A stretch of 53,996 nucleotides of DNA from assembly GCA_021805735.1 (NCBI GenBank), contig JAJZEE010000010.1, positions 1 to 53,996 of the forward strand. The letters run 5' to 3'. Position 1 is the stretch's first letter. Each line of letters begins with the position of its first letter. Below are positions 1-53,996 of the stretch, piece after piece. The DNA comes from Bacillota bacterium (GTDB lineage Bacteria > Bacillota > Bacilli > Alicyclobacillales > SLC66). Made by a program: the position numbers and the translations under genes. The notes under the pieces are model-generated. The model had not been told where the DNA came from. It worked only from the letters and a program-made list of their open reading frames with translations, and did not search any database.

Positions 1-30
1 TGGCAGCGATCTTGCGAATGACTCCCGCCG

Positions 31-1029
31 TCATCTGGCGTTCCACACCTCCCACTTACGACGCAACTCAAACTCTCGATCACGACTCAGTCCCGCCTTG
101 AGATCGCCTTCCTGTCGCCGCGTCCGGTCCCACTTCAAGGTATCGAGTATTGTTTCTGGAAGTGGCCGGCAGGTCAGACCCTGTGCGACCGCCCGGCTGA
201 CGTTGATCGTTGTGAAGCCTTGCCAACCAGTCGCATCGGAAATCCACAGAGGCAATTCAGTCCATTCTTTTACTTCCTGAGACTGAAGAAACGCTTCGCT
301 GACCCATTGTGCATTCCCTGACGATGGAATGACATCTTCCAGGCCACCGATGAACTCCTCCATCGTGAGCGCCTTTTCAGGCCCGGTGGCGTTCATCACA
401 CCGCTCACCTTGCTCTCCACCATTTTCATCATCCACCCGGCCAAGTCCCGGACATCGATGAACTGGACCGGATAGTCACTCCGACCAGGAACAAGCACTT
501 GCCCACCTTGCGAAAACCTTCTAACCCAGTACGTGAATCGATCCGTTGGATCGTGGGGACCCACAATCAACCCAGGTCGGACAATCAACGCACCTTCGCC
601 GAATCCCGCCCGGACTTCCCCTTCGCACAACGCCTTCAGCGCTCCGTAGTGTTCCGGCACATTCTCGTTCGTTTCGTCCTCCAATGTTCCAACCGGCGCG
701 TTTTCATCCATTCCGGCTTGGGAGAAATCTGCGTACACGGAGATACTCGAAACGAATGCATAATACGGAACGGCATCTCTGAGCAATTCGACGGACTGGC
801 GAACCACACGAGGCACATATCCGCTCGTGTCCATCACAGCATCCCACTTGCGCCCACGGAGCGCATGGAGATGCCCATCCCGGTCTCCCCGCAGTTTTTC
901 GACATTCGGGTACAGATCCGGATTGGTTTGACCCCGGTTCATCAGCGTAACTTCGTGTCCGCTTCCCAGCGCGGCATCAACGAGATGTCGGCCCAAGAAT
1001 TCCGTACCACCCAAGATCAAGATTCGCAT
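31..1029 (-). CDS. NAD-dependent epimerase/dehydratase (extended SDR)
   Basis: The protein of about 332 residues opens with a Rossmann strand and the atypical nucleotide-binding run GGTEFLGRHL. An asparagine-arginine-glycine turn follows (LMNRG), as in NAD(P)-binding extended SDRs. A YGALK element near residue 130 fits the SDR YxxxK catalytic pair. I start it at the ATG before RILILGG because a GGAGGAGAGG Shine-Dalgarno lies just upstream. A longer reading from further upstream would add an arginine-rich, non-homologous tail. It lies 26 bp after clpP and is probably the last gene of the sigma-clpP unit. The substrate (nucleotide sugar or other) cannot be told from the sequence. Confidence 0.85.
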   Translation of the reverse strand: MRILILGGTEFLGRHLVDAALGSGHEVTLMNRGQTNPDLYPNVEKLRGDRDGHLHALRGRKWDAVMDTSGYVPRVVRQSVELLRDAVPYYAFVSSISVYADFSQAGMDENAPVGTLEDETNENVPEHYGALKALCEGEVRAGFGEGALIVRPGLIVGPHDPTDRFTYWVRRFSQGGQVLVPGRSDYPVQFIDVRDLAGWMMKMVESKVSGVMNATGPEKALTMEEFIGGLEDVIPSSGNAQWVSEAFLQSQEVKEWTELPLWISDATGWQGFTTINVSRAVAQGLTCRPLPETILDTLKWDRTRRQEGDLKAGLSRDREFELRRKWEVWNAR

Positions 1030-1054
1030 GCCTCTCCTCCGCCCCGAGGGCCCC

Positions 1055-1633
1055 TTACCTCGCAATCACGCCGTCGATGAGTCCGTAGTTCTTCGCTTCC
1101 TCCGCACTCATAAACCGATCCCGGTCCGTATCCGCTGCAAGGCGTTCCACGGGTTGCCCCGTGTGTTTCGCCAGGAGAGCGTGGATCTTTTCTCGCGTCT
1201 TTAAAATCCAGTCGGCGTGAATTTTAATGTCGGACGCCTGTCCTCTGGCCCCGCCGAGCGGCTGATGGATCATCACTTCACTGTTCGGCAGGGCAAAACG
1301 CTTCCCTCTTGCACCCGCCGTCAGTAAAACCGCTCCGAAACTGGCCGCCATCCCCACACAGATTGTCGATACGTCCGGTTTGACATGTTGCATGGTGTCG
1401 TAAATGGCAAAACCCGCTGTGACCGAACCGCCCGGACTGTTGATATACATTTGAATGTCCTTGACGGGATCATCCGCCGCGAGAAACAGAAGCTGTGCCA
1501 TAATCGCATTCGACAGGTCATCGTCAATTTCGGAGCCTACGATGACAATTCTGTCTTTCAACAGCCTTGAATAAATATCGTAGCTGCGTTCGCCGCGGCT
1601 CGTTTGTTCAATGACGTACGGAATCAGTCCCAT
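1055..1633 (-). CDS. clpP: ATP-dependent Clp protease proteolytic subunit
   Basis: This is the ClpP serine protease, which forms the barrel that degrades proteins delivered by ClpX/ClpC. It has 192 residues, the normal length. The catalytic triad is visible: Ser98 in GMAASFGA, His123 in MIHQPLGG and Asp172 in DRDRF. The N terminus ([20 protein letters not shown]) matches the family, so I choose this ATG, which has GGAGGGTGA 8 nt upstream. It starts 25 bp after the ECF sigma gene, so the two are likely co-transcribed. Whether it is the main ClpP or a second copy cannot be decided from this window. Confidence 0.96.
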
Positions 1634-1658
1634 AGTCGGAATCACCCTCCCAGTCATG

Positions 1659-2396
1659 TTATGCAGCGGCCAACATCGATACCGGACGACAGCCGACCGA
1701 CTTGCTGGCCTCCGACTGACGCTGCGCAGTGGTGAGAACGTTGGTCGTCGCCTGAACCGGATCGAGCAATCCGCCCTGGCAGAGATGGATCAGCATTCGG
1801 ACATCCGCCGCTCGAAAAGCCGATACATAGGCCGCCAGAATCTCTTTCTGCAATTCGTCAGTGAAACAGAGGATGTCGGCACCTTCCGCTACAGATTCCA
1901 AACGCACTCTTGCCCGATGCAAAGCCGCTTTGACCGCGCCACGGCTCACCCCCAACAACGTTGCCGCCTCACGGTCCGTATATTGGAAGATATCACAAAG
2001 GAGAACGACAGCCCGCTGTTGTGGTGTCAGCCTCTGTATCAGGACTTGCAAACCCTCTTCCACCGCCGGGAGGTCCGCCGGTCCCACGTGGAGAAGCTCC
2101 GCCATCGTATCGGGACCGCAGGGTTGGCACTTCACATTCGCGCGCACTTCGTCAAGCCAAGTATTTTTTGCAATCCGCCGCAGTAACGCAGGTACATTCG
2201 GATGTACCCGTTCACCACTTAGCACCGGCATCGCCTTTAGCAAGGTCGTTTGCACCAAGTCCTCCGCATCGTGTCGGGAGCCGCTCAGAAACTCGCAGTA
2301 TCTCTGCAACTCCCTGCGCAGCGTGGTGATCCGCGCATCAAGTTCCGGTTCCGTCGATCCTGAGGACCCCATCAAGAGATCCCGGTTTATAGCCAA
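1659..2396 (-). CDS. ECF RNA polymerase sigma factor with C-terminal extension
   Basis: A sigma-70 region 2 core is visible ([20 protein letters not shown]), followed by a region 4 helix-turn-helix ([11 protein letters not shown]...[23 protein letters not shown]). About 70 more residues follow. The first of these ([18 protein letters not shown]) resemble the start of the SnoaL-like domain found on ECF41/SigJ-type factors, here short. I favour a TTG start because GGAGGTGG lies 5-8 nt upstream of it. An in-frame ATG at 2411 has no good ribosome site. No anti-sigma gene is adjacent; the downstream genes are clpP and an SDR. Confidence 0.85.
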
Positions 2397-2508
2397 TTGG
2401 ACCACCTCCATCCCGCCGACACCCTATGAACGATTCAGATGACCAAAAGGATACGGGTCGCAAAAAAATCGTTGCAAATCCTGGTTTACTCGTATCACAA
2501 TCGCAGCA

Positions 2509-2703
2509 TCATGAGCCGACGGATCCAGATGTGCGTTCCGGAACGACCAAATCCGTATCTGGAGGCACATGTCCGAGTTGGCGCGCCATCACGACGATCT
2601 GGCCCTTATTTTGAAGGAGCATGGCCGTGATGTTCCCGCGGTGGTAGGTTCCGTGATTCACGACGTGCCGCACGATGTCACTGTATCGGGCGCGCAGTTT
2701 GGC
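2509..2703 (-). pseudogene. DinB-family protein, C-terminal fragment
   Basis: The minus strand is open from a stop at about 2706 down to the TGA at 2509. It reads [17 protein letters not shown] and then AMLLQ. This is the C-terminal metal-ligand region (HxxxHRG) of DinB/DUF664 metalloenzymes. No start codon or N-terminal half precedes it, so it is a truncated copy. A complete DinB-family gene lies immediately upstream, but its sequence is clearly different, so this is not a fresh tandem duplication. Confidence 0.65.
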
Positions 2704-2722
2704 TCATCTCATCCTCTACCCT

Positions 2723-3205
2723 CTACTTCGTCCGAACATTAAACTCTGGCGGTTCCTTGCCCAAGAGGCGCAGATACACATAGCCTTGGCCGCGGTGATG
2801 AATCTCGTTTTCCAGCGCATACGTCAGCCATTCGATGCCGCCGCCTTCCGGGTGCCCCGGAAATGGCGTCGGCCGTGGCCTGGTCAGAGACTCGACGGAA
2901 ATGGTCGGCCACAGTCGCCTCGTTTCTTGCCGGATGCTCGCACCGAGAGCCATCGCCTCTTCAATGGGGCACGTGCCATAGGACTTGGGGAGCAACTCCC
3001 ACCGCCAGTCCTCCTGGGCGAATCCACGCACATACACCTGTTCGATTCCCCAAATCTCGAGCAACAATTGCCGAAATGAGCGCATACCGGGCACCACCGG
3101 CTGATCGATCGCCGCGGCTTCCATCAGCGAATGCGCCACGCGGTCCGTCAGGTGGCGATTCTCTTCCCACACCTTCCAGAACCAGTTCTTCCAGTCTGCA
3201 TTCAT
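2723..3205 (-). CDS. DinB-family (DUF664-like) putative metalloenzyme
   Basis: The product has 160 residues and is a four-helix-bundle DinB-type protein. The C-terminal EIHHRGQGYVYLRLLG matches the family's HxxxHRG metal site. The first ligand is probably the His-poor LLEIWGIEQVYVRGF segment, which lacks the usual histidine, so metal binding may be incomplete. The ATG before NADWKNWFWKV has GGAGGGG upstream; a longer reading adds only leader-like sequence. Some family members are thiol transferases, but the role of this one is unknown. A 16-bp inverted repeat sits about 40 bp upstream. Confidence 0.75.
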   Translation of the reverse strand: MNADWKNWFWKVWEENRHLTDRVAHSLMEAAAIDQPVVPGMRSFRQLLLEIWGIEQVYVRGFAQEDWRWELLPKSYGTCPIEEAMALGASIRQETRRLWPTISVESLTRPRPTPFPGHPEGGGIEWLTYALENEIHHRGQGYVYLRLLGKEPPEFNVRTK

Positions 3206-3245
3206 GCGGACCCCTCCTTCATATGCAGTTCCCGTACGTACCATA

Positions 3246-3284
3246 TCACAGCTTCCCTGACAGATACGGTCAGGGAAGCTGTGA
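3246..3284. repeat. perfect 16-bp inverted repeat upstream of the DinB-family gene
   Basis: TCACAGCTTCCCTGAC and GTCAGGGAAGCTGTGA are perfectly complementary across a 7-nt spacer. Neither strand has a T-run after the hairpin, so it does not look like an intrinsic terminator. It lies between the phosphotransferase-like gene and the DinB-family start and could be an operator or a mobile-repeat hairpin. On the minus strand about 43 codons (ending DSQLP, stop) run through it from 3414, possibly the tail of a lost gene. Confidence 0.6.
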
Positions 3285-3413
3285 ATCATAATAACCCGTC
3301 AACGCCCGCGTGAGCGTCACCATTAGCTTGAGCAGATCCAACGGACCCCGGATCGAACCCGAACGTCCATAGGCCAGCAGGATATTTGGAACTTTAACAA
3401 ATTGTAGCAGCCC

Positions 3414-4301
3414 CTACGGGTTTTCCGAAGTACACTCTGACAGCACTAGGTCGAGCCAGCATTTCGCCTCGTGGTACAGAATCGGATTGTTTTCCGGCGT
3501 GTAGTAAGCGAGGATTGCGACTGCCTGTGATACGACCCATCCGCGGGCCCTTGCCCACGTCGCGTCGTCTGTCGGGAGAGCCTCACGGAACGCATCCCGG
3601 GCCTCTGGCGAGTGCAACTTCCATGCGACCATCACATCGCACGCAGGATCACCGATGCCCATTTCGCCCCAATCAATCACGCCGCTGATGCGCTCATCTC
3701 GCACGAGCCAGTTACGTGCATCAAGGTCGCCGTGATGCCAAACAGGAGGGCCGCTCCACGGAGGCGCGGCAAGCGCCGACTCCCACACGGCAGACACCGC
3801 AGGATCGCCATCGAACCGCGCCAGCCAGTATCGGAAGTCCTCGTCCCGTTGAGCCAAAGGAATGCCGCGTCCCAGCGGCCCACCCGATGAATTGACTTGT
3901 TGCAGCGCTGCGACGAACGCCGCGAGATCACGCGCTGCCTGAATCTCGTCAATCGCTTCTATCGGCGCCGTCTCGCCCTCGAGCCACGTATGTACCTCCC
4001 AAAACCACGGATATTCGCGATTCGGACGCCCCTGAGCGATAGGCACAGGGGTTTCAAGCGGAACCAATGGTGCGAGCTTTGTCATCCAGGTGAACTCGCG
4101 ACCTCCTGGTGTCGTCGGCCCCGCCCTCCGCGCGAGCCGGACGGAATATTCGTCGCCCAGCCGGAAAATGGCGGTCACCGTGCCAGTTGGCTCGATCCGC
4201 CGCAGGGGCAGCTCTGCCCAGTGGGGGAACTGGGCGACAAGCAGACGTTGCACGAGTGCCTCGTCAATCTCCAATTCGTCGATGTGCATCTTGTCACCCA
4301 T
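3414..4301 (-). CDS. aminoglycoside phosphotransferase-family (APH) protein
   Basis: The 295-residue product has the APH kinase-like fold. The N-lobe motif is TGTVTAIFRLGDEYSVRLAR. The catalytic loop is WHHGDLDARNWLV (HxDxxxxN pattern). The metal-binding segment is GVIDWGEMGIGDPACD. These support ATP-dependent phosphorylation of a small molecule or antibiotic, but the substrate cannot be assigned. The ATG chosen is 8 nt after GGAGGG; a GTG one codon earlier is less likely. It is monocistronic in appearance. Confidence 0.87.
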   Translation of the reverse strand: MGDKMHIDELEIDEALVQRLLVAQFPHWAELPLRRIEPTGTVTAIFRLGDEYSVRLARRAGPTTPGGREFTWMTKLAPLVPLETPVPIAQGRPNREYPWFWEVHTWLEGETAPIEAIDEIQAARDLAAFVAALQQVNSSGGPLGRGIPLAQRDEDFRYWLARFDGDPAVSAVWESALAAPPWSGPPVWHHGDLDARNWLVRDERISGVIDWGEMGIGDPACDVMVAWKLHSPEARDAFREALPTDDATWARARGWVVSQAVAILAYYTPENNPILYHEAKCWLDLVLSECTSENP

Positions 4302-4370
4302 CACACGCTCCCTCCTCGGTCGCTCTCTCGCGTGTAATTGGCGTCCGACGTGATCGGCACAAACGATTTT

Positions 4371-4931
4371 TCAAAGTAAAAATATTTCCCCTAAACGAAC
4401 GCCGAAGTCCTCAAATACCTTGGTTTCGATGACATCTTCCTTGCTGAATTGGCCTGCGAATTCATATTCCTTTTGATTCAAGTGGTACACCTGAACTAAC
4501 TGATGGAGAGGGTCAACAACCCAATATTCCCGAATGCCATACCGCTCGTACAGTCGATATTTTACATGTACATCATAACTCGCGGTGCTTTTGGACAAAA
4601 TCTCCACTATAAACAAAGGAACTCCTAGCATTTGCCCATTTTTTATCATGGGTTGACAAACAACGAAAAGATCGGGCCGTACCACGTTCCTTTCGCCCTC
4701 ATCAAGCAAAATACCAGCCGGATCACCATAAACCCGACATTCCGGTCTATTCCTGCGTACATATTCGTTGAATACTGTTCTCAACTGCGTTGAAACGTCT
4801 TCGTGTTCGACGCCAGGAGAAGCCAACAAAAATGGCGTTCCGTCAATCAGTTCAAAACGCTCTGGTTCCTCCCACGTTTCCATATCGGAAAACGTGTATC
4901 TTTTCGACAAATCAGGCCGATTGACCGCCAT
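4371..4931 (-). CDS. Uma2 family (DUF820) endonuclease-fold protein
   Basis: This is a Uma2/DUF820 protein of the PD-(D/E)xK superfamily. The core is VVRPDLFVVC, then PLFIVEILSKSTASYDVHVK and YGIREYWVVDP, giving the Asp...Glu-x-Leu/Ile...Lys arrangement. Of two possible ATGs (4931 and 4949) I prefer the inner one: the outer has its GGAGG only 3 nt away, the inner has GGAGG 11 nt upstream. The biological role of this family is not established. Base composition looks AT-richer than the neighbours, which may point to transfer. Confidence 0.85.
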   Translation of the reverse strand: MAVNRPDLSKRYTFSDMETWEEPERFELIDGTPFLLASPGVEHEDVSTQLRTVFNEYVRRNRPECRVYGDPAGILLDEGERNVVRPDLFVVCQPMIKNGQMLGVPLFIVEILSKSTASYDVHVKYRLYERYGIREYWVVDPLHQLVQVYHLNQKEYEFAGQFSKEDVIETKVFEDFGVRLGEIFLL

Positions 4932-5167
4932 GGAACAGATCGCCTCCATGAACCTCCCGCCACTAAACGCTTTACGTTGTAGTGAGGTTTCCGGCATCAC
5001 TGCTGAAAGTGCCTAGCTCTACCATCTGCACACAATATAAGGATCTCTCGCAATGCGTCTTATCTAGATCTCCCCAAGGAAAAGTATAACACAAAGTGCC
5101 GGAACAAGGAGAACCCGCGTGTAATGGAAAGCCTGCGCGAACACGAAGCTGAGCTCCTGAAAGCGCC

Positions 5168-5284
5168 CGAAACGGGGATGTACATATGTACGTGATCCAC
5201 GCTGATGCTCCCCTTCACCAACTCGACATTCTTGTACTCGCACAGTGTTCTCAACCCCTTGACATAGTACCGCTGGGCTTTATC
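5168..5284 (-). mobile_element. IS200/IS605-type TnpA remnant
   Basis: About 39 codons between a TGA and loss of homology read RYYVKGLRTLCEYKNVELVK, then SISVDHVHMYIPVS. DHVHMYI is the HxH (HUH) metal motif of Y1 transposases of the IS200/IS605 group. The downstream KGKS and catalytic-tyrosine parts are absent in all frames, so this is an inactive fragment. It sits between the Uma2 gene and the 3' end of dxr. Confidence 0.65.
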
Positions 5285-5299
5285 TCAAGCCGCTTTGAC

Positions 5300-6499
5300 T
5301 CACGAGAGTCTGCGATTGATCAACTCAATGGCAGAAACCCGTGCCAGGGCTTCGACTTCGAGTACATCCTCCAGGGTGAGGATATTCACAGTGGGCGTGG
5401 AATTCAGAACGACCTGCTCAACTACGTCGAAAATACCGAGGAAAGGTAACCGACCAGACACGAAAGCTTCGACACACACCTCGTTAGCCGCGTTATAAAC
5501 AGCAGGAGCAGCCCCCCCGAGTTCGCCAACGTGGCGAGCAAGCCTCACCATGGAGCTCAGTTCGTTATCCAGTGGCTGTAGGGACCAAGTATGTGGCGAG
5601 GACCAATCGACCCCGGGAACTACATAAGGAATTCTCTCGGGCCATTTAAGCCCGAGAGCGATGGGCAACCTCATATCAGGAGGACTTACTTGTGCAATTG
5701 TTGTCCCATCGGTGAATTCAACCATTGAGTGAATGAAGGCTTCGGGGTGAATGACAACCTCGATATTTGCATAGGGAATGCCGAATAACAAATGTGCCTC
5801 AATCACTTCTAGCCCCTTATTAACCATAGTCGCAGAATTGATGCTGATCACCGGCCCCATTGACCACTTTGGGTGAGCAAGAGCCTGTGCGACGGTGACG
5901 TTTTTTAGTTCGGCACGTCTCATCCCACGGAAAGGTCCTCCTGTTGCGGTGATAATGAGTCTTTTCACCTCTGAGTTTTTTCCGCCGCGAAGTGCTTGAG
6001 CCAGAGCGGAATGTTCAGAGTCCACAGGTACTATCTGCCCGGGGCGAGCCTCGCGTGTGACGAATTCGCCTCCTATAATAAGCGATTCCTTGTTAGCCAG
6101 AGCGAGCACGTTTCCTGAACGCAAGGTCGCTAAAGTCGCTTTCAGGCCTACTGCTCCAGTAATGGCGTTTAGCACCACATCACATGACATCTTAGCAAGC
6201 TCTTCAATTGCTTGGTTTCCGGCCAAGTATTGGGGAGCTGAAAAAGCGCCTATTCGACGGCCTTGCGCAGCTACGACATCGCGTACAGCAGTGTGGAGTT
6301 CTGGTAATGCCTCCTCACTGGCAATGGCCACTACCTCGGGCTGTAACTCTACAATTTGCTGAGCCAATACATCGATTTGACCACCGCCTGCTCCAAGCCC
6401 CAGAACACGAAACTCACCGGGATGCTCACGAACCACGGCTACGGCTTGCTGACCAACTGAACCTGTAGAACCCAGAATCACTATCTGTCGAGTATCCAT
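5300..6499 (-). CDS. dxr: 1-deoxy-D-xylulose 5-phosphate reductoisomerase
   Basis: This enzyme converts DXP to 2-C-methyl-D-erythritol 4-phosphate with NADPH and a divalent metal, the second step of the MEP isoprenoid pathway. The 399-residue product has the N-terminal NADPH motif GSTGSVGQQA, the metal/substrate segment VPVDSEHSALAQAL, the central loop HPKWSMG, INSATMVNKGLEVIEAH, and IHPEAFIHSMVEF. All are family hallmarks. The ATG follows GGAGGGAAG. It stands apart from the usual cdsA/rseP cluster; the other MEP gene in this window is ispH, about 20 kb away. Confidence 0.96.
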   Translation of the reverse strand: MDTRQIVILGSTGSVGQQAVAVVREHPGEFRVLGLGAGGGQIDVLAQQIVELQPEVVAIASEEALPELHTAVRDVVAAQGRRIGAFSAPQYLAGNQAIEELAKMSCDVVLNAITGAVGLKATLATLRSGNVLALANKESLIIGGEFVTREARPGQIVPVDSEHSALAQALRGGKNSEVKRLIITATGGPFRGMRRAELKNVTVAQALAHPKWSMGPVISINSATMVNKGLEVIEAHLLFGIPYANIEVVIHPEAFIHSMVEFTDGTTIAQVSPPDMRLPIALGLKWPERIPYVVPGVDWSSPHTWSLQPLDNELSSMVRLARHVGELGGAAPAVYNAANEVCVEAFVSGRLPFLGIFDVVEQVVLNSTPTVNILTLEDVLEVEALARVSAIELINRRLS

Positions 6500-6598
6500 T
6501 TCAACTTCCCTCCTCATCACGGATTTCCTGGTATGTTTCCTTATTAATGAGACATACCGGGTGTGGAGAGCAGGCCTATGAGACCGTCGTTGCTTCCG

Positions 6599-7441
6599 TC
6601 AGGAGGTCGTTGAGCGCGACTTTCCCGCGATCGAATGTCTATCTATGTCCTTGAATATCAGTAAGAGTAATGCGATCGGAATGCACCGAACAGCGACACT
6701 AATGGACAGAGAGGTGAAGTCTCCTTGTGGACGATTCAGTATTATCCACATGATCGGAGCCCAGACCCCGACTGCGATCGAAAGAAGGACGGGAAATAAA
6801 CCTATCCAATTGTTCCTTGTCCACAAGAACAAACCTAATCCCCATAGAACCATTACTCCTGTGATGACGCTGACCCAAGGCTCCATTATCGTGAGACCCT
6901 TAAATCCAAACAATAGTTCATTAGCTTGAAATGATAATGGCATCCGCATCAAAACCCAGAGAACTCCAAAAACCGCCACGGTAACAAACAACGCGATCCG
7001 ATCTTTCCGACACCGTGTCTTGAGCAAGGTTAAAATACTCATACCCAAAGCCAACATTAGAGACGGGGACATCGGTATGGCTTTCAACATACTAGAGATA
7101 CTGGGGATGTATTGTGATGGCGCGCCCGACTGGATAAGAAACGCCAGCACACCACAATCAACTAAAAATAACACAAAGAGCACAGTAGACAAGGAAACGA
7201 TCATTGCAAAGGAAAGTCCGAAGGTGTCCCGAGATATTTTTCTGCGCAGTAGCGAGGGCTCACCGAACTTCTGTAAGGCGAGCGTGATGGCCTCTCCTTC
7301 TTCGTGTCCGCGTGCCAGGAGCCGTATCACTTCATCGTGTAAGTGAGCGGCCATTTCCTCCATCCACTCGGCTCTTTCGCTTTTGGAAAGTCCACTGTGA
7401 CGCATCACTTGTTCCAAATACGACCGTATCTGCTCTGTCAT
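6599..7441 (-). CDS. HAAS/DUF1700-like membrane protein
   Basis: The N-terminal 75 residues are a helical HAAS-type domain with repeated EWMEEMAAHLHDEV and ALQKFGEPSLLRRKI elements. Five or six transmembrane segments follow, from about residue 77. Such proteins are typically paired with PadR repressors, as here: the start codon overlaps the padR stop by 4 nt (ATGA), so the two are translationally coupled. The function of the membrane part is unknown. Confidence 0.82.
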   Translation of the reverse strand: MTEQIRSYLEQVMRHSGLSKSERAEWMEEMAAHLHDEVIRLLARGHEEGEAITLALQKFGEPSLLRRKISRDTFGLSFAMIVSLSTVLFVLFLVDCGVLAFLIQSGAPSQYIPSISSMLKAIPMSPSLMLALGMSILTLLKTRCRKDRIALFVTVAVFGVLWVLMRMPLSFQANELLFGFKGLTIMEPWVSVITGVMVLWGLGLFLWTRNNWIGLFPVLLSIAVGVWAPIMWIILNRPQGDFTSLSISVAVRCIPIALLLLIFKDIDRHSIAGKSRSTTS

Positions 7442-7770
7442 TGTGCGGAAACCTCCCCTAAAAACAAACCAAGGGTGCGTTGGTTTTTATGCCAGTCCGC
7501 CTTCGCAGATTCCAAAGCGGTCCGTCCTGATTGTGTAATTTGATAATATCGGCGTCTAGGTCCTCCCGCTTCCGTTCCCCAATACCCTTCGATGAACTTT
7601 TCAGCTTCCAAACGGCGAAGCGATGGATACAAGGTTCCCTCCTTAAGCTCTAATGCGCCATCACTCAACTCATTAACATACTTGGCGATCTCATATCCGT
7701 ATGTGTCACCGCGTGCCACAACGGAAAGAATCACAGGATCGACGAACCCTTTTACAACGTCTCGATTCAT
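7438..7770 (-). CDS. PadR-family transcriptional regulator
   Basis: The 110-residue product is a compact PadR winged helix: SVVARGDTYGYEIAKYVNEL, then LKEGTLYPSLRRLEAEKFI, and the wing with GPRRRYYQITQSG. This fits the short PadR-s2 subfamily, which represses its own operon. It is the first gene of a two-gene unit with the HAAS membrane protein. An inverted repeat over the predicted start point (7781-7811) is the likely operator. Confidence 0.93.
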   Translation of the reverse strand: MNRDVVKGFVDPVILSVVARGDTYGYEIAKYVNELSDGALELKEGTLYPSLRRLEAEKFIEGYWGTEAGGPRRRYYQITQSGRTALESAKADWHKNQRTLGLFLGEVSAQ

Positions 7771-7780
7771 ATCAGTTCAC

Positions 7781-7836
7781 CTCTATACATTGAATATCTA
7801 TGTAAATAGAGTATCTGTTATCAGTATACTTGTCAA
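7781..7836 (-). promoter_or_regulatory. padR promoter with inverted-repeat operator
   Basis: On the minus strand TTGACA (7831-7836) and TACTCT (7808-7813) are 17 bp apart, a good sigma-A spacing. Overlapping the start region is the imperfect inverted repeat CTCTATACAT...ATGTAAATAGAG (7781-7811). Position and symmetry suggest PadR autorepression. Confidence 0.6.
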
Positions 7837-7937
7837 GTTTGGATTTTTCTCTTGAATGTCTACGAGCTGTAACGAGGGATCTAGCGGACATGTGATAAAG
7901 CGGCTCGTGCAGAGCAACAGGCATGCATGCGCCAGAC

Positions 7938-7980
7938 TGTGACATAACGCACAGTATGGATTTCCGATGACATCTAAGAT
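7938..7980 (+). promoter_or_regulatory. Crp/Fnr class II promoter of the FAD oxidoreductase unit
   Basis: The box TGTGACATAACGCACA (7938-7953) is followed after exactly 21 nt by TAAGAT (7975-7980), a plausible -10. The activator centre would lie at about -41.5. The same geometry recurs at five other places in this window. The GTG start of the downstream gene is at 8039. Confidence 0.65.
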
Positions 7981-8038
7981 GATAGTGCATGGATTGGATA
8001 GGTACAGATTCGCGTTTAATGAGTGGAGATGATTCAGG

Positions 8039-9331
8039 GTGTCAAGAGTCGTCGTTGTAGGCGGCGGGATCGCCGGGTTGTCTGTGGCGGGGTTGCTGGC
8101 CGTCAGAGGACATCGGGTAACGCTGACCGAGAAGATGTTCGAACTCGGCGGGCGCAGCCTCATGCAGGAGAGAGACGGTTTTCGTCTGAATTATGGAGCT
8201 CACGCTGTCTATGCGCGGGATCGGTCAGCCATGCAGAAGGTGCTGGACGCGCTGAACGTGAGGGTGGACTTTGCCACACCACATCTGGATATGGTGCGCT
8301 ACATTACAGAAACGGGAAGAGAAACTGGCCCTTCTGTCAGTCTGGCGGGCTTACTCCACACAAAGTTGTTGCCTGGGTTTCGCGACAAGGCCCATTTTGT
8401 GCACGCTGTACTGAGCATTCTCGCATTCACAGGAACGCCTGGCGACAGTGTGTCCTTTCAGGAATGGCTCGACCGAAGGGGCTGGACTCTGGCGACCAGG
8501 AACCTGCTGCTGCATCTCGTTGCCACAAATTTCTTTACGGAGCAACCAGGCGATTTGCGTGCGTCCACGGTCTTGGGCTACTATCGGCGCGTCCTCCGAA
8601 CGCACCATCCCGTTTCCTATATTGTCGGCGGTTGGGGCGTCCTGGTTCAAAGTCTGCGGGAACGTCTGGAGGAGGCGGGTGTTCAGATTCTCGAAAAGAC
8701 CGCCATCACCGCTCTGCAGTTTGAACAGTCCGCATTAAAAAGCGTGCAGTCGCGCAAAGAAGTATTCGAGGCTGATATTTTCGTGCTGTGCGCGCCGCCG
8801 ACAGCACTGAAAAAACTTGTCGCTGATACTCCTCTGTCGCCTTTCGTTGTTCCCTACGCGGCAGAAGAGCCTAACACCGCGCTCGTCTACGATGTGGCAT
8901 TGACAAAGCGTGTCCGAAACGATGTCTCCTACGTCAGCGACATGAAGCGGCACGTGTTCATTACAGATCCATCACTCTACGACTCGTCCTGCGTTCCTGA
9001 CGGAGGCCAGTTGCTGCAGGCCATCGCCTACACATCCGCAAAAGCAGCGGACGACGAGGCGGTTTTGATGGAGCGTCGAAAGGCGGTCGAGTCTCTGTAC
9101 GATGCGTATTACCCCGGGTGGCGCGAGGCGCTGGCGTTCTCCCGGGTAACCGATCAGGCAGTCGTTCAGGGAATTGGCTGGGGCCGCGAACAGAAGCGTT
9201 TGCCAATGCATTTTCACGACTTCCCCAATGTTTATTTTGCCGGGGACTGGTGCGATGCGGCGGGCAGTGTATCAGACGTCGCATTTGATTCTGCATGGAC
9301 GGTGGCTTCAGCAGTGGGAATGGCTTTCTAG
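8039..9331 (+). CDS. FAD-dependent amine-oxidase/phytoene-desaturase-like oxidoreductase
   Basis: The 430-residue flavoprotein opens with the dinucleotide-binding motif VVGGGIAGLSVAGLLA and an ELGGR element. It ends with the FAD-binding motif NVYFAGDWCDAAGSVSDVAF. The layout matches the protoporphyrinogen-oxidase/phytoene-desaturase superfamily, but the substrate is not evident and no carotenoid or heme genes flank it. It starts with GTG after a weak GGAGATGATTCAGG site. Two small genes of unknown function follow on the same strand. An Fnr-type class II promoter lies upstream, suggesting low-oxygen induction. Confidence 0.82.
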   Translation: MSRVVVVGGGIAGLSVAGLLAVRGHRVTLTEKMFELGGRSLMQERDGFRLNYGAHAVYARDRSAMQKVLDALNVRVDFATPHLDMVRYITETGRETGPSVSLAGLLHTKLLPGFRDKAHFVHAVLSILAFTGTPGDSVSFQEWLDRRGWTLATRNLLLHLVATNFFTEQPGDLRASTVLGYYRRVLRTHHPVSYIVGGWGVLVQSLRERLEEAGVQILEKTAITALQFEQSALKSVQSRKEVFEADIFVLCAPPTALKKLVADTPLSPFVVPYAAEEPNTALVYDVALTKRVRNDVSYVSDMKRHVFITDPSLYDSSCVPDGGQLLQAIAYTSAKAADDEAVLMERRKAVESLYDAYYPGWREALAFSRVTDQAVVQGIGWGREQKRLPMHFHDFPNVYFAGDWCDAAGSVSDVAFDSAWTVASAVGMAF

Positions 9332-9388
9332 CGCACCAGACCATGCATGGGTGCGAGCAGAATATCAGCGAATACGGGAGGGTTTCAC

Positions 9389-9688
9389 ATGCTAAGTGGC
9401 AGCCAATTCAAGGAATGGTTAGAACAGTTACCCGATCAGGACGTGGACGGATTTGAGGAGGCGGTTCACACCGCAGGCGCGGCATTTTCTGAGCGCGAGA
9501 ACGACGGCATGGTCCGCAACTGCATCAGCGGTTTTTACGGCGACAATCCGTACGTTTGGGCCGAGGATTCCGTGCAATCAATCTCAACAAATTGCAAAGG
9601 AAGCGCAGAGGCGAGAAGGGTTGTCACCACCGTTGTCAGTGAGGCTCTGACAGCTTTGGGCCAGGCGGCGCCGATCGTTGCCAAATAA
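9389..9688 (+). CDS. hypothetical protein (99 aa)
   Basis: I do not recognise a family. The small acidic protein starts at an ATG with GGGAGGG 7-8 nt upstream, which is better than an in-frame upstream start. It contains one Cys pair spaced far apart (NCISGF, NCKGSA) and looks soluble and helical. It lies 57 bp after the FAD oxidoreductase and is probably in the same transcript. Confidence 0.6.
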   Translation: MLSGSQFKEWLEQLPDQDVDGFEEAVHTAGAAFSERENDGMVRNCISGFYGDNPYVWAEDSVQSISTNCKGSAEARRVVTTVVSEALTALGQAAPIVAK

Positions 9689-9721
9689 ATATAAGCTGGA
9701 TTGCGGTGCACAGTGGCAGGT

Positions 9722-9958
9722 ATGAAGGCGGTGTTCGATATGTTGGCCGACTTGAAAGCGCGTCTGCAGGAAAAAGGACGGGCTGTGTTCATGGCGGACA
9801 GTATCCAGATGGTGTTGTACGAGAATGAAACGGATCACAACTTTGTGCTTGAAGAACAGGACTATGGGGCGATCTGCTTTGCCTTCTCGCTGGAGGACGC
9901 CCTGTCCTGCGTGCTGGATCATACCGGCGGCGAGGACGTCCAGATGCTGGATGAGTGA
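9722..9958 (+). CDS. hypothetical protein (about 78 aa)
   Basis: I do not recognise a family. The product is soluble with an alpha/beta pattern (MVLYENETDHNFVLEEQDYG, then ICFAFSLEDALSCVL). The start is uncertain: ATG at 9722, GTG at 9713 and TTG at 9701 are all possible and none has a strong ribosome site. It is the third gene of the plus-strand unit and converges on odhB, whose stop is at 9994. Confidence 0.5.
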   Translation: MKAVFDMLADLKARLQEKGRAVFMADSIQMVLYENETDHNFVLEEQDYGAICFAFSLEDALSCVLDHTGGEDVQMLDE

Positions 9959-9993
9959 GCGATGCCGCCGCACTGCCGCGTTCTGCGGCCGCA

Positions 9994-11295
9994 TTAGCCT
10001 TCGAGCAGCAGCGACTCGCAATCCTCGGCAAGCTCCTTGACCCTGACCAGAAAACGCACCGCCTCGCTGCCATCGACGATCCGGTGGTCGTACGACAGGG
10101 CAAGGTACATCATGGGATGGATCTGCACCTGTCCATTTACAGCGATGGGCCGCTCCTGGATCTTGTGCATGCCAAGGATGCCGACCTGCGGAGCATTGAG
10201 GATGGGTGTGGACAGAAGCGAGCCAAATACGCCACCGTTGGTGATCGTGAACGTACCTCCCTGCAGTTCGGCAAGCGTCAGCGAATCGTCGCGGGCGCGC
10301 TGGGCCAAACGGGCAATTTCCCCTTCAATGGCGGCGAAAGAGAGGCGATCTGCTTCCCGCAGGACCGGAACGACAAGCCCTTTGTCTGTCGAAACCGCGA
10401 TCCCGATGTCGTAGTGTTGTTTGAGAATCATGTCTTCGCCGCGGATTTCGGCGTTCAGGGCGGGAAACGACCGCAATGCGCTGACGGCTGCCTTGGTGAA
10501 AAATGACATGAATCCAAGTCCAACGCCATGCTCCTCGCGGAAACGGTCGCGTCTCCGTTTGCGAATGTCGAGTATGGCGGTCATGTCTACTTCGTTAAAT
10601 GTGGTGAGCATCGCCGCTGTGTGCTGCACCTCGACCAGGCGGTGCGCGATCGTCAGGCGTCGCCGCGACATGCGCACGGATTTTTCGTCACTCCGACCGG
10701 GTTCCGTGGCGGCGCTGATCCTGTGACCCTCAGCGGGCGGGGCTGGACTCTGCTGTGTTTCGGACGGCGCGGAAGCGGCAGCGGGTGCGGCTGTACTCTT
10801 CTCCGGCGCGGAAACGGCGGCTGAGGCAGTTGGAGCGGCTGGTTGACGATCAGGGTCTCCTTCCGCGCTACGAGCCATTCGGCGCATGGAGGGCGTGGGT
10901 CTGAGTCGGCGATCCTCCGTCGCGTGGGGCGCATCTGATTTCGGTGCTGCGGACGGGTGCAACTCTGGCGGGATCTGGACAAGCTCTGTACGCGGATCGG
11001 TCCTTACCCCTGCGTCGGGCGCCGGTTTATGCCCTTCCGTCGCAGCCCGCACCTGGCCGTCTATGGCTTCGATGTTCGCCAGGACTTCGCCGACAGCCAC
11101 TGTATCGCCCGCCTGTTTATGCACACCTTGCAGGACTCCGGCCGTTTCCGCGATAATCTCCAGGTTAACCTTGTCCGTCTCCAGTTCGAGGAGAATCTCG
11201 CCTTCCTGAACTTCGTCGCCCCGCTGTTTTAGCCAGCGGAGAATGGTTCCTTCGCGAATCGATTCTCCCAATTCCGGAACGATGACCTCAACCAT
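9994..11295 (-). CDS. odhB: 2-oxoglutarate dehydrogenase E2, dihydrolipoyl succinyltransferase
   Basis: This is the E2 core of 2-oxoglutarate dehydrogenase, moving the succinyl group from lipoate to CoA in the TCA cycle. Residues 1-76 form a lipoyl domain with the modified lysine in ETDKVNLEI. The catalytic domain (about 205-430) ends with [16 protein letters not shown], holding the active-site His and Asp. The linker is long and Ala/Pro-rich. The peripheral subunit-binding domain looks eroded: only TPSMRRMAR of the first helix is visible, without the usual GxGxxGR(I/V)xxxD half. It starts 2 bp after odhA, so they form one operon. Confidence 0.95.
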
Positions 11296-11297
11296 TT

Positions 11298-14147
11298 TTA
11301 CCTGCCTCCTTTTGCTGGACCGTGCAGCGCCTCATGGATGATCCGATTCTGTTCCCGCTGATGGACTTCCGGCAAGCCCCCCGCTGTGCTTGATCGCGCC
11401 GGTCTTCCCACGTACTGGAGTCGGCCGACGCCAGGTAGACCGGCCGTCTCAATACGCGCGTACCGCCCTGCCCCCATGTTTTCAGGTTCCTCCTGGGCCC
11501 ATACAAAATCGATTGCATTGGGGTAGGATTTTAGAATTGACAGTAGTTCCGCCTTTGGAAAAGGATACAGGCGTTCGAGACGGATCACGGCGATGCTGTC
11601 TGCTGTAACCGACTCCTCCTGCAAAACCCTGATCAATTCAACGCCCACTTTTCCGGAACAGAGGATCACGCGTTTGACTTGTTCTCTGCTGTCTGGCGCA
11701 AGCGTGCTGTCCATGACGGGTTGAAAGTGACCTTCAGTCAGTTCTGCTATGGTGGACGCGGCGTTCGGACTGCGCAACAGACTCTTTGGCGTCATGATGA
11801 TGAGCGGTCGCGGTTTATTGAACAGTCGATTGGTCTGCTCGCGGATGAGATGATAGTACTGGGCCGCCGATGTGGGGTTTGCCACAATCCAGTTGTGTTC
11901 TGCCGACAATTGCAAAAATCGTTCCACCCGCGCGCTGGAATGGTCCGGGCCCTGTCCCTCATAGCCGTGCGGAAGCAGCAACGTAAGTCCGCTCGCCTGT
12001 CGCCACTTGCTGTATCCGGCCGCGATAAACTGATCGATGATCACCTGACCGGCGTTGGCGAAGTCGCCGAATTGCGCTTCCCACAGGACAAGCGAGCCGG
12101 GGGATTGCACACTGTACCCGTATTCGAAGCCCAGAACGCTGGTTTCGGACAGAGGGCTGTTATAGACGGCAAAGGACGCCCTCGCCGCCGGCAAATGCTG
12201 CAGCGGGCAATGGGTTGCCGCGATGCGGCTGTCATGCCATACAAGATGCCGTTGGCTGAATGTGCCGCGTTGCGTATCCTGCCCGGTCAGACGAATGGGG
12301 ATGCCTGCGGCCAGAATGGTGGCAAAGGCGAGCGCTTCCGCCAGCGCAAAGTCCACTTTGCCGCCGACCGCAAATGCGTCGCGCCGGCGCTGTTCGATCC
12401 GCTCCAGTTTCGGATAGGCGGAAAATCCGTCAGGGATCTCTAGCATTGTTTCGTTCAGTTCCTGCAGATATGCGGCGGGAGCGGGAGCAAGAGGTGGACG
12501 GCCGTCCGCCTGCGGTCCGCCGTCATCCTGCTGTGGCGCGGGAACGCCTGCCGTCATGGCGTCATACGCCTCGTGGAGGAGCGCATCACAGGCGTTCGCC
12601 ATCGCCGACGCATCCGCCGACGTCAGCACCCCCGCGTCCTCCAGTTGCTTCTGATATAGACTGTGGATGCGTGGGTGGTCCGCGATCTGGCTGTATAGCA
12701 GGGGCTGAGTGAAGGACGGATCGTCAGTTTCATTGTGACCGAACCGTCTGTATCCGACAAGGTCGATCAGGAATGACTTGTGAAATTGGCGACGGTATGC
12801 GTGCGCCAACTGAATCGTGCGCAGACAGGCCTCGGGATCATCCGCATTGACATGGGCGATGGGCATTTCAAATCCTTTGGCCAAATCGCTCGCGTAATGC
12901 GTGGAGCGGCCATCCGTTGTGTCCGCCGTGAATCCGAGCTGATTGTTGACGATCAGGTGAATCGCGCCCCCGGTGCGATAGCCCGGCAATTCGGACAGAT
13001 TCAGGGTTTCCGCGACAACGCCTTCGCCTGGAAACGCCGCGTCGCCGTGGATGAGAATCCCAAGGGCGGCGTTGGGATCCTGCACGGGAACGCCAGGCAG
13101 ATCGCGCCGTTCCTGGTGCGCACGCGTAAATCCTTCCACGACAGGATTGACGAATTCGAGATGACTGGGGTTGTGAGACAGAATGACGCGCACTGCGGGC
13201 CCGTCCTGATCGCCTTCCAGTCTGCTGGCGCCGAGGTGGTATTTGACATCGCCAGTCCAGCCGTGGTTGATTCCCATCGAACCCTCGGAAGGCGTCAATT
13301 CCTTCTTTGGCGCCGTATGAAATTCCGAAAAAATCGCTGCATATGGTTTTCCGAGGACATGAGCCAGCACATTCAGCCGTCCACGGTGTGCCATGCCAAT
13401 CAGAATATGCCCGGCGCCAGCCCGCGCCGCTCTGTGAATCAGTTCGTCCAGCATGGGAACGAGGGCGTCCACGCCTTCAATGGAGAAACGTTTTTGGCCC
13501 ACGAATGTCCGATTTAAAAACTGTTCAAAGGCGTCAACCTGAATCAGCCGGTTCAGCAAAGACCGGCGCTCCTCAGGACCTGGCGCAGCAAATGTGCTCG
13601 CTTCCACCTGCATGTGGAGCCATGCGCGTTCTGTCGTATTGTGCACATGGGCAAACTCATAACCGACAGAACCTGTATACATCTGTTTGAGACGGCTGAC
13701 CGCCTCGTCCGCAGTCATGGACTCAGGCGCGTCCGGCCAGATCGCGCGGGCGGGCAGACTCTTCAGCTTGTTCTGGTGCAATGCATGCGCGTCCGGGTCG
13801 AGTTCCTGCACGTACGGCGGTTCGCCGCCCAGTGGATCCACATGGGCGGCGAGATGGCCATAGGTACGGATGCTGCGTATCCATTGTTGCGCGCCGTACA
13901 CCGTCTCGCTCTCTGTTGAACTGACTCCGGGCTGCCTCCCGGAAGAGGACGCATCGCGATTCTGTCCTGAGTCATCCATGAAAAGAGCGTTGGGCGGTGG
14001 ACCCACCCGTGCAAACCAAGCTCGCGTCGGCTCGTCGACCGTCTCAGGATTCAGTTGACAGCGCTCGTATAACTCAAGAGCATACGCCAGATTCGGTCCA
14101 AAGAAGGTGCGCCATTCTCCAGTTGGGTCTTCGATTGTTCTATCCAT
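11298..14147 (-). CDS. odhA: 2-oxoglutarate dehydrogenase E1 component
   Basis: The thiamine-diphosphate E1 of the 2-oxoglutarate dehydrogenase complex decarboxylates 2-oxoglutarate and acylates the E2 lipoate. The 949-residue length is normal. Family motifs include [18 protein letters not shown], the ThDP motif [16 protein letters not shown] through [25 protein letters not shown], and the C-terminal [13 protein letters not shown]. The ATG follows GGAGGGGCTGCAAAA. It is the first gene of the odhAB operon; E3 (lipoamide dehydrogenase) is not in the window. Confidence 0.96.
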
Positions 14148-14306
14148 TTTTGCAGCCCCTCCGCTTACTACCCGTTACTACCTGTTGCTGCACGTTGCTG
14201 CTCGTACTGCATGGCTACAATCACTTTGACCATTACCGAAATCATCGATTCATCTCTTTCCGACAATCGCTGCGGAATGGAGATCGCAAAGGCAATTCTG
14301 GATCAA

Positions 14307-14720
14307 TCAATGTAACAACAGGCTGACGAATTGCTCGGCGCTCACGTTTCCAAAATAGCGGTTCAGATCAAAAACAGACAGGGTGGCCATCAGATCATCC
14401 TGCAGATACCGCCGCCCGATCAGGCTCGTCTCAATATCAAGGATATCGTCGAGGCAAAAAAAGTCTCCATAAATCTTGCACATCTCAATGAGTCCGTCTT
14501 TGACCAGAAGTTTGACGTCAATGGTTCCGGCAGGAAATCGCTTTCGTCGTTCCAGGTTGCATTCAGGCGATTTGCCGAAATTCCAGTTCCAGTTTCTGTG
14601 GCGTTGCTCAGCCAGTTTGTGAACCCTGTTCCAGTCGGCATCCGTCAGGCGACGCATCGGAACTGTCCGCCCTTCAAACAGGAATTGCAGCAAAGTCTCC
14701 CGAAACAGTTCGATCGTCAT
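14307..14720 (-). CDS. stand-alone lipoate-protein ligase C-terminal (LplB-like) domain
   Basis: The 137-residue protein consists only of the lipoate-ligase accessory domain: WNFGKSPECNLERRKRFPAG, then IDVKLLVKDGLIEMCKIYGDFF. In LplA this domain follows the catalytic domain and is needed for lipoyl-adenylate formation; some archaea encode it separately as LplB. No catalytic LplA domain is adjacent. The ATG overlaps the stop of the truncated transglutaminase gene (ATGA), with GGGAGG only 2 nt upstream. It lies just upstream of odhAB, whose E2 needs lipoate. Either it is a functional LplB-like subunit or the leftover of a deletion. Confidence 0.6.
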   Translation of the reverse strand: MTIELFRETLLQFLFEGRTVPMRRLTDADWNRVHKLAEQRHRNWNWNFGKSPECNLERRKRFPAGTIDVKLLVKDGLIEMCKIYGDFFCLDDILDIETSLIGRRYLQDDLMATLSVFDLNRYFGNVSAEQFVSLLLH

Positions 14721-15040
14721 GTCCTCCCGTAACAAAAGCCTGCGGCCATTCCCAGTCCTCGCAAGAGTGCGCCTAACAGATGCGCCTTTGCGAAACAGAT
14801 GCCCTCTCTTTGCCCGAGCACATCAGAAGCGCGAATCGTGACCACGTCACTATCCACATCAAAAGAGTGCTGGATCTGATCGCGAACGTATTCGAAGGCC
14901 GCCTGCGCACGCGCGACATCCGAGTCGGCTCGTGTACGAATGTCTGCGATGATCGCCTGTACGGCAGGATCCTGGACATCGATAATTTCTGTAGACGCCA
15001 GATACGAATTGCTATCCGCCTGTTCCACGATGAGTTCCAT
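14717..15040 (-). pseudogene. transglutaminase-like protein, C-terminally truncated
   Basis: About 107 residues match the N-terminal half of a transglutaminase-like cysteine protease domain: AAFEYVRDQIQHSF, VTIRASDVLGQREGICFAKA (nucleophile Cys) and GLGMAAGFCYG. The reading frame then stops. The catalytic His and Asp, normally 40-60 residues later, are missing. Homology breaks exactly where the lipoate-ligase domain begins, suggesting a deletion fusion. The ATG chosen has AAAGGA upstream. Confidence 0.7.
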
Positions 15041-15068
15041 GTTCTTCATTCCTTTCATCACCCGCGGC

Positions 15069-15278
15069 TTAACGGCGCGGACACGTGCGTATGCCAAACA
15101 GCTTGTAGAATGCGCAAAATCCCGTGACGCCAGTGAGAAAAACGATTGCGCCCACCACATCCAACACGATCGACACAACATGCCCGTGTACAAAGAATAA
15201 TCCTGCTCCCACGATTGCCAGCCCTACGATGATTCTGATTGCTTGATCAGTCGATCCCACATTGCGCCAACTTTTCAT
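15069..15278 (-). CDS. DUF2892 (YgaP-like) small membrane protein
   Basis: The 69-residue product has the DUF2892 signature: RNVGSTDQAIRIIVGLAIVG, then two transmembrane helices and the short CAFYKLFGIRTCP tail with two cysteines. Family members are often beside rhodanese or sulfur genes, but that context is absent here. It follows a Crp/Fnr-type promoter (15387-15429), a 5' leader hairpin and a GGAGGAGG ribosome site. Confidence 0.85.
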   Translation of the reverse strand: MKSWRNVGSTDQAIRIIVGLAIVGAGLFFVHGHVVSIVLDVVGAIVFLTGVTGFCAFYKLFGIRTCPRR

Positions 15279-15303
15279 AGTGCGGATACCTCCTCCAGAT
15301 AGA

Positions 15304-15505
15304 TTGGGCCCCCTCGAATTGGACGCTGGGCATAATCCGGGCTATTGCCCACGTTGATGTTGCCGCGAGGCGGAGTTATCATAGTCAGCATACACCCGTC
15401 AAATCCATCAGATTGTGACGAGGTGCACACTACGATTTCATTTCAGAAGTTCTCTCTCTACAGCGTGCTTTGTGCCGCATGCAGCAGGTGAGAAACGTAT
15501 CAGAC
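15304..15505. repeat. duplicated promoter/leader region, copy 1
   Basis: About 200 bp from 15304 match 17226-17430 closely, including GCCCACGTTGATGTT, the CAGCATACACCCGTCAAATC block and the TGTGA box. The minus-strand leader contains a GGGCAATAGCCC hairpin. It drives the DUF2892 gene. A third, more diverged copy of the core is at 27990-28040. Confidence 0.8.
15387..15429 (-). promoter_or_regulatory. Crp/Fnr class II promoter of the DUF2892 gene
   Basis: On the minus strand TGTGCACCTCGTCACA (15414-15429) is followed after 21 nt by TATGCT (15387-15392), within GTGTATGCTG. This places the box centre at about -41.5. TTGACG also precedes the -10 but at a poor distance, consistent with activator dependence. 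Confidence 0.65.
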
Positions 15506-15584
15506 TGGACCATACTCGGCGTGCGTTCCAATGGAGTCCGTTTATGCTGCAATCGACAGAATCGTAACCCTTTGGTTACTCGAC

Positions 15585-15605
15585 AAGGGGTACCTTGTAC
15601 CCCTT
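15585..15605. repeat. 9-bp hairpin downstream of NDH-2
   Basis: AAGGGGTAC-CTT-GTACCCCTT is a perfect hairpin between the NDH-2 stop and the DUF2892 promoter region. It lies downstream of NDH-2 on the minus strand but has no T-run there, so it is at best a weak terminator. Nothing else coding is seen in 15506-15650. Confidence 0.4.
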
Positions 15606-15650
15606 ATTTGCATTTGTTTCATCGACCAGTGAGCGGTTACGAAACTTTAC

Positions 15651-16826
15651 TCATTTGTTACCAAACACCGAACCGATTTTGGCCAAATACCGATATTGAC
15701 TGGCATCTTTCAGTATATAGGCCATGCGTCCTTTCGTTTTGTAAGAACGGCCCACTTTTCCCACCGCGTCCTTCCGGCCAAGTGAAGCGATGGAACCCAA
15801 AATTTCCGGGTGAAACTCTTCTTTCAGACCACCGTGGCTATCATGGTACAGGTATTTGCCGCATGCGCCCCCCATCTGCCACGCCAACTGTGCAGTGGGT
15901 GGATACGGGCGTCCGTCTTCGTTCAGAACCAGGGCGCAGTCTCCCAACATGTACACACCGGAATGGCTCGTGGATTGCAGATACGCGTCCACCTTGGCGC
16001 GCCCGCGCGGGTCCGTTTCAAACCCGGCGTCGATGACAAGCTGATTGCCGCGGACGCCGCCGGTCCAGACAATTGTTTCAGCGGCGATCGCGTCACCTGT
16101 CTGCAAATGAACCACGCCTGGGTCCACTCGCACAATCGGAACACCAGTCAAAAAACGCACGCCGCGTTGCTTGAGACTACTCTCCGCAGCGGCGGCGAGA
16201 TCGGAATCGAATCCGGGCAGTATGCCGGGAGCGGCCTCCACATTATAAATTTCTACCAGTTCTAACGGTACTCCCGCTTCAGCGGCCAGTTCGGGGAGCG
16301 CATCTGCAAACTCTCCGACGAGTTCAATTCCACTAAATCCCGCGCCCCCCACCACGAAGCGCAGCAGTTCAGGTCTGCGTTCCAGTGGATAGCGTGCAAA
16401 GCAGGATTCGAGATGCGTGCGCAACAGTCTCGCCTGGTTTAGCGATTTTAACGTAAACGCGTGTTCCTTTAAGCCGGGAATGCCAAAGTACTCAGTCTCG
16501 CTGCCCAATGCAACAACCAGTTGGTCATAGGAGAGTTCCTCGCCGTCCTCAAGGAGCACGCGCCTATTGTCCGGTTCGATCCGGGAAACGGTGCCCTTGT
16601 GAATGGTGACGTCCTTGTCGCGCAGCACCCTTCCGAGGGGAATTCGCAATGACCGATCACTTCGGGCGCCCACGGCCGATTCATGCAATAGCGTAATCAG
16701 TTGATGGTAGTCATGCTTGTTTACAAGTGTGATTGTCGCTTCTGAGTTTGTAAGATATTTTCTTGTCTGTAGCGCGCACACCAATCCCGCATAGCCTGCA
16801 CCCAGGATGAGAATCTGCTTATTCAT
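15651..16826 (-). CDS. ndh: type II NADH:quinone oxidoreductase (NDH-2)
   Basis: The single-subunit flavoprotein passes electrons from NADH to quinone at the membrane surface without proton pumping. The 391-residue product has the first dinucleotide motif ILGAGYAGLVCALQT, the second FVVGGAGFSGIELVGEFAD, and the FAD-anchoring YMLGDCALV. The quinone-site run is AQLAWQMGGACGKYLY. The C-terminal SLGRKDAVGKVG resembles Ndh membrane-binding regions. The inner ATG has GGGA 6 nt upstream. SQR-family flavoproteins are a related alternative, but the sulfide-specific cysteines are not evident. Confidence 0.9.
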   Translation of the reverse strand: MNKQILILGAGYAGLVCALQTRKYLTNSEATITLVNKHDYHQLITLLHESAVGARSDRSLRIPLGRVLRDKDVTIHKGTVSRIEPDNRRVLLEDGEELSYDQLVVALGSETEYFGIPGLKEHAFTLKSLNQARLLRTHLESCFARYPLERRPELLRFVVGGAGFSGIELVGEFADALPELAAEAGVPLELVEIYNVEAAPGILPGFDSDLAAAAESSLKQRGVRFLTGVPIVRVDPGVVHLQTGDAIAAETIVWTGGVRGNQLVIDAGFETDPRGRAKVDAYLQSTSHSGVYMLGDCALVLNEDGRPYPPTAQLAWQMGGACGKYLYHDSHGGLKEEFHPEILGSIASLGRKDAVGKVGRSYKTKGRMAYILKDASQYRYLAKIGSVFGNK

Positions 16827-16967
16827 GTCCATTCCCGCTCTCGTTAAGATTGTCCAATATTTCACAAACTCAGCCGAAAATGAAGTCTATTACACTTGAT
16901 CATAACCGCTTTACGCCCTGTGCCGACCTTTCGTGAATTCCCCGTTCCAAATCTACACATACCTTAT

Positions 16968-17165
16968 TCAGTCTGTTTGCCTGAGTTGTTCACAAGTACT
17001 GCGACATGACGCCGTCGTATACCCTCGAAAAAAATAGTGCGTTTCGCCTGCTGTAAAGTGTTCTGGCAAGGTAAGCTGGAATCCCCGTCGAAATCCCTTT
17101 ACGTAGCGGGCTTTAAATGTCTGTTCAATCTGGCTTCGCCATACGGTCCGATCATCCATGCCCAC
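16968..17165 (-). pseudogene. truncated, frameshifted paralogue of the 137-aa unknown protein
   Basis: The reading FKARYVKGFRRGFQLTLPEH then GETHYF matches residues about 92-125 of the intact protein encoded at 25823-26236 (FDARYVKGFRQGFLLTLPEI). The first two thirds are missing. After a run of seven T bases the frame shifts; an alternative frame restores YDGVMSQYL before a stop, like the intact YDGVMAHAAVY. It lies under promoter copy 2. Confidence 0.7.
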
Positions 17166-17225
17166 CTTCCTGACGAACCAATCCGGCTGGGTTCCAAGAT
17201 GCCATAATGTTTCGCTAACGGGAGG

Positions 17226-17430
17226 TTCCCCTCAAATTGGACTCTGGGTATAATGTGGGCTATTGCCCACGTTGATGTTTCCGCGAGGCGGAATTATCAT
17301 TGTCAGCATACACCCGTCAAATCCATCAGATTGTGATGAGGTGCACACAACGAGTTCATTTGAGAAGTTCACACTCTACTGCGTGAATTGTGTCGCATGA
17401 AGCAGGTGAGAAACGCATCAGACCGTACGC
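17226..17430. repeat. duplicated promoter/leader region, copy 2
   Basis: This is close to copy 1 (15304-15505), with substitutions and few indels. It includes GTGGGCAATAGCCCAC on the minus strand, whose stem is longer than in copy 1, and the TGTGA box. Transcription would run into the decayed paralogue at 16968-17165. Confidence 0.8.
17305..17347 (-). promoter_or_regulatory. Crp/Fnr class II promoter, copy 2
   Basis: TGTGCACCTCATCACA (17332-17347, minus strand) is followed by 21 nt and TATGCT (17305-17310). The geometry equals copy 1. Downstream only a pseudogene remains. Confidence 0.6.
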
Positions 17431-17451
17431 GTATATGATGGACCCCCGCCG

Positions 17452-17964
17452 TCAACTGCTTCCGATGAGAACGCCGGCTGCGAAGACGAGGATTCCGCCC
17501 AGGACGACCTGGACAATGGACATCCATATCGCGGTGCGGAAATAGCGGTTTCGAATGATGGCGATCAAGATCAGCTCGACACCCACAACGACGTAGGCGA
17601 CGTTTAGGGCGATGTACAAGTTGGGAATCAAGAAAGGCAGCGTGTGGCCGATCCCGCCTATCAGGGTCATGAGCCCCGTGATCATACCGCGAAAGATCGG
17701 GCGGCCGCGTCCAGTCAACGCGCCGTCATCGGACAGCCCCTCGGAAAAGGCCATGCTAATCGCGGCCCCGACAGCAGCTGCAAGGCCCACGAGAAACGTG
17801 GTAGACTGGCTGTGCGTCGCGAACGCCGTCGCGAAAATCGGCGCGAGGGTCGATACGGAACCGTCCATAAGTCCCGCGAGGGCTGGTTGAACAATGCGCA
17901 GAACGAAGGCTTTGCGATGCCCGTGTTCGGTCAGTTCGGGTACGACGCGGTCAAGATTGAGCAT
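17452..17964 (-). CDS. VIT1/CCC1-type membrane protein, MbfA C-terminal-like
   Basis: The product (170 residues from this ATG) has four or five transmembrane helices. Its segments [40 protein letters not shown] and [15 protein letters not shown] match the VIT-like half of membrane-bound ferritin MbfA, an iron exporter of some alpha-proteobacteria. The ferritin half is absent here. A longer in-frame reading to 18108, also with a good ribosome site, adds a CxxC-bearing stretch that looks like a broken HMA domain. Iron or manganese transport is likely; direction is inferred only. Confidence 0.8.
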
Positions 17965-18108
17965 AGGAAAGTTTCTCCCCGTACACTTGTTTTCATCGAC
18001 ACGTCGACTCGGTCGAGTTTGCCGTTTGAGTGTTCGCTGTGCATCTTCAAGTGACGCAACACAGCTGGCACATGTTGGTAATTGAATTTCAGTTGCTATT
18101 GTTTTCAT
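17965..18108 (-). pseudogene. frameshifted heavy-metal-associated (HMA) domain fragment
   Basis: From an ATG with GGAGAGG upstream, the frame reads [20 protein letters not shown], an HMA first strand with a CxxC metal site. After about 23 codons the HMA-like continuation ([14 protein letters not shown]) is in another frame. The first frame continues into the VIT gene instead. So either the VIT protein carries an aberrant N-terminal extension or this is a broken HMA gene upstream of the true start at 17964. Confidence 0.5.
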
Positions 18109-18161
18109 GCGAATCCTCTCCTGTCTAGAAACTATCTTCGCAGGTTTACAACCGAGAAAAA

Positions 18162-18175
18162 ATGATCCAGATCAA
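18162..18175. promoter_or_regulatory. FNR-type box between the VIT and fnr-like genes
   Basis: The minus-strand reading is TTGATCTGGATCAT, nine of ten matches to TTGAT-N4-ATCAA. It lies between divergent genes. On the plus side TATAAG follows about 17 nt later, so the box may control the fnr-like gene itself. Confidence 0.55.
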
Positions 18176-18269
18176 CATGGGAGTCAATTTGCTATAAGTG
18201 GCTCTGATATGGAACCCGATTATGCAGACGACAATCGTGTAGACTAAAGCAAAAAAGCAGGTGAGCCGG

Positions 18270-18980
18270 ATGGCGAGTGAATTTTCGGGCTGTGTGGGCG
18301 ATGAGTCATGCGTTTGCCATGTACCCATCTTTCGGGATCTAAAACAATCGGAGGTAGTGCTTTTGGATGCGGCTGTACAATCGCGGCATTACCGTAAAGG
18401 CGAGTTCATCTTTCAAGAAGGGGAACAGTCGGATTCCTTGTACATCATCCATCAAGGCGTGGTAAAGATTTATAAATTATCCGATGAAGGAAAGGAGCAT
18501 ATCTTGCGGTTTCTCTTTGCAGGCGACTTCGGCGGACAATTAGCTTTATTTAAGGAAGATATTCAGTACACCAATGCGGAGGCTGTCGAGGATGCGGTCG
18601 TGTGTCGTATCTATAGACAAGATTTAAAAACCATTTTAAAACACAATCCTGAAATGGCTTACCGTTTTCTTCAGGCCATGAGCGATCGACTGCGTGACGC
18701 AGATGAATGGACAGGATCATTGAGCCTGCTTGATGCAGATCGCAGGATTGCCAAAGTGTTGCTTAACTTTGGCACACGAGGAGGCCCAAACCCCGGTTCT
18801 CATAAACTCCCCGTTGCAAAAAAAGACCTCGCGGCCTTGCTTGGGATCGCGCCGGAAACACTGAGCCGCAAGCTCGCTTATTTTGATGAGCAAGGGTGGA
18901 TCTCCCTTTCCGGCAAAAAGGGTGTGGAAATTAAAAATGTGAATGCACTTCAGGAGATTGCAAAAGGAATGCCAAATTGA
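18270..18980 (+). CDS. Crp/Fnr-family regulator with FNR-like cysteines
   Basis: The 236-residue product has a cyclic-nucleotide-type beta-roll (about 17-135), a dimer helix and a C-terminal HTH (DLAALLGIAPETLSRKL). Cysteines at 8, 14, 16 and 112 mirror the three N-terminal plus one central cysteine of oxygen-sensing FNR, so a 4Fe-4S cluster is plausible. The recognition helix has E-x-x-S-R, the FNR rather than CRP pattern. The ATG follows AGGTGA. It is divergent from the iron-related VIT gene and near ferredoxin and ric, several of which have matching boxes. Confidence 0.9.
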   Translation: MASEFSGCVGDESCVCHVPIFRDLKQSEVVLLDAAVQSRHYRKGEFIFQEGEQSDSLYIIHQGVVKIYKLSDEGKEHILRFLFAGDFGGQLALFKEDIQYTNAEAVEDAVVCRIYRQDLKTILKHNPEMAYRFLQAMSDRLRDADEWTGSLSLLDADRRIAKVLLNFGTRGGPNPGSHKLPVAKKDLAALLGIAPETLSRKLAYFDEQGWISLSGKKGVEIKNVNALQEIAKGMPN

Positions 18981-18999
18981 AAACATAATTCTTGCGGAA

Positions 19000-19179
19000 T
19001 CAATCATCCCCATCATCCAAGGAACCGAACTCAATCTCCTCCCACTCTTCGATCTCTCTGGAGCCCCATTGGATGACCAATGTGCGCAGTAAGCAGGCCG
19101 GGTTCGTGAGAATATCCACGACAACGCCCGGTTTACCCTCCTGTGGATGAGCGACACGATCGCCGATACGAGCATGCAT
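19000..19179 (-). CDS. small acidic protein, KOW/SH3-like (59 aa)
   Basis: The ATG has AGGAGAAACGTC directly upstream. The sequence begins MHARIGDRVAHPQEGKPGVV and ends in an acidic tail (EEWEEIEFGSLDDGDD). The opening glycine-rich beta pattern resembles small SH3/KOW-like or hypervirulence-type barrels, but no firm family is recognised. It is convergent with the fnr-like gene. Confidence 0.6.
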   Translation of the reverse strand: MHARIGDRVAHPQEGKPGVVVDILTNPACLLRTLVIQWGSREIEEWEEIEFGSLDDGDD

Positions 19180-19226
19180 GACGTTTCTCCTGTCTGCTTG
19201 ATTTAGAAACAACAACCTCGGAATTC

Positions 19227-19637
19227 TCAAGGATACTTGGTTCGACAACTTTCGCTCAATCGGCAACGCGCAATCACCACATCGTACAGAACCACGGCGT
19301 GGTTGCAAATCGGATCTTTTGCGGCGTATAGCAACGTAACCGAACCCTGGTTTAACCACTGTATGATTTGATTGACCGCTTGGATACAGCATTGATTAGT
19401 AGCGAGTTCTATTTCATAAGCTGCGCGAAACTCTGGAAACCGTTCGCCTACATGACCAAACCATGTGCGAAGTGCTGGGCTGGGTGCCACATCTTTGAGC
19501 CAGACATCTATATGCGCCTCTTCCTTGCGCATCCCGCGCGGCCACAGTCGATCCACCAGCGCACGCAGTCCGTCGTCTGACCGAGATTCATCGTAGATCC
19601 GTTTGACCTGAAGAGGAATATCCTTCATAATCGCCAT
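19227..19637 (-). CDS. DUF488 family protein (YeaO-like)
   Basis: The 136-residue product carries the DUF488 signature VKRIYDESRSDDGLRALVDR with LWPRGMRKEEAHIDVWLKDV, and later VTLLYAAKDP. The variant YDESRSDDG replaces the usual YDPPSPDDG. DUF488 proteins are of unknown biochemical role. The ATG has GAGGTGGTGACC upstream. The last 25 residues (HAVVLYDVVIARCRLSESCR) are longer than in typical members. Confidence 0.85.
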   Translation of the reverse strand: MAIMKDIPLQVKRIYDESRSDDGLRALVDRLWPRGMRKEEAHIDVWLKDVAPSPALRTWFGHVGERFPEFRAAYEIELATNQCCIQAVNQIIQWLNQGSVTLLYAAKDPICNHAVVLYDVVIARCRLSESCRTKYP

Positions 19638-20007
19638 GGTCACCACCTCGCTCGCACCACAGTCACAACCTATACACAGCATACCGTTTTTGGAGCATAA
19701 TCGCGATTACTAACCCCAAGGATTTCGGCTTCACTCCGCCTGCGCTTGATCCGCTTACTGCCCGTTGTCCGGACAGACCCCGAGGGGGGGCTTATCTGGT
19801 TCCGCCGATGACCCATTTCTGAAGTGTTTAGGTTGCCCGAGTGTTTCTTGTATCCAACAAACCGCCTCCTTCACCGACCCTTTAGCAACTCATAGCGACC
19901 GTTTACCAGAATCTACTTAGAACTGATCATTTTCCAAATTATATAATATCCCAACCTCCCCTGTTGTGATCTACATCATACACACTGCCGCCACCATGCG
20001 TTAATCT
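19638..20007 (+). promoter_or_regulatory. intergenic region with Fnr-type promoter of ferredoxin
   Basis: From 19638 to 20113 no gene is evident. TGTGATCTACATCATA (19965-19980) contains GTGAT-N4-ATCAT. After 21 nt comes TAATCT (20002-20007), the same class II geometry seen elsewhere, though this -10 is weak and TATGAT lies 10 nt further on. The rest holds a C-rich stretch without recognisable features. Confidence 0.5.
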
Positions 20008-20113
20008 TAACTATGATATAGCACATAGCGAAAGATTGGAACCTGGAGTATAGTATAGTAAACGAACGATCTCAAAGATCCTGAGCACAATATAAAGAAA
20101 GGAGTTATTCGAC

Positions 20114-20350
20114 ATGACATTTGTCATCACGTCACCGTGCATTGGTGTGAAGGATGCGTCATGCGTCGAGGCTTGCCCGGTAGACGCGATCCACGATGCA
20201 GACGAGACCTATCTCATCGATCCGGATACTTGCATTGATTGCGGAGCCTGTGAACCAGTTTGCCCCGTAACCGCCATCTTCCAGGACGAATTTGTTCCGG
20301 AATCAGAGCAAGGCTGGATCGAGAAAAATGTTGCCTTTTATCGCAAATGA
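20114..20350 (+). CDS. 7Fe/8Fe ferredoxin
   Basis: The 78-residue electron carrier has two cluster-binding sets: C-x7-C-x3-CP (Cys9, 17, 21) with the partner in the second half, and C-x2-C-x2-C-x3-CP (Cys40, 43, 46, 50). This is the FdxA/bacillus-type 3Fe-4S plus 4Fe-4S arrangement. AAAGGAG precedes the ATG. A likely Fnr-controlled promoter lies upstream. It is a single-gene unit. Confidence 0.93.
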   Translation: MTFVITSPCIGVKDASCVEACPVDAIHDADETYLIDPDTCIDCGACEPVCPVTAIFQDEFVPESEQGWIEKNVAFYRK

Positions 20351-20454
20351 TCGGATTCCATGATCTCGCTTGCTAAAACCGTATCTGCCGATCGCAAACT
20401 GCGTAACATTCACTTTTCAGCAGAGCGCTAAAATATGCGGGCCAGAGAAAGGAA

Positions 20455-20490
20455 CAGAATGGGTTCCCCGGCGAGACGCGACCCATTCTG
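20455..20490 (-). terminator. possible terminator downstream of the OsmC gene
   Basis: CAGAATGGGT and ACCCATTCTG form a 10-bp stem around a GC-rich loop. On the minus strand it is followed by the pyrimidine-rich TTCCTTTCTC, so it may end osmC transcription. It could also stop ferredoxin transcription from the other side. Nothing coding is seen in 20351-20505. Confidence 0.45.
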
Positions 20491-20505
20491 TCAAAGAGCG
20501 ATCTA

Positions 20506-20955
20506 TTACCTCTCTGATGGAAATACTTGTACATCTCCCACCTCGTAAGACACGTTTCCCGCGATCACCTTCCCGATAAAGCACTTATCTCGAGCCATTT
20601 CCGCAGAACGTTGGTAGTCTGCCGCCTGATCAGGATTGCCACCAAAAATCGTAGGAAAAACGGATAAACGGGAAAACTTCGATTGCATTGGATACCCTGT
20701 CACGAGTCCCTCTGCCCGTACAGATACTTTTTCCACAAGCAACCCATTCTTTCGCAACACACCGAATAACGTTCCGCTATAACAGGTACTCACAGCTGCG
20801 ATCAGCAGTTCCTCCGGACTCGTTCCCACCCCCTTGCCACCCATAGAGGCAGGCGCCGCGTATGAGGCGGAGAAATCACCGAGTTTGATCTTTCCCTCCC
20901 CCTCGCGTCCCGTACCCTGCCACTGCAACTCCGTCGAAAAAATTAAATCTGCCAT
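20506..20955 (-). CDS. OsmC/Ohr family protein
   Basis: The 149-residue product is an OsmC-type thiol-dependent peroxidase. The redox pair is visible: Cys58 in AAVSTCYSGTL and a second Cys near 125 in MARDKCFIGKVI. TSPEELLIAA and PMQSKFSRLSVFPTIFGG are family-typical. It may protect against organic hydroperoxides or persulfides. It is monocistronic in appearance. Confidence 0.92.
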   Translation of the reverse strand: MADLIFSTELQWQGTGREGEGKIKLGDFSASYAAPASMGGKGVGTSPEELLIAAVSTCYSGTLFGVLRKNGLLVEKVSVRAEGLVTGYPMQSKFSRLSVFPTIFGGNPDQAADYQRSAEMARDKCFIGKVIAGNVSYEVGDVQVFPSER

Positions 20956-21114
20956 AAGATCCTCTCCTCACTTGTCGCCACTTATGGTGGCTGCCTGTAG
21001 CCAGAACCACTCCCTACGCGGCTTCACTCCCCGCGAATTAACTGGAAGAGGATGTGTAGCCTATGCCTCACTGGTTTCCCAGGTGAATTGGGCACGCCAA
21101 AGACACAGTGGCAC

Positions 21115-21280
21115 TTGCGGGTATTGTGAGTTTAACCGCGTCTGCGCAGGATCCCGCGCCCGTGCGCATGCGCTGACAGACGACTGCATGGAGAGCGATC
21201 CGTCTTGCACGTATATTCCCGATCCCCGTCATTTGGCTGGCGTCGATTTAGTCAGCCAGGCGGAACGATCTAGCAGGTGA
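21115..21280 (+). pseudogene. C-terminal remnant of the radical SAM/SPASM gene
   Basis: This 166-bp stretch repeats the end of the intact gene at 24490-24656 with only a few substitutions. It translates to CGYCEFNRVCAGSRARAHAL and onward to the stop, the SPASM-type cysteine region. The upstream coding part is absent, so it is a duplicated tail. Its end overlaps the 3' end of the decayed ilvD by 11 nt. Between 20956 and 21114 nothing else is recognised. Confidence 0.85.
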
Positions 21281-22247
21281 CCGCACCTGCCGATGAGGAG
21301 GACACCAATCGAGCGTATTTCTGCAGGACGCCCCTGTCGCAATTCAATGAGGGCTCACTCCATGCAAGTGCGCGCTTGGCCAAATCCTCATTGGATACAT
21401 GCACGGTCAGTTCCTGCGTTTCACTGTCAATCGTGATCCTGTTCCCATCCTGCAATAAAGCAATGGGTCCACCAACTTGGGCTTCCGGACAAACATGGCC
21501 AACAACAAGGCCATGAGAGCCTCCCGAGAATCGACCGTCGGTTACAAGACCAACCTTGCCACCGAGATCTTTTCCGACCAGGATTGCAGTAACAGATAAC
21601 ATTTCCGGCATTCCCGGTCCCCTTTTGGTCCTACATAGCGAATCACGATGATATCCCCAGACTGAATTCTGTCATGAAAAATAGCGTCAGTCGCGGACGC
21701 TTCAGAATCGTACACCTTCGCAGGCCCCGTGATTTGTCTTATCAGCAATCCGGACATTTTAGCGACCGCACCTTCTGGAGCAAGATTTCCCCGCAAAACA
21801 ACAAGCGGACCCGTTACTCTGAGCGGATCGGACAATGGCCGTATGACGATTTGTCCGGGATCGAGAGAAGGCGAGTTGACAAGGTTTTCTGCGAGTGTTT
21901 TGCCCGTTGACCGTTTCAATGGAATCGGCAATGATTTCCCGACTCGGAAGAGAATAGCGCATCCCCTCCGTGCCCATTGATATGCCGTCAGAGACAGTGA
22001 TTGTGTTGAATATAAGCGGAGTCCCGCCTGCTTCTCTCGCCGCCTGCTTGGTGACGCGCGCCAAGTTGTCAATGTGTATGTTGCAGGGAGTTACCTCACT
22101 CCAGGTACTCGCTATGCCGATCATCGGCTTCTTGAAGTCTTCATTGTGAAATCCCACGGCCCTCAGCATGGCGCGATTTGGCGCACGATTCACATCTTCA
22201 CTGATTGCAAAACTGCGAATCCTCAGATCAATTTCATCATTGGCCAT
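21270..22247 (-). pseudogene. ilvD: dihydroxy-acid dehydratase, internally deleted and frameshifted
   Basis: IlvD is an iron-sulfur dehydratase of branched-chain amino-acid synthesis, normally about 560 residues. Here the N terminus ([20 protein letters not shown], then [10 protein letters not shown]) is intact with a good GGGAGG site. After [11 protein letters not shown] the middle, including the cluster cysteine and catalytic core, is missing. Homology resumes in another frame ([20 protein letters not shown], then GLLIRQITGPAKVYDSEA). It shifts again near GPKG to [20 protein letters not shown] and ends with [14 protein letters not shown]. Total remaining length is under 1 kb, so it cannot be functional. 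Confidence 0.93.
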
Positions 22248-22381
22248 CTTGTTCGCCTCCCATATGAGGATCATGATCTCTTTCAGTTTTATCGTGCCAA
22301 GGTAAGTTCGGTGCAACCATCTGATCTGAGCAGCGGTACAGCACACGATTCCGGCAGAACGGGCGCAGCATGGCACCTCTG

Positions 22382-23113
22382 TCAGTTTGCGCTGATGTGC
22401 GCTTTTTGTTCCCTTGTCAAGCGCGCGAACAACACGTTATTTTCCAAATGAATGTGCTGAAAAATGTCCGACTCGACTTCCTGCAGTTTTTCAAAGGTGT
22501 ATATATACGTGCTGCAAGCGTCTTCTGGAAGTCTGAAGTTGTCAGTAACCCTACGAATCTGTTTCACGATGTCACCGGCGCCGTCATGTTCGCGATCCAG
22601 TTCTTCGACAGCGTGAATTACTTTTTGCAGTTTGTCGTCAGAAGGATTCTTTTCGTAATCGACGACTTGCGGGAATACAATCTCTTCTTCCTTGATCATG
22701 TGTTCCTCCATGTCGATCCGCAGCGTACTGAACAGTCGGTGCACCTTTGACAGGACATCGCCATGATTTTTTCCGTGTACTCTGAGGATTTTCGTCGTGA
22801 GTTCTGTTAATGGCGGAAAAACTTGGCGCAGATACGCGTGATGGGTATTGACGATGTGGTCAATAAGTTGGTGAAGGGGCACTGATGTCCAGTCGACAAT
22901 CTCCAACCCGAGTTTCTGGGACTCATCATAACTTCGGTTCAACTCATCCAAAATATAGGCAACGTCAATGTTGTGTTCTGTCGCCGCCTCGGCTAACAGT
23001 TGGTCGCCGCCACAGCAAAAGTCGATTCCGTTCAATTTAAAAATGTTCCCCGCATTCGGAAATTTCACGACGATGTCGCCGAGCGTCTCGGTTCCTTTAA
23101 AGGTTGTGCTCAT
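22382..23113 (-). CDS. ric: iron-sulfur cluster repair di-iron protein (ScdA/Ric)
   Basis: Ric proteins restore clusters damaged by nitric oxide or oxidants. The 243-residue product has the ScdA N-terminal domain with the paired cysteines [13 protein letters not shown] (about 28-40). A hemerythrin-like four-helix domain follows, with metal ligands in [27 protein letters not shown] and [13 protein letters not shown]. The C-terminal [10 protein letters not shown] is a further ligand motif. A Crp/Fnr class II promoter lies 40-80 bp upstream, fitting induction under low oxygen or nitrosative stress. Confidence 0.95.
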
Positions 23114-23152
23114 GAGTGGATGTCCTCCGTCTTCAATATGATGTTCATTTTT

Positions 23153-23195
23153 ACCATATCACGTTGCCCAGCCGTCAGATGTGACACAGATCACG
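23153..23195 (-). promoter_or_regulatory. Crp/Fnr class II promoter of ric
   Basis: On the minus strand CGTGATCTGTGTCACA (23180-23195) is followed after exactly 21 nt by TATGGT (23153-23158). It fits both TGTGA-N6-TCACA and the core of TTGAT-N4-ATCAA. Confidence 0.65.
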
Positions 23196-23240
23196 CCCAT
23201 TCAAGGACCACTCTCTGCTTTACACATCCTTCAGGTGAAT

Positions 23241-23444
23241 TTAGTGCGCACCGCACCATAGGGCAACCAGGACAGGACATCCAGAGCACTCTCTTGTCAT
23301 GGCGGTGCATTTCCTTTCCTGAGTTGCAGCCATTATATCCGTCAGGTTTCGGACAGGCATCCCAGCCAGCTTCCAGGCTTTATGCGTCAACAGAAACAAC
23401 ATCCCGTTTTTAGCGAAACAAGAGGAATTGGTGATGAAAATCAC
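23241..23444 (-). CDS. possible small cysteine-containing protein
   Basis: This is a weak candidate of up to 67 codons, with GAGGAA before a GTG. The tail (CTAMTRECSGCPVLVALWCG) has four cysteines, which is unusual for random sequence. It lies in the 393-bp gap between ric and the divergent radical SAM gene. No family is recognised and it may not be translated. The rest of the gap holds the ric promoter. Confidence 0.25.
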   Translation of the reverse strand: MIFITNSSCFAKNGMLFLLTHKAWKLAGMPVRNLTDIMAATQERKCTAMTRECSGCPVLVALWCGAH

Positions 23445-23507
23445 AATGATTCCTCGGAGTAGCGGTCATAATGAGTCAGAAGACGAAAAATGACCGGGGG
23501 TTTTATC

Positions 23508-24656
23508 ATGCCATCAAACAACTTTGCGCAAAATCCTTTTATTGTAATCTGGGAAACCACCCGCGCCTGTCAGCTTGCCTGTCGCCATTGCCGCGCAGAG
23601 GCGATCAAGCATCGCAATCCCGATGAATTGACCACTGCGGAAGCGTATGGCCTGATCGATCAGCTCGTGGAGATGGATCGCCCGCTCTTTGTGCTCACCG
23701 GCGGCGATCCCATGGAACGCGCTGATTTGGTGGATATCGTTTCCTACTCCAGCCGCAAAGGGTTGCCTGTCTCCATCACGCCAAGCGCCACCCCGAAGGT
23801 GACGTTTGAACGGATGAAGGCCCTGAAAGAATCGGGGCTTGCACGCTGGGCGTTCAGTATTGACGGTTCCACTCCGGAAATCCACGATCGGTTTCGCGGG
23901 ATTCGGGGAACGTTTGACCTGACCATGGAGAAGATCAGCTATCTCAAGCAGTTGCGCATTCCTTTGCAGATCAACACCACAGTCAGCCAGCACAATGTGG
24001 AAGACTTGCCGGCGATCGCTGAACTGGCGAGGCGGCTCGACACGGTTCTGTGGAGCGTCTTTTTTCTCATTCCCACCGGGCGGGCGCGCTTACAGGACAT
24101 GTTATCGCCGGAAGGTCACGAAAAGGTGCTGGAGTGGCTATATCAGTTGAGTGGAAATGTTGCGTTTGACATCAAAACAACGGAGGGACCGCAGTACCGG
24201 AGGGTCAGAATGCAACATGCAGCCGCAGCCACGGGTACAATTGCAGACGCGAACGCAGCCGCAGCTACGGGCGCAACCGCTGCGAGACGCGGCGAAGTGC
24301 GGGATATGTCGCGCAGCATGCGGCCGGTCTGGGATGGAAACGGATTTCTCTTCGTCTCGCATGTGGGAGAGGTGTTTCCCAGCGGATTTCTGCCTCTGGC
24401 GGTCGGGAACCTGCGCCAACAACCTTTGGCGGACATCTACCGCGATTCTCCCGTTTTGCAGAATCTCCGGAATCCGGACAAATTGCGCGGCAAGTGCGGG
24501 TACTGTGAGTTTAACCGCGTCTGCGCAGGCTCCCGCGCCCGTGCGCATGCGCTGACAGACGACTACATGGAGAGCGATCCATTTTGCACGTATATTCCCG
24601 ATCCCCGTCATCTGGCTGGCGTCGATTCAGCCAGCCAGGCGCAACGATCAGTGTGA
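23508..24656 (+). CDS. radical SAM/SPASM protein (TIGR04053/NirJ-like)
   Basis: Residues ETTRACQLACRHCRAEA carry the CxxxCxxC that binds the SAM-cleaving 4Fe-4S cluster. VLTGGDPMER and WAFSIDGSTPEIHDRFRG are TIM-barrel motifs of the NirJ/AhbC/AhbD-like branch. The C-terminal CGYCEFNRVCAGSRARA region has SPASM-type auxiliary-cluster cysteines. Related enzymes modify heme or peptides; the substrate here is unknown. An Ala/Thr-rich insert near residues 240-265 (AAAATG... twice) is not expected in the family. I prefer the second ATG, which has GGGGG 7 nt upstream. A partial copy of its tail is at 21115. Confidence 0.85.
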   Translation: MPSNNFAQNPFIVIWETTRACQLACRHCRAEAIKHRNPDELTTAEAYGLIDQLVEMDRPLFVLTGGDPMERADLVDIVSYSSRKGLPVSITPSATPKVTFERMKALKESGLARWAFSIDGSTPEIHDRFRGIRGTFDLTMEKISYLKQLRIPLQINTTVSQHNVEDLPAIAELARRLDTVLWSVFFLIPTGRARLQDMLSPEGHEKVLEWLYQLSGNVAFDIKTTEGPQYRRVRMQHAAAATGTIADANAAAATGATAARRGEVRDMSRSMRPVWDGNGFLFVSHVGEVFPSGFLPLAVGNLRQQPLADIYRDSPVLQNLRNPDKLRGKCGYCEFNRVCAGSRARAHALTDDYMESDPFCTYIPDPRHLAGVDSASQAQRSV

Positions 24657-24822
24657 TGATGGCACAACAGCGAAGACAAGCCAAAATATTACTTTACACA
24701 AGAATATATTTAGGTAACTACATCTGTGATTCGTGCCAAATGACCTTGATTTATCAAGGATTCCAGGGTCAACAGTTCTGATTATCCGCAAACACGGTGC
24801 TGGCAAATCGAAAGTTGAGTTA

Positions 24823-24846
24823 GAACCTCCGACACGTCGGAGGTTC
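24823..24846. terminator. 11-bp hairpin downstream of sdhB/frdB
   Basis: GAACCTCCGAC and GTCGGAGGTTC are perfectly complementary with only 2 nt between them. The hairpin lies 45 bp after the sdhB-like stop on the minus strand and is followed by TAACTCAACTTTCG, not a true T-run. It may act as a weak bidirectional terminator. Nothing else is seen between 24657 and 24890. Confidence 0.4.
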
Positions 24847-24890
24847 CTGTGTGTGGTTGGGCAATAGTTTCACCAAGCAAAGCGGAGCTA

Positions 24891-25628
24891 TCATGCCTTT
24901 TTATATTGCCATCCCGCGACGGCCATTTTGCGTCGGACATAGGCGAGTTGATCGCGCAGCGGAATGCCCACCGGACAGTGGTCTTCACAGCCCATCTGAC
25001 CCATACAGCCAAAAATCCCGTCATCGTTGCCCACCACGTCAAAGTACTCCTGCTCTGTCCGTTTATCCCGTGGATCGATCATAAATCTGGCCACTCGGTT
25101 CGCACCTGCAGCCCCGATAAAGTCCGGCCTGAGGTTTGCCACTACACAGACTCCGATACAGACCCCACACTCGATACAGCGTTCCGCTTCGTAAATTTTT
25201 TGCGCTACTGCATTGTCCATCCGTTCTTCCGGCGCATCGGGAACAAATGGTTCATCCGTGTGAATCCATGACTCCGTACGCAGGGATATGTCGCGAAACC
25301 AGACGCCGGTGTCCACGGACAGGTCGCCGAGCAGCTTGAACACAGGCAAAGGCAACAATGTGGTGATTTCCGGCAGGTCTTTGGTGAGTGTTTTGCAGGC
25401 AAGCGTTGGCGTTCCATTGACCAACATGCCGCATGATCCGCAGATCGAAGCACGGCAGACAAAATCAAAGCGAAGAGTGGGGTCCTGTTCCTCGCGCAAT
25501 TTGTTGAGGACGATAAACAGGGACATCCCTGGTTCCTCAGTCAAATGGAAGTCCTGGAGAACCGGTTTCTTCTTCGGCTCCTCTGGATTAAAACGCATGA
25601 TGCGAAACGTCAATTCGCGTTGAGCCAC
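24891..25628 (-). CDS. succinate dehydrogenase/fumarate reductase iron-sulfur subunit
   Basis: The 245-residue B subunit carries the three-cluster ligands. The 2Fe-2S set is CRASICGSCGM and a later Cys. CIECGVCIGVCVVAN supplies the 4Fe-4S ligands, and CMGQMGCEDHCPVGIPL the 3Fe-4S/4Fe-4S set. I choose the GTG start 9 nt after GGAGG. The flavoprotein (A) and membrane (C/D) subunits are absent on both sides, so it is an orphan here. It may be the end of the DUF2249-ispH series. Confidence 0.9.
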   Translation of the reverse strand: MAQRELTFRIMRFNPEEPKKKPVLQDFHLTEEPGMSLFIVLNKLREEQDPTLRFDFVCRASICGSCGMLVNGTPTLACKTLTKDLPEITTLLPLPVFKLLGDLSVDTGVWFRDISLRTESWIHTDEPFVPDAPEERMDNAVAQKIYEAERCIECGVCIGVCVVANLRPDFIGAAGANRVARFMIDPRDKRTEQEYFDVVGNDDGIFGCMGQMGCEDHCPVGIPLRDQLAYVRRKMAVAGWQYKKA

Positions 25629-25822
25629 CTGGAACAACCTCCATCTGTACTGTTTTCCGAATCGATCCCACGAGTCGCCTCTCCATACCCTCTGTCACCG
25701 GGTGGAGATTCCGTGATTTATAAAGATTCGCAGCGCAATTCAGTTCCGTTGGGCCACTGATGGCCAGTAAACCAGCGTACGGTTCAGGCAATTCACATCA
25801 TCCTGATGGTGAGACCGCAACC

Positions 25823-26236
25823 CTAATATACAGCGGCATGGGCCATGACGCCATCGTACAACCCACGGAAATAGTGTGTTTCGCCAGCCGCGAAGATTTC
25901 CGGCAGGGTAAGCAGGAATCCCTGTCGAAATCCCTTTACGTAACGGGCGTCAAATGTCTGTCCAATATAGTTTTGCCAATTGGACGAATCGCCTGAAGGG
26001 AACCGCTGAAGGAATATGGCGGCGAAAGGTCCGCAACGGGCAGAGCCAAGTTCTTCTTCCGAAGATGGCGCGCGGTCGATGTCAATATACGCATCATACA
26101 CGTCGCCAGGATTCAGGCGCTCTCCGACATCTTCATGGAGGATGTCGAAACCGCCGATACGGGCCTCCTGCAGCAGGCCGTTTATTTTGCGCAGGGCGTT
26201 TTCTATGCTGTCGTACTGGGTGTGTTGCTCGCTCAT
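25823..26236 (-). CDS. hypothetical protein (137 aa)
   Basis: No family is recognised. The N-terminal third is helical (IENALRKINGLLQEARIGGF). The middle has an acidic YDAYIDIDRAPSSEEELG segment, and the C-terminal region is aromatic/glycine-rich (ARYVKGFRQGFLLTLPE, then YFRGLYDGVM). A truncated, frameshifted relative lies at 16968, so the gene belongs to a small lineage-specific family. Both copies sit near Fnr-type promoters and redox genes. Confidence 0.7.
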   Translation of the reverse strand: MSEQHTQYDSIENALRKINGLLQEARIGGFDILHEDVGERLNPGDVYDAYIDIDRAPSSEEELGSARCGPFAAIFLQRFPSGDSSNWQNYIGQTFDARYVKGFRQGFLLTLPEIFAAGETHYFRGLYDGVMAHAAVY

Positions 26237-26306
26237 CCATGACCACCTTCCCGACGGTCCAGTCTGGCAGGGCGCCGAACTGACATCCGAACTGACATGT
26301 TGTAGA

Positions 26307-26567
26307 TCAGATCTTCATGACCCGGAGTCGAATGTCGCCAGGGCTCACTTGCGAGACGGCAACGTTCAGTCCAAGTTCTTCAAGGGCTGCGATAAGCGGG
26401 GCTGTCCGATGGGGAACGTGGACTTCGCACAAGGTGCCTCTCGGCGCCTCCTTGACCAGCGTCAATATCTCGTATCTCGGATGATGACCATTGCGGATCG
26501 CATTCCGGGCGTCGATGACGAGGTGTGACTCCTCTCTTTGAATCTGCAGCATTTCCATCATGTTCAT
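26307..26567 (-). CDS. DUF2249-like small protein (86 aa)
   Basis: The core is VIDARNAIRNGHHPRYEILT, then APRGTLCEVHVPHRTAPLIA and ALEELGLNVAVSQVSPGDIR. This is the beta-alpha pattern of DUF2249/TusA-like proteins, including the conserved VHVPHRTxPL. The ATG follows GGGAGGG. It begins 59 bp after ispH and is probably co-transcribed with it and with the DUF2249 protein upstream. Its function is unknown. Confidence 0.7.
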   Translation of the reverse strand: MNMMEMLQIQREESHLVIDARNAIRNGHHPRYEILTLVKEAPRGTLCEVHVPHRTAPLIAALEELGLNVAVSQVSPGDIRLRVMKI

Positions 26568-26625
26568 CAAGATTCCCTCCCGATCGCTTAAAAGTCGGAT
26601 TCCCGAACCCGCTCCAATCCCCCGT

Positions 26626-27591
26626 TCAGAGCACGACAGAACGGGGGATTGCGGATGCGGGCGATTTTGGCAAAATGCGGGTATGCGCATCCTTGTCCTT
26701 ATGATCCCAGGTTGTCGGATCACGTTCATCAAACTGTTCCAGGTATTCAATCACTGCCTTCGTGATCACGCTGGGAGTGGAAGCACCAGACGTGACGGCG
26801 ACGGTGCTTCTGCCGATAAGCCAGTCAGGATTCACCGCGACGACATTTTGCGCCAGATACGCGGGCGTGTCCGAAAATTCCTTCGCCACCTGAACCAGAC
26901 GATTCGAATTGTTGCTGCGCGCGTCGCCGACGACAATGCACAGGTCTGCTTCGCGCGCCTGCTCCGCCACGGCCTGCTGCCGCAACTGGGTCGCCATGCA
27001 GATTTCATTGTAAATCTCCGCCTGTGGATACTTAGTCTTCACTTTTTTGATGAGTTCCGCCGTATCCCATTGGCTGAGCGTAGTCTGGTTTGTCACCGCG
27101 ATGTGCCTGTTGTCCAGCGCCAACGCGTGGAGATCGGACTCGGTTTCAATCAGGTACACGTTGTCCGGCGCGACGCCAACGGCTCCTTCTGGTTCCGGAT
27201 GGCCTTTGCGGCCAATGTAAATGATGTCATACCCCTTGCCAACCCGATCATGAATCAAATCGTGCGTTCGCGTCACATCGGGGCATGTGGCGTCCAGTAC
27301 CCGCAACCCGCGTTCTGCGGCGCGTCGTTTGACGGACGGGGATACCCCGTGCGCGGTGAAGATGACCGTGCCGCAAACTGCCTGTTCGAGGAGATCCAAC
27401 CTGCTGGCGCCGTCCAGCGTGATCACGCCCTTGTCGTCAAACGCGTCGACAACCTGACGATTATGCACAATCATGCCGATAATGAATATCGGTCGCGGCA
27501 AGGAGGGATCGTTGATGGCCTCCTGCACAATCTTCATGGCTCCGACCACCCCATAACAGTAACCACGCGGTGTGATTCGCAGGACTCGCAC
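26626..27591 (-). CDS. ispH: 4-hydroxy-3-methylbut-2-enyl diphosphate reductase
   Basis: IspH makes IPP and DMAPP from HMBPP in the last MEP step, using an oxygen-sensitive iron-sulfur cluster. The three cluster cysteines are visible: Cys12 (PRGYCYG), Cys103 (LDATCPDVT) and Cys198 (EICMATQLRQ). HGVSPSV, GRKGHPEPEGA and DARSNNSNRLV are also conserved. I start it at GTG, 8 nt after a near-perfect GGAGGTGAT; the family start RVLRITPRGYC fits. It lies between two DUF2249-type genes downstream of a Crp/Fnr promoter. Confidence 0.95.
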   Translation of the reverse strand: MRVLRITPRGYCYGVVGAMKIVQEAINDPSLPRPIFIIGMIVHNRQVVDAFDDKGVITLDGASRLDLLEQAVCGTVIFTAHGVSPSVKRRAAERGLRVLDATCPDVTRTHDLIHDRVGKGYDIIYIGRKGHPEPEGAVGVAPDNVYLIETESDLHALALDNRHIAVTNQTTLSQWDTAELIKKVKTKYPQAEIYNEICMATQLRQQAVAEQAREADLCIVVGDARSNNSNRLVQVAKEFSDTPAYLAQNVVAVNPDWLIGRSTVAVTSGASTPSVITKAVIEYLEQFDERDPTTWDHKDKDAHTRILPKSPASAIPRSVVL

Positions 27592-27672
27592 AAGGATCAC
27601 CTCCCTTCGTATGAGAAGCGAAATTCCTCTTCTTCAAGAACGGCGTCACAGGGAGCCATATCATCCGAGCAA

Positions 27673-27915
27673 TCATTGCTGTTTTCGTTCAATCTTAATG
27701 CGGAAAGTCTGCGGGCCCTGTTCAATGTAGTCCCAGGTGAAGATGCCGGGGCGTTCCAACTCAAACTGGTAGCGCAACGGCATTGGATCGTGGTCATTGA
27801 CAAGCAGCATGGCCTGTCCGGGTTGCAGTATGTCAAACGTTGCAAAAATGACTTTGTGCTTTTGGGACGGTGGGTACTCCGTCGCATTGACGGTTGCGGC
27901 GAAAGTTTCGCTCAC
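27673..27915 (-). CDS. DUF2249 domain protein (80 aa)
   Basis: The sequence PPSQKHKVIFATFDILQPGQ with AMLLVNDHDPMPLRYQFELE and FTWDYIEQGPQTFRIKI is a complete DUF2249 domain. Such domains accompany Ric/hemerythrin and nitrogen-oxide genes in many bacteria. It starts with GTG after GGAGGAATTTCC. It is the first gene of the ispH series and lies about 80 bp from a Crp/Fnr-type -10. Confidence 0.85.
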   Translation of the reverse strand: MSETFAATVNATEYPPSQKHKVIFATFDILQPGQAMLLVNDHDPMPLRYQFELERPGIFTWDYIEQGPQTFRIKIERKQQ

Positions 27916-27992
27916 GGAAATTCCTCCTCAAATGGGTTTCACCGGGGCTTCTCGCCCCTGTTGATGCTGCGCAATACGGGAGCAACAGGTTC

Positions 27993-28035
27993 AGCATATA
28001 CCCATCCAGTCCAGCGGATTGTGACGAAGTGCACA
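27993..28035 (-). promoter_or_regulatory. Crp/Fnr class II promoter, copy 3 (DUF2249-ispH series)
   Basis: TGTGCACTTCGTCACA (28020-28035, minus strand) is followed by 21 nt and TATGCT (27993-27998). The block is homologous to copies 1 and 2. The TTGACG seen there is changed to CTGGAT here while the box and TATGCTGA are kept, which argues that box and -10 are the functional parts. A CCTGTTG...CAACAGG hairpin (27956-27989) lies in the leader. Confidence 0.65.
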
Positions 28036-28140
28036 CTGGTGGCTCCCGTTCGATTTCTTTTCAGACGGCAAACAAAGCGATTGCCGCAAAAATAAAACAG
28101 ACTGATCGAGGGAAGGCTCTGCGCGGGATTCAGTCAGCGT

Positions 28141-28296
28141 CTACATGGTTCCAGTAGGAGTCTTCCGGTCTGATCCACCATTCAACTCGGAAACTGCGCT
28201 GAGCAACTTTTGCAACGGAACCTCTTCCAGAAACGCAGCCAGAGTCTGTCTGGTGGACCTGATGCACTCGTATTGTTGCTTCAAAACATCGAACAT
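28141..28296 (-). pseudogene. DinB-family protein, N-terminal fragment
   Basis: The 51-codon frame MFDVLKQQYECIRSTRQTLA with FLEEVP and LNGGSDRKT matches the first helices of DinB-family proteins, then ends in TAG. The helices with the metal ligands are absent. Between 28300 and 28452 the plus strand shows about 35 codons of coding-like sequence (VTLADGSAGQFHVGGSNVLI) without a start, possibly another relic. Confidence 0.55.
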
Positions 28297-28452
28297 TCGT
28301 GATCAACCCTCTCTGTGTAACCACTCTTAAAAAGTTAGCGAGCGATGATACGGCAGTGACGCTTGCAGATGGCAGCGCAGGACAATTCCACGTTGGCGGA
28401 AGCAACGTCTTGATTCGGGTGAAAAGCCGTGACATCTGGTGAATCGTAGGGT

Positions 28453-30147
28453 TTAGAGTTGTTTGTCGTTCACACTATCAAGCCAATGTTCTATTTCGCC
28501 GATTACCGATTCCACGCACCCGGATTCAAACGGTGAGATCAAGTTCGCTTCGCGAACGAGGTCAACAAACGACTTCGTACCGCCAAGCCGACATAGGTGC
28601 AGATAGTCGTTCCATGCACCCTCACGGTTTTCGTTCATCTTCGTCCAAAATTGCAAGGCACAGATTTGCGCTAAAGCATAGTCGACGTAGTAAAACGGAT
28701 AATTAAAAATGTGCAACTGCTGATGCCAGAAACCGCCGCGCTCCAGATACTCGTTCTCAGCATAGTTTCGGTGTGGAAGGTACGTCCGTTCAATGTTGCG
28801 CCATGCCGTTTTTCGATCCGCCGGCGACGCCTCGGGGTGTTCGTAGACAAAATGTTGGAACTCGTCCACGGCTGCAACATACGGAAGTCCACCAATGGCT
28901 CCACTCAGGTGTGAGAACTTGAACTTCGCCGTGTCGTCTTCGAAAAACAAGTGCATCCAGTCCCAAGTAAGAAACTCCATACTCATGGAGTGAATTTCGG
29001 CTGCTTCCAACGTGGGGTTCAGGTAATCCAGAATCGAATAATTCCGAGAACAGTAGGTTTGAAAAGCGTGGCCCGCTTCATGAGTCAGCACGGTCACGTC
29101 GTGCGCGGTGCCGTTGAAGTTGGCAAAGATGAACGGCGCCTTTTCGCCAGGGATGATGTCACAATATCCGCCCACGCGTTTTCCATCTTTACTAAGCAAG
29201 TCCATGAGCTCATTGTCAATCATAAACGACATAAACTCATTCGTCTCCGGTGAAAGTTCACTATACATTTTTCGCCCGTTCTCAACAATCCAATCGGGAT
29301 TGCCTTTGGGCGCTGGATTTCCCGACGCAAAGTCGAATGCATTGTCGTAGTAATGGAGGGAGTCTACGCCAATCCGAATGCGTTGACGCTCTCGCAACTT
29401 TCCCGCAAGGGGCACAATCAACTTCCTGACTTGTTCGCGAAATGCAGCAACTTCTGCGGGCCCATAGTCCGTCCGGTTCATCCGTGCATATCCCATTTTG
29501 ACAAAGTTGTCGTAACCCAGTTTTTTTGCCATGCTCGTGCGCACCCGTACCATGCGGTCGTAGATGTCGTCAAATTCTTCCTCGTGTGATGCAAAAAAAC
29601 CATAGCGGGCTTCGTATGCAGCCTTACGAACAGCCCGATCAGGGACGTTCAAGTATTTCCCGAGCTGCGACAAAGTCAATTCTTGGCCATCGAACGAGAT
29701 CTTGGCCGATGCCACGAGCTTGTTATATTCAGTGATGAGTTCGTTATTCTGTTGTAGATCTTCGATAATGTCCGGAGAGAAGAACTGGACTGCCAAGTCG
29801 GAGATACGAAACAATTGGGACCCAAACGTTTTTTCCAGTTCCTTTCGGTACTCAGACGAGGTGATAGCTCTGCGGAACTCGATTTCTAGGCTTTCGAAGG
29901 TTGGGTTAACTTGATTGAAATACGACTTTTCCTCGCGATAGTAATCGTTCCGAGTGTCAATCGAGTTCCGTATTGAGGCCAAAGTGGACATGGACATAAA
30001 GTGATTTCGAAGTGCATTGACATCTTCGATCACTCGTACCTGTTCGTCGAGTGTCTCTGCGGACGAGAACTTGGACAGAAGTTCGCGAAAATTTGTTTCT
30101 ACATCCTGAATGTCAGGGCGCTCATAGTGCATGTCATTAAACTTCAT
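28453..30147 (-). CDS. M3 family oligoendopeptidase (PepF/M3B-like)
   Basis: This zinc metallopeptidase hydrolyses small cytosolic peptides. The 564-residue product has the active site VLTHEAGHAFQTY (HExGH) near residue 355, with the third ligand Glu about 28 residues on (AAEIHSMSMEFLT). The C-terminal NYPFYYVDYALAQICALQFW is typical of M3 peptidases. The ATG follows GGAGGGAATCAT. It is a single-gene unit flanked by gene fragments. Confidence 0.94.
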   Translation of the reverse strand: MKFNDMHYERPDIQDVETNFRELLSKFSSAETLDEQVRVIEDVNALRNHFMSMSTLASIRNSIDTRNDYYREEKSYFNQVNPTFESLEIEFRRAITSSEYRKELEKTFGSQLFRISDLAVQFFSPDIIEDLQQNNELITEYNKLVASAKISFDGQELTLSQLGKYLNVPDRAVRKAAYEARYGFFASHEEEFDDIYDRMVRVRTSMAKKLGYDNFVKMGYARMNRTDYGPAEVAAFREQVRKLIVPLAGKLRERQRIRIGVDSLHYYDNAFDFASGNPAPKGNPDWIVENGRKMYSELSPETNEFMSFMIDNELMDLLSKDGKRVGGYCDIIPGEKAPFIFANFNGTAHDVTVLTHEAGHAFQTYCSRNYSILDYLNPTLEAAEIHSMSMEFLTWDWMHLFFEDDTAKFKFSHLSGAIGGLPYVAAVDEFQHFVYEHPEASPADRKTAWRNIERTYLPHRNYAENEYLERGGFWHQQLHIFNYPFYYVDYALAQICALQFWTKMNENREGAWNDYLHLCRLGGTKSFVDLVREANLISPFESGCVESVIGEIEHWLDSVNDKQL

Positions 30148-30164
30148 ATGATTCCCTCCATTGT

Positions 30165-30317
30165 TTATGGACCTGTTTTACGTCGTGAAAGAAAAGTGCT
30201 GTCCATCCACCATGCGGCCATGCCTTCTGATGTGGACACAGCTCTCCATAGTTTTTCAATTGGTGCATTAACTACGACCGTTTTACGGATTTCTGGCAAT
30301 GTTTTGCTTTTCACCAC
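30165..30317 (-). pseudogene. SRPBCC/AHSA1 domain protein, N-terminal fragment
   Basis: From GTG (AGGAGGGATC upstream) the frame reads EIRKTVVVNAPIEKLWRAVS, then TSEGMAAWWMDSTF, the start of an Aha1/START-like SRPBCC domain. It ends at TAA after 50 codons, about one third of the normal length. A strong promoter and palindrome remain upstream. The end lies just 17 bp before the M3 peptidase start. Confidence 0.6.
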
Positions 30318-30333
30318 GATCCCTCCTAAATAT

Positions 30334-30384
30334 GACGCCTAATGGCGTCGGGTCAAATTATAATACTATTAGGTGTTATGCCAA
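30334..30384 (-). promoter_or_regulatory. strong promoter with palindromic operator before the SRPBCC fragment
   Basis: TTGGCA (30379-30384) and TATAAT (30357-30362) are separated by 16 bp on the minus strand. The palindrome GACGCC-N4-GGCGTC (30334-30349) lies just past the expected start, ideal for a repressor such as an ArsR-type partner of SRPBCC genes. No cognate regulator is adjacent. Confidence 0.6.
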
Positions 30385-30605
30385 GCATGATTTAAACAAT
30401 AGAGCATGCCTTGAACTCGTCTCCCAAGTTGACGTCCTCGTTGCACCAAATTCTCTCGTTCCCAAGAGTGCCGCCACGCATCCAACGTGACGAAACACTT
30501 TTGGCTTGACGTTCCCATTGTAGCACGCAATCCGCCAGCTTTCCTTTTCACTCTACAAAGTACCGTTAACTGGCCCCCGATGCGCATGCGGAACTCCAGA
30601 CACTC

Positions 30606-30651
30606 AAAAAAAGGCCCCGGGTTCCGCGAAGTGCAGAATCCCAGGGCCCTT
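30606..30651 (-). terminator. intrinsic terminator of the MerR gene
   Basis: On the minus strand GGCCCTGGGATTC pairs with GGAACCCGGGGCC, followed by seven T residues. It lies about 45 bp after the MerR/TipAS stop. From 30385 to 30605 I see no convincing gene. Confidence 0.88.
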
Positions 30652-30696
30652 CCAGGATTGACCAGTGTTCAGCCTGCGCCGTCAGTCAGCAGTCGG

Positions 30697-31428
30697 TCAA
30701 CTGATGGCCATGGCCTTCGAGACGTACTGCCACAGCTCCTTGTCGATGCCGAATTCAGCCGCCCTGTCCGGGTTTTCCGAATAATAGCGTTGGGCGGACC
30801 TGGTGATGCCGGGATCCCCGCCTGTAAACATGTTGACCAACTCTTTCCACCGCTTGGCCAGCATCTGGACCTCGGAACTCTCGGGCGGCGTTCCTTTTTC
30901 CAGTTCCGCGCGAACCTTGGCAATCAAGGATGACCATTCGTTCTCTACCTCTCTGATTTTCTCCGGGCCGAAAAGTTCTCCTTGTTTCTTGATTTTGTCC
31001 AATTGCTCCGGGGTAAAATACTTCTCCGTCATCTTCATCACCTCAATGATTTCGATTAATTGCGCCGATGACAGGTCCTGCTGAGTTCGAATCAACTCAT
31101 GGAGGTGTTCCAGTCGGATGCGCAGGTCCTCCTGAAGCCGGATCTGTTGACGCAAACGTTCCAATTGCATTCGTATGGCCTCATCCGGCCTGAAATCGGG
31201 GTTGTCGAGCAAATCTCTGGCTTCGTCCAAAGTAAAACCCAGCTGCTTCAGGGAGATGATTTGTTGCAGACGGGCGAGATCCTTCCTGGAATACAGTCTG
31301 TGGCCCGCCTCCGAATGCAGGGAAGGAACGAGCAGTGCGATTTGGTCGTAATGGTGCAGCGTTCGGACCGTAATGCCTGTCAGTTTGGCCAATTCTCCCA
31401 CTTTCCACTTTTCCTTGTCCGTCATCAT
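30697..31428 (-). CDS. MerR-family regulator with TipAS-like domain
   Basis: The N-terminal HTH (WKVGELAKLTGITVRTLHHY, then GHRLYSRKDLARLQQI) is classic MerR. A coiled-coil of LxxL heptads spans about residues 75-125. The C-terminal TipAS-type helical domain follows (YFTPEQLDKI, AKRWKELVNMFTGGDPGI). TipAS domains bind diverse drugs. It lies downstream of a DHA2 efflux gene and has its own MerR-style promoter, so it probably activates itself and perhaps drug resistance. GAGGGG precedes the ATG closely. Confidence 0.92.
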   Translation of the reverse strand: MMTDKEKWKVGELAKLTGITVRTLHHYDQIALLVPSLHSEAGHRLYSRKDLARLQQIISLKQLGFTLDEARDLLDNPDFRPDEAIRMQLERLRQQIRLQEDLRIRLEHLHELIRTQQDLSSAQLIEIIEVMKMTEKYFTPEQLDKIKKQGELFGPEKIREVENEWSSLIAKVRAELEKGTPPESSEVQMLAKRWKELVNMFTGGDPGITRSAQRYYSENPDRAAEFGIDKELWQYVSKAMAIS

Positions 31429-31469
31429 CCCCTCACTTCGTGCACGTCGTTTTTTTTGCCGGCAGACAC

Positions 31470-31500
31470 ATCATACAACCTGACGCTACGTTAGGATCAA
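31470..31500 (-). promoter_or_regulatory. MerR-type promoter with 19-bp spacer
   Basis: TTGATC (31495-31500) and TATGAT (31470-31475) are 19 bp apart on the minus strand, the elongated spacing of MerR-activated promoters. The spacer carries the inverted repeat CCTAACG-N3-CGTCAGG. It precedes the MerR/TipAS gene. Confidence 0.75.
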
Positions 31501-31558
31501 GTGGGTTTATGATATTTTTTCGCTTGGATATATCCACCTGGAATCTCCGCCGGCAAGC

Positions 31559-33190
31559 TCAGTCTTCGCTGGATCCAGCGAGATGCATGCCACTCTCTCC
31601 AAAGTACTCCTTGCCTTTGAGTCGCAGCTCAGGCAGGAAGAACGTTCCGATGAACAGGAGTATTGCGAGGCCGAAACCAACATCAAACAGACGCAGCATG
31701 CCAGAAGTCAATGCCAGTTTTACCGCGCTTAGCAACTCCATATACAAAGTATGCCCCAGCGCGCCGAACTTCGAAAATTGGCCGGCGATCGCCTGTTGCG
31801 CTTCGGCCGTCATCAGGGATTGCGGACTGATGGAAGCTAGACTAGGTATCTTCTGCAATGTCTTAGGCAGAGCGGATGCAAGAGTGTGCTGAAATCCCTG
31901 AGTCAGCATCGAACCAAAGATGGGAGACACAATCACACCGCCGAGCGACTGGACAAACTGCTGTGACGCATTCACCGTACCCATCATGCTGTAGGGAAAT
32001 GCATTTTGGACTGCCACGTTCAACAGTGGCATGAGGGCGCCGATCCCAAGGCCGAGTACTACCATGTTCAGTACGACTTGGGCATACCCTGTGTGGACAT
32101 TCATAGTCATGAACAAGAGCAATCCCAGCACCGTGATGACCCCGCTGACATTGGCCAACACGCGATATCGGCCTGTCCGCGTCATGATCTGACCGGAAAT
32201 TATACTCGAGACAATAAAGCTAAACATCATCGGAGACATGACCCATCCACTCTGCTGCGCGTTTAACCCGATGACTCCCTGGACGAAAAGGGGCAGAAAC
32301 ATCAGACTTCCGAACATCGTCATGGCCACCAGGGTGCCGAGAACGAGCGACATCGTAAAGATGCGATGCTTAAACAGCGAGGGCGTGATGATCGGGTCGG
32401 TCACTCGGCCTTCGACAAGGACGAATAGGCCAAGAATGACAACGCCCGTCGCGAATAGAACGATCTCGACAGGAGACGACCACGTGTACTTGCTGCCTGC
32501 CCACGTAAAGCCGAGAAGAATGGGAATCAGTCCTGCCACGAGGAGAAGGGAACCGCCCCAGTCCACCTTTACCCGATGCTCCGCCCTTACGCTAGGCAGC
32601 GTGAGAAGCACCCCGACAATCGCCAGTGCGGCAAAAGGCAAGTTGATATAAAATACCCATCGCCAAGAGAATGAGTCTGTAATCCATCCGCCAATCGTGG
32701 GTCCGATAATGCTGGACAATCCAAATACGGCGCCCATGACGCCCATCCAGCGCCCACGTTCTTTCGGATCGAAAATGTCCCCGATAGTCGCACGGGGCAT
32801 GCTCATCATGGCGCCAGCTCCGATCCCCTGAAAGCCGCGTGCGATCACGAGTTCCATCATCGTGTGCGCCTGACCGGAGATAGCAGAACCAATTCCAAAG
32901 AGAACGAGCCCAAGCAAGTAAAACGGCTTTCGTCCAAACACGTCGGACAATTTCCCGTAGATCGGAACGGTGACAGCGGACGCCATCATGTAGGAAGTTG
33001 ATAACCAGGCGTACAGAGAAAATCCGCGCAAGTCGCTGACAATGGTGGGCATCGCGGTTGACACGACCGTCTGATCCATAGACGAGAAGAACATTGTCAA
33101 GAGAACGGTGGCAAGTGCCCACCACTTTTTCGAACCTGAGATGCGGTTCGAGGATTGCACTGTCGATTGAGACCGAATTGAAGATTCCAT
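31559..33190 (-). CDS. MFS drug efflux transporter (DHA2, EmrB/QacA type)
   Basis: The 543-residue membrane protein has about 14 transmembrane helices. It carries MFS motif A (YGKLSDVFGRKPFYLLG), the motif C-like region (GLSSIIGPTIGGWI), and the DHA2-type ALATVLLTMFFSSMDQTVVS start. It probably exports drugs with proton antiport. The ATG follows AAGGACGTGGAG. A truncated marR lies 20 bp upstream, the usual partner of such pumps, so local repression may have been lost. A MerR/TipAS gene follows. Confidence 0.93.
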   Translation of the reverse strand: MESSIRSQSTVQSSNRISGSKKWWALATVLLTMFFSSMDQTVVSTAMPTIVSDLRGFSLYAWLSTSYMMASAVTVPIYGKLSDVFGRKPFYLLGLVLFGIGSAISGQAHTMMELVIARGFQGIGAGAMMSMPRATIGDIFDPKERGRWMGVMGAVFGLSSIIGPTIGGWITDSFSWRWVFYINLPFAALAIVGVLLTLPSVRAEHRVKVDWGGSLLLVAGLIPILLGFTWAGSKYTWSSPVEIVLFATGVVILGLFVLVEGRVTDPIITPSLFKHRIFTMSLVLGTLVAMTMFGSLMFLPLFVQGVIGLNAQQSGWVMSPMMFSFIVSSIISGQIMTRTGRYRVLANVSGVITVLGLLLFMTMNVHTGYAQVVLNMVVLGLGIGALMPLLNVAVQNAFPYSMMGTVNASQQFVQSLGGVIVSPIFGSMLTQGFQHTLASALPKTLQKIPSLASISPQSLMTAEAQQAIAGQFSKFGALGHTLYMELLSAVKLALTSGMLRLFDVGFGLAILLFIGTFFLPELRLKGKEYFGESGMHLAGSSED

Positions 33191-33210
33191 GCTCCACGTC
33201 CTTCGGTTGA

Positions 33211-33525
33211 CTAATTGGTACTGGTCCCGGATTGCTCATGCTCGCTCTTGTCTGACTCGATGATGGTCTTCGGGTCCATAGCCGCGGAGATGTTGGACAA
33301 CTTCTCTAAGGTCTGAACAAACGAATCCAATTCAATTGGTGAAAGTTGCGCCAGACAGTACTGCAGGATATGCTTCCGTATATCGAGAACCCTGTTCAGT
33401 GCTTCCTCACCAGATTCCGTCAATTGGGCGATCACCACTCGGCGATCATTTTTGTCTCGTATACGAACGGCATACCCGAAGCCTTCAAGCCGATCAAGCA
33501 TGACAGTAATGGCGCTTGGAGCGCA
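33211..33525 (-). pseudogene. MarR-family regulator lacking its N terminus
   Basis: The frame reads APSAITVMLDRLEGFGYAVR and DKNDRRVVIAQLTESGEEAL, the recognition helix and wing of MarR. It continues to a normal C terminus. The first about 55 residues are missing, and upstream the sequence becomes an IS110 fragment in another frame, with a stop in the MarR frame. An internal ATG could still give a 96-residue product without a full HTH. Confidence 0.75.
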
Positions 33526-33640
33526 AGAGGTGCGCTAACCGCAAAGCATCACGACGATCCGTCTTCACGCGGTCTCCTTGCCGCTGCCGCTCCGTCGCTT
33601 GTGTACCAAACCAAAACGTCCGATGGCTGAACCAACGATA
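33519..33640 (-). mobile_element. IS110-family transposase remnant
   Basis: The minus strand encodes QRQGDRVKTDRRDALRLAHL then LRS, the DRVKTDRRDA segment of the DEDD-type IS110 transposase. Both ends are lost. It is joined directly to the marR remnant, so insertion followed by deletion probably destroyed that gene. Confidence 0.7.
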
Positions 33641-33779
33641 AATCGCTCATTAAACGGCACTCCGCAAATTTCACGTATCCTTGCTCATTTAGCAACCGGA
33701 AAATCGGATCATCTTTGCGCCGCTCGCGCAGCCACTTGAGAACCCACCGTGCGCGTGTTTGTGGGGCGAACTCAAGCAT
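33549..33779 (-). CDS. unknown protein, probably truncated by the IS110 remnant
   Basis: The first about 55 residues (MLEFAPQTRARWVLKWLRER, DDPIFRLLNEQGYVKFAE) look coding and overlap the DUF3995 stop by 8 nt, suggesting coupling. The end (GAAAARRPREDGSS) is read out of frame through the IS110 fragment. No family is recognised. Confidence 0.35.
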   Translation of the reverse strand: MLEFAPQTRARWVLKWLRERRKDDPIFRLLNEQGYVKFAECRLMSDLSLVQPSDVLVWYTSDGAAAARRPREDGSS

Positions 33780-34260
33780 TCATGGGCGTCTTCCGTTCCC
33801 GTTGAACCCAGGCTGCTGTGATAAACAGGATGCCTCCGATCAACCACCAGGGATCCCACAACAAGAGATGCCAATATCCTGCTGCGGAATACATGGCATC
33901 GGGTGTTTTTAGAATACCAACAGCCATGAGACCCCGTACGGCCAAATTCGCCGCACCGTAGAGGAAAAACAGCACGCCCGCTCCCCATGTGGCGGCGAGC
34001 GGTATCCAGCGCGGCATGATTCTCCCCCACGGTCGGACCAGCGCGAGCGCCAGGAGGCCAACGAAGGCCTTTAAGGCGCCGGTGATCCACACGATTATGA
34101 TGAACCATGGATTTCGGGCCAGTGTGTCCACGCCAACGGTCTGAACACCCCACGTTCCTCCGGACGCCCAATAGAAGCTTGCCGCCGCGCATACAACGGC
34201 CCATGCGCACGCAGCATAAGCTGGAGCGATACGAGCGGTAAATTTCTGCCTCTTGTCCAC
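33772..34260 (-). CDS. DUF3995 membrane protein
   Basis: The 162-residue product has four transmembrane helices (YAACAWAVVCAAASFYWA, GALKAFVGLLALALV, WGAGVLFFLYGAANLAVRG and LLLWDPWWLIGGILF). The central ASGGTWGV and DPWWLIGG segments are DUF3995 hallmarks. It starts with GTG after GGGAGGTCAGTCG. Its function is unknown. Confidence 0.85.
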   Translation of the reverse strand: MDKRQKFTARIAPAYAACAWAVVCAAASFYWASGGTWGVQTVGVDTLARNPWFIIIVWITGALKAFVGLLALALVRPWGRIMPRWIPLAATWGAGVLFFLYGAANLAVRGLMAVGILKTPDAMYSAAGYWHLLLWDPWWLIGGILFITAAWVQRERKTPMNA

Positions 34261-34326
34261 CGACTGACCTCCCGTGTTTGACGGCTGCCATGTTATCCTG
34301 CATTACACTGACATTATACCAGTGAT

Positions 34327-34431
34327 ACAATGATCCCAGACCCCGCCAATCGTACCGTTAGCAGACTGCCCATGTGGAAAACGGTGGCATCGACAGTGAC
34401 TATGGGAACGCCGCTTCGCAAGATCATTCAT
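34327..34431 (+). repeat. diverged duplicate of the polymerase IV promoter and 5' end
   Basis: About 105 bp match 38857-38962, which spans the upstream region and first codons of the polymerase IV gene. Shared elements include ACAATGA, GCAGACTGC, CGGTGGCAT and CGCTTCGCAAGAT.ATTCAT. After the first few codons the similarity stops, so this is a truncated copy with no coding capacity. Confidence 0.75.
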
Positions 34432-34457
34432 GAGGAGGAATTGTCGCACGCCTAGCC

Positions 34458-35894
34458 TCAACCCCGCGCCGACGCTGGTGTATGCGCATGAACCCAGGCC
34501 GTGATCATCGCAATCACCTCCGGGGCAACATGCCGTTGCAGGAGATAGTCCGCGGGAGTGCTCGGTCCCGTCACAGACATAAACAAGTGATCCAGCGACG
34601 GAAACAGGTGAAATATCACTCTCCGATGGCGAGCCAGCGCCGTCTGCCACATGCGGAGATCTGTCGGTGGTACTTGATAATCGCGGCCCCCCTGAAGAAT
34701 GAGCATGGGCGTGTGAAGAGCGGCAGCGGTCAGCGGGGCCGAGTAGTGCTGGTAAAATTGCCAGTAGTTCGCGGGCAGACCGAATGGAAGAGCCGTATTC
34801 GGGGTCTTCGCCGTAAGTGTGGGGCTCAGCGCACGCTGAACTTGGCCGGCCAACTGGCGCAGTTGTTGTTTCTCACCGGGCGTCAGAGGCCCGTGCAGTC
34901 GATCGAGATAACTTTCCTGCGGAACCAGATAGGAGGCAAGGGGCCGCGCAGGCGCAGCCAACAAAATCAATCCCTCCACGGCGCGAACGCGCTTGGCGAC
35001 AAGCGGCGCCACCGCTCCGCCCAGACTGTGGCCGAGGAGAAAAACGCGCCCGGACATTACGCCGGGGTTGTGCGATAACCATACGGCCGCCGCCTCCGCA
35101 TTCTGAACATCAGTGATTGCAGGGGTCACGCGCGCGGCATGCGCCTGACCTTCAAACGCAGACGGATTCACGTAGGTGGGTTTGTTATAGCGGAGCACCT
35201 CGATCCCCGACGAGGCCAGTCCGGCGGCAAGGTCGCGAAACGGTTCTTCGGGACCTTGCAAGACCTGTTCATTCATATTCTCCGGGCCGGATCCCGGGAT
35301 CAATACGACACCCGGAAACGGTCCACGACCGATGGGCACATCCAGTTGCGCCGGCACGCGCAGGTATCCAGAACCAATGTTCACCTGTACTCGACGGAAG
35401 GCCGTCGGGTGATCGTATGACGGCCGCTGCCAAACCGCTGTCGACGACGCCACCACCGACGACGCCACCACGTGCAGTCCTGTGACGCGGCCTGTTGAGG
35501 AAAAGCTCCATGCCAAACCCACGCGACCCTTTCGGAAGTTGACCGTGACCACCGCCACGCGAGAGCCGTTCGACGTGACGAGTTGCACATTTCCGATTCC
35601 CTGAAAGGCTCCTTCCTCGCCGACGAGTTCATTCCACAGGCCGACGAGGGCCGCGACGGAAACGGCAGACCTCATCGTCGCGTCAAAGCGCGCTTCAACG
35701 CTCGCGGTGCGGCCGTCGGCCCAGAGTCGGGTGAGTTGCACCGCCTCGCTTTCCGTGGACGCGCCGGCACGGCTCGAACTCGCCGAGACCGCGGGTGCTC
35801 CAAACCCGGTCAACCCCACCGCCGCGACGGAGACGATGAGCCCCCGCCAGATCCACTCCCGGCCCCTTCGCAAATTAAGATGCCCGTTTGCCAT
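34458..35894 (-). CDS. secreted alpha/beta hydrolase with N-terminal DUF3887-like domain
   Basis: The 478-residue product opens with a signal peptide or membrane anchor (WIWRGLIVSVAAVGLTGFGA). A DUF3887-like region follows (about 50-150), then a hydrolase domain. The nucleophile elbow is GHSLGGAVAPLVA, the oxyanion region VVLIPGSGPENMNEQ, the acid probably ILQGGRDYQVPP, and the His FPSLDHLFM. An extracytoplasmic esterase or peptidase role is likely; the substrate is unknown. Confidence 0.85.
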   Translation of the reverse strand: MANGHLNLRRGREWIWRGLIVSVAAVGLTGFGAPAVSASSSRAGASTESEAVQLTRLWADGRTASVEARFDATMRSAVSVAALVGLWNELVGEEGAFQGIGNVQLVTSNGSRVAVVTVNFRKGRVGLAWSFSSTGRVTGLHVVASSVVASSTAVWQRPSYDHPTAFRRVQVNIGSGYLRVPAQLDVPIGRGPFPGVVLIPGSGPENMNEQVLQGPEEPFRDLAAGLASSGIEVLRYNKPTYVNPSAFEGQAHAARVTPAITDVQNAEAAAVWLSHNPGVMSGRVFLLGHSLGGAVAPLVAKRVRAVEGLILLAAPARPLASYLVPQESYLDRLHGPLTPGEKQQLRQLAGQVQRALSPTLTAKTPNTALPFGLPANYWQFYQHYSAPLTAAALHTPMLILQGGRDYQVPPTDLRMWQTALARHRRVIFHLFPSLDHLFMSVTGPSTPADYLLQRHVAPEVIAMITAWVHAHTPASARG

Positions 35895-35987
35895 TTTTCA
35901 TCCAACATCCACCTCTCCTCATCCATGCACCCATGTCTCCACCAAAATCCATGATTGTCATGAACATAGCCCTCCGGCCATTCCCCA

Positions 35988-37109
35988 TCAAAACAAGTGC
36001 GTTGCCAGGGGTGAAACCACCGCCAGAAGGACCACTCCGATCATCACCCACGAACCCGGATGCGCAAAATTCAGCGTCCATCCCACGCCAAACCGTTTAG
36101 GCACCCAGAACGCCGGATCCTCCGGGTTATAGTAGAACACCCCTCCCTTCCAGAAGCGATCGTCGTCGCGCGCCACGAACCCGGTCGGTTGCTCTGCGGC
36201 CTCAACCCGCACGCGACTACCCAGTTGGCCCGTGCGGGCTGTGATCACAATCACGCCGGCCAGTCCCAACACAGGGAACAGCCCGATCCCCCACGCGGTG
36301 ATCTGCGGCGGGAGCACACGGAGTTCCAGCAACTCCGCCGTCAACAACGACAGTGCCGTCGCGATCCCCATCAGGCCAAGCGCGATCACGATCCGGCTGC
36401 GAAATACTCTCTGCTGCACTGAACTTGTTCGCGGAAACGCGGGGTTGAGAGGCGTGTGCATCCGGTTTGTAAACACCATGCTCAAACCGATGACGAAAAG
36501 CAGACCCAACTGCGTGAAAAATGGGATGAGCGCGACAGCCACAGACTTTCTTGCATACGCGTCCGGTTGCCCATTTGGACCAAAGTGAATCGGCAGAACG
36601 GCGGGAAGATGAGGGTATCGCCACAGCGCCAAGAACAACGTGACGGCGGATATGGCGATCATCGGCAATATCCACAACCACTGGCTTCGGGCGCGCGACC
36701 GGTCTGCTTCCGCACCCTCTGGAATTTCCGCGACCGCCGCTGTGCGCTGTCCCTCATACCACCCCTGTTTCGTCTTGATGGCGAGCAATTGTCGGCGCGT
36801 GGCATAGTAGACCGCATAGCCAACGATGAGCCAAAGCAGCGGCAGAAACGACGAGAGGAGCATCGTGCCGCCCGGCGAGGGGAGGAAACGGGTTGCCAGG
36901 ACCAGCAGCAATCCCATGACAAGGGCAAGCACGACAACCCATTGACGATACCGATGACGCAACCGGACAAGAACGGGATCGCCCGCAAATTCAGGAGGAA
37001 TTCGCACGCCAAACGGCACCGTCGACGGCATCCAGCCCGGCAGCAGATAGAGGATCGCTTCTATGAAAAAAAATACGGCATAAGCGAGGATCCTGTACTG
37101 ATACATCAT
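35988..37109 (-). CDS. DUF1648/DUF5808 membrane protein
   Basis: The 373-residue protein has about eight transmembrane helices. The DUF1648 motif is YPHLPAVLPIHFGPNGQPDA. The C-terminal DUF5808 signature is DDDRFWKGGVFYYNPEDPAF followed by VPKRFGVGWTLNFAHPGSW. Such proteins pair with GntR-YtrA regulators, as here: its ATG overlaps the gntR stop by 4 nt. A role in envelope stress or sporulation is known for related SdpI-like proteins but is not shown here. Confidence 0.88.
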   Translation of the reverse strand: MMYQYRILAYAVFFFIEAILYLLPGWMPSTVPFGVRIPPEFAGDPVLVRLRHRYRQWVVVLALVMGLLLVLATRFLPSPGGTMLLSSFLPLLWLIVGYAVYYATRRQLLAIKTKQGWYEGQRTAAVAEIPEGAEADRSRARSQWLWILPMIAISAVTLFLALWRYPHLPAVLPIHFGPNGQPDAYARKSVAVALIPFFTQLGLLFVIGLSMVFTNRMHTPLNPAFPRTSSVQQRVFRSRIVIALGLMGIATALSLLTAELLELRVLPPQITAWGIGLFPVLGLAGVIVITARTGQLGSRVRVEAAEQPTGFVARDDDRFWKGGVFYYNPEDPAFWVPKRFGVGWTLNFAHPGSWVMIGVVLLAVVSPLATHLF

Positions 37110-37531
37110 TTTTGTTCCCCTCCTTTTGAGCCGTTTTCGACCGACAGTCTCACGCTGTCCAGCAAACGGCCGACTCGGTGTACGATGTCCTGACGGGACA
37201 CGCCGCGCGCCACCAGTTCCGCAAGCAGCGTGCGTTCGCGATTATCCCATTCTTGCAGGAGCGTTTCGTTCATCAAGGGTTCGCTCACGACCGCTGTCTT
37301 CTTGCGACTGAACTGAATGTAGCGCTCTTCACGCAGGAGATTATAGGCTTTGTTCACCGTGTGAAAATTGATCCCGAATTCGGCGGCGAGTTGCCGTGAC
37401 GACGGCAGCACGCTGCCGGGGAACATCTTTCCGCTGGCGATGGCGTCGATCACCTGGTCGTGGATTTGCAGATAAATCGGTTTGTCGTCGGCAAAATCAA
37501 TCGAAATGAACACCGGATCACCACCAGTCAT
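37106..37531 (-). CDS. GntR-family regulator (YtrA subfamily)
   Basis: The 141-residue product has the GntR winged helix IYLQIHDQVIDAIASGKMFP, SVLPSSRQLAAEFGINFHTV and NKAYNLLREERYI. A short C-terminal dimerisation helix follows, as in YtrA. The ATG lies inside a palindrome and has no ribosome site; the predicted transcript leader is only a few nucleotides. It is translationally coupled to the DUF1648 membrane protein. Confidence 0.92.
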   Translation of the reverse strand: MTGGDPVFISIDFADDKPIYLQIHDQVIDAIASGKMFPGSVLPSSRQLAAEFGINFHTVNKAYNLLREERYIQFSRKKTAVVSEPLMNETLLQEWDNRERTLLAELVARGVSRQDIVHRVGRLLDSVRLSVENGSKGGEQK

Positions 37532-37573
37532 GTGTTCTATATCGTATATAACACATGACATTGCAATCGTCAA
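37532..37573 (-). promoter_or_regulatory. gntR promoter with overlapping operator
   Basis: TTGACG (37568-37573) and TATATA (37545-37550) are 17 bp apart on the minus strand. The near-palindrome GTGTT...AACAC (37532-37554) covers the -10 and start point and abuts the ATG. This fits YtrA-type autorepression. Confidence 0.65.
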
Positions 37574-37639
37574 GATCTCACTGCACTTAGCTGTCCATCC
37601 CCGACGCGCTGTCGGTCAACCCCCTCTACGACGCGACCG

Positions 37640-37836
37640 TTAAACAGTTGTTCCTACCCCGCATGCGGCCACCTGCCGACGAAACGCGTTCCAGATCGCT
37701 TCGTCGACACGATAGTACTGATATGTGCCCCGGCGTTCTGTTGCACGAGACCGGCGTCTGCCAACACCCGCAGAAGATGCGAAATGGTCGATTGATCCAG
37801 TGGATGCCGCACAGTCAGGTCCCCGATTTCGTTCAT
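37640..37836 (-). pseudogene. ArsR-family regulator, truncated and frameshifted
   Basis: One frame gives HPLDQSTISHLLRVLADAGL then VQ, an ArsR recognition helix. The continuation RRGTYQYYRVDEAIWNAF lies in another frame after a small indel. The first helices are missing. It directly follows the alpha/beta hydrolase gene and may once have been co-transcribed with it. Confidence 0.65.
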
Positions 37837-37859
37837 CCATCCCTTTGCCAGTGGCCCTC

Positions 37860-38696
37860 TTATGCCTCGCCCCCCGATGGTTTCGCTGCTCCGATTGTCA
37901 CCAGCCAGTCTCCCAGAATGCCGTCAAACTGGCCGGAACGTTCCATGTTGGGTAGATGGGCGGCCTCCTCAATCAGTTCGAAGCGCGCCATCGGCAATCG
38001 GTCTGCCATAAACCGGGCCGCTCCGACAATGTCAGGCACATCTCGCTCCCCTACGATCAGCAAGACAGGGATAGTGATCTCCGCCAGACGGTCCAGTGCC
38101 GACCACTCCTCATCCTGGGACTCTGCCCCGTTCTGCGGCCGAAATGCCTGCGTCAGCAACTGTCGGGCCCGCTCCAGGTACACCTGATCCACCTCGGCGG
38201 CACGGCGTTCCGGGCCCACAAGCCACAACTGCTCCATCAGCGTCATCACCGTCCGCCCGTCGCCACGCTGTCCGGCTGCCTCCGCCTCGGCGAAGAGGCG
38301 TTCGACTTCGGGAGGATTTTCGCCCGCATAGCCCGGCAACCCCGCCCCCACCAGCACCAGCCCTGCTACCTGCTCCGGATGTTCCACCGCCGCCTGAATT
38401 GCCACGGCTCCGCCAAATGAACACCCCATCAGCACGGCCTGAGCGATGTTGAGAGCATCCATTACCCGTAATACGTCATCGGTGTAACTGAATGGTCCCG
38501 GTACATGGGGTGTCTCCCCAAATCCTCGCCAGTCCCAGCGCACCACGCGAAAGCTTCGGGATAGCCACGCCCATTGGGCATCCCACATGTGCCGATCAGC
38601 GACGCCGGCATGCAGCAGCAGCAAGGCCGGACCGTGCCCGTCCTCCTCGACGTGAAGCGTCACGCCGCCCGCGAGTTTTACGCGATGTTCGATCAT
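37860..38696 (-). CDS. alpha/beta-fold hydrolase
   Basis: The 278-residue product is a compact alpha/beta hydrolase: oxyanion region LLLLHAGVADRHMW, nucleophile elbow MGCSFGGAVA, catalytic Asp in IVGERDVPD and His in EEAAHLPNMER. Residues WDWRGFGETP and TDDVLRVMDALN are typical of esterase/haloperoxidase-like members. I start it at the ATG with GGGGG 6-7 nt upstream. The substrate is unknown. Confidence 0.88.
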   Translation of the reverse strand: MIEHRVKLAGGVTLHVEEDGHGPALLLLHAGVADRHMWDAQWAWLSRSFRVVRWDWRGFGETPHVPGPFSYTDDVLRVMDALNIAQAVLMGCSFGGAVAIQAAVEHPEQVAGLVLVGAGLPGYAGENPPEVERLFAEAEAAGQRGDGRTVMTLMEQLWLVGPERRAAEVDQVYLERARQLLTQAFRPQNGAESQDEEWSALDRLAEITIPVLLIVGERDVPDIVGAARFMADRLPMARFELIEEAAHLPNMERSGQFDGILGDWLVTIGAAKPSGGEA

Positions 38697-38926
38697 ATCC
38701 ATCCCCCAAGATTGCCTGCGTATGGTTCCCTGTAAACATTTCGCGTACGATCGGACACAAACCTGCCTCCCCGCGGATTGGGCCCTTACCACACGCGAAC
38801 CGTGTGGCACTGTGATCGATTTCACCAACTAAAGTCATATCGCTGCACACCGTGGTACAATGACTGCAGATCCACGCCAATTGTATCATTGGCAGACTGC
38901 ACGCGTGAAGAGCGGTGGCATTGAGA

Positions 38927-40003
38927 GTGAGTTCTGGAGCGCTGCTTCGCAAGATTATTCATATTGACATGGATGCATTTTACGCCTCCATCGAGCAACG
39001 CGATCATCCGGCCTACCGGGGTCAGCCTGTCATCGTTGGCGGCGCCCCGGATGCGCGCGGAGTCGTTGCGACCTGCTCTTATGAAGCGCGCCGATACGGC
39101 ATTCACTCTACAATGCCCTCGCACACCGCTCACCGCCTTTGTCCCCACGCAATCTTCCTGAAGCCGCGCATGGACGTATACCGACAGGTCTCCAGAGAGA
39201 TTTTAGCCATCTTCAGATCTTACACGGATCTGGTCGAACCGCTCTCGTTGGACGAGGCGTACCTCGATGTCACCCATGACCGCCAGGGAATCGCCTCCGG
39301 TACGCTGATCGCGCGCGCCATTCGGGAAAATATTTATCGGACAACTGAACTCACCGCATCCGCCGGAGTCTCGTACAACAAATTTATTGCCAAGATCGCA
39401 TCTGACTATCATAAGCCAAACGGGCTGACCGTGATCACGCCGGAACAGGCGCAGGCTTTTCTGGATGCCGTGCCCGTGCGAAAGTTCTTTGGCGTCGGCA
39501 AGGTCACAGAACAACGGCTCAATCAGTTAGGCGTTCACACGGGCGAGGATCTGCGCCGCCTGACTGTCGAGGAATTGTCGAGCGTCTTCTCCGATAGAGG
39601 GCGCGTGTTTTACAATCTCGTTCGCGGGATCGATCCCCGCCCTGTCGAACCCGAGCGGATTCGCCGTTCCATCGGGAAAGAGACAACCTTTGCGGTCGAT
39701 ATCGACGACGTGTCGCAAATGGCCCGCATCCTGGAAGACCTTGCGCGCGGCGTCGAGCAAAATCTCAAACATCGCGCACTGCGCGCCCGTGTCGTCGTGC
39801 TGAAGATCAAATTTGAGAATTTTCGGCAGATCACCCGCAGGATGACCACGGCGACTCCCGTGCAGACGGCGGAAGAGATGAATGTGTACCTGCGCAGACT
39901 GCTGGAGCAGGTCGACATGCGGGCAAAGGTGCGGTTGCTCGGAGTGACCGTGCAGAATCTGCAGGACGAAGCCGCGGGCTCGATCCAATTGACGCTATTC
40001 TGA
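38927..40003 (+). CDS. dinB: DNA polymerase IV (Y-family)
   Basis: This translesion polymerase has 358 residues. The catalytic motifs are HIDMDAFYASIEQRDHP (Asp metal ligands) and EPLSLDEAYLDVT. The thumb/HhH segment is VRKFFGVGKVTEQRLNQLG, and the little-finger domain follows. The C-terminal sequence SIQLTLF resembles a beta-clamp-binding peptide (QLxLF). The start is uncertain: GTG at 38927 has GGTGG upstream, GTG at 38915 is the alternative. Its 5' region is partly duplicated at 34327. Confidence 0.95.
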   Translation: MSSGALLRKIIHIDMDAFYASIEQRDHPAYRGQPVIVGGAPDARGVVATCSYEARRYGIHSTMPSHTAHRLCPHAIFLKPRMDVYRQVSREILAIFRSYTDLVEPLSLDEAYLDVTHDRQGIASGTLIARAIRENIYRTTELTASAGVSYNKFIAKIASDYHKPNGLTVITPEQAQAFLDAVPVRKFFGVGKVTEQRLNQLGVHTGEDLRRLTVEELSSVFSDRGRVFYNLVRGIDPRPVEPERIRRSIGKETTFAVDIDDVSQMARILEDLARGVEQNLKHRALRARVVVLKIKFENFRQITRRMTTATPVQTAEEMNVYLRRLLEQVDMRAKVRLLGVTVQNLQDEAAGSIQLTLF

Positions 40004-40244
40004 CTGCGAATCTGATGTGCGGCTCCCTCACGGGAACTGTTCCCGGAAGAATCGGCGCAAGCGCAAATTGGCCGTGTATGCCTATAACAGCCGATAGTTC
40101 CCAGGTCTTACGTTAGGACTCGTCACATATTAGTCGTCGATCCCTTCCGTTTTCAATAGGATTTCAATACAACGCGCCTAGGATGAAGGTGGATTAGAGA
40201 AGGCCAATCTAATCGACATTCTATTTTGAAACGGAGAGATCAAG

Positions 40245-41066
40245 ATGAATTTGACCAAGAAGAGATGGATGGGCGCAATTGCAGTCGCAGTGACTATCGG
40301 TATGGGTTCGACGGCCGCGTTTGCCGCGTCCACTCACCAGACGACCGCCAAGGAACCGACACATCATGCACTGAGTGCAAATGCAAGCGCTACCTGGCGC
40401 GGTCATCATGGCGGCATGGGGAGGATGCACGGCGGCATGATGGGTGGACAACTGGCGGCCGTCGCCAAGACCCTCAACATCAGCGTCTCGACCCTGCAAT
40501 CAGACCTGAAGGCCGGTAAATCCATTGCCTCGATCGCTCAGGCGCAAGGAGTGGCGACAGCCACGCTGATCTCCGATCTGGAGGCATCGGTGCAGACGAA
40601 ACTGGCCAGCAAGGTGACCAGCGGGAAAATCACCAGCGCGCAGGAGCAGAAAATGCTCACCCGAATAGACCAACAGATCACCAATTTCGTCAATGGCACC
40701 ATGCCGAAGTGGAATGGATCTAAAGGTGACATGGGCAAGGGGAGGATGCACGGCGGCATGATGGGTGGACAACTGGCGGCCATCGCCAAGGCCCTCAACA
40801 TCAGCGCCTCGACCCTGCAATCAGACCTGAAGGCTGGCAAATCCATCGCCTCGATCGCTCAGGCGCAAGGAGTGGCGACAGCCACGCTGATCTCCGATCT
40901 GGAGGCGTCGGTGCAGACCAAACTGGCGGGCATGGTGACCAACGGGAAAATCACCAGCGCGCAGGAGCAGAAAATGCTCACCCGAATGGACAAACAGATC
41001 ACCAACTTCGTCAATGGCACCATGCCCAAATGGGGCAACTCGACGAACTCCAATCAACAAGGATAA
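40245..41066 (+). CDS. secreted protein with two DUF2680-like tandem repeats
   Basis: A Sec signal peptide (KKRWMGAIAVAVTIGMG, cleavage near AAFA-A) is followed by two nearly identical 107-residue repeats. Each has a Met/His/Gly-rich head (RMHGGMMGGQ), then LNIS.STLQSDLKAGKSIAS, a helix pair, and KITSAQEQKMLTR. The pattern resembles DUF2680. The Met/His-rich heads could bind copper, but that is inference. GGAGAGATCAAG precedes the ATG. In 40004-40244 no gene or clear promoter was identified. Confidence 0.85.
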   Translation: MNLTKKRWMGAIAVAVTIGMGSTAAFAASTHQTTAKEPTHHALSANASATWRGHHGGMGRMHGGMMGGQLAAVAKTLNISVSTLQSDLKAGKSIASIAQAQGVATATLISDLEASVQTKLASKVTSGKITSAQEQKMLTRIDQQITNFVNGTMPKWNGSKGDMGKGRMHGGMMGGQLAAIAKALNISASTLQSDLKAGKSIASIAQAQGVATATLISDLEASVQTKLAGMVTNGKITSAQEQKMLTRMDKQITNFVNGTMPKWGNSTNSNQQG

Positions 41067-41071
41067 TCTGC

Positions 41072-41107
41072 ATTCGGGAGCGGGCGGCGCCATACCCGCT
41101 CCCGAAT
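41072..41107 (+). terminator. hairpin terminator after the repeat protein
   Basis: ATTCGGGAGCGGG and CCCGCTCCCGAAT form a perfect 13-bp GC-rich stem 5 bp after the stop codon. No long T-run follows, so termination may be partial. Confidence 0.6.
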
Positions 41108-41227
41108 CTCTACCTCGCAGTTGAGCCTGACATCAACGCAATATGCAAGGCATTTGGACTGTCGCCACAAGTGCAAAACGCATAATCTCTCTCCCTGCCA
41201 TCAGACCGACTCCGTAAGGTGGCCCCA

Positions 41228-41523
41228 CTATTTTTGTAGGCTTTTATAGTTTTTTTGCCTTGGCGCTCTTTTCCCTGTCTCCCCTTCTTTAGTCACTGTG
41301 TTTTGTGATCCTTTTTCCTTTTCTGCTTCCATCTCAATCCCGAACATAGCTGAAATATCATCGTTATCAATAACTCTGACGGTTTTCCTGCCTGATTTTT
41401 GAGGTGTTCGCTAAAGGATACGCCACTACCCGTCCACAGAGCAACTGCCTTCTTCCCTCTCCTTTCCGAGAGTACCGACTGGCCTCTCTGGATCCTCAAG
41501 CAAAGACGGCATCGCGTAGCCAT
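41228..41523 (-). pseudogene. possible frameshifted unknown gene
   Basis: Two minus-strand frames join into one coherent lysine-rich product: KKAVALWTGSGVSFSEHLKN, then after a 1-nt shift RVIDNDDISAMFGIEMEAEK, ending KNYKSLQK. No family is recognised and no ribosome site is clear. It may be a relic of a mobile element. Apart from the inverted repeat at 41580, nothing else is seen in 41108-41714. Confidence 0.3.
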
Positions 41524-41579
41524 CGGGTATCCCCGCCGCTCACCTTCGCAGTACCACGATGTGGCTCGTCCGCATCTTT

Positions 41580-41626
41580 GGCATCATGATAGGCCAGCAC
41601 ATGGATGCGTGGCCTATCATGATGCC
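41580..41626. repeat. perfect 16-bp inverted repeat, 15-nt loop
   Basis: GGCATCATGATAGGCC and GGCCTATCATGATGCC are fully complementary. A second small palindrome GGTGCTGAGCACC follows at 41630. There is no T-run. It lies downstream of the aspartic-protease gene on the minus strand. Confidence 0.7.
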
Positions 41627-41714
41627 GCGAGGTGCTGAGCACCCACCCGTTAACGCTAATTGCCTGAACCGGGTCTGCGCCGGCGTATATCAGTTGACGA
41701 GGCCAAACGTCCTC

Positions 41715-42266
41715 TTAGCTTGTGACTGCGATGGCCTTCGTCTTCCAGCCCCGACTCATGGCCCACCTTACGAAGGCGTCCGCACTCGCCTTATCGGTAA
41801 ATTCGACCGTATACACCGTTTGTTTCGGTGGGGTCGATGGGGTCGATGGGGTCGATGGAGCGGGAGTGGGCTGTAAAGCGCTTGAAGCAGCAGCGATGGT
41901 GAGCGTTTGTGCTGCGGGATTCAGCGCCAACTGCAACTGCTCGTCGATGAAAAAGCGCAACCCGAAGAGTTGTGTATTGCCGAGTGATGGGTCAACGATG
42001 CAAGCCACATGAGAGTATGTCTGGCCACCGATTTGCAGATCGACTTCGCTTTGATACGCGGTCGCGCTTCCTGTGACGCCCTGGATCGTCAGTGTGCCAA
42101 GATTCGGCAGTCCGAGCGCAGTCGCCGTATATTCGGACAGCGTCAATTCAAAGGCGCCCGTATCAAGTATGAATGGGCTCGACATGGTACTGCCTTGGTA
42201 ACCCAAGGTGAGATTGAATTGAAAAGCATCCTGTGCAATGGTGCCCTGAATCGTCGTTTCTGTCAT
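41715..42266 (-). CDS. retropepsin-like clan AA aspartic protease
   Basis: The 183-residue protein has a single pepsin-like lobe: FILDTGAFELTLSEYTATAL with the catalytic DTGA, a flap-like QGVTGSATAYQSEVDLQIGG, and LFGLRFFIDEQLQLALNP. Such single-lobe enzymes work as dimers. A PST-rich linker (TPAPSTPSTPSTPP) joins it to a short C-terminal alpha/beta unit (VYTVEFTDKASADAFVRWAM). No signal peptide is evident. Confidence 0.82.
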   Translation of the reverse strand: MTETTIQGTIAQDAFQFNLTLGYQGSTMSSPFILDTGAFELTLSEYTATALGLPNLGTLTIQGVTGSATAYQSEVDLQIGGQTYSHVACIVDPSLGNTQLFGLRFFIDEQLQLALNPAAQTLTIAAASSALQPTPAPSTPSTPSTPPKQTVYTVEFTDKASADAFVRWAMSRGWKTKAIAVTS

Positions 42267-42421
42267 GGGGTACCCTCCTGTGGGGCTTACATGGGTTCAG
42301 ATTCGCGAACGCTGGCGCGATAGGATATCGTACGTTCAAAGGCGGTGGTATTGAACCGACAGAAGCCCCCAGATTGGCGCAACCACGGACAAATCCGCAT
42401 ATGTGGATAGGCTGTCATGTC

Positions 42422-42589
42422 TGAGTTTTGCGAAGCAAAATCTCACTGCCACGCTGCACCATCAGGGAATGAAAAAGGCGCCGCAAGGTTTTTCACGGAC
42501 GCAAGGCCCGCTCAGGGAGGAGTCATATATTGCGCCCGTCGCGAGTTTAGCGACAGCGGTGTCTGAGCAGGGGCGCAATATATGACTCC
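42422..42589 (+). repeat. structured intergenic repeat, copy A
   Basis: It begins with the hairpin TGAGTTTTGCGAAGCAAAATCTCA and a second hairpin near TGAAAAA...TTTTTCA. The 19-bp stem GGAGTCATATATTGCGCCC (42519-42537) pairs with 42571-42589. The 33-nt loop GTCGCGAGTT...GTCTGAGCAG is conserved in copy B. No gene is seen in 42267-42651. Confidence 0.75.
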
Positions 42590-42651
42590 GACCGGCACGG
42601 ACCAACGATTTTCCGGGATAGGCTGTAAGATGTCGATCCGAACTCTCCATA

Positions 42652-43272
42652 TCACTCCACTCCCTTTGAACCCTTTCGATAGTCTTGCATCCACCGCCCT
42701 ATCGCCTGGGCATCGGGATCCGCCGACGCGCTGAGTTTTGCTGCCAATCGCTCCTGAACCTCGGCCGACTTGTTTTGGCTGAGTTTTGCTTTGCCTTCCA
42801 CATTCGTGATGTCAATACGAAATCCGACAATCGCCTTCATGAGATTGCCATAAAACGGCTCATCGGCCTGAGCCGGCAACTCGGAATCGGGTTCGTAAAA
42901 GCGAACGATATCCGCCAGCAACGCAGCCAACTCCTGTTCGTTGTCGATCACGGCGCATGTTCCGTATACATGCGCCGCCACGTAGTTCCAGGTTGGCACA
43001 GAGTCTGCTTCCTGGTACCAGACAGGCGAGATGTAGGCGTGAGGTCCGGAAAACACGACCAGCACCTCTTGCCCGTCAAGATCTTGCCACTGGGGATTCG
43101 CTTTTGCCATGTGGGCGAACAGCACGTTGCGCTCGGCGTCATAGAGAAAAGGCAGATGTGTTGCAAAGGGGCGTCCATCGACGCCGCTGATCAACACGCC
43201 GAAACTGTGCGCATGAATGAAGCTCGCCACCTTACCCGGATCGTGCATGTCAAAATATTTGGGTATGTACAC
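42652..43272 (-). CDS. paiB: FMN-binding negative transcriptional regulator (PaiB)
   Basis: The 206-residue product has the PaiB flavin-reductase-like split barrel: MYIPKYFDMHDPGKVASFIH, ATHLPFL, GHMAKANPQW-like AHMAKANPQW, FSGPHAYISPVWY, PTWNYVAAHVYG and the C-terminal GFRIDITNVEGKAKLSQNKS. These are hallmark segments. I start it at GTG (Met-Tyr-Ile-Pro) because AAAGGAG lies 9 nt upstream. In B. subtilis PaiB affects sporulation and protease genes; the role here is inferred only. Confidence 0.93.
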   Translation of the reverse strand: MYIPKYFDMHDPGKVASFIHAHSFGVLISGVDGRPFATHLPFLYDAERNVLFAHMAKANPQWQDLDGQEVLVVFSGPHAYISPVWYQEADSVPTWNYVAAHVYGTCAVIDNEQELAALLADIVRFYEPDSELPAQADEPFYGNLMKAIVGFRIDITNVEGKAKLSQNKSAEVQERLAAKLSASADPDAQAIGRWMQDYRKGSKGVE

Positions 43273-43374
43273 GCAGACCATCTCCTTTTGCTATCGTCAT
43301 CATGCTCAGATCGCCATGACATGTGGTATCAACAGTTGCCTCACTGGCTGATCGCGTGTAGGCACTCTGTATGC

Positions 43375-45825
43375 CTAACGCATTCCTGCTGCAATCGCAA
43401 ACTTGTGGATCGAGTAACCCGATTCTCCGACTTCAATGTCAGACAGAACCACTCGCGTGATCTCATAAACCTCTTCCGCCAGGCGGGACAATCGTTGCAG
43501 CAGTTCCTCCAGATCTGTGCGTACGGAGGATGGCAACGCGTCCAGGTCCGCGCCCAGAACACTGCTCACCATATCATTGCAGTCACGATCCGTTAGCGGA
43601 GTGATGCTGATCGCCTGTGACTCCGAAACCGAGAACAGCTTCTCAGTGTCCGGCCTCTCACCTCGGTAACCCGTCAAGCCAACAACCATGCCAAACAGCG
43701 GATCACATTCAACTGCGACTGCAACCCGCAGGGCAGTTTTCGCAGTCACCCGCGATCGCGGTGGATCCACCCGTATTCCGACAGCGTCCAGAATCTCGGC
43801 AGCCACATCGGCAGGCGCCCAACCAGATCCGGCCGTCAGAGCCTCTCTCGCCGCGGCTCTTGCCTGATCACAATCGACATTCCATAAGTCGGGAACATGC
43901 CCGCGGGGATTGCGGCAGTATTCAGCGTACCCGATCACCTTCGCAAGAGCCCGCACAGCCTGTTCCGGAAACGGGTACACGGGAACGCGCCGCTCCCCCG
44001 CATCGATAAAACTGACAAAATCATCACCGGTGCTCAGGTAGTTGGCCACCACCGGTTTTACCGCAGGGGCCGGGTTTGGATGTTCCTCAATGCCCGTATG
44101 TTCCCCAGTCTCGTGCGCGAGCACGCCAACCTCCCGAAGAGCCTGCGCAATCGCGCGCGAAATCGCTTTTTCCGTGGACAACTCAATCGGCATGAAAATG
44201 ACCATCACAGCGTCGACGCTGGGATCGCGCAACAGGTCGGCGAGAACCTTGCGATAGTCGTTTGCCAATGCTGCGAAACCCAAATCGATCGGAGGCCGTG
44301 CGAGCCGCAGCCCTTCCTTCAACAACGCGTCGACAGTCATCACGGCGCCGCCGGCAGTATTGGTCACAATCGCGACTCGCCGCCCTTTCGGCAGCGATCC
44401 CACCGCAAGAAGCGCCGTCACGTCAAACAGCTCATGCAGAGTGTCCACGCGAATGATGCCCGTCCGGCGAAACAACTCGTCTACCACATGATCGCTGGCG
44501 GGCAGAGCCGTCATTCGCGCTTCCGAGACGGTGGCGCCAAGCGCCGAACGAGCGCTTTTCACCGCGACAATCGGTTTGTGGCGCGTGATGCGTCGCGCAA
44601 TACGCGAGAACTTGCGAGGGTTGCCGAACGATTCGAGGTAAAGCAAAATCATCCCGGTGTCAGGATCATCCTCCCAGTATTGCAGCAAGTCATTGCCTGA
44701 AACATCGGCCTTGTTGCCCATACTGGCAAAACTGGAGACACCCAATCCGATGCGACTGGCATATTCGAGAATCGTAATGCCAAGCGCGCCCGACTGACTG
44801 GCAATGGCGATATTGCCCATGAGGGGCAAGTGGCGAGCAAAGCTCGCGTTCAATCGCATATCCGAAGCCGCATTGGCCAGACCCATGCAATTTGGACCGA
44901 TCAATCGGCAACCCCCGCCGCGCAATTGATGAGTAATCTCCTGTTCTGACAGGGCTCCCTCCCTGTCGCGTTCGGCGAATCCAACCGATGTAATCACGAC
45001 GGCGCGCACAGCGGCCTGCACGCAATCCTTCACCACGTTTGGCGCTTCCTCAGCAGGAACGACAACGACCGCCAGATCGACCTGTTCTGGAATGTCAGAC
45101 ACACTTTTATAGGCTTGCACCGCAGCCACGGACTGCGCGTACCGATGCACGTGGTAGACGGTGCCGCAAAATCCGCCGTCCAGTATATGACGCAACACCA
45201 CATGCCCTACGCCCTTGGGATCGCGAGACGCGCCCACCACCGCGACGGTTCGAGGGCGAAAGAAGGGAACGAGGGACGCTGCGGTTGCCAGTTTTTCGCG
45301 TGTGTCCTGGAGTGCGCGATTGCGCTCCGTCTGCGCCAGTGGAAGCGTCATATGGATCACCTCCGACCGTTGCACACTCTCGAGTTCAAACCCGCTGGAC
45401 TTGAAGACCTCAATCATCCGGTGGTTGCCTGTCAGGACGTCAGCGTCAAAATGTTTAAACCCATAACGCCATGCAATCTCGGCCAAATGCTCTAAAAGCA
45501 GGGTGCCAATGCCTTTGCCTTGCATGCGATCATCGACCAAAAACGCCACTTCCGCACGTTCTTCATCCACTCGGTTGTACGTTCCCATGCCAACCGCGTG
45601 ATCGCCCGCCATACATAACAGAGTTCGATTATTTTCATCGTTGTTCTTTAACAGATTGTCAATAAAAACGTCGCTTACTTCCCGGACCGCCTGAAAAAAT
45701 CGATAGTAAAGACTCTCAGCGGAAACGTGGCCGAACAGCTCCTTGATGATCGATCTGTCCTCCTGGTCGTTTCGGAGTTCCCGAAATTCCGCCACCCTAC
45801 CGTCGCGAAGAATTATTCGTTCCAT
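43375..45825 (-). CDS. GNAT acetyltransferase fused to NDP-forming acyl-CoA synthetase
   Basis: Residues 1-165 are a GNAT domain with the acetyl-CoA loop DRMQGKGIGTLL. A CoA-binding domain (TVAVVGASRDPKGVGHVVLR) and a succinyl-CoA-synthetase-like ligase region (GPNCMGLAN, ASQSGALGITILEY) follow. The ATP-grasp part is short: the usual lysine-bearing GYPVVLK and HKSDVGGV segments are not seen, only VECDPLFGMVVGL. The domain order is opposite to enterobacterial Pat. It may be a protein acetyltransferase with an acyl-CoA-sensing part. The ATG lies 7 nt after GGAGG. Confidence 0.87.
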   Translation of the reverse strand: MERIILRDGRVAEFRELRNDQEDRSIIKELFGHVSAESLYYRFFQAVREVSDVFIDNLLKNNDENNRTLLCMAGDHAVGMGTYNRVDEERAEVAFLVDDRMQGKGIGTLLLEHLAEIAWRYGFKHFDADVLTGNHRMIEVFKSSGFELESVQRSEVIHMTLPLAQTERNRALQDTREKLATAASLVPFFRPRTVAVVGASRDPKGVGHVVLRHILDGGFCGTVYHVHRYAQSVAAVQAYKSVSDIPEQVDLAVVVVPAEEAPNVVKDCVQAAVRAVVITSVGFAERDREGALSEQEITHQLRGGGCRLIGPNCMGLANAASDMRLNASFARHLPLMGNIAIASQSGALGITILEYASRIGLGVSSFASMGNKADVSGNDLLQYWEDDPDTGMILLYLESFGNPRKFSRIARRITRHKPIVAVKSARSALGATVSEARMTALPASDHVVDELFRRTGIIRVDTLHELFDVTALLAVGSLPKGRRVAIVTNTAGGAVMTVDALLKEGLRLARPPIDLGFAALANDYRKVLADLLRDPSVDAVMVIFMPIELSTEKAISRAIAQALREVGVLAHETGEHTGIEEHPNPAPAVKPVVANYLSTGDDFVSFIDAGERRVPVYPFPEQAVRALAKVIGYAEYCRNPRGHVPDLWNVDCDQARAAAREALTAGSGWAPADVAAEILDAVGIRVDPPRSRVTAKTALRVAVAVECDPLFGMVVGLTGYRGERPDTEKLFSVSESQAISITPLTDRDCNDMVSSVLGADLDALPSSVRTDLEELLQRLSRLAEEVYEITRVVLSDIEVGESGYSIHKFAIAAGMR

Positions 45826-45901
45826 GCACACTCCTCCCTACAATGAACCATACCCGCACTGATGGCGCCCGAGCCGCCAAAGCAAGTGTCTCCAGGCATG
45901 T

Positions 45902-47173
45902 TCAATACCATGGCCACATCTCCTTTGCCGTTCTCTCCAGAGAGTTCCGGTCTTCCGGGTGAGCAATGCCGATCAACTGGCGCACACGCTCTTCAAGGGT
46001 GCGACCGTGCAGTTCGGCTGTTCCATACTCCGTGACGACATATTGAACATGATTCCGCGTCGTCGTGATCCCCGCGCCAGGCTTCAGAGACGCCACGATG
46101 CGCGGTTGGTTCGAGCCTGTTCGCGACGGCAATGCAATGATCGACTTGCCTTCCACCGCCAGACTGGCTCCACGGACGAAATCCATTTGCCCGCCGACGC
46201 CTGAAACGATCCGTGGCCCGATCGACTCGGCGACGACCTGACCAGTCAGATCCACCTCGATGGCAGAGTTCACCGAAATCATGCGCGGGTTGCAACGGAT
46301 GACCGCAGTGTTGTTCGTATAGTCAACGGCCCGCATTGATACAGCCGGGTTGTCATCGATGAAGTCAAACAGCGACTGAGAGCCCATCGCAAAGGTGGCT
46401 ACGATGTGACCCGGATCGGTCTTCTTATGAATGCCGGTGATGACTCCCTGCTCTGCCAGAACCATTACGCCGTCGGAAATCATCTCACTGTGCACACCGA
46501 GGTCTTTGTGGCCCGTCAGTTGGTTCAAAACGGCGTTTGGAATGCGTCCAATGCCCAACTGCAGCGTCGCATAGTCGGGAATCAACTCGGCCACATGGCG
46601 ACCAATCGCATCTGTAACGGGATTGCTGGGGGGTGAGATGGAACAGTCCAGAGGCTCATCCCAGAGGACGCCATAGGTGATTGAACTCTGGTTGATCAGC
46701 GCGTTTCCTAGAGCGCGGGGAACATGTCGATTGACTTGCGCAATCACGATATCAGCCTGGGCGATCGCCGCCAAAGTCGCTTCCAAAGTGGGCCCGAGGC
46801 TGACAAACCCATGCCGGTCCGGTGGGCTCACGTTGATCAAAACCACGATCGGCCGAAACTGCGGTTGTTGCAGGAGCCACGGCACTTCCGACAGAAACAG
46901 CGGGGCATAGGACGCCCGGCCGTCGTTGACCGCTTCTCTCAAATTAGCGCCCACAAAAAGTGAAATGTCACGCAGACGGTTGTCAAGTGTTGGCGTAATC
47001 CAGGGAGTGGGGCCTTCGAGATGCAGATGATACAGTTTCACGCCTTCAAGCTGGTGACACCGTTCGGTGAGCCCAGCCAGTAATCGATGAGGCGTAGAGG
47101 CCATTCCTTGCGCATATATCCGACTTTCGGAACCAACGGCCTCCATTGCTTCCTCCAATTCTACGATTCTCAT
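45902..47173 (-). CDS. acetyl-CoA hydrolase/transferase (CoA-transferase family)
   Basis: The 423-residue product belongs to the 4-hydroxybutyrate CoA-transferase/acetyl-CoA hydrolase family. The active-site glutamate is in LGVHSEMISDGVMVL. The glycine-rich GVGGQMDFVRGA and the C-terminal VVTEYGTAELHGRTLEERVR are conserved. It probably interconverts acyl-CoA and acids. It lies 76 bp before the GNAT/acyl-CoA synthetase on the same strand, so acetate/acetyl-CoA handling is a shared theme. GGGAGGATGTCGT precedes the ATG. Confidence 0.92.
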   Translation of the reverse strand: MRIVELEEAMEAVGSESRIYAQGMASTPHRLLAGLTERCHQLEGVKLYHLHLEGPTPWITPTLDNRLRDISLFVGANLREAVNDGRASYAPLFLSEVPWLLQQPQFRPIVVLINVSPPDRHGFVSLGPTLEATLAAIAQADIVIAQVNRHVPRALGNALINQSSITYGVLWDEPLDCSISPPSNPVTDAIGRHVAELIPDYATLQLGIGRIPNAVLNQLTGHKDLGVHSEMISDGVMVLAEQGVITGIHKKTDPGHIVATFAMGSQSLFDFIDDNPAVSMRAVDYTNNTAVIRCNPRMISVNSAIEVDLTGQVVAESIGPRIVSGVGGQMDFVRGASLAVEGKSIIALPSRTGSNQPRIVASLKPGAGITTTRNHVQYVVTEYGTAELHGRTLEERVRQLIGIAHPEDRNSLERTAKEMWPWY

Positions 47174-47433
47174 ACGACATCCTCCCTTTTATGATGCATC
47201 GTTCCTATACCGAGTCGCGCAGCGCATTCATTGGCCCTCTCATGTGAGATCACTCCTTCGAATAATCTCACTTTATTCCTCGAATGCCAAGAGCCTCGTT
47301 GTCCAAACAGGCGTGGTGGGCTGGGCAGAGAGTCTACTTGAATAATTGTGAAATAATTCACAAACAAAATGCCGATAATGCCTTTACTTATGCCAAGAAT
47401 GGGCTGGATGTCAGCCAGTGCGCCTGCCCAGCC

Positions 47434-47573
47434 GGATTCATATGCTGTGCCCCTGCTCAGACACGGCTGCGCCGAACTCGCGACGGGCACAGCATATGAA
47501 TCCTGACGAGTGGTTTTTCTATCCCGGTTGTTAGTGGCGCGCAAGCGGTGAGATTTTTCTTCGCAAAACTCAC
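47434..47573 (-). repeat. structured intergenic repeat, copy B
   Basis: Opposite in orientation to copy A. The 19-bp arms GGATTCATATGCTGTGCCC (47434-47452) and 47485-47503 are perfectly paired around a 32-nt loop nearly identical to that of copy A. The GTGAGTTTTGCGAAG...ATCTCAC hairpin is at 47548-47573. Four stem positions differ from copy A and all are compensated. No gene is seen in 47174-47583 otherwise. Confidence 0.78.
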
Positions 47574-47583
47574 ACCGGGAACT

Positions 47584-47826
47584 CTAGCGCACTTTTTTCA
47601 CGATGATGCGATCATACCCGTCTAACGTTTCAACGCCGATGAACTCCTGATTTGCCTTCGTTACCCATTTTGGAATGTCTCTCTTCGACCCTTGATCGCT
47701 GGATAGAATGGCGATCACGTCGCCAATCTGGGCACTCCGGATGACCCGGATCAATTCCATCATCGGTCCAGGGCAAAAGCTGCCCCGAGCGTCAATTTCG
47801 CGTGTGACCTCAACGTTTCCAATCAT
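47584..47826 (-). CDS. TusA-family sulfur carrier protein
   Basis: The 80-residue protein has the TusA signature REIDARGSFCPGPMMELIRV with the persulfide-carrying Cys in CPGP. The C-terminal half (GDVIAILSSDQGSKRDIPKW) is also typical. It follows the DsrE gene by 29 bp and belongs to the sulfur-handling group with DUF1641 and SQR. It probably shuttles sulfane sulfur in the cytosol. AGGAGGAACGACA precedes the ATG. Confidence 0.92.
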   Translation of the reverse strand: MIGNVEVTREIDARGSFCPGPMMELIRVIRSAQIGDVIAILSSDQGSKRDIPKWVTKANQEFIGVETLDGYDRIIVKKVR

Positions 47827-47855
47827 TGTCGTTCCTCCTCGGTGGATCGAATTCA

Positions 47856-48278
47856 CTAGATGTATAGAGTGGTTCCCGATTCCTGTGCCATGGCAATGAA
47901 TTCGCCCACGCCGATGATTTCATCGACCACCGGTTCAAAATCTTCTTTGCCCAAGTCGAACAAATCTGCGGTCATCGCACAGGCATAAATGTGGATATCG
48001 CCTAACTCCTTGGCCTGCAGCAACGTATCATACCAGGAAGACACCTTCTTTTCTTGCAGCACCCGCATCATCTCGGGAGCCCATTCTTCATAGTCTTTGC
48101 TCACTTTGCTGACCTTGTACGGTTCACCCTTTCTAAACGCGAGCAGACCCCAGAAAGTGAGAAAGATATCTACGCGCATATCGTTCATGACGCCGCCAGA
48201 GGCGATGATCGAAACGGGAAACAGTTTGTCGACGGTGCCGTCAAATACCACGATGCTCATGCGATTTTTGTCGCTCAT
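47856..48278 (-). CDS. DsrE/F/DrsH-like family protein
   Basis: The 140-residue product is of the DsrE-type fold: MSIVVFDGTVDKLFPVSIIA, VDIFLTFWGLLAFRKG and DIHIYACAMTADLFDLG. The Cys in YACAMTADLF is the likely persulfide carrier. The family is common beside TusA and SQR in sulfur oxidisers. It is co-directional with tusA; AGGAGGGACT precedes the ATG. Confidence 0.9.
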   Translation of the reverse strand: MSDKNRMSIVVFDGTVDKLFPVSIIASGGVMNDMRVDIFLTFWGLLAFRKGEPYKVSKVSKDYEEWAPEMMRVLQEKKVSSWYDTLLQAKELGDIHIYACAMTADLFDLGKEDFEPVVDEIIGVGEFIAMAQESGTTLYI

Positions 48279-48393
48279 AAAAGTCCCTCCTCATGAATGT
48301 TCCGAAAACCCGACGATGATGGGGGCAATCGGCCTCAATCAAACAGTGCGTTGCATTGGCAACGATCGAAACGTTGCCGACAAACCAGACTCT

Positions 48394-49059
48394 CTAAACA
48401 GCATCTGTGTTCGGGCGGACTCCGCTTTGCGCCTCCTTTCGCACACCCGCGCCAAATTGTCTCACCACCTGCAGACCGACCGCGATCCCGACGCGCACAT
48501 CCGGATCGCGCAGGGCCCCCATCAGTTGACGGATAGTTCCTGCTTTGGGCTCGGGCGGATCCTTCAGATTCTTCAGCACGAGATCCCACTCCACCAACGC
48601 GTCCGGCAACCCCCGCGTGACACCGCTTTGCAAGAATGTATCCGCCAATTCCATGAATCGGGCCGCCGTTTGAGCCAAACCTGCGATGATTTCAGGGGTC
48701 AAAACATCCAACGCCGCGTTTACCAATAAGAGAATCTGCTCCATCCGTTCGAGCATCCCGCTGTGTTCCATTCTGCCCACGCGTTCAACCAGTCTGGTCA
48801 AATCATCGCTTGCGTTTGCCACCGCATCGATGAGCGTCAGCATCTCCGGTCGGTTCACCCTGTCTGCGATCTCTCCCAATCCTGCAGTGAAACGGACCAT
48901 CCCTTGCATCGTTTCCGATGTGACCGCATCGTTGAACGCAGAGAACACCCCGAGCAACTCTCGCAGATTGGCCGCCCCTTGCGGATCGAGAGTCGGCGTC
49001 ACGGTCTGATCCTGGTCCTCCGTAATATGACTGTCCGGTACGACCGCCGTTTGTTCCAT
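48394..49059 (-). CDS. DUF1641 protein
   Basis: The 221-residue helical protein ends in a DUF1641-like region (FLQSGVTRGLPDALVEWDLV and GTIRQLMGALRDPDVRVGIA). DUF1641 genes are commonly next to sulfide:quinone or formate oxidoreductases. Here it follows the SQR-like gene by 36 bp, so they probably form one transcript. Its molecular role is unknown. Confidence 0.85.
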   Translation of the reverse strand: MEQTAVVPDSHITEDQDQTVTPTLDPQGAANLRELLGVFSAFNDAVTSETMQGMVRFTAGLGEIADRVNRPEMLTLIDAVANASDDLTRLVERVGRMEHSGMLERMEQILLLVNAALDVLTPEIIAGLAQTAARFMELADTFLQSGVTRGLPDALVEWDLVLKNLKDPPEPKAGTIRQLMGALRDPDVRVGIAVGLQVVRQFGAGVRKEAQSGVRPNTDAV

Positions 49060-49095
49060 TTTTATCATCTCTCCCTTCAGCCAGAAGCGCCTGAC

Positions 49096-50238
49096 TTAGA
49101 TCAATCCGCGCAGCGACAGCCAATACATCTCATTGAACGCGAGCTTGAACCAATGAACCATGGCCCCTGGTTCAGAAGGATGCGGCGGCGTCTTATAGTC
49201 AAATGTGATGTGGGTCGCTTCATCAAGCCCCGATTCGATGAAACAGAACGCCTTGCCGTCATACAGGGCAGTCGCTGGTTCCCCGCGCAATTCATGCGCC
49301 ACATTGCGCGCAACGATTTCCGACTGGTAGTGCGCGGTTGAACCTGCCTTGGAAATGGGCAAGTCTGTGGCGTCGCCCAACACATAAATGTGATCTTGCC
49401 CTTTCATCCGCAACGTTCCCCGGTCCGTCGGAATCCAGCCGTCACGATCGCCCAGGCCCGAATCCCGTATAACGCGAGCGCCGGTATGCGGAGGAATCCC
49501 AATCAGCAAGTCATACCCCCGCTCTTCACCTTCCAGCGTGTTTACGACTCGGCGCACCGGATCGATATTCTCAACGTTAAAGAACGTTTCGGAGTGAATG
49601 TCCCGTTTCGCAAATTCCTGCTCCGCCCAGTCAGCCACCGGTTCGAGAGAATGCAGACGCCCAATCGGATACGTGTAAGTCAGTTCTGCCTCTTTACGCA
49701 TCCCTGAACGCTGCAGCGCTTCTTCGAACATGAACATAAATTCCAGCGGCGCAACTGGGCACTTGTGCGGAACACCTATGATCAGCAACACCTTGCCGCC
49801 TGCAAACTGTTGCACTGCCTTGCGCAACTCCATGGCTTCCGGCAAGGTGTAAAAGGAGCGCGCACCTTCGCGAAATCCCGGAATCGCGTCCAAATCCGGA
49901 ACAGATCCTGTTGCGATAACCAGGTAATCGTACTGAATCTTCTTGCCGCTCTCACACTGCACCATGCGTTCTTCAGGCAACACACGAACCGCGGGATCCA
50001 GAACCATGTGCACGCCTGGCAGCAGCACGCGTTTTTCCGGTCGGGAAAATCCCTCGGGAAAGGCCTGGTCGAGCGCAATATACAAGAGCCCCGGTTGATA
50101 GAAATGTTCATCAGAGTCGGTTAACACAAGCAGTTCCAAATCGCCCTTTTGAACTTCCTCCGACATCATGCGCGCCAACCGATTGGCCGCCATCACTCCA
50201 CCTGTTCCACCCCCGAGAAAAACGACACGTTGTGTCAT
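49096..50238 (-). CDS. sqr: sulfide:quinone oxidoreductase-like flavoprotein
   Basis: The 380-residue FAD protein has VVFLGGGTGGVMAANRLARM at the N terminus, then LVIATGSVPDL and HIYVLGDATDLPISKAGSTA. Candidate sulfur-relay cysteines lie in VPHKCPVAPLEF and GKAFCFIESG, matching the SQR central and C-terminal cysteines. The aromatic/hydrophobic tail (WFKLAFNEMYWLSLRGL) fits membrane attachment. It would oxidise sulfide and reduce quinone. It leads the DUF1641-DsrE-TusA series. Confidence 0.9.
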   Translation of the reverse strand: MTQRVVFLGGGTGGVMAANRLARMMSEEVQKGDLELLVLTDSDEHFYQPGLLYIALDQAFPEGFSRPEKRVLLPGVHMVLDPAVRVLPEERMVQCESGKKIQYDYLVIATGSVPDLDAIPGFREGARSFYTLPEAMELRKAVQQFAGGKVLLIIGVPHKCPVAPLEFMFMFEEALQRSGMRKEAELTYTYPIGRLHSLEPVADWAEQEFAKRDIHSETFFNVENIDPVRRVVNTLEGEERGYDLLIGIPPHTGARVIRDSGLGDRDGWIPTDRGTLRMKGQDHIYVLGDATDLPISKAGSTAHYQSEIVARNVAHELRGEPATALYDGKAFCFIESGLDEATHITFDYKTPPHPSEPGAMVHWFKLAFNEMYWLSLRGLI

Positions 50239-50331
50239 GCCCGGTCACACTCCTCACTCATCGTCACTATCCGCATAACCTGCAACTTCAATCTCATTGT
50301 CGCTCACCAGGACCCGTGGCGATAGTAATAT

Positions 50332-50347
50332 TGTGACTATTTTCACA
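50332..50347. promoter_or_regulatory. Crp/Fnr box upstream of the sqr-like gene
   Basis: TGTGACTATTTTCACA is a perfect TGTGA-N6-TCACA palindrome 94 bp before the sqr-like start. No -10 is found 21 nt downstream, unlike the other boxes. TATTAC/TACTAT directly follows on the minus strand, so bound protein could instead repress. Confidence 0.6.
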
Positions 50348-50600
50348 TGCTCCTTTTGCAGTCCTTTCGTACCCCCCCTGATCCAAACGAACTGATTGTG
50401 ATTGGCTGACAGTGACCAAATCATTTAGACGCATCATATTCCCTCCATCTTTATCGATCATGGCATGCGCCTAGTCTGCCCGCTCTCTTATAGTCAAATG
50501 CAACGAGAAGGCGGTCGTCGCTTAAGGACCATATTCAGAGTGATCGTGAGACGTCTGCAGACAATGAGGGAACACACTGCCTGGATCAGTCTATATATCA

Positions 50601-50680
50601 AATGAAAAAACGCCGCAGGCGCTTTTCATTCTGCTGATGGCGCCATGCAGCGTTTTTGGTTTTGCTTTGCAAAACTCACA
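50601..50680 (-). repeat. structured intergenic repeat, partial copy C
   Basis: On the minus strand TGTGAGTTTTGCAAAGCAAAA is followed by ACGCTGCA, CCATCAG, GAATGAAAA and a GCGCC...GGCG hairpin, matching the first half of copy A in order. The long stem with the conserved loop is absent. Apart from this and the Crp/Fnr box, nothing is seen in 50239-50794. Confidence 0.6.
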
Positions 50681-50794
50681 TGCGTGTCTACAGATGCTTT
50701 TCGAGTTCGAGTTCGATGTCGTCATGCCGAACGCACGTTCAAGCAGCGGTATATACCAGGTCCAGAATCCTGTCCAGCATCGAAAGGAGCAAAA

Positions 50795-51541
50795 CTACTC
50801 ACTGCGGCCCAGCAAGCGCTGGATGGCGACGGCGACCCCGTCTCTGTCATGGCTGTCCGTGACAAAATCCGCTTCACTTTTGACCTCATCAGAAGCATTG
50901 TCCATGGCGATCGCGCGCCCCGCGAAGCGAAACATTGGGAGATCATTGAGACTGTCCCCTATGGCGACGACCTGATCGGGCGCGATGCACAGGCGCGCGC
51001 ACGCCACTGCAAGGCCGCTTGCCTTGCTCACTCCCGGCGGATTCACCTCGATGTTGTGCCGGCTTGTGCTGGTCACTTCAAATCCCCCGCGCAGTGAAAG
51101 ATGTTCCCATAGGCGATCGACCGCATGAAGATCCTGATCAAGGAACACAAATTTGTTCCACAATCGTTGCGCGATCAAGTCTCGAAATGATTCCTTGTCG
51201 ACCACTTCGTCTAGCATGTGCGCCCAAAATGAAATTCCTGTCTCACACGCAAGGTCATACAGATACTGCACGTCGTCTTGTGTAAAGGAATGACTCTCGA
51301 TGAGTTCACCTTCTGCCGACCACACCGCGCTCCCGTTGATCGTAATGATCGGCGCGCCAATGGCCAGTTTTCGCGCGTACGTCTCGACGATGCCTTTGAA
51401 CAGGCGTCCGGTCGCAATCGTGAACTCTATTCCCTCTTCTCGCGCAGCAAGGAGCCATCGTTGATTCGTCTCAGAGATCGCATAGTCCGACCCCAGCAAA
51501 GTCCCATCCATGTCAATTGCGATCAATTTACAATCGTGCAC
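50795..51541 (-). CDS. HAD-superfamily phosphatase (Cof type)
   Basis: The 248-residue product has the four HAD motifs: KLIAIDMDGTLLGSD (nucleophile Asp), FTIATGRLFKG, the lysine in VSKASGLAVACARL and AIGDSLNDLPMFRFAG. The C2B cap places it in the Cof/sugar-phosphatase subfamily; the substrate is unknown. I start it at GTG, 9 nt after AAGGAGG. Confidence 0.93.
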   Translation of the reverse strand: MHDCKLIAIDMDGTLLGSDYAISETNQRWLLAAREEGIEFTIATGRLFKGIVETYARKLAIGAPIITINGSAVWSAEGELIESHSFTQDDVQYLYDLACETGISFWAHMLDEVVDKESFRDLIAQRLWNKFVFLDQDLHAVDRLWEHLSLRGGFEVTSTSRHNIEVNPPGVSKASGLAVACARLCIAPDQVVAIGDSLNDLPMFRFAGRAIAMDNASDEVKSEADFVTDSHDRDGVAVAIQRLLGRSE

Positions 51542-51735
51542 GCCATAAAGCCTCCTTGTTGTCTGCGATATCCGTAACAACATGCAATGATATATAGGAA
51601 CCGACTGGATCTAAACCAAATGGCGCAAAAGGGTATAGCCCGTTTGCGCGACCCCGTTCACGGCAGTAAGATTAAGATCAATGCTGGATTCAGCGCGCCA
51701 CTGGCTGGCTGATAAAACAACAGGACGGTGACGGT

Positions 51736-52740
51736 GTGGCTGATCTCAGGGTGTCGCTGCAGGTGCAAAGAAAACGATTTACAGTAACGCTTGACACGAC
51801 TGTTCTGGAGGGAGCCGTATATTGTCTGTTTGGCCCTTCTGCCGCCGGTAAATCCAGCCTCCTGTCCGCGCTCGCGGGATTCGAACGGAGCGCCGCAGGA
51901 ATCATCCGTCTTGGAGAGCGCGTCTACCTTGATTCCACATCCACGACCCCAGTGTTCGCGCCTCCCTGGACCCGACCCTTTGGCTATGTTGAGCAAGACG
52001 CGCAACTGTTTCCGCACCTCACGGTACGCGGCAACATCACCTACGGAGCCAGTGCCGGCAAACATATACACGGCACGAAACGCCCTGCTGGACCAGGACC
52101 ATATGAACTCGCGGAAGCCTTCGGATTGACCCCATATCTGGATGCCAGACCGTATACCCTGTCGGGCGGTCTTAAGCAACGGGTCGCGCTCGCGAGAGCA
52201 CTGGCCCTGCGTCCAACCGTTCTGTTACTCGACGAAGCGCTGTCCGCGCTTGACTGGAATGCCCGTCGGCGCCTGCACGACACGCTGATCGAGTTGCAAA
52301 GGCAACTGCGATTTACCATGGTGCTGGTCACGCACCAATTGAACGAAGCACAGTATCTCAGCGGCCGCATAGGTGTTCTGGATCAGGGACGCGTGTTGCA
52401 GGAAGATTCACCCGATCGCCTGATGGATCAACCCCGTTCTGTGCGCGTAGCCTCCCTGCTTGGCTACACTGCGTTTATCAAGACAGGAAACGACTTGATC
52501 GCCGCTATTCATCCCGATCGGGCTCTGCTCGGTCGATTCCCTGATCGCGGCGTCGTATTTGAAGCGACGGCCACAGGGCACGTATGGAACGAAGGCAGAA
52601 GACGGTTACGGGCGGTTTTACCCTCCCAGGAAGTCATTGAAATCTCGCTGTCTCCGGTTGACGCCTACCGCGCTGGTGAGCCCATCTGGATCACGGCCGT
52701 CGATCCCCCTGTTTTCCCTGCTCCTGAACACCGCCTATAG
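51736..52740 (+). CDS. ABC transporter ATPase, ModC-like
   Basis: The 334-residue protein has Walker A GPSAAGKS (33-40), Q-loop YVEQDAQLFPHLTV, signature LSGGLKQR (142-149) and Walker B LLLDEALSALD. The C-terminal third resembles the regulatory TOBE-type domain of ModC/PotA importers. The signature has Leu in place of the usual Gln. No permease or binding-protein gene is adjacent, so its partners must lie elsewhere. Molybdate is the likely but unproven substrate. Confidence 0.85.
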   Translation: MADLRVSLQVQRKRFTVTLDTTVLEGAVYCLFGPSAAGKSSLLSALAGFERSAAGIIRLGERVYLDSTSTTPVFAPPWTRPFGYVEQDAQLFPHLTVRGNITYGASAGKHIHGTKRPAGPGPYELAEAFGLTPYLDARPYTLSGGLKQRVALARALALRPTVLLLDEALSALDWNARRRLHDTLIELQRQLRFTMVLVTHQLNEAQYLSGRIGVLDQGRVLQEDSPDRLMDQPRSVRVASLLGYTAFIKTGNDLIAAIHPDRALLGRFPDRGVVFEATATGHVWNEGRRRLRAVLPSQEVIEISLSPVDAYRAGEPIWITAVDPPVFPAPEHRL

Positions 52741-52748
52741 CCACGATG

Positions 52749-53996
52749 TCAACTGTATTGAGCGACAATCCTGTTGCGTTTGTTGACATGCTTATCCGCA
52801 GACATTGCGGCTATCGCCCCATCCGCCGCAGCGACCACCGCCTGTTTCACGGGAGTGCGGCGTGCATCCCCTCCCGCGAACACACCCTCGACACTCGTTC
52901 GCAGATACTCGTCCACAACCACGTAGCCTTCTTCATCGCGTTTGACAGCGTCGCCAAGGAAATCCGTTCCGGGTCGATTGCCAGCCAGATACACAAACAC
53001 CCCATCCACATCGACTCGCTGCTCCTTGCCGCTTGGTCCAACCACGATCCCCGCAAATTTGTCCTCGCCGATCACTTCGCGCAAAGGATGCGTCGGGAGC
53101 ACTTTCACATTGGAGAGGCCTTCCACCTGATCAACGGGAACGTCGCGACCCCAACTCTTGCCGGGCAAATACACATGGACCTGACTCGCGAACCGCGCCA
53201 GCTGAATCGCGTCTTCGGCCGCTTCGGCGTTGTCGCCCACCACCGCCACCGTTTTATCCGCAAAAAAGGCGGCGTCGCAGGTCGCGCAGTAACTGACGCC
53301 CCGCCCTTCAAACCGCTCTTCGCCTTTCACTTTGGCCGTCCGTCCACGAGATCCCACCGCAATAAACAGCGAGCGTCCGCGCGCTTCCCCTTCGGGCAGC
53401 TTGACGACCTTGAGGTCGGAATCCACATCGACGGAGACGATATTGGAGCGAACAAACGTGGCGCCGAACTGCTTGGCCTGGCGCCGCATCAAAGTGAGCA
53501 ATTCCAGGCCCGTCACTTCGCCCAGCACCCCGGGGTAATTGGCGATCTTGTGCGTCAGGGCCAGGGCGCCGGCCGTGGGCGCTTTATCGATCACGAGAGT
53601 CTTCAGACGACCACGGGCCGCATACACAGCCGCCGATGAACCAGCGGGACCGCCGCCGATGACGACAAGGTCATAGGTCTGTGCAAGCACCTCTTCCGTT
53701 AGCGTCGCAAATACGTTCTCCGCCGCATCTTCCTCTGCAAGCGCCTCCTGGGTCACAGTCTCAGCGGTCTTCGCGCCATCCTGTTTCTCAGGTGTCCACC
53801 CCAGCTCCTGAAGCTTCTTTTTCATGGCATTGGGTCGATAGCCAATGATCGGATGGTGGTCCAAAAAGGTCACCGGCACCGAATAGATCCCCTGTCCATG
53901 CAGGTCGTTGAAAAAAGCTTCGTTTTCTGTGACGTTGCGCTCTTCGTACGGCAATCCCCAGGCGGTCAGATCGGCCTTGATTTTTTTACAATACTC
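52749..53996 (-). CDS. glutaredoxin-like domain fused to thioredoxin reductase (5' partial)
   Basis: The gene runs off the right edge. The first visible codons read EYCKKIKADL, the end of a CxYC-type glutaredoxin active site. The domain continues with IYSVPVTFLDHHPIIGYRPN. An acidic linker (about residues 75-105) leads to a thioredoxin-reductase module: VVIGGGPAGSSAAVYAARG, redox pair YCATCDAAFF, VVGDNAEAAEDAIQL and VFAGGDARRTPVKQ. The fusion would pass electrons from NAD(P)H through the CxxC to the attached glutaredoxin domain. It converges on the ABC gene with 8 bp between stops. Confidence 0.93.
   Translation of the reverse strand, partial: EYCKKIKADLTAWGLPYEERNVTENEAFFNDLHGQGIYSVPVTFLDHHPIIGYRPNAMKKKLQELGWTPEKQDGAKTAETVTQEALAEEDAAENVFATLTEEVLAQTYDLVVIGGGPAGSSAAVYAARGRLKTLVIDKAPTAGALALTHKIANYPGVLGEVTGLELLTLMRRQAKQFGATFVRSNIVSVDVDSDLKVVKLPEGEARGRSLFIAVGSRGRTAKVKGEERFEGRGVSYCATCDAAFFADKTVAVVGDNAEAAEDAIQLARFASQVHVYLPGKSWGRDVPVDQVEGLSNVKVLPTHPLREVIGEDKFAGIVVGPSGKEQRVDVDGVFVYLAGNRPGTDFLGDAVKRDEEGYVVVDEYLRTSVEGVFAGGDARRTPVKQAVVAAADGAIAAMSADKHVNKRNRIVAQYS

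What the first reader, a model, noticed from the sequence alone, without database searches (positions are those of the whole stretch)
42422..47573. Intergenic repeat with a conserved loop and a compensated 19-bp stem
Copies A (42422-42589) and B (47434-47573) share a 32-33-nt loop (GTCGCGAGTT...GTCTGAGCAG) and a preceding TGAGTTTTGCGAAG hairpin. The stems GGAGTCATATATTGCGCCC and GGATTCATATGCTGTGCCC differ at four positions, and the opposite arms carry matching changes, so both stay perfectly paired. Maintained pairing plus a conserved loop suggests a structured RNA or a hairpin-recognised mobile repeat.
Basis: seen in the sequence. Interest (0 to 1): 0.82.

Follow-up and report, generated by a model that had tools for sequence, protein, structure and literature searches.

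The report
Sense-oriented mosaic hairpin repeats between genes
The two hairpins belong to a family of well over a hundred near-perfect hairpin repeats scattered between genes of a Bacillota genome, almost always facing the same way as the neighbouring genes, which suggests they act (or are tolerated) as RNA at the ends of genes; they are a new, unusual cousin of the known REP/BIME repeats.

Summary
Copies A and B belong to a large dispersed family. An exact loop pattern alone gives 113 copies in this genome, 113 and 60 in two congeners, 18 and 4 in two other genera, and about none in relatives or reversed controls. Each copy has a 19-27 bp near-perfect stem and a conserved internal loop (GTCGCGAGTT...TGTYTGAGCAG) around an apical mini-helix. 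Across 22 diverse copies all 15 tested stem pairs change on both sides.

A and B themselves are two subfamilies (I and II), so their four 'compensated' differences are not four independent events. Between this genome and a 94-95% identical relative, hairpin types are swapped as whole cassettes at many shared sites.

Copies are intergenic (183/187 and 71/71), favour co-directional and convergent regions, and follow gene direction (50 sense, 3 antisense) rather than replication direction. They are units of a BIME-like mosaic. No linked transposase, Rfam match, phage/plasmid match or U-tract was found.

Best reading: a REP/BIME-like mosaic repeat, spread and homogenised by recombination, whose long hairpin acts or is tolerated on the transcribed strand at gene 3' ends. 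Function is inferred, not shown.

The parts
42404..42419 (+). left boundary motif of the unit of copy A (degenerate GGGATAGACTTTCATG)
   Evidence: motif scan, up to 3 mismatches
42422..42445 (+). copy A, first hairpin H1 TGAGTTTTGCGAAGCAAAATCTCA
   Evidence: sequence; 20 of 23 H1 copies in the sampled stretches have a long hairpin less than 170 nt downstream
42519..42537 (+). copy A, 5' arm of the long stem (subfamily I)
42538..42570 (+). copy A, conserved loop GTCGCGAGTT...GTCTGAGCAG
42571..42589 (+). copy A, 3' arm of the long stem
42613..42621 (+). right boundary motif CCGGGATAG of copy A
   Evidence: sequence; consensus downstream of subfamilies
47549..47572 (-). copy B, H1 TGAGTTTTGCGAAGAAAAATCTCA (one change weakens it)
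   Evidence: sequence
47516..47536 (-). copy B, middle motif of the CACCAACAACCGGGAAGAAAA class, leading into the long hairpin
   Evidence: motif scan, up to 4 mismatches
47485..47503 (-). copy B, 5' arm of the long stem (subfamily II)
47453..47484 (-). copy B, conserved loop
47434..47452 (-). copy B, 3' arm of the long stem; the orthologous copy in JA1.bin52 (L083) has A-T to C-G on both arms at pair 13

Best explanation
The finding is two copies of a dispersed palindromic repeat of the REP/BIME kind. Each unit is a frame (GGGATAGAC...GATTTTCCGGGATAG) holding a small first hairpin and a second hairpin. In the members studied here the second hairpin is a 19-27 bp near-perfect stem closed by a conserved internal loop and apical mini-helix. 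Units lie between genes, mostly downstream of a gene, and face the direction of transcription, so the conserved strand would be the one read into mRNA. SHOWN: structure, copy number, intergenic position, orientation bias, cassette swapping, unit gain and loss. INFERRED: on the transcript the long hairpin acts at the 3' end or between cistrons, most likely by blocking 3'-5' exonucleases or by RNase III-type processing, with the loop recognised by an unknown protein. Copies spread within the genome by a trans-acting or now lost enzyme. They are homogenised by ectopic recombination, which replaces whole hairpins, so arms change together. Template switching between arms may add perfect-palindrome extensions.
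For: Copy number and specificity: 113/113/60/18/4 copies in five genomes, about 0 in controls. Structure: 94% of cells paired vs 73% in shuffles and 24-39% with slid partners; 15/15 long-stem pairs change on both sides. Conserved loop with different stems in other genera. Intergenic: 183/187 and 71/71. Orientation: 50 sense vs 3 antisense at co-directional sites; 40 regions sense only, 2 antisense only, 1 mixed. At convergent/divergent sites no relation to the local majority strand (6:8) or GC skew (6:8), so replication direction does not explain it. In the earlier smaller loci the same ratio was 90:17. Occupied regions: 18% co-directional, 22% convergent, 8% divergent, the pattern published for REPs (PMC3733652). 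Cassette swaps at syntenic sites and tandem unit gains bounded by GGGATAG. Mismatches lean to G.T over A.C, 102:42 by count but only 58:39 by distinct event, a weak hint that the sense strand folds.
Against: No expression data; transcription of the hairpin is inferred from orientation alone. Wobble asymmetry is not significant by distinct events (p=0.07), and G.T is also tolerated in single-stranded DNA. No protein partner or mobilising enzyme found. In the earlier small loci, convergent/divergent sites did follow GC skew 19:7, a hint of replication bias that the larger stretches did not repeat. Sense bias could not be tested in G005/G010 (too little flank). Window copy A is itself one of the antisense exceptions. 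Gene calls are from my own codon model, not a standard annotator.
Confidence: 0.55

Rival explanations
1. Selfish single-strand DNA hairpin element: copies are moved in trans by an HUH (Y1/RAYT-like) transposase that recognises the folded loop as DNA, as in REPINs and IS200/IS605-derived repeats. The sense bias is only purifying selection against antisense copies.
For: Copy number, patchy distribution (present in G005, absent or nearly so in two congeners G012/G016), tandem units, conserved loop with changing stems. Y1 transposases exist in the genome (8 matches).
Against: Y1 genes occur in genomes with and without the repeat. The eight own loci show no flanking hairpin except one loop about 1 kb away in L151. 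No recurring ORF family next to hairpins. Orientation follows genes, not replication, unlike lagging-strand-targeted elements.
Confidence: 0.25
2. Mutational palindrome without function: arms are kept identical only by template switching and gene conversion; the loop is conserved because copies are young and homogenised.
For: Cassette swaps and a lineage-wide A-T to C-G change at pair 13 in five loci. Stems that extend into the flank, e.g. 30 bp in L032 and 25 bp in L015. Template switching is known to create and maintain hairpins (PMC8794818, listed; abstract start only).
Against: Loop ends conserved across genera while stems differ completely. Sense orientation 50:3. Depletion from divergent regions.
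Confidence: 0.12
3. Transcription terminators: the units are dispersed intrinsic terminators, placed 3' of genes in sense.
For: 3' location and sense orientation. Small units carry GAAAAATACGCCTGCGGCGATTTTTC, a short GC hairpin followed by T5.
Against: The long hairpin is not followed by a T-run of 5 or more within 18 nt in any of 169 copies. The terminator scan of this region finds no clear excess over shuffles (7 vs 5.4).
Confidence: 0.08

Closest known systems
REP / BIME repeats (bacterial interspersed mosaic elements)
   Same: High-copy palindromic units, intergenic, mosaic with other motifs, mostly between co-directional or convergent genes, probably transcribed (PMC3733652; PMC2817692 abstract).
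   Different: Stem 19-27 bp and near perfect with a 30-40 nt structured loop, against 20-40 bp whole repeats. Nearby copies are head to tail in the same orientation, not alternating. Strong sense orientation. No GTAG tag.
CGTC-tagged REPs
   Same: No dedicated transposase (PMC3733652). Subfamily II happens to carry CGTCA just before the stem.
   Different: CGTC REPs have 8-9 bp stems and 4-5 nt loops and are reported from five phyla that do not include Firmicutes (PMC3733652). The tag is absent from subfamilies I, III and IV.
REPINs with RAYT transposase
   Same: A population of hairpins inside one genome, patchy across relatives.
   Different: No RAYT linked here; hairpin arms are not themselves REP palindromes.
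IS200/IS605-derived miniature elements
   Same: Hairpins possibly recognised as structure; Y1 genes present in the genome.
   Different: No Y1 gene flanked by the hairpins; orientation follows transcription, not replication.

Membership tests
REP/RAYT (REPIN) | RAYT (Y1-type) gene flanked by the repeat | tested here: not met
REP, GTAG superfamily | GTAG tag at one end of the palindrome | tested here: not met
   consensus flanks of four subfamilies
REP, CGTC superfamily | CGTC tag, 8-9 bp stem, 4-5 nt loop | tested here: not met
   tag only in subfamily II; stem 19-27 bp, loop 30-40 nt
BIME | mosaic clusters of palindromic units and other motifs in intergenic DNA | tested here: met
   tandem mixed subfamilies and modules
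BIME | units in alternating orientation | tested here: not met
   neighbouring copies in L013, L018, L038, L049, L051, L059 share one orientation
IS200/IS605-derived repeat | an autonomous Y1-bearing element with the same hairpin at its ends | tested here: not met
   on L147-L154; only one loop, about 1 kb from the Y1 fragment, in L151
Intrinsic terminator | hairpin followed directly by a U-tract | tested here: not met
   0 of 169 long hairpins
Described Rfam RNA family | match above gathering score | tested here: not met
   on the window; on five loci found only T-box leaders and a sub-threshold L20 leader match
Transcribed structured RNA | expression and stable RNA fold in the cell | not testable with these tools
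   only orientation and covariation

The most novel reading that the evidence does not exclude
A mobile 3'-UTR regulatory cassette: the conserved loop (GCGAGUU / UGUYUGAGC around a mini-helix) is a binding site of a dedicated RNA-binding or RNA-processing protein, and genes exchange hairpin variants in place by recombination, so that the 3' ends of well over a hundred genes are controlled by interchangeable hairpins.
Probability: 0.2. Interest if true: 0.75.

Novelty: new variant of a known kind. Interest (0 to 1): 0.5.

Why it matters
REP/BIME repeats have been argued about for decades: junk, selfish DNA or RNA signals. This family, apparently not described before (literature and Rfam checks found nothing, but both were limited), gives unusually clean material. 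Long perfect hairpins have a conserved loop, a 50:3 sense orientation independent of replication direction, and a close relative in which hairpins at the same site have been swapped. That makes the RNA-signal hypothesis and the role of gene conversion versus compensatory mutation in keeping palindromes perfect directly testable.

Tried and rejected
Rfam gave nothing for the hairpin. Phages, plasmids and viral contigs: no match. Y1/RAYT link: not found. Recurrent neighbour ORFs: only ordinary paralogues such as transporters and dehydrogenases. Replication-strand orientation was taken seriously after small loci gave GC-skew concordance 19:7, then rejected with 20-kb stretches. Terminator reading rejected for the long hairpin. 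A kink-turn reading of the GCGAG/UGAGC flanks was considered and dropped because the strand next to the apical helix has several unpaired bases (inspection only). In one search, three 'different type' pairs (L035, L053, L056) are offset artefacts of an extended stem, and several others are in tandem clusters; about nine swaps are clean. Clean empty sites with target duplications were not found: differences are mostly unit gain/loss between CCGGGATAG repeats or whole-hairpin swaps.

Full report
OBSERVATION. The two copies are as described: perfect 19-bp stems that differ at four positions, 33- and 32-nt loops with the same ends, and the H1 hairpin upstream. Copy B and its H1 are on the - strand. 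The window is contig C116 of a 3.76-Mb draft in 170 contigs. The nearest named records with the loop are two MAGs labelled only 'Bacillota bacterium', JA1.bin52 and DX2.bin20.

FAMILY. An exact loop pattern gives 113 copies here, 113 and 60 in the two congeners, 18 in G010, 4 in G005, 0 or 1 in three relatives, and 0-1 for the reversed pattern. A covariance model (R1) found no further genome among 399 of the class and 398 of the phylum; those runs use strict filters, and the first listed hits only in the own genome, G001 and G005. Distribution is therefore narrow (one family) and patchy: G012 and G016, of the same genus as G005, lack it or nearly so.

STRUCTURE. Loop-selected hairpins (not selected by stem sequence) number 187 in the first set. 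Subfamilies: I GGAGTCATATATTGCGCCC; II GGATTCATATGCTGTGCCC; III GGAATCGTATGCTGTGCC; IV/V with a longer stem (GGACGGATCATGCATTGCACTGC) and a longer apical helix. G005 and G010 carry quite different stems around the same loop ends. In a 22-row alignment all 15 counted long-stem pairs change on both sides, 94% of cells are paired (shuffles 73%, slid controls 24-39%), and the apical mini-helix shows two pairs with changes on both sides. The invariant loop parts GCGAG and TGAGC could form tandem G.A pairs (inference). The structure was partly derived from these sequences, so the slid controls lean in its favour.

UNITS. The long hairpin sits in a frame GGGATAGACTTTCATG - small hairpin (H1 or a short one) - CACCATCAG/CAACAACCGGGA - GAAAA - second hairpin - GATTTTCCGGGATAG. 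Smaller units with a short second hairpin (GAAAATACGCCTGCGGCGATTTTC) exist without the long one in this genome and in G031 of another family. Own/JA1 differences are often exactly one unit between GGGATAG boundaries (L016/L085, L025/L122, L053/L104, L035/L079, L028/L086). This is a mosaic like BIMEs, but neighbouring copies share one orientation.

HOW THE PAIRING IS KEPT. Of 36 syntenic hairpin pairs between this genome and the related MAG loci (mostly JA1.bin52, about 94-95% identical), 18 scored as different type; after removing offset artefacts and tandem clusters about nine are clean swaps, most clearly L032/L072 and L045/L146, where the flanks stay orthologous and only the hairpin changes. 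Among pairs of the same type there were 17 both-side changes, 12 one-sided changes involving G.T and 1 other; window B versus L083 is A-T to C-G on both arms, and the same change at pair 13 recurs in four other loci. This is concerted evolution by cassette replacement, plus some process that makes new perfect stems. Stems extended into the flank, 30 bp in L032 and 25 bp in L015, fit template switching between arms. Chimeric, partly mismatched hairpins (L043, L055, L143) are rare. So the A/B difference alone is not evidence for four compensations, but the family as a whole is strongly covarying.

POSITION AND ORIENTATION. With a codon model trained on long ORFs, 183/187 hairpins are intergenic. 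On 40 stretches of up to 20 kb plus the window, none of 71 overlaps a gene; at co-directional sites 50 are sense and 3 antisense; per region 40 sense, 2 antisense, 1 mixed. Orientation is explained by flanking genes; adding majority strand or GC skew does not improve the fit materially, and convergent/divergent sites show no relation to either (6:8). Occupancy: 18% co-directional, 22% convergent, 8% divergent regions. Small units without the long hairpin show the same tendency (12:2 and 7:2; the left motif is a noisy probe, 11 control hits). Window B is sense between an acetyl-CoA hydrolase/transferase and a TusA gene; window A is antisense between an FMN_bind_2 gene and an aspartyl protease gene.

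MECHANISM. The hairpin is not an intrinsic terminator by sequence (0/169). A sense-oriented long RNA hairpin at gene 3' ends would be expected to block exonucleases or be cut by RNase III (general knowledge of bacterial 3' hairpins, mine); which of these holds here is inference. Wobble mismatches lean to the sense strand but not decisively (102:42 by count, 58:39 by distinct event).

COMPARISON. REPs are predominantly between unidirectional and convergent genes and are thought to be transcribed (PMC3733652). This family works like a REP/BIME but fails the tags, the stem size, the alternating orientation and the transposase link, so I do not file it as a REP. It is a new variant of dispersed palindromic repeats.

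LIMITS. Draft genomes, some from metagenomes; own-genome loci were first chosen by similarity to A and B (subfamilies I and II over-represented); the gene caller is home-made; related copies are not independent.

Noticed in passing
window 42411-43370: JA1.bin52 (L083) lacks this 960-bp stretch, which holds copy A and the FMN_bind_2 gene; the break lies right after GTGGATAG, i.e. at the unit's left boundary motif.
   Followed up: partly
L174 850-1900 (G031, another family of the order): Two copies of the small unit with H1 but without the long hairpin.
   Followed up: partly
L021 vs L139, L057 vs L075: 99.96% identity over 4.7 kb and 99.1% over 1.4 kb between genomes that are otherwise about 94-95% identical: recent exchange or contamination.
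   Followed up: no
L149: IS200-type Y1 transposase and a reverse transcriptase of the group II intron kind side by side at a contig end.
   Followed up: no
L028 3714-3732 / L086 5667-5745: Short tandem repeat GCTCCTCACGCTGCTT expanded in JA1 relative to this genome.
   Followed up: no
L061 1996-2139: 142-bp stretch with an internal inverted repeat (CATATAGCGTTTGAGG...) absent from JA1, flanked by a short CCTAG-like repeat; a different candidate insertion.
   Followed up: no
L029 7513-7823 and L017 6500-6748: T-box leaders, one above and one below the gathering score.
   Followed up: no
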